13,828 bases of DNA from NCBI GenBank assembly GCA_934359535.1, contig CAKRLN010000033.1, forward strand, positions 1-13,828. Direction: 5' to 3'. The translations under genes were made by a program, and so were the position numbers. Positions within the stretch are counted from its first letter, which is position 1, and every line of letters begins with the position of its first letter. The notes below the pieces were generated by a model. It made no database searches, was not told the origin of the DNA, and worked only from the letters and a program-made list of their open reading frames with translations. The stretch comes from an uncultured Lachnospiraceae bacterium. Lineage in GTDB: Bacteria; Bacillota; Clostridia; Lachnospirales; Lachnospiraceae. This document shows, piece after piece, positions 1 to 13,828 of this stretch.

Positions 1-315
1 AGTCAGGGCCACCACAAGCTTTGCACCGGAGGAGATTCCAAGCACATACGGTCCTGCGATCGGATTCTGGAAAAAACTCTGAAGCAGGAACCCGGAAACG
101 GAAAGAGCACCTCCCAGAAGAATTGCCGCGCAGATTCTCGGCAGGCGGATTTTCCATACAATCTGATACAATGTCTGATCACGCCCCTCTGCATCAAACA
201 ATCCTAAGAAGTCTCTCATTGTCATGCCGACACTTCCCACACCGGCATTCCACAGAAACAGGATTATAAGCAATAGGACAAATATAAAAAATGCTGTCAT
301 ATACCGTTTCTTCAA
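1..315 (-). CDS. FecCD/BtuC-family ABC transporter permease, N-terminal part (runs off left edge)
   Basis: The first 105 codons of an integral-membrane permease of the FecCD/BtuC family, which imports iron-siderophore, heme or cobalamin. The TTG start at 315-313 is preceded by AAAGGAG with about 10 bases spacing; in-frame ATG at 300 is an alternative. Residues about 8-28 form the first membrane helix. Then come the family hallmarks RLPRI, a GGALSVSGFLLQ segment, QNPIAGPYVLGISSGA, and the beginning of the next helix. Most of the roughly 330-residue protein lies outside the window. It follows the substrate-binding lipoprotein after 102 bases that hold no terminator, so it is probably the third gene of the riboswitch-controlled operon. 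Family assignment is firm from the motifs. The substrate is inferred from the cobalamin riboswitch and the CbiK-like neighbour. Confidence 0.92.
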   Translation of the reverse strand, partial: MKKRYMTAFFIFVLLLIILFLWNAGVGSVGMTMRDFLGLFDAEGRDQTLYQIVWKIRLPRICAAILLGGALSVSGFLLQSFFQNPIAGPYVLGISSGAKLVVALT

Positions 316-417
316 GCCTTCCTCACTCCTTTCATTTCCTGCTATAATCAGTTTTGCGAAACTCTCCCAAATTTACAATCACATGTACCTTCCGTGCGTT
401 TTGCAATTCCCTGCCTG

Positions 418-1941
418 TTACAATTTCTTCAGGAAACGATAATCCCCGGTTGTATCCCCGGTCAGAATCCGGTTCAGATCTTCAATAAACTCACATGTTC
501 CGGTTGTCTGCTGATAGAAATTACTTCCGGTTGTATATACCTGACCATTTTTTACCGCTTTAAAATCCGCAAAGAGGCTGTTTTTCTTCAAAAGATCATC
601 CATCGAAGTAAGCTCACCCTCAATGGTTCCATTGTAGATCAGTACATCCGCATCCTTTTCTGCGGCATAGAAATCCTCCATCTGCATCTTCATCGTGGAA
701 AGTGCATTGTCTTCTTCCTGGATGTAACCATTCAAAGAGTAATTTCCACCGGCCAGCTCAATCATGGAAGAGACATAATCATTTGGCTTTCGTACTGTAA
801 TAGTTCCATCCGATGCAACTGCAAAAAATGCCACGGATAATCCGGTATTTTCTTTTTCCAGAATCGGTACAATCTGTGCCTCCTGTCCGGAAAAATATGT
901 TTTGGCTTCCTGCTCTTTCCCAAATAATACACCAAACAGCTTGATCCATTCAAGTCTTCCAAGCGGATGTTTTTCATAACTGCTACGCTCAATCATTACC
1001 TGAATGCCAAGCTCTTCAAGCTTTTCCTTGACCTCCGGATTATGGGTAATCATCGTATTTTCCACCGCAAAGCTACACCCTCCGGAAAGCAGAAGCTCAT
1101 AGTCCGGTGCGCTGTATTTTCCTGCATAGATCAGACTCCCGTTATTCATTGCGTCAGCAGCCTTTTCCACTGCCCAATCCTTCTGCTTCGTTCCGGTATA
1201 GGAGACCGAAGAAAGTGCATCCAGCTCGCAGATTAGATCCATAACCGCACTCGAAACCATGTATACATGGGAAAGCGGCTGCTTTAGCACTGTAACATCA
1301 TCCGGAATTCCTGACGGCTCGGATGCACCTTCCGGAATAAGCAAAAAACGACCGTTATTCACGATCGTTATCATTTTATATGCTCCATATTGTTCTACCG
1401 TAAACTGATCGGCATAGAACAATTCCATCTGCCCGTTTACCTTAAGGTCTGAAAAGCTCACATCCTCAGGAAATGAAAAGGTCAGTGTATAGTCAATCTC
1501 ATGCGGTGTACTCATTGCTGTCGTATCCCCGACAACGTCCATTTCACATGGTACTCCGTCAATCGGGAACGTAAAAGTTGAATTTCCACCCTCATTTTCA
1601 TTCAGGTACTTTTCCCCATCCACAAGCATATAATCATAATTTGCACTGCTCCATACAATCGTTGCATATGCCTGTCCGTCTGTGACGGTCACCTTAGCGG
1701 GTGTGTCCACAGAAGCTCTTCCGCTTCCGCCTTCTAACGTAACATTTACGGTATATTCCCCGTCTTCCAGAACACTCTTTCCATTTTCATCTGCCAGTTC
1801 TTCGGTATCACCACTTTCCGTAGCCTCTGTTCTGGCACCGGATACACGGTTCTGCTGTGCCTGATCTGCTCCGCAGCCGGCAAGCAGCTGCAGCCCTGCC
1901 AAAACAGACAACAGCAGTACCGTAATCTTTTTCTTATTCAT
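418..1941 (-). CDS. Lipoprotein substrate-binding protein of a FecB/BtuF-type ABC importer with extra N-terminal beta-rich module
   Basis: A 507-residue exported lipoprotein. Residues 1-23 are a signal peptide ending in a lipobox (LLAGC, Cys23), followed by an acidic low-complexity linker to about residue 55. Residues about 58-157 form a separate beta-rich module beginning LEDGEYTV and containing TVTDGQAYATI. From about 175 to the end is a class III (BtuF/FecB-like) periplasmic-binding-protein fold, with HPLGRLEWIKLFG near the middle, typical of the inter-lobe helix region. The family is usually about 300-350 residues, so the extra length is the N-terminal module. ATG at 1941 has an AAAGGA site upstream and lies 30 bases after the CbiK-like gene. 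It should capture ligand at the cell surface and deliver it to the FecCD permease encoded next. The ligand is not known; the cobalamin riboswitch upstream favours a corrinoid or related tetrapyrrole. The N-terminal module resembles one in the upstream chelatase lipoprotein. Confidence 0.88.
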   Translation of the reverse strand: MNKKKITVLLLSVLAGLQLLAGCGADQAQQNRVSGARTEATESGDTEELADENGKSVLEDGEYTVNVTLEGGSGRASVDTPAKVTVTDGQAYATIVWSSANYDYMLVDGEKYLNENEGGNSTFTFPIDGVPCEMDVVGDTTAMSTPHEIDYTLTFSFPEDVSFSDLKVNGQMELFYADQFTVEQYGAYKMITIVNNGRFLLIPEGASEPSGIPDDVTVLKQPLSHVYMVSSAVMDLICELDALSSVSYTGTKQKDWAVEKAADAMNNGSLIYAGKYSAPDYELLLSGGCSFAVENTMITHNPEVKEKLEELGIQVMIERSSYEKHPLGRLEWIKLFGVLFGKEQEAKTYFSGQEAQIVPILEKENTGLSVAFFAVASDGTITVRKPNDYVSSMIELAGGNYSLNGYIQEEDNALSTMKMQMEDFYAAEKDADVLIYNGTIEGELTSMDDLLKKNSLFADFKAVKNGQVYTTGSNFYQQTTGTCEFIEDLNRILTGDTTGDYRFLKKL

Positions 1942-1971
1942 ATTGAATCCTTTCGGTGTGTTTTCAAACTA

Positions 1972-3579
1972 TTAGTTGTTTTCAATCTGAGGATCAGAAA
2001 CACTTACCTTATGGTCATACCACTCGCCCTTGCTGCCAAGAATTGCAAGATCAAATTCCTTGTCTAATGCTTCTACTGGCACATCAAAGCCATATACCTC
2101 TTCGGTTGTTCCATCGCTGTAAGTAACGGTATCCGTTGTCGGCTCTAAAACAGCTGCTCCATCTTTTTTTGCATCCTCTGCTGTTCCTGGAAACAGGTTT
2201 ACAATCTTCTTGGAAACAAGACTGATATGCATTGTCATCTTTCCATCTTTTACTGTCAGGGTTCCACGACCGTTATTTGCCTCATTGACATGGAACATAC
2301 TGCTGTCCGTGTCAAATTTTGCAGAATACGTACCATCCTCGAGCGCACCAGTGGTGCTCTCTTTCGATGTTTCAATGTTTCCAAGTGACTCAATGGCATT
2401 CTTTGTATGCTCTACATAGATCTGCTGGATTGCTTCGACCTCACCAAGACCCGCGATCTGGGTATCAATCTTGTCAAAAGCCTTGCTTGCCTCAAACTGG
2501 CTCTTCCATGAATCGTCATCATCACCAGCCATATCGTTGTTTGCATGATCTCCTGCAACAACCATAAGTGGTCTTAAAACAACCTTCTTATATCCAGCTG
2601 CCTTTACATCTGCAATTACGTTTTCACATGCAGTCTCTTCCGGCTCACCCTCTACAGTTCCGATAAATACATTGTCATATCCAAGCGCCTTCATCTGGGA
2701 AGCCATCTGGCTGTAGCTGATCTTTGCAGTATGGGAAGTACCATGTCCCATGAAAACGAATGCGGTACCATCTTCCTTTGCTGCATCTAAGCTGTCATAA
2801 CCAGCAGTCTTTACTGCCTCTGCTGTAATTGCCTCTGCAACCTTTGCTTTATCCTCATTGACAGCCTCTGCATCGGTTCCAACCTCGCCGAGTAATGGCT
2901 CTGCAACCGTAACGGTCTCAAATTTATCCTTATAATTCTCAAGCGCCTCTACAAGCTCGTCATATTCTGCACCATGCATCAGATGAGTCGGCTGTACAAC
3001 AAGGTTCTTTACCCCATTCTTTACGGCACGCTCTAATGCCTGATCTACGTTGTCGATCTTCTCAGCATCTCTCGCCTGTACATGATTGATAATGATCTGT
3101 GCGGTAAATGCCCGTCTTACCGACCATCCTGGATTTGCCTCTGCAAGTGCCTTCTCAATGCCTCCGATATCCGCTACACGGCTGTCATTAAAGGAAGTAC
3201 CAAAGCTTACAACAAGCAGCTCATTCTCTCCGATATCGTCCTGATTTAATGGGTCATCCTTGGATGCATCTCCAGTATCTCTTCCGAAATAATCCGGATC
3301 TGCATTTTCTCCAGATACAAGCTCCTTCTGTGCATCGGTAAGCTTATCCCATGCTGCCTTTGCAGCTGCACACTGCTCGTCTGTCTTATCAGTTCTTGTC
3401 TGTACATAGATTGCATCAATCAGATCTGCAACCTCATCTGCTGCTTTCTGATCTGCGTTCTTGCCGCTTGCTGTTGTTTCTGTTTCTTTCACATCGTTGT
3501 TTGTTTTGCTTCCGCATCCACCTAACAGTCCAACTGTAAGGGTACATGCTGCAAGAAGCACCAGTGTTCTCTTTTTCAT
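1972..3579 (-). CDS. cbiK: Surface lipoprotein sirohydrochlorin cobaltochelatase (CbiK-like) with extra N- and C-terminal modules
   Basis: A 535-residue protein with the CbiK anaerobic cobaltochelatase fold, which inserts Co2+ into sirohydrochlorin. The ATG at 3579 is chosen because AAAGGAG lies 6-7 bases upstream and it gives a clean signal peptide with lipobox LGGC (Cys22). A longer frame from 3639 would run through the terminator and lacks this logic. Residues about 45-88 form a small helical segment containing AWDKLTDAQKELV. Residues about 116-395 are the chelatase: ELLVVSFGTSFNDSR opening, FMGHGTSH (His279) and VAGDHANNDMAGD (His345), which match the two metal-site histidines of known CbiK. 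Residues about 411-530 form an added beta-rich module (LEDGTYSA, TLTVKDGKMTM, WYDHKVSV). Ordinary CbiK is about 260-300 residues and cytoplasmic, so this form should act outside the membrane. An exported CbiK is known in Desulfovibrio vulgaris (CbiKP). Co-transcription with an importer and cobalamin riboswitch control point to corrinoid, cobalt or tetrapyrrole acquisition. Whether it is still catalytic is unknown. Confidence 0.9.
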   Translation of the reverse strand: MKKRTLVLLAACTLTVGLLGGCGSKTNNDVKETETTASGKNADQKAADEVADLIDAIYVQTRTDKTDEQCAAAKAAWDKLTDAQKELVSGENADPDYFGRDTGDASKDDPLNQDDIGENELLVVSFGTSFNDSRVADIGGIEKALAEANPGWSVRRAFTAQIIINHVQARDAEKIDNVDQALERAVKNGVKNLVVQPTHLMHGAEYDELVEALENYKDKFETVTVAEPLLGEVGTDAEAVNEDKAKVAEAITAEAVKTAGYDSLDAAKEDGTAFVFMGHGTSHTAKISYSQMASQMKALGYDNVFIGTVEGEPEETACENVIADVKAAGYKKVVLRPLMVVAGDHANNDMAGDDDDSWKSQFEASKAFDKIDTQIAGLGEVEAIQQIYVEHTKNAIESLGNIETSKESTTGALEDGTYSAKFDTDSSMFHVNEANNGRGTLTVKDGKMTMHISLVSKKIVNLFPGTAEDAKKDGAAVLEPTTDTVTYSDGTTEEVYGFDVPVEALDKEFDLAILGSKGEWYDHKVSVSDPQIENN

Positions 3580-3621
3580 CCTGTTCTCCTTTTGATATGA
3601 TGATTGAATCATAGTTTCCAC

Positions 3622-3656
3622 AAGAAAACTCCGCCCCATAGCTAACGGAGCGGAGT
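3622..3656 (-). terminator. Riboswitch-controlled intrinsic terminator in the cbiK leader
   Basis: Read on the minus strand, ACTCCGC (3656-3650) pairs perfectly with GCGGAGT (3634-3628). A further CC/GG contact is possible inside the 15-base loop, and TTTTCTT follows. It lies between the cobalamin riboswitch and the cbiK ribosome binding site, as expected for a ligand-controlled transcription attenuator. The 5-prime arm can instead pair at TTACTC (3658-3653) with GAGTAA (3721-3716), a weak six-base candidate antiterminator. Confidence 0.8.
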
Positions 3657-3727
3657 AAAAAGTCTATACAAAATAAGCCTGTCAAACGGCAGTGATGTAT
3701 AACCAGTACGACCAATTACTCGTGATC

Positions 3728-3950
3728 TGGGAATTGCTGTAATCCGAAAACAACTTCCCTGTACCAGACAACAGGCAGGTTTCCTGGCTGATAGATCTGC
3801 ATGCTTCCTCTGCCTTCCCAATGCTCTGCATCAGTGACATTTTCTTCATAATGAGGAAGCACTCCCTAATCACAGTGACGAGATCGTACAGGAATTGCAC
3901 CTGTTTCCCTTTTACCCGGCCCGAATCTACGATTCAGCCGGCACCAATTG
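3728..3950 (-). promoter_or_regulatory. Cobalamin (AdoCbl-type, class I) riboswitch
   Basis: The minus strand carries the conserved cobalamin riboswitch landmarks in order. These are GGTGCCGGCTG near 3945, TAAAAGGGAAACAGGTG with its CCTG partner at about 3890-3915, a CACTGTGA block, GTCACTGATGCAG, TTGGGAAGGC, and the B12 box AGCCAGGAAACCTGCC at 3789-3774. A stem GGGAAgTTG/CAATTCCC at 3759-3729 follows and could be P13. The full set, including the GGGAAGGC arm, matches class I elements that sense adenosylcobalamin. It sits about 150 bases upstream of the terminator and about 195 bases upstream of the cbiK-like start, so it should switch the chelatase-importer operon off when cobalamin is plentiful. 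The 3-prime boundary is approximate. Confidence 0.95.
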
Positions 3951-3972
3951 TCTTCTCTATGAAACTTTAATC

Positions 3973-4001
3973 ATACTAGCATATTCATGTTTTAATTACA
4001 A
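3973..4001 (-). promoter_or_regulatory. Candidate sigma-A promoter of the riboswitch-cbiK operon
   Basis: On the minus strand a TTGTAA box (4001-3996) is followed by a 17-base spacer and TAGTAT (3978-3973), each matching four of six consensus bases. An overlapping TATGAT at 3975-3970 is another possible -10. The position is right, just upstream of the riboswitch and immediately after the preceding permease gene ends at 4013. The boxes are imperfect, so this is a candidate only. Confidence 0.45.
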
Positions 4002-4012
4002 TACGAAATGTT

Positions 4013-6376
4013 TTATTCTACATTTTTCAATGCCTGATCCATTGGAATGCGCTTAATTCTGTTAAAATCCAACAACATAACGATCAGATAGCCGATCAGT
4101 ACAAATCCAAACATCTTCACATACCCGGTATTGTCCATCCGGAACGCAAACCATCCGCTATATTCAAACATAATCTGATGCCATGCCACGTTCATCACAA
4201 CAACACCCAGGAAGACACTGAGCGCATCTTCGATCAGAACTACAATCGTAGTTGCCAGAAGGTAGAGGCTTGCAATTTCTTTGTTCTCATATCCAAGAAT
4301 CTTTGTCATCGAGATCGCATTTTCATTCTTCTCAATGATCAGCTTTGTCAAAAGGTAGATCATGACAACAGAAAGCAGAATACAAAGCACCTGGAAATAG
4401 GTCATATAAGCTCCCATGGAATGGTCGAGCTGATCTGCCATCTTTGTAAAATCCTCCTTGGAAATAACATTCACAACCTGATCCTTTGTGATGTCATCCA
4501 GCTTTTCATTGGAAAAATATCCGGTAAATGCTTCCTGCTTCAGCTCAAAAAGCTCACGATAATTCTCAATTGGCATAAACACTGCAATGTTCTGACACTG
4601 ATCATAGGTTCCTTTAATTTTAAATTTGTACTGTTTTTCCTCATACTTTTCGTTCAGTGTGATCGTGTCACCTGCGCCAAGCCCATATTTCTCTGCAAAG
4701 GACTCTGAAATATAGATTTCCTTTTCATCCAGATGCTCCAGATCTGCAATCTTAACATACCGGCTGTCATCGGATACTCCGTACACGGATACTTCTTCAT
4801 CAAGCACATCACTCTTTCGAAGCAGTGCTTTCATCGCAAATTTTTCCGCATCCGGATTGTCTGTTGTGATCACGTTTCCCGCCGTATCCTGATAGGATTT
4901 CAGCACATACTGATATTTTGCAAACATCAGATCTTCCATATGATTCTGATAATACTTTAAAGTATCCGGCATGCCAACCGCCATTGCAAGCATTACCATA
5001 ATAAAGAAAATGCCGACAAACAGGATCAGATAATTGGCAAAATTCTGAAAAACCATGCGCATACGGAATCTTGCAAAAAAGCTCCATTTGGGCAGACGAA
5101 GTGCCTTTTTCCGTTTTGATTGTTTCAGATCATGCCGTAAAAACTGAAGTGGTGTATGCTGCATCATACGAATGATCACGACCAGATTTACCACAAACAT
5201 CAAAATAACCGGAATGACTGTTGTCTTGACAAACGCATCCGGATTCCAGATCGTCTCATAGGTTGGCAGGCTGTAGCTGTTATAATACATCGAAACGACT
5301 ACTTTTTTAAACGCGCTGTAGCCAAGTGCGTTTCCGACACATGCCGCCACAAGTGTTACAATCACCGGCATGGACAGATAATGCCGCACCAGCTCTCCCT
5401 TCGTATACCCCGATGCCCGGAGCGTTCCGATCGTTGCCGATTCCCTTGCAATCGTATTGCTGATCGTTACTGCAAAAATAAATGCAATAATCACAATAAG
5501 GATATCAAGGAGCACTCCCCCCATTGCCAGATCCGATCCCATATCATCCGTTGCAAAATTAATTGCAGGGTTCGCATAACGCGGAACATAATCCTTCAGC
5601 TCATTCTGCGCAAGCATTGCCTGTGCGACAAGCGTTTTCCGGAAATCGTCGGATAAACTTTTTTCTTCTATTTCATCCTCTGGTGCATCATCATACTTCC
5701 ATGCATAAGAATAATGTACACTGTCCTCCAGACGGTCAAATCCCTCCTTTGTCACCATCGCAACATCAAATTTTAATGCATCAAACATGAGATCCGTACT
5801 TTTCTCATGCAGCGTAGCATAATTGACATATGCGATCAGTCCGGTCACCCGATAGCTTTCTCCTCCGATTGTTACAGTATCACCGGTTTTTATGCCGACA
5901 TTATCTGCATGCATCCGGTCGATTGCGATTTCATCCTCCTTTTCTGGAAATTCTCCGTCCATCAGACAGGCAAGGTTGATGTCATCTGTTTGTGCAAATA
6001 CGCGGACAGTTCCATCCTTTTTTTCATCATTGTCATAGTCCTCATCCACATTCCGGAAAAAGTTCTCATAAATCGTGACCGGAACAGCCTTCACATCCTC
6101 ATCTGCCTCTATGCCATCCGGCATCCCGCCTTTCGAAAGCTCCTTCAAAAAATCGGAATCAGCTTTCTCCGCCAGCTCAAAATGACCATCCTCTCGCTTA
6201 TACTTCTCGATACCATTCTCAGCCGCTGTCATCATGCTCTCATTGGCAACATACATACCGGACACAAATCCGATTGTGAGCACAAGAAACAGTGCTACAA
6301 CAAGATATTTCTTCCAATCACCAATAAGCTCCCTTGGAATACGCTTGATCAGCGGGTTTTTTGTTTTCTTATTCAT
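4013..6376 (-). CDS. MacB/FtsX-type ABC transporter permease with two FtsX domains
   Basis: A membrane protein of 787 residues from ATG 6376, which has GCGGGGTG six bases upstream. An in-frame ATG at 6397 overlaps the end of the ATPase gene but has no ribosome binding site. One membrane helix lies near residues 23-45, then a large extracytoplasmic domain. A first FtsX domain follows (about 280-410) with the typical ARESATIGTLRASGY cytoplasmic coupling segment. A further helix begins at about 450, then a second extracytoplasmic domain, then a second FtsX domain (about 640-775) containing SMTKILGYENKEI. This duplicated FtsX layout fits type VII exporters such as MacB or LolCDE relatives. In Firmicutes these often handle antimicrobial peptides, lipids or unknown cargo. 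It works with the ATPase encoded 14 bases upstream. Cargo cannot be told from sequence, and no adjacent two-component system is present to suggest bacitracin-type sensing. Confidence 0.9.
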   Translation of the reverse strand: MNKKTKNPLIKRIPRELIGDWKKYLVVALFLVLTIGFVSGMYVANESMMTAAENGIEKYKREDGHFELAEKADSDFLKELSKGGMPDGIEADEDVKAVPVTIYENFFRNVDEDYDNDEKKDGTVRVFAQTDDINLACLMDGEFPEKEDEIAIDRMHADNVGIKTGDTVTIGGESYRVTGLIAYVNYATLHEKSTDLMFDALKFDVAMVTKEGFDRLEDSVHYSYAWKYDDAPEDEIEEKSLSDDFRKTLVAQAMLAQNELKDYVPRYANPAINFATDDMGSDLAMGGVLLDILIVIIAFIFAVTISNTIARESATIGTLRASGYTKGELVRHYLSMPVIVTLVAACVGNALGYSAFKKVVVSMYYNSYSLPTYETIWNPDAFVKTTVIPVILMFVVNLVVIIRMMQHTPLQFLRHDLKQSKRKKALRLPKWSFFARFRMRMVFQNFANYLILFVGIFFIMVMLAMAVGMPDTLKYYQNHMEDLMFAKYQYVLKSYQDTAGNVITTDNPDAEKFAMKALLRKSDVLDEEVSVYGVSDDSRYVKIADLEHLDEKEIYISESFAEKYGLGAGDTITLNEKYEEKQYKFKIKGTYDQCQNIAVFMPIENYRELFELKQEAFTGYFSNEKLDDITKDQVVNVISKEDFTKMADQLDHSMGAYMTYFQVLCILLSVVMIYLLTKLIIEKNENAISMTKILGYENKEIASLYLLATTIVVLIEDALSVFLGVVVMNVAWHQIMFEYSGWFAFRMDNTGYVKMFGFVLIGYLIVMLLDFNRIKRIPMDQALKNVE

Positions 6377-6390
6377 ATTCTTCACCCCGC

Positions 6391-7107
6391 TTACCATTCA
6401 AGGTCTGCTGCTGATACTTTATTGGTATTTACATCATTGTGGCGCACCGCACCATCACGGAGCTTGATCACATGATCTGCCATATAACGGATCGCTTCAT
6501 TATGCGTTACCATGATCACAGTATTGCCATATTTTTGATTCACATCCTCAATCAGCTTTAAAATGTCCTTCGATGTATTGTAATCCAGTGCTCCGGTTGG
6601 CTCATCACAAAGCAGGATATCCGGATTTTTTACAATGGCACGCCCGATTGAAACTCTCTGCTGCTGTCCGCCGGAAAGCTGATTCGGCAGCTTGTGTCTA
6701 TGCTCATATAATCCAAGTGTATGTAACAGCTCATCAATATCTAGCGCTGAATCAGACAGATATGCTCCAACCTCAATATTCTCTTTCACATTCAGATTCC
6801 CGATCAGATTGTACATCTGGAAAACATATCCAAGATGCTTTCTCCGGTACTGTGTCAGCTTCCGCTCACTCATATCCTCAAGCTTATCGCCACTGATCGA
6901 AATATAACCGGAATCCGCCTGATCGATTCCTCCTATAATATTAAGCAGTGTCGACTTACCAGATCCAGATGGACCAAGCAGCACACAAAATTCTCCCTTT
7001 GCCACGGAAAAATTCATTCCGCGCAGTACCTCCTGGCGCGTCTCTCCACTCCCAAAACCTTTTTTTAAATCAACAATTTCCAAAAATTTTCTTTCTTCCT
7101 CTGACAT
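6391..7107 (-). CDS. ABC transporter ATP-binding protein (MacB/LolD type)
   Basis: A 238-residue nucleotide-binding subunit. Walker A is GPSGSGKST (45-53), the Q-loop lies in YVFQMYN (about 94-100), the signature is LSGGQQQR (144-151), Walker B is ILLCDEPT (164-171) and the H-loop is THNEA with His202. Length and motifs fit the LolD/MacB ATPase family that partners FtsX-like permeases. ATG at 7107 is preceded by GAAGGGAG with a five-base gap. The stop is 14 bases from the favoured permease start, so the two are coupled and form one exporter. The gene follows a strong promoter with a 16-base palindrome at the inferred transcription start, which suggests repressor control. All catalytic motifs are intact. 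Confidence 0.95.
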   Translation of the reverse strand: MSEEERKFLEIVDLKKGFGSGETRQEVLRGMNFSVAKGEFCVLLGPSGSGKSTLLNIIGGIDQADSGYISISGDKLEDMSERKLTQYRRKHLGYVFQMYNLIGNLNVKENIEVGAYLSDSALDIDELLHTLGLYEHRHKLPNQLSGGQQQRVSIGRAIVKNPDILLCDEPTGALDYNTSKDILKLIEDVNQKYGNTVIMVTHNEAIRYMADHVIKLRDGAVRHNDVNTNKVSAADLEW

Positions 7108-7131
7108 AATTGCTCCCTTCTTTCATAACAA

Positions 7132-7147
7132 GTTAGATATATCTAAC
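7132..7147. promoter_or_regulatory. Perfect 16-base palindrome, candidate repressor operator of the ABC exporter
   Basis: GTTAGATATATCTAAC is a perfect inverted repeat with no spacer. It lies 8-9 bases downstream of the TATAAT box of the ABC exporter promoter and 24 bases before the ATPase start codon, so it covers the expected transcription start. A dimeric repressor bound here would block initiation. The symmetry suits a TetR, PadR or MarR-like dimer. No such regulator gene is in this window, so the binder is unknown. Confidence 0.6.
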
Positions 7148-7155
7148 CTAAGTTT

Positions 7156-7183
7156 ATTATATCAAATCTCAGTTATCTGGCAA
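7156..7183 (-). promoter_or_regulatory. Sigma-A promoter of the ABC exporter operon
   Basis: On the minus strand, TTGCCA (7183-7178, five of six consensus) is followed by a 16-base spacer and a perfect TATAAT (7161-7156). It lies between the terminator of the upstream endonuclease IV gene and the ATPase start at 7107. The palindrome at 7132-7147 follows immediately. Confidence 0.75.
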
Positions 7184-7194
7184 GAAAATTTTTG

Positions 7195-7225
7195 AAAAAA
7201 AGAAGAGGACATAAAAATCCTCTTC
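7195..7225 (-). terminator. Intrinsic terminator after endonuclease IV
   Basis: On the minus strand GAAGAGGA (7225-7218) pairs perfectly with TCCTCTTC (7209-7202) across an eight-base loop and is followed by seven T residues (7201-7195). It begins directly after the endonuclease IV stop codon and ends the MATE-DUF1292-endonuclease IV unit. Confidence 0.92.
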
Positions 7226-8092
7226 CTATTGCAGCAGCCACGCAATTTCTTCTTTGTATGGCGGAATTGTCTTTTTCGCAGAGCCCTCTTCACAGAGCCA
7301 CGGTGTCTCCAGTATCTTTGGAATATCCAGAAAACGTTCATCATGTACCACCCGGTGCAGTGTATCATAACCAATCGTTCCTTTTCCGATATTTGCATGA
7401 CGGTCTTTATGCGCGCCAAGCGGATTCACGCTGTCATTCACATGAAAAACAGCGATCTGGTCGAGTCCGATCACACGGTCAAATTCTGCAAATACGTCAT
7501 CATAGGCATTTACAAGATCATAGCCTGCATCATTGACATGACAGGTATCAAAGCATACACGCAGCCGGTCTTTTTTCTTTACACCCTCATAAATAGCTTT
7601 CAGTTCTTCAAAGGAACGTCCGACCTCGCTTCCCTTTCCAGCCATCGTCTCAAGCGCTATAAGCACATCATCCTCATTCTGGTCAAGTACGGTATTTAAT
7701 CCTTTTATGATCTGCTCTGTTCCCGCTTCCACACCTGCATTCACATGGCTTCCCGGATGAAGCACAAGAATCCGGCTTCGCATTGCTGCTGTACGCACGA
7801 TCTCTTTTTCAAGAAATTCTACTGCAAGCTCGTAGGTTTCCGGTTTTACCGTATTTGCAAGATTAATAATATACGGCGCATGTACAACAATCTCATCGAT
7901 TCCATGCGCATGTGCGTATTCCCAGCCTGCATCAATATTCAGTTCGGAAATATCTTTTCTCCGTGTGTTCTGCGGTGCTCCAGTGTATAACATAAACACA
8001 TTTGCCCCATAAGAAGCAGCTTCCTTCGCTGAGGCCAGAAACATCTCCTTACCTGCCATTCCTACATGACTTCCAAGCTTAATCTGACTCAT
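7226..8092 (-). CDS. nfo: Deoxyribonuclease IV (endonuclease IV, AP endonuclease)
   Basis: A 288-residue cytoplasmic base-excision repair enzyme that cleaves DNA 5-prime of abasic sites and removes 3-prime blocking groups. It is a TIM barrel with three Zn ions. Nearly every known ligand is visible and spaced as in the E. coli enzyme: His71 (HAPY), His112 (LHPGSH), Glu148 (LETMAGKG), Asp182 and His185 (FDTCH), His217 (HVND), Asp230 and His232 (KDRHANIG), and Glu262 (LETP). The length is full. The start ATG at 8092 overlaps the stop of the DUF1292 gene by four bases (ATGA), so translation is probably coupled. A strong terminator abuts the stop codon. Identity is certain for practical purposes. 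Confidence 0.97.
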
Positions 8093-8355
8093 CCCTCGTT
8101 CTCCATCTCCATATATGCCTCTGCGATCTTCTGATAATCAATCTGATTTGTGATCTTTTCCACCGCAAACTCCTCTCCGGCTTTCACGCGATAAATATAA
8201 ATTCCCTCCGGACTAATCGTATCGCCTTCTATCTTTGCCGCTGCCACATAATTCTTATGCTCGAACTCAAACTCATCTACAACCGCAAGCTCAACCTCGT
8301 TGCCTTCCTTATCGCTAATCATAAATGTCACATACTCTTTTGTTTCTTCTGTCAT
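8089..8355 (-). CDS. DUF1292 family small protein
   Basis: A small acidic protein, 88 residues from ATG 8355, with the look of the DUF1292 family ([17 protein letters not shown], then YVAA and IYIYRV strands), common in Firmicutes and of unknown function. ATG 8355 is chosen because an AGAAGGTG site lies nine bases upstream. ATG 8361 is nearly as good, and a frame from 8403 adds residues with no clear binding site. It overlaps the endonuclease IV start by four bases and follows the MATE gene by 85 bases with no terminator, so the three may be one transcript. No catalytic motif is seen. In other Firmicutes this family often sits near genes for the RuvX-type Holliday junction resolvase, but that is not the case here. 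Confidence 0.82.
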
Positions 8356-8440
8356 AGTCATTTTCACCTTCTTATTCTGCCAGTTAATTATTTCTATTTG
8401 CATTTTGAGCCTATTTCTTCAAATATTTATGAGAAACTAT

Positions 8441-9829
8441 TTACACCATCTGAACAAGCCACACGTTGCTGCGCACCATGCGATACCCGATAATAACCTT
8501 AATTAATTCCGTTGCCTGTACAACAAAATAAATGCTCACAATTCCAAGTCCGGTAAAATGTGCCAGAAGAAATGCTGTTGGCACAACAACCACCCATGTG
8601 AAAACGGAATCAAACAGGAACGTAACAAAGGTTTTTCCACCTGAACGCAAGGTAAAATACGATGCATGGGTGAAAGAACAAAATGGCATGATAATTGCAG
8701 AAACAGCAATAAAGCTGGTTGCAAGTGCCTTGATCTCATCCGATGTATTATAAATCGCTGGAAAGAAGCCCCCGACAATCAACATGATAACCGCCATAAT
8801 AACACAGCAGAAAACACTAAAGGCAATCATTTTGTTGTCTGCATCCTTTGCCTCATCAAGCTCTCCCGCTCCAAGATATTGTCCAACCACAATGCTGATG
8901 CAGGCTCCAAGCTGAATGTATACAATATTGAAAAGATTGGTAATCGTTGTTGCAATATTTAAACCGGCAACAACATTCAGACCACGGATTGAATAGCACT
9001 GCGTTACCGCCGTCATTCCTGCTGCCCATAATACCTCATTCATCATAAGCGGAAATCCCTTAATCAGAATTGTTTTAAACTCCTGCTTTGGTATTCCAAG
9101 CCCTACATATGCCCCTTTCAGATACCGGTTTTTCTGCATATGTGTATGCGCCCAGATGATTACAATAAAGGCTTCGATATAACGTGCAATCACCGTTGCA
9201 AGTGCCGCTCCCATAACACCAAGCTTCGGAAACGGTCCGATTCCAAAAATAAGCAGAAAATCCAGTACTGCATTCGTTCCAACCGCAACAAAGCTTGCAA
9301 TCATCGGAATCATCGTCTGCCCAGTCTCCTTGATATTCGTCGCATAGGACTGGTTCACTGCAAATGGAACCAATCCAACCACCATAACGGACAGGTATTG
9401 AAGTCCATACTGAAGTGCCTGTTTCGTCGCACCATTTCCTGTTGTATCTGTCAGATACAGTGAGATCAGACTCTCTCCCTTGGTCAGAAATAACAGAATT
9501 GTAAGTGCTGTTATTACAAGTGTTGCATAAAGCTTAAAGCGGAAAGAATACATATGACCTTTATGGTCACCTTTTCCGTAATACTGTGCCCCGAAAATAC
9601 TTGCTGCCGATGCTGCTCCAAAGATCGCCAGATTGTATACAAAGATCAGCTGATTGACGATTGCAACTCCAGACATCTGCTCTGTACCAAGCTGTCCAAC
9701 CATAATATTATCCAGAAAGCTGACTAGATTCGTAATCGCATTCTGCACGATCATCGGCAGTGCCAAAAGCAGATATCTCCGGTAAAAAGCCCTGTCTCCA
9801 ATATATTTTTTCTTAAGTGCTGTTTTCAA
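8441..9829 (-). CDS. MATE family multidrug efflux transporter
   Basis: A 462-residue polytopic membrane protein of the MATE (multidrug and toxic compound extrusion) family, which exports cationic or organic compounds by Na+ or H+ antiport. The sequence shows two repeated halves of hydrophobic helices. It opens with LALPMIVQNAITN and LVSFLDNIMVGQLGTEQMSGVAI, the classic N-terminal signature, and has QYYGKGDH after the second helix. The second half has a similar opening (GFPLMMNEVLWAAG) and QYLGAGE. The start is TTG at 9829, with AGGAGG six bases upstream. An in-frame TTG at 9847 lies at the edge of that purine tract and would leave no site. Family length is usually 440-470 residues, which fits. 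A TTGACA promoter lies upstream. Substrate cannot be inferred. Confidence 0.94.
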   Translation of the reverse strand: MKTALKKKYIGDRAFYRRYLLLALPMIVQNAITNLVSFLDNIMVGQLGTEQMSGVAIVNQLIFVYNLAIFGAASAASIFGAQYYGKGDHKGHMYSFRFKLYATLVITALTILLFLTKGESLISLYLTDTTGNGATKQALQYGLQYLSVMVVGLVPFAVNQSYATNIKETGQTMIPMIASFVAVGTNAVLDFLLIFGIGPFPKLGVMGAALATVIARYIEAFIVIIWAHTHMQKNRYLKGAYVGLGIPKQEFKTILIKGFPLMMNEVLWAAGMTAVTQCYSIRGLNVVAGLNIATTITNLFNIVYIQLGACISIVVGQYLGAGELDEAKDADNKMIAFSVFCCVIMAVIMLIVGGFFPAIYNTSDEIKALATSFIAVSAIIMPFCSFTHASYFTLRSGGKTFVTFLFDSVFTWVVVVPTAFLLAHFTGLGIVSIYFVVQATELIKVIIGYRMVRSNVWLVQMV

Positions 9830-9863
9830 TGATATCCTCCTCCCCAAAAGTGTTGTATTACCT

Positions 9864-9891
9864 ATATTACCACCGAAAACAGCAATGTCAA
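9864..9891 (-). promoter_or_regulatory. Promoter of the MATE transporter gene
   Basis: On the minus strand a perfect TTGACA (9891-9886) is followed by a 16-base spacer and TAATAT (9869-9864, four of six consensus). It lies in the short gap after the chemoreceptor stop at 9900, and the AGGAGG site and TTG start follow within 35 bases. No terminator is seen between the chemoreceptor and this promoter. Confidence 0.65.
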
Positions 9892-9899
9892 CTAGTTTT

Positions 9900-11990
9900 C
9901 TAATTCAAACGAAATTGGGCAACAAACGCTTTGATCACGTTGACAGACTGATTGCACTCCTGTAATTTATTGTATCCTTCTGTAACAAGACTCTGTGTAC
10001 TTCCAGATTTCTCTGCGATGCCGCTGATTCCATCGGATGACTGCTCCACCATGGAACTGATCTCCGCAACGGTACTGCTGATCTGTTCAATATGTTTTTC
10101 CAGATCCCCTACCGCATTTTTAGTCTCCAGCATAATCTGCTGGAATGTATCAGCATCGGTGTGATACTGCTCACCCACTTTTGCAAAATTCTCATAATCC
10201 CCAAGAACGGTATTTTCCAGAAATTCCATGATCGTTGTCAGGCATTCGGTCATATTTGTCACAGATCCATTTACCTCCCGGACAATTTCATCAATTGTAG
10301 AAACCGTATCGAGCGTCTGTGTTGCGAGCGTTCCGATCTCCGAAGCAACTACTGCAAAACCTTTTCCCGCTTCTCCGGCCCTGGCAGCTTCAATATTGGC
10401 ATTCAAAGCCAGCAGATTCGTCTGTGAAGAAATCTGTTTGATATTCTCTGTCAGGGCATTGATCTTCTGTACCGATTTTGCCTGTTCCACAGCAGCTTCG
10501 CTCTTCTGCTTCATAACGGCATACATTTCATCGGTCTTGTTCCGGGATTCCACACTGATTCGTTCCATTTCACCAGCACGCTCCTGAATTTGTCCGGAAT
10601 TTTCCTCTCCGTCCTCAGCCAGCTTCTGGATATTCTGAGAACTTTCTTTCATATCCTCCACATTTTTTACAATATTTGCAGCATTTGCACTTGTCTCCTC
10701 CATGCCAGCTGCAAGTTCCTGCGTTGTTGCGGAATTATCTTCTGCGAAATCACTGTTCTGTTTCATAAGACCATTTAAGTCATTTGTATTGATTGCAAGC
10801 ACCTGCTGCGTCTGCTGCAGCTCCTCCATAAGACTCCGCAGCGTCTTTCGCATCTCATGGATTTTGGTCGCCATGATGCCAATTTCATCTTTTTGTTTCC
10901 GTAACTTTTCCCCCTCTTTGGTAGGCCGGAAATCCAACTGTGCTGTCTGATCAATCACTGATGTGAGCTGTTGGATTGGCTTTGACATTCCGGTTCCCAT
11001 TACAATCCCAATAATCGCGGAAAGAATAAATGCAACAAGCATTGCAGCAACGATCATTTTGGATAAGCCATAGGCTTCCCCATAAATCTCCTCCTTTGGT
11101 GCTGTAAGAACGAGTTTCATTCCATTATCCAGATTATAATACAAAAACTCCTTCACTATGCCATTATAGGAATATCCCATCGCGTTACCCTGATTATCCT
11201 CATTGTCCAAAAAAGTATCGGCTTTGGAAAGTGACTTATCCAGATCGGTAATCTTTGTCCCCACATCCACATCTTTATGGTACATAACTGCCCCGGCAGC
11301 ATCCGTCAAAAATGCATATCCGGAATCATATATGGTTGTCGCATCCACCAGATCTGTGATCTGCGAAAAATCGATATCCATTCCAATAACCCCGATCGAA
11401 GTGCCATCCTTTGCAAACAGCGGCACTACATATGAGATCATATAGATATTAATATTTTCATTCATATAAGGAGACATCCAGATTGCCTGTCCCGCCTGCA
11501 CTGGAAGATAATACCAGCCCACATGCTCCACATCGCCTTCTTCATACATGGAAAAATCGGTTGGCGTAAGGCACTCCAGATCACTATCGACCGACTGACG
11601 CTGTGCAAACACACCGGACGTCGAATTTGAATATTTCGGATTATAACGAAAATATACCGTTACCGCACCATCTGTATGATTTGCAAAATCCAGTACAGAC
11701 TTTTGTATTGTCTGTGTATAGGTATCCGCATAATTTTTGCTCTGCACAAACGCACCATAATCAAAATTGCTCATGGCAACTTCACTCAGCGTATCCACCG
11801 ATTGTTGGATTTTCTGAATGACTGAATTGATCTGTTCTACGTTTTTCTGTTCTGTCAGCTGCATCTTAATCTCAGCATCCGATCCCGCGGTACGGGCAGA
11901 ATTCGATATCGCAAGAATCCCGATTAAAACAGATGTAAATAACGAACAAATCAAAATTGATGCAATGAGCTTTTTCTGTATTGATCTCAT
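9900..11990 (-). CDS. Methyl-accepting chemotaxis protein with dCache-like sensor domain
   Basis: A 696-residue transmembrane chemoreceptor. A first membrane helix (about 9-29) leads into an extracytoplasmic sensor (about 35-300) with dCache features: WYYLP near 159-163, [22 protein letters not shown] near 186-207, and a membrane-distal alpha helix. The second helix is about 312-333. A HAMP domain follows (about 334-390), then a long coiled coil. The conserved signalling tip lies near 521-556 and contains [20 protein letters not shown] and GFAVVASEI, which contact CheA and CheW. The protein ends in FRLN without a CheR-binding pentapeptide. ATG at 11990 has AAAGGGG upstream. The gene stands alone, so its signalling partners lie elsewhere and the host should be motile. 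The ligand is unknown; the arginine that precedes the W-Y pair in amino-acid-sensing dCache domains appears to be valine here (157). Confidence 0.95.
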
Positions 11991-12141
11991 AGTAACCCCT
12001 TTCCAGCATAAACATCATGCCATAACCAAACCTTTTTGTTCTTCAGCTGTACACCTCTGCAATAGCACTTGTCAACCACAAGCTTCTTCTCTGCACATTT
12101 TCTGTTCTTTTTCTCTTCTTTAAGAATAATCCTATTTGATG

Positions 12142-12156
12142 AAATGTTCAACATTT
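12142..12156. repeat. 15-base inverted repeat upstream of the chemoreceptor gene
   Basis: AAATGTT-C-AACATTT is a perfect 7+1+7 inverted repeat in the 293-base gap between the dehydrogenase terminator and the chemoreceptor start. It lies about 150 bases before the chemoreceptor ATG. The gap holds no credible gene. The repeat may be an operator, but no clear promoter was found next to it. Confidence 0.4.
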
Positions 12157-12176
12157 TTTGACACCTGCTTTTCGTG

Positions 12177-12213
12177 AAAAAGCAGCCAATCTATTTTTCA
12201 TAGACTAGCTGCT
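12177..12213 (-). terminator. Intrinsic terminator after the dehydrogenase gene
   Basis: On the minus strand the arm at 12213-12200 (AGCAGCTAGTCTAT) pairs with 12194-12181 over 14 base pairs, two of them G-U. The loop is five bases (GAAAA), and a TTTTT tract follows at 12181-12177. It begins about 70 bases after the dehydrogenase stop at 12284 and should end the hydrolase-dehydrogenase transcript before the chemoreceptor gene. Confidence 0.88.
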
Positions 12214-12283
12214 CATGTTTTAATTCCATATTCAGTTTTATTGCTTAACTGGTTTTATTTTCCATCTATGTTGACTAATTCAT

Positions 12284-13240
12284 TTATAATTTGCATACAT
12301 TGACTGGATTGCCATCTAAATAAGCTGATACATTATCAAATACAATTTTTGCCCGTCGGATCATTGACTCCTCAGAAATAAATGCCTGATGCGGAGTTAA
12401 TAATGTATTTTTTGCATGAAGTAATGCATAATCTTTTGGAATAGGTGGCTCCATGTCAAATACATCTATACATGCAAATCCCAATTTATCATTATTTAGA
12501 GCCTTAGCAAGAGCTTCATTGTCTACGATTGGTCCCCTTGCACAATTAATGAATACTGCATCACTTTTCATAAGTGCAATTTTATCTGCAGATATAAAGC
12601 CTTTGGTCTGTGCATTTAATGGCAGATTCAATGATACAATATCACTTTCTGCAAGTACATTATCTAACGATTTGTATTCAATGCCTAATGCTTTTGCTTC
12701 CTCGGATTCACTATGGTTATACGCGATTACCTTTGCCCCAAATGCAAGAAATAGTTTTGCTGCCAATAAACCAATTCTGCCAAGACCAATGATTCCGACT
12801 GTTCTTCCAGCGATTTCTTTTCCTCCAATTCCAGCACTCGTTCCACCATTCCTTACGATACCATCAGCCTTCACTACATTACGCAGCGCATCTATAGCCA
12901 TTCCTATAACTAATTCCGCAACTGTCTGGTTCGAATATCCAGCTGCATTACAAATCATAATATTCTTTTCTTTGCACTTGTCTGTTGCGATGTGATCGAT
13001 TCCTGTAAATGCAACTGAGAGCATTTTAAGCTTGTCTGCCTGCTCTATAACCTCAGATGGGTAAGGATTATTTGCAATCATAACAATATCACAATCTTTA
13101 CTTCTTTCTGCCAGTTCTTTCGAATCTGTAGTCTTTGAATCATAGTATACAAATTCATGCCCCTGATTTACAAATGGTGCTGAAAGTTCTTCAATAATTT
13201 CTTTTTTTACGCCAATAGGCTCTAATAATGCAATCTTCAT
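12284..13240 (-). CDS. D-isomer-specific 2-hydroxyacid dehydrogenase (NAD-binding)
   Basis: A 318-residue cytoplasmic oxidoreductase that interconverts a 2-hydroxyacid and a 2-oxoacid with NAD(H). The N-terminal substrate domain (about 1-100) includes a VAFTGIDHI strand. The Rossmann domain has VGIIGLGRIG (GxGxxG at 152-157). The catalytic triad of the family is present: Arg235 (CARGPI), Glu264 (DMEPP) and His284 (LTPHQAF). The closest look is the phosphoglycerate/glyoxylate dehydrogenase-like subgroup, without the ACT domain of serine-pathway SerA. ATG at 13240 has AGGAAGG upstream. It lies 24 bases after the M20-type hydrolase, so both are one operon. The gene is visibly more AT-rich than those to its left. 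The true substrate is not known; a product of the neighbouring amidohydrolase route is possible. Confidence 0.92.
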   Translation of the reverse strand: MKIALLEPIGVKKEIIEELSAPFVNQGHEFVYYDSKTTDSKELAERSKDCDIVMIANNPYPSEVIEQADKLKMLSVAFTGIDHIATDKCKEKNIMICNAAGYSNQTVAELVIGMAIDALRNVVKADGIVRNGGTSAGIGGKEIAGRTVGIIGLGRIGLLAAKLFLAFGAKVIAYNHSESEEAKALGIEYKSLDNVLAESDIVSLNLPLNAQTKGFISADKIALMKSDAVFINCARGPIVDNEALAKALNNDKLGFACIDVFDMEPPIPKDYALLHAKNTLLTPHQAFISEESMIRRAKIVFDNVSAYLDGNPVNVCKL

Positions 13241-13264
13241 TCTTTTTCCTTCCTACGTATTTAT

Positions 13265-13828
13265 TTACGCTTCTAAATCACTGTTATCATTCGCTAATTT
13301 TAATAATGTCTCAGCAAGAATTTCTGTTCCGGCAGCCAACTGCTCATAGGATGTATATTCTTCAGGACTATGACTGATTCCATCTTTACTCGGCACAAAA
13401 ATCATAGCCGTCGGTGCAAATCTGCCAATAAATAAAGAATCATGATATGGCCCACTAATCATTTCTTCATATGACATTTCCTGTTCTTCACATATTTGTT
13501 CAATCATATGTACTATTTTTGGATTGCAGGTCAAAGGAATATCATTATTTTCTTCTGTAACTTCATATGTAACACCTCTTTTTTTTGCAATCCTGTCATA
13601 TTCTGAATATAATTTTTTTATCAACTGTTGTTTTGAGTCCATATTACAATCTCTGATATCAATTGAAAAATCTGCTTTACCCGGAATCACATTCACTGCA
13701 TTTGGTACAACTTCAATACACCCTATCGTAGCAGTATTATATTCACTCTCACATTCCTTAGCCAGTTTCTCTAAACACAAAGACATCTCACATGCTGCTG
13801 CATATGCATCACGACGTTCATACATATC
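13265..13828 (-). CDS. M20-family amidase/carbamoylase (allantoate or N-carbamoyl-amino-acid hydrolase type), C-terminal part
   Basis: The last 187 residues of a metal-dependent hydrolase whose start lies beyond the right edge. The segment covers part of the dimerisation lobe and the return to the catalytic lobe. Landmarks are RRDA, TIGCIEVVPNAVNVIPGKADFSIDIRD, SGPYHDS with the metal-site histidine and aspartate, and AMIFVPSKDGISHSPEEYTS, whose SHSPEE end bears another conserved histidine and glutamate. These match the hydantoinase/carbamoylase subgroup of M20 (allantoate amidohydrolase, L-carbamoylase, beta-ureidopropionase relatives), which cleaves the carbamoyl or amide C-N bond with Zn or Mn. 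The choice among these substrates cannot be made without the N-terminal half. It is followed after 24 bases by the dehydrogenase and shares its AT-rich composition, about 25-37 percent GC in sampled lines. Confidence 0.9.
   Translation of the reverse strand, partial: DMYERRDAYAAACEMSLCLEKLAKECESEYNTATIGCIEVVPNAVNVIPGKADFSIDIRDCNMDSKQQLIKKLYSEYDRIAKKRGVTYEVTEENNDIPLTCNPKIVHMIEQICEEQEMSYEEMISGPYHDSLFIGRFAPTAMIFVPSKDGISHSPEEYTSYEQLAAGTEILAETLLKLANDNSDLEA

Follow-up and report, generated by a model that had tools for sequence, protein, structure and literature searches.

A riboswitch-controlled cassette with an exported CbiK-type chelatase and NEAT-like modules as a candidate importer of early cobamide precursors in Lachnospiraceae

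Structure and control of the cassette

The window, the whole stretch of DNA analysed, comprises 13,828 nucleotides of an uncultured Lachnospiraceae bacterium (assembly GCA_934359535.1, contig CAKRLN010000033.1, positions 1 to 13,828 of the forward strand). Its minus strand carries a cassette running from an RF00174 riboswitch through a terminator, a CbiK-type lipoprotein and a binding lipoprotein to the start of a FecCD permease (Table 1). Profile searches, lipoboxes and a hairpin scan confirmed all five parts named in the original prediction, which had overlooked two NEAT-like modules and also that, in relatives, the early pathway and CbiM are lost.

Table 1. Features of the cassette, in order of transcription
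Feature	Position	Strand	Evidence or remark
Cobalamin riboswitch aptamer RF00174	3757..3963	-	cmscan 105.3 bits, E 5.5e-26, full length
Intrinsic terminator, past the aptamer and ahead of CbiK	3628..3656	-	12-pair stem, then T run
Exported CbiK-type chelatase lipoprotein, 535 aa	1972..3579	-	ATG 3579 chosen; ORF list start 3639
Helical N-terminal part of the mature CbiK protein (residues 47-117), assigned to no family	3229..3441	-	many invariant alignment columns; helices in model
CbiK catalytic domain	2389..3219	-	PF06180, residues 141-417 of 555-aa frame
Active-site Glu, E205 of 535	2965..2967	-	invariant in 98/98 exported-type, 49/49 non-exported
Active-site His, H279 of 535	2743..2745	-	invariant in 98/98 exported-type, 49/49 non-exported
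Active-site His, H345 of 535	2545..2547	-	invariant in 98/98 exported-type, 49/49 non-exported
NEAT-like domain 1, C-terminus of CbiK	1975..2361	-	18/30 members match Pfam NEAT, E up to 0.1
Lipoprotein substrate-binding protein, 507 aa	418..1941	-	lipobox LLAGC
NEAT-like domain 2, N-terminus of binding protein	1486..1803	-	Pfam NEAT E 7.9e-5, below cut-off
Peripla_BP_2 domain of binding protein	523..1257	-	PF01497 E 4.7e-27, residues 229-473
FecCD permease, first 105 aa	1..315	-	PF01032 E 4.1e-24; cut by window edge at position 1

The aptamer's 105.3 bits exceed the RF00174 gathering score of 31.5 bits, and three terminator-like sites were found on both strands of the stretch examined, where shuffled sequence gave 0.3 on average. 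Riboswitches at the homologous loci were identified with nhmmer and Rfam, a regex scan having been so stringent that 45 of 80 loci gave no hit; our own covariance model, R1, holds only 21 base pairs and so scores mostly sequence. Homologues mostly lacking a cobalamin riboswitch would have counted against the original prediction. The opposite was found: 76 of 80 loci have one upstream on the same strand, within 700 nt in 72 of the 76, and the other matches numbered 3 in 1.29 Mb, a pairing not due to chance. Two of the four remaining loci begin at a contig edge. More distant exported CbiK loci had a riboswitch in the examined stretch in 20 of 21 cases, three of them weak or cut off, compared with 7 of 45 non-exported CbiK loci (45 of 49 loci covered).

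The exported chelatase

We preferred the start at ATG 3579 because AGGAG lies just upstream and the signal peptide MKKRTLVLLAACTLTVGLLGGC opens there; the protein has the lipobox LGGC. Judged by sequence, this departs from the cytoplasmic location of canonical CbiK and suggests that the protein sits on the outer side of the membrane. A lipobox-like pattern was present in 68 of 77 exported-type CbiK proteins (window included) and in 37 of 1,540 shuffles; inspected by eye, the nine proteins without it comprised four with a lipobox, three with another signal peptide, one cut and one with a doubtful start. Exported and non-exported CbiK fall on the two sides of a single tree branch (support 0.946).

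The window protein has the class II chelatase fold and matches PF06180 at E 1.2e-71 (241.5 bits, cut-off 26.2), and its 194.4 bits fall below the cut-off of 400 of NF047852, the equivalog for sirohydrochlorin cobaltochelatase CbiK. One glutamate and two histidines, the catalytic residues in CbiK, are invariant (Table 1). The best PDB sequence match is FetB of Porphyromonas gingivalis, which shares the fold and was deposited as a heme-binding protein. That deposition is consistent with CbiK being a receptor only, binding a cobalt-loaded ring through the active-site histidines and handing it on without catalysis, as is the absence of CbiM described below, which fits cobalt entering inside the ring. 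We consider a pure receptor unlikely, however, since the catalytic Glu and both His are kept in 98/98 exported-type proteins, beyond what metal binding needs.

NEAT-like modules, binding protein and importer

Both NEAT-like domains of the window score below the gathering score of PF05031 (23.5 and 16.8 bits against 32.8); domain 1 matches the PDB NEAT structure 4h8p at E 0.014. Among domain 2 members, 8 of 31 match Pfam NEAT at E up to 0.01. These weak profile matches and an hhalign value of 97.5% between the two domains may hint at a NEAT fold; a structure search barely reached either part because chelatase and binding-protein folds fill the result lists. The YxxxY heme motif of NEAT domains is replaced by HExxY in domain 2, where the H and Y are kept in 50/50 sequences, and by WYDHxV in domain 1. 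Known NEAT domains and known CbiK members both handle tetrapyrroles. We found no report in the open-licence literature of CbiK combined with a NEAT domain.

The binding protein has a BtuF/FecB fold and resembles HutB among others, with a weak match to IsdE; its relatives show the lipobox pattern in 40 of 68 cases, with start sites called crudely. The ATPase lies outside the window and was seen in relatives only, where 56 of 68 loci with room have a match on the same strand; in distant loci it adjoins FecCD in 13 of 14. The order CbiK, NEAT-like 1, NEAT-like 2, binding protein, FecCD recurs at 59 of 80 loci, and the fusion points between modules shift among relatives while the order stays. At least two corrin or cobamide genes lie within the same locus in 42 of 65 loci with room.

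Gene content of genomes with exported CbiK

We surveyed 250 Lachnospiraceae genomes with a nominal completeness of 90%. A split of CbiK by match length alone was rejected, as N-termini exposed 21 exported proteins among 79 genomes classed cytoplasmic. These 21 genomes, recognized by reading N-termini, carry a second kind of exported CbiK (one of them, its start not visible, was classed by kinship), and 47 long-type genomes were classed exported by match length and frame, a rule checked on the separate set of 80 loci. The non-exported class of 58 genomes was typed from visible N-termini in 38 and from the length of the open frame in 20, of which 15 have frames of 264-288 aa and 5 have frames of 557-576 aa that we regarded as fusions. 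A further 19 genomes whose CbiK fell outside the matches listed were left untyped and excluded, 6 of them CbiD-positive and SUMT-negative. A second CbiK match accompanied the exported one in 25 genomes.

CbiD was present in 67 of 68 genomes with exported CbiK, compared with 145 of 250 overall; 5 of the 105 genomes without CbiD hold a CbiK of unlisted type. This tie, the riboswitch, and the corrin and cobamide genes at 42/65 loci bear out the earlier preference for a corrinoid or cobalt over heme. Uptake of heme or porphyrin (iron), as suggested for CbiKP and Iht, would suit the NEAT-like modules, the FetB match and the HutB-like binding protein, yet it is highly improbable beside a cobalamin riboswitch at 76/80 loci and the close link to CbiD, on which grounds we rejected heme as the main reading. 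The same CbiD count weakens a generic B12 importer. Taking up finished cobalamin, cobinamide or cobyric acid, with CbiK as corrinoid receptor, would agree with the riboswitch, the BtuF/FecB-fold binding protein, the FecCD permease and the corrin and nucleotide-loop genes within the locus; such a system is expected in users without corrin synthesis, whereas CbiD was absent in 1/68 exported-CbiK genomes against 105/250, and the loss of SUMT and CbiM would be left unexplained. We therefore regard corrinoid import as doubtful, a little more so than the receptor-only role.

Genomes whose only CbiK is exported differed from the non-exported class in two further genes. SUMT (uroporphyrinogen-III methyltransferase) was absent from 28 of 43 exported-only genomes versus 1 of 58, and CbiM, the one cobalt importer searched for, was present in 0 of 43 versus 40 of 58. 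Among SUMT-positive genomes the CbiM counts were 0 of 15 and 39 of 57. The 15 exported-only genomes that retain SUMT, like the 25 with a second CbiK match, count against the precursor-import reading proposed below. Seven of the 58 non-exported genomes carry a further CbiK match outside the matches listed, and without them CbiM stands at 36 of 51 and SUMT at 50 of 51. Export status changed 21 times on the CbiD tree; in nine independent pairs CbiM went opposite to export in 5.6 and in the same direction in 0 (median P 0.03), and the link with SUMT was not significant in the same tree-corrected test (median P 0.25). CbiK and CbiM are both missing from seven CbiD-positive genomes, so that CbiM absence is not special to the exported-CbiK system. 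The missing CbiM, a main cobalt importer, could mean that CbiK and the NEAT-like modules gather free Co2+ with no tetrapyrrole involved. We judge this improbable, as it does not explain the joint absence of SUMT, precorrin-2 dehydrogenase and cytoplasmic CbiK, and as NEAT domains and CbiK, in their known members, handle tetrapyrroles.

We also searched 44 genomes drawn from the 80 loci. CbiD was found in all 44, and 21 lacked HemB, CobA/SUMT and a strong precorrin-2 dehydrogenase match (PF13241 matched in every genome, and hits at E 1e-8 or worse were assumed to be other NAD-binding proteins); in these 21, neither a second CbiK nor a separate CbiX was found. CbiL, which acts on Co-sirohydrochlorin, was absent in 13 of the 21 and in three genomes with SUMT, so that in these either the ring would enter past the CbiL step or the enzyme went unrecognised. 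The CbiL pattern counts against a simple version of sirohydrochlorin import. Roseburia porci, the window's nearest relative, has HemB, SUMT, the dehydrogenase, CbiL and a second CbiK, and the window's own organism may therefore be a full cobamide producer.

Proposed function

From the parts and their order, the riboswitch, the conserved site and the genome correlations we infer the ligand, catalysis, relay and direction of the exported-CbiK system. The best reading is import of an early cobalt tetrapyrrole, at the level of sirohydrochlorin, for anaerobic cobamide synthesis, the ring probably being loaded with cobalt at the cell surface. Of the wide ligand list first proposed, an early corrin precursor has gained by the genome comparison, which favours bare cobalt and a finished corrinoid less. 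When cobamide is present, riboswitch and terminator would stop transcription, as the behaviour of the class implies. On the outer side of the membrane the exported CbiK would capture a ring at the sirohydrochlorin level and insert cobalt at its conserved chelatase site, the two NEAT-like modules would hand the ring to the binding protein, FecCD and the ATPase would carry it into the cell, and corrin-ring enzymes would complete the cobamide inside. The system would be a salvage supplement in whole-pathway genomes, and in those without early genes it would probably supply both the ring and the cobalt. To this full sequence of B12-repressed capture, loading, relay and import we give nearly even credence.

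A bolder version, possible and clearly more tentative, is that anaerobic B12 synthesis has relocated its first cobalt-specific step to the cell exterior, where a surface chelatase would load a leaked ring and a NEAT-like relay would lead to import of Co-sirohydrochlorin or a close derivative. Of the 68 sampled genomes with the system, 28 are SUMT-negative and have exported CbiK only and no CbiM; on this version they would not make sirohydrochlorin themselves, would miss an inner CbiK and would obtain the ring from neighbours.

Salvage of cobamide precursors has been predicted from genomes, and the sections of that study available to us do not name an entry route for the whole ring (PMC6461909). 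The cassette is a concrete candidate for such a route, for example in the gut genera Roseburia, Coprococcus and Pseudobutyrivibrio. It predicts that gut bacteria exchange early tetrapyrroles with one another and offers a possible reason why annotated B12 producers may fail to make B12 alone.

Comparison with known systems

The tetrapyrrole precursor salvagers, with 180 species classed and dependence on ALA reported for three, share the presence of corrin genes without early tetrapyrrole genes; as far as the available sections go, they are a phenotype class for which no importer is named (PMC6461909). BtuFCD and FecBCD resemble the cassette in the Peripla_BP_2 protein, the FecCD permease (cut in the window) and, in relatives, the FecE-type ATPase, whereas the cassette adds the NEAT-like domains and the chelatase. 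The Isd-type NEAT relay of Gram-positive bacteria likewise places NEAT domains between a surface protein and a binding protein, to which the weak IsdE match may be added; the cassette differs in that the NEAT scores of the window lie below the Pfam cut-off, control is by a riboswitch rather than iron, and a chelatase stands at the head.

Among chelatases, cytoplasmic CbiK (Salmonella, 1qgo) is not exported, unlike the window protein, and CbiKP of Desulfovibrio vulgaris (PDB 2xvx, 2xvz), for which a role in heme or iron transport has reportedly been suggested, has a solved chain of 269 residues that matches the CbiK domain only and so holds no NEAT-like domain. The closest known system is Iht of P. 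gingivalis (IhtABCDE), in which IhtB, which we take to be FetB (PDB 9b86), is a CbiK-like lipoprotein accompanied, like ours, by a binding protein, a permease and an ATPase (the last outside the window). Iht is Gram-negative, is ascribed to heme or iron and has a TonB receptor, IhtA; among the ten window proteins scanned no such receptor was found. The parts of the Iht literature available to us mention no NEAT-like module. Chelatase lipoproteins filed under heme uptake may deserve a second look: if the bolder version holds, Iht, whose host is also short of precorrin-2 steps, could be an importer of cobamide precursors misread as a heme system.

Organization of the cassette

All parts named in the original prediction (riboswitch, terminator, CbiK lipoprotein, binding protein and FecCD permease) were found in the window. 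That list overlooked an additional domain on each of two proteins, covering residues 427–555 of the 555-aa chelatase frame and residues ~47–152 of the binding protein. Judging from the sequence, ATG 3579 is more likely the chelatase start than 3639, as AGGAG directly precedes it.

Features of the cassette in the window
Feature	Position	Strand	Score
Cobalamin riboswitch RF00174, full length	3963-3757	-	105.3 bits
Intrinsic terminator	3656-3628	-	
CbiK lipoprotein	3579-1972	-	
Lipoprotein binding protein	1941-418	-	
FecCD permease, first 105 residues, rest beyond window edge	315-1	-	

Over the BLAST alignment, the window's chelatase shares 87% identity with its Roseburia porci counterpart (L001). 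In the window protein, the chelatase domain is preceded by a strongly conserved helical stretch (3229–3441, minus strand; residues 47–117 of the 535-aa protein), to which no family name was assigned. Upstream of the riboswitch, a MacB/FtsX-type permease and its ATPase (4013–7107, minus strand) are probably outside the system, since an FtsX relative was present among the called genes of only 1 of 80 related loci (L001). Farther away, 9900–11990 (minus strand) encodes a chemoreceptor with an MCP signaling domain and a Cache-type sensor.

Pfam NEAT matches both additional domains of the window, each below the cut-off. Among aligned relatives, it matches the chelatase-linked domain in 18 of 30 (E up to 0.1) and the binding-protein domain in 8 of 31 (E up to 0.01). 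A profile of the former hit NEAT domains of known structure, from "iron transport-associated" proteins, at E 0.014, and the profiles of the two domains match mutually at 97.5%. On this sequence similarity, we call them NEAT-like 1 and NEAT-like 2, not NEAT. An HExxY motif is invariant in NEAT-like 2 (H and Y in 50/50), whereas heme-binding NEAT domains have YxxxY at this place. Locus L058 encodes one more protein, in which NEAT-like 1 occurs twice in divergent form (11258–12328, plus strand); its gene sits between the chelatase pair and the genes for NEAT-like 2 and the binding protein.

Riboswitch and gene order in relatives

Species genomes, scanned once, yielded 371 relatives. We analyzed the best 80 as loci; these are the closest relatives and hence an uneven sample. 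A same-strand cobalamin riboswitch lay upstream in 76 of the 80, within 700 nt in 72 of these; in this survey, of a kind proposed in the original prediction, the homologous loci are thus mostly under a cobalamin riboswitch. The median distance from riboswitch to match start was 173 nt, and only three other matches occurred in 1.29 Mb. Rfam confirmed the riboswitch in 15/15 loci of the first two batches and 4/6 of the third. Two of the four misses (L021 and L075) start 113 bases or less from where a contig ends; in the other two (L046 and L079), no upstream cobalamin riboswitch was found. The 19.7-kb locus L074 carries three: a back-to-back pair directly before the exported CbiK, and one at about 18.7 kb that precedes a gene encoding a NEAT-like domain.

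The order CbiK, NEAT-like 1, NEAT-like 2, binding protein, FecCD was kept in 59 of the 80 loci. Eight contained CbiK and NEAT-like 1 alone, some with ample flank (L004, L040 and L050), in five the binding protein preceded the chelatase, and others were partial. The window has NEAT-like 1 fused to the chelatase and NEAT-like 2 to the binding protein; elsewhere both domains are on the chelatase (L015), form a separate protein (L012) or are on the binding protein (L060), or NEAT-like 2 is free-standing (L009). We infer that fusion points shifting within a fixed order are the trace expected of a physical relay.

Among 250 genomes from the family of R. porci, 21 further ones had an exported CbiK of a second, more distant kind, 48–56% identical. 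In the 14 of these with wider loci, CbiK and both NEAT-like domains were in order in all, and binding protein, FecCD and ATPase came next in 13. The riboswitch model matched 20 of the 21 distant loci (one cut off, two weak) versus 7 of 45 non-exported loci, a comparison covering 45 of the 49 loci in that class, with flanks of ~0.7–1.5 kb, shorter at contig ends. When 149 CbiK domains were placed in a tree, one branch (support 0.946) separated the 98 exported-type domains and the unassigned L022 from all 49 non-exported ones and the unassigned L080. At L022, a second CbiK domain ends a 650-aa protein directly after the cassette (10676–12625, plus strand) and clusters with exported copies. The cytoplasmic CbiK of five loci (L090, L092, L101, L103 and L108) has a long N-terminal extension that, by eye, looks like the end of a CbiO cobalt-transport ATPase, which would join cobalt import to chelation in one protein.

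Association with corrin-pathway genes

The 250 genomes contained CbiD in 145, SUMT in 118 and CbiM above the cut-off in 46. Among the matches listed, exported CbiK was found in 68 genomes, 67 of them with CbiD (Fisher P = 1.5e-18, kinship ignored). A general corrinoid importer would be expected in cobamide users without CbiD, but the cassette hardly occurs there. Heme as cargo would be odd given the links to the riboswitch and CbiD.

SUMT and CbiM by CbiK class
Class	Genomes	SUMT	CbiM
Exported only	43	15	0
Exported plus second CbiK match	25	25	5
Non-exported	58	57	40
Untyped	19	10	1
CbiD-positive, no CbiK match at all	7	1	0

CbiM frequency differed between the exported-only and the non-exported class (0/43 versus 40/58; Fisher P = 2e-14), also within SUMT-positive genomes (0/15 versus 39/57; P = 9e-7), kinship being ignored in both tests. 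The 40 CbiD-positive, SUMT-negative genomes comprised 27 with exported CbiK, 1 cytoplasmic, 6 untyped and 6 with none. To account for kinship, we used a CbiD tree of 99 proteins (42 exported-only, 57 not), on which export status switches 21 times. Supported branches provided nine independent pairs, among which CbiM changed opposite to export status in 5.6 and in parallel with it in 0 (median P = 0.03); for SUMT, the numbers were 3.5 and 0.2 and not significant (median P = 0.25).

For 44 of the 80 loci, the genome was searched for pathway genes: CbiD was found in all, SUMT in 22, HemB in 17 and a precorrin-2 dehydrogenase match with E below 1e-15 in 23; CbiX matches fell on CbiK genes only. In 21 genomes, all three of SUMT, HemB and the dehydrogenase were missing and the sole CbiK was exported; the named isolates in this group are Roseburia inulinivorans DSM 16841, Coprococcus comes, Oscillibacter ER4 and strain AD3010. 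Best NCBIfam matches in the R. inulinivorans locus, several below cut-off, were CbiF, D, G, H, J-E-T, C, A, P and B and CobD, S, U, T and C. In that locus (L111), CbiA and CobU are each in two frames and CobT is short, reflecting draft errors or decay.

Nature of the cargo

A cell with CbiD, F, G and H but without SUMT must obtain a ring that has reached precorrin-2 or a later stage. Where the sole CbiK lies outside and CbiM is missing inside, uptake of a ring already loaded with cobalt would be the simplest route. Cobalt gathering alone would leave the joint absence of SUMT, the dehydrogenase and an inner CbiK unexplained. Our best reading, to which we give slightly less than an even chance, is import of a ring at or beyond precorrin-2 with cobalt in it. 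The 15 exported-only genomes with SUMT fit this reading poorly. In R. porci, the window's nearest relative, the early pathway is complete and another CbiK is present, and salvage may thus be an extra in the window's own organism.

CbiL (threshold E 1e-20) was absent in 16 of the 44 genomes, 13 of them among the 21. These 13 (G004, G036, G038 and 10 others) have CbiD and a CbiF-like match; the other three (G017, G020 and G025) are SUMT-positive. Weaker CbiL matches seem to be the other methyltransferases, with positions compared for some only. In these genomes, either the ring would need its C20 methyl group beforehand, perhaps entering at Co-factor III, or CbiL may have been replaced or gone unrecognized.

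Comparison with known systems

In searches of open-licence papers, no title or abstract opening described the cassette. The closest match in the literature is the Iht system of Porphyromonas gingivalis, which according to PMC10913741 combines the same components (a CbiK-like lipoprotein and a binding protein with a permease and an ATPase), is hardly characterized, and includes an IhtB not regulated by PgFur. Compared with Iht as described there, the cassette is set apart by the riboswitch, the proposed NEAT-like relay, the tie to the corrin pathway and the absence of CbiM, and these make up what is new here.
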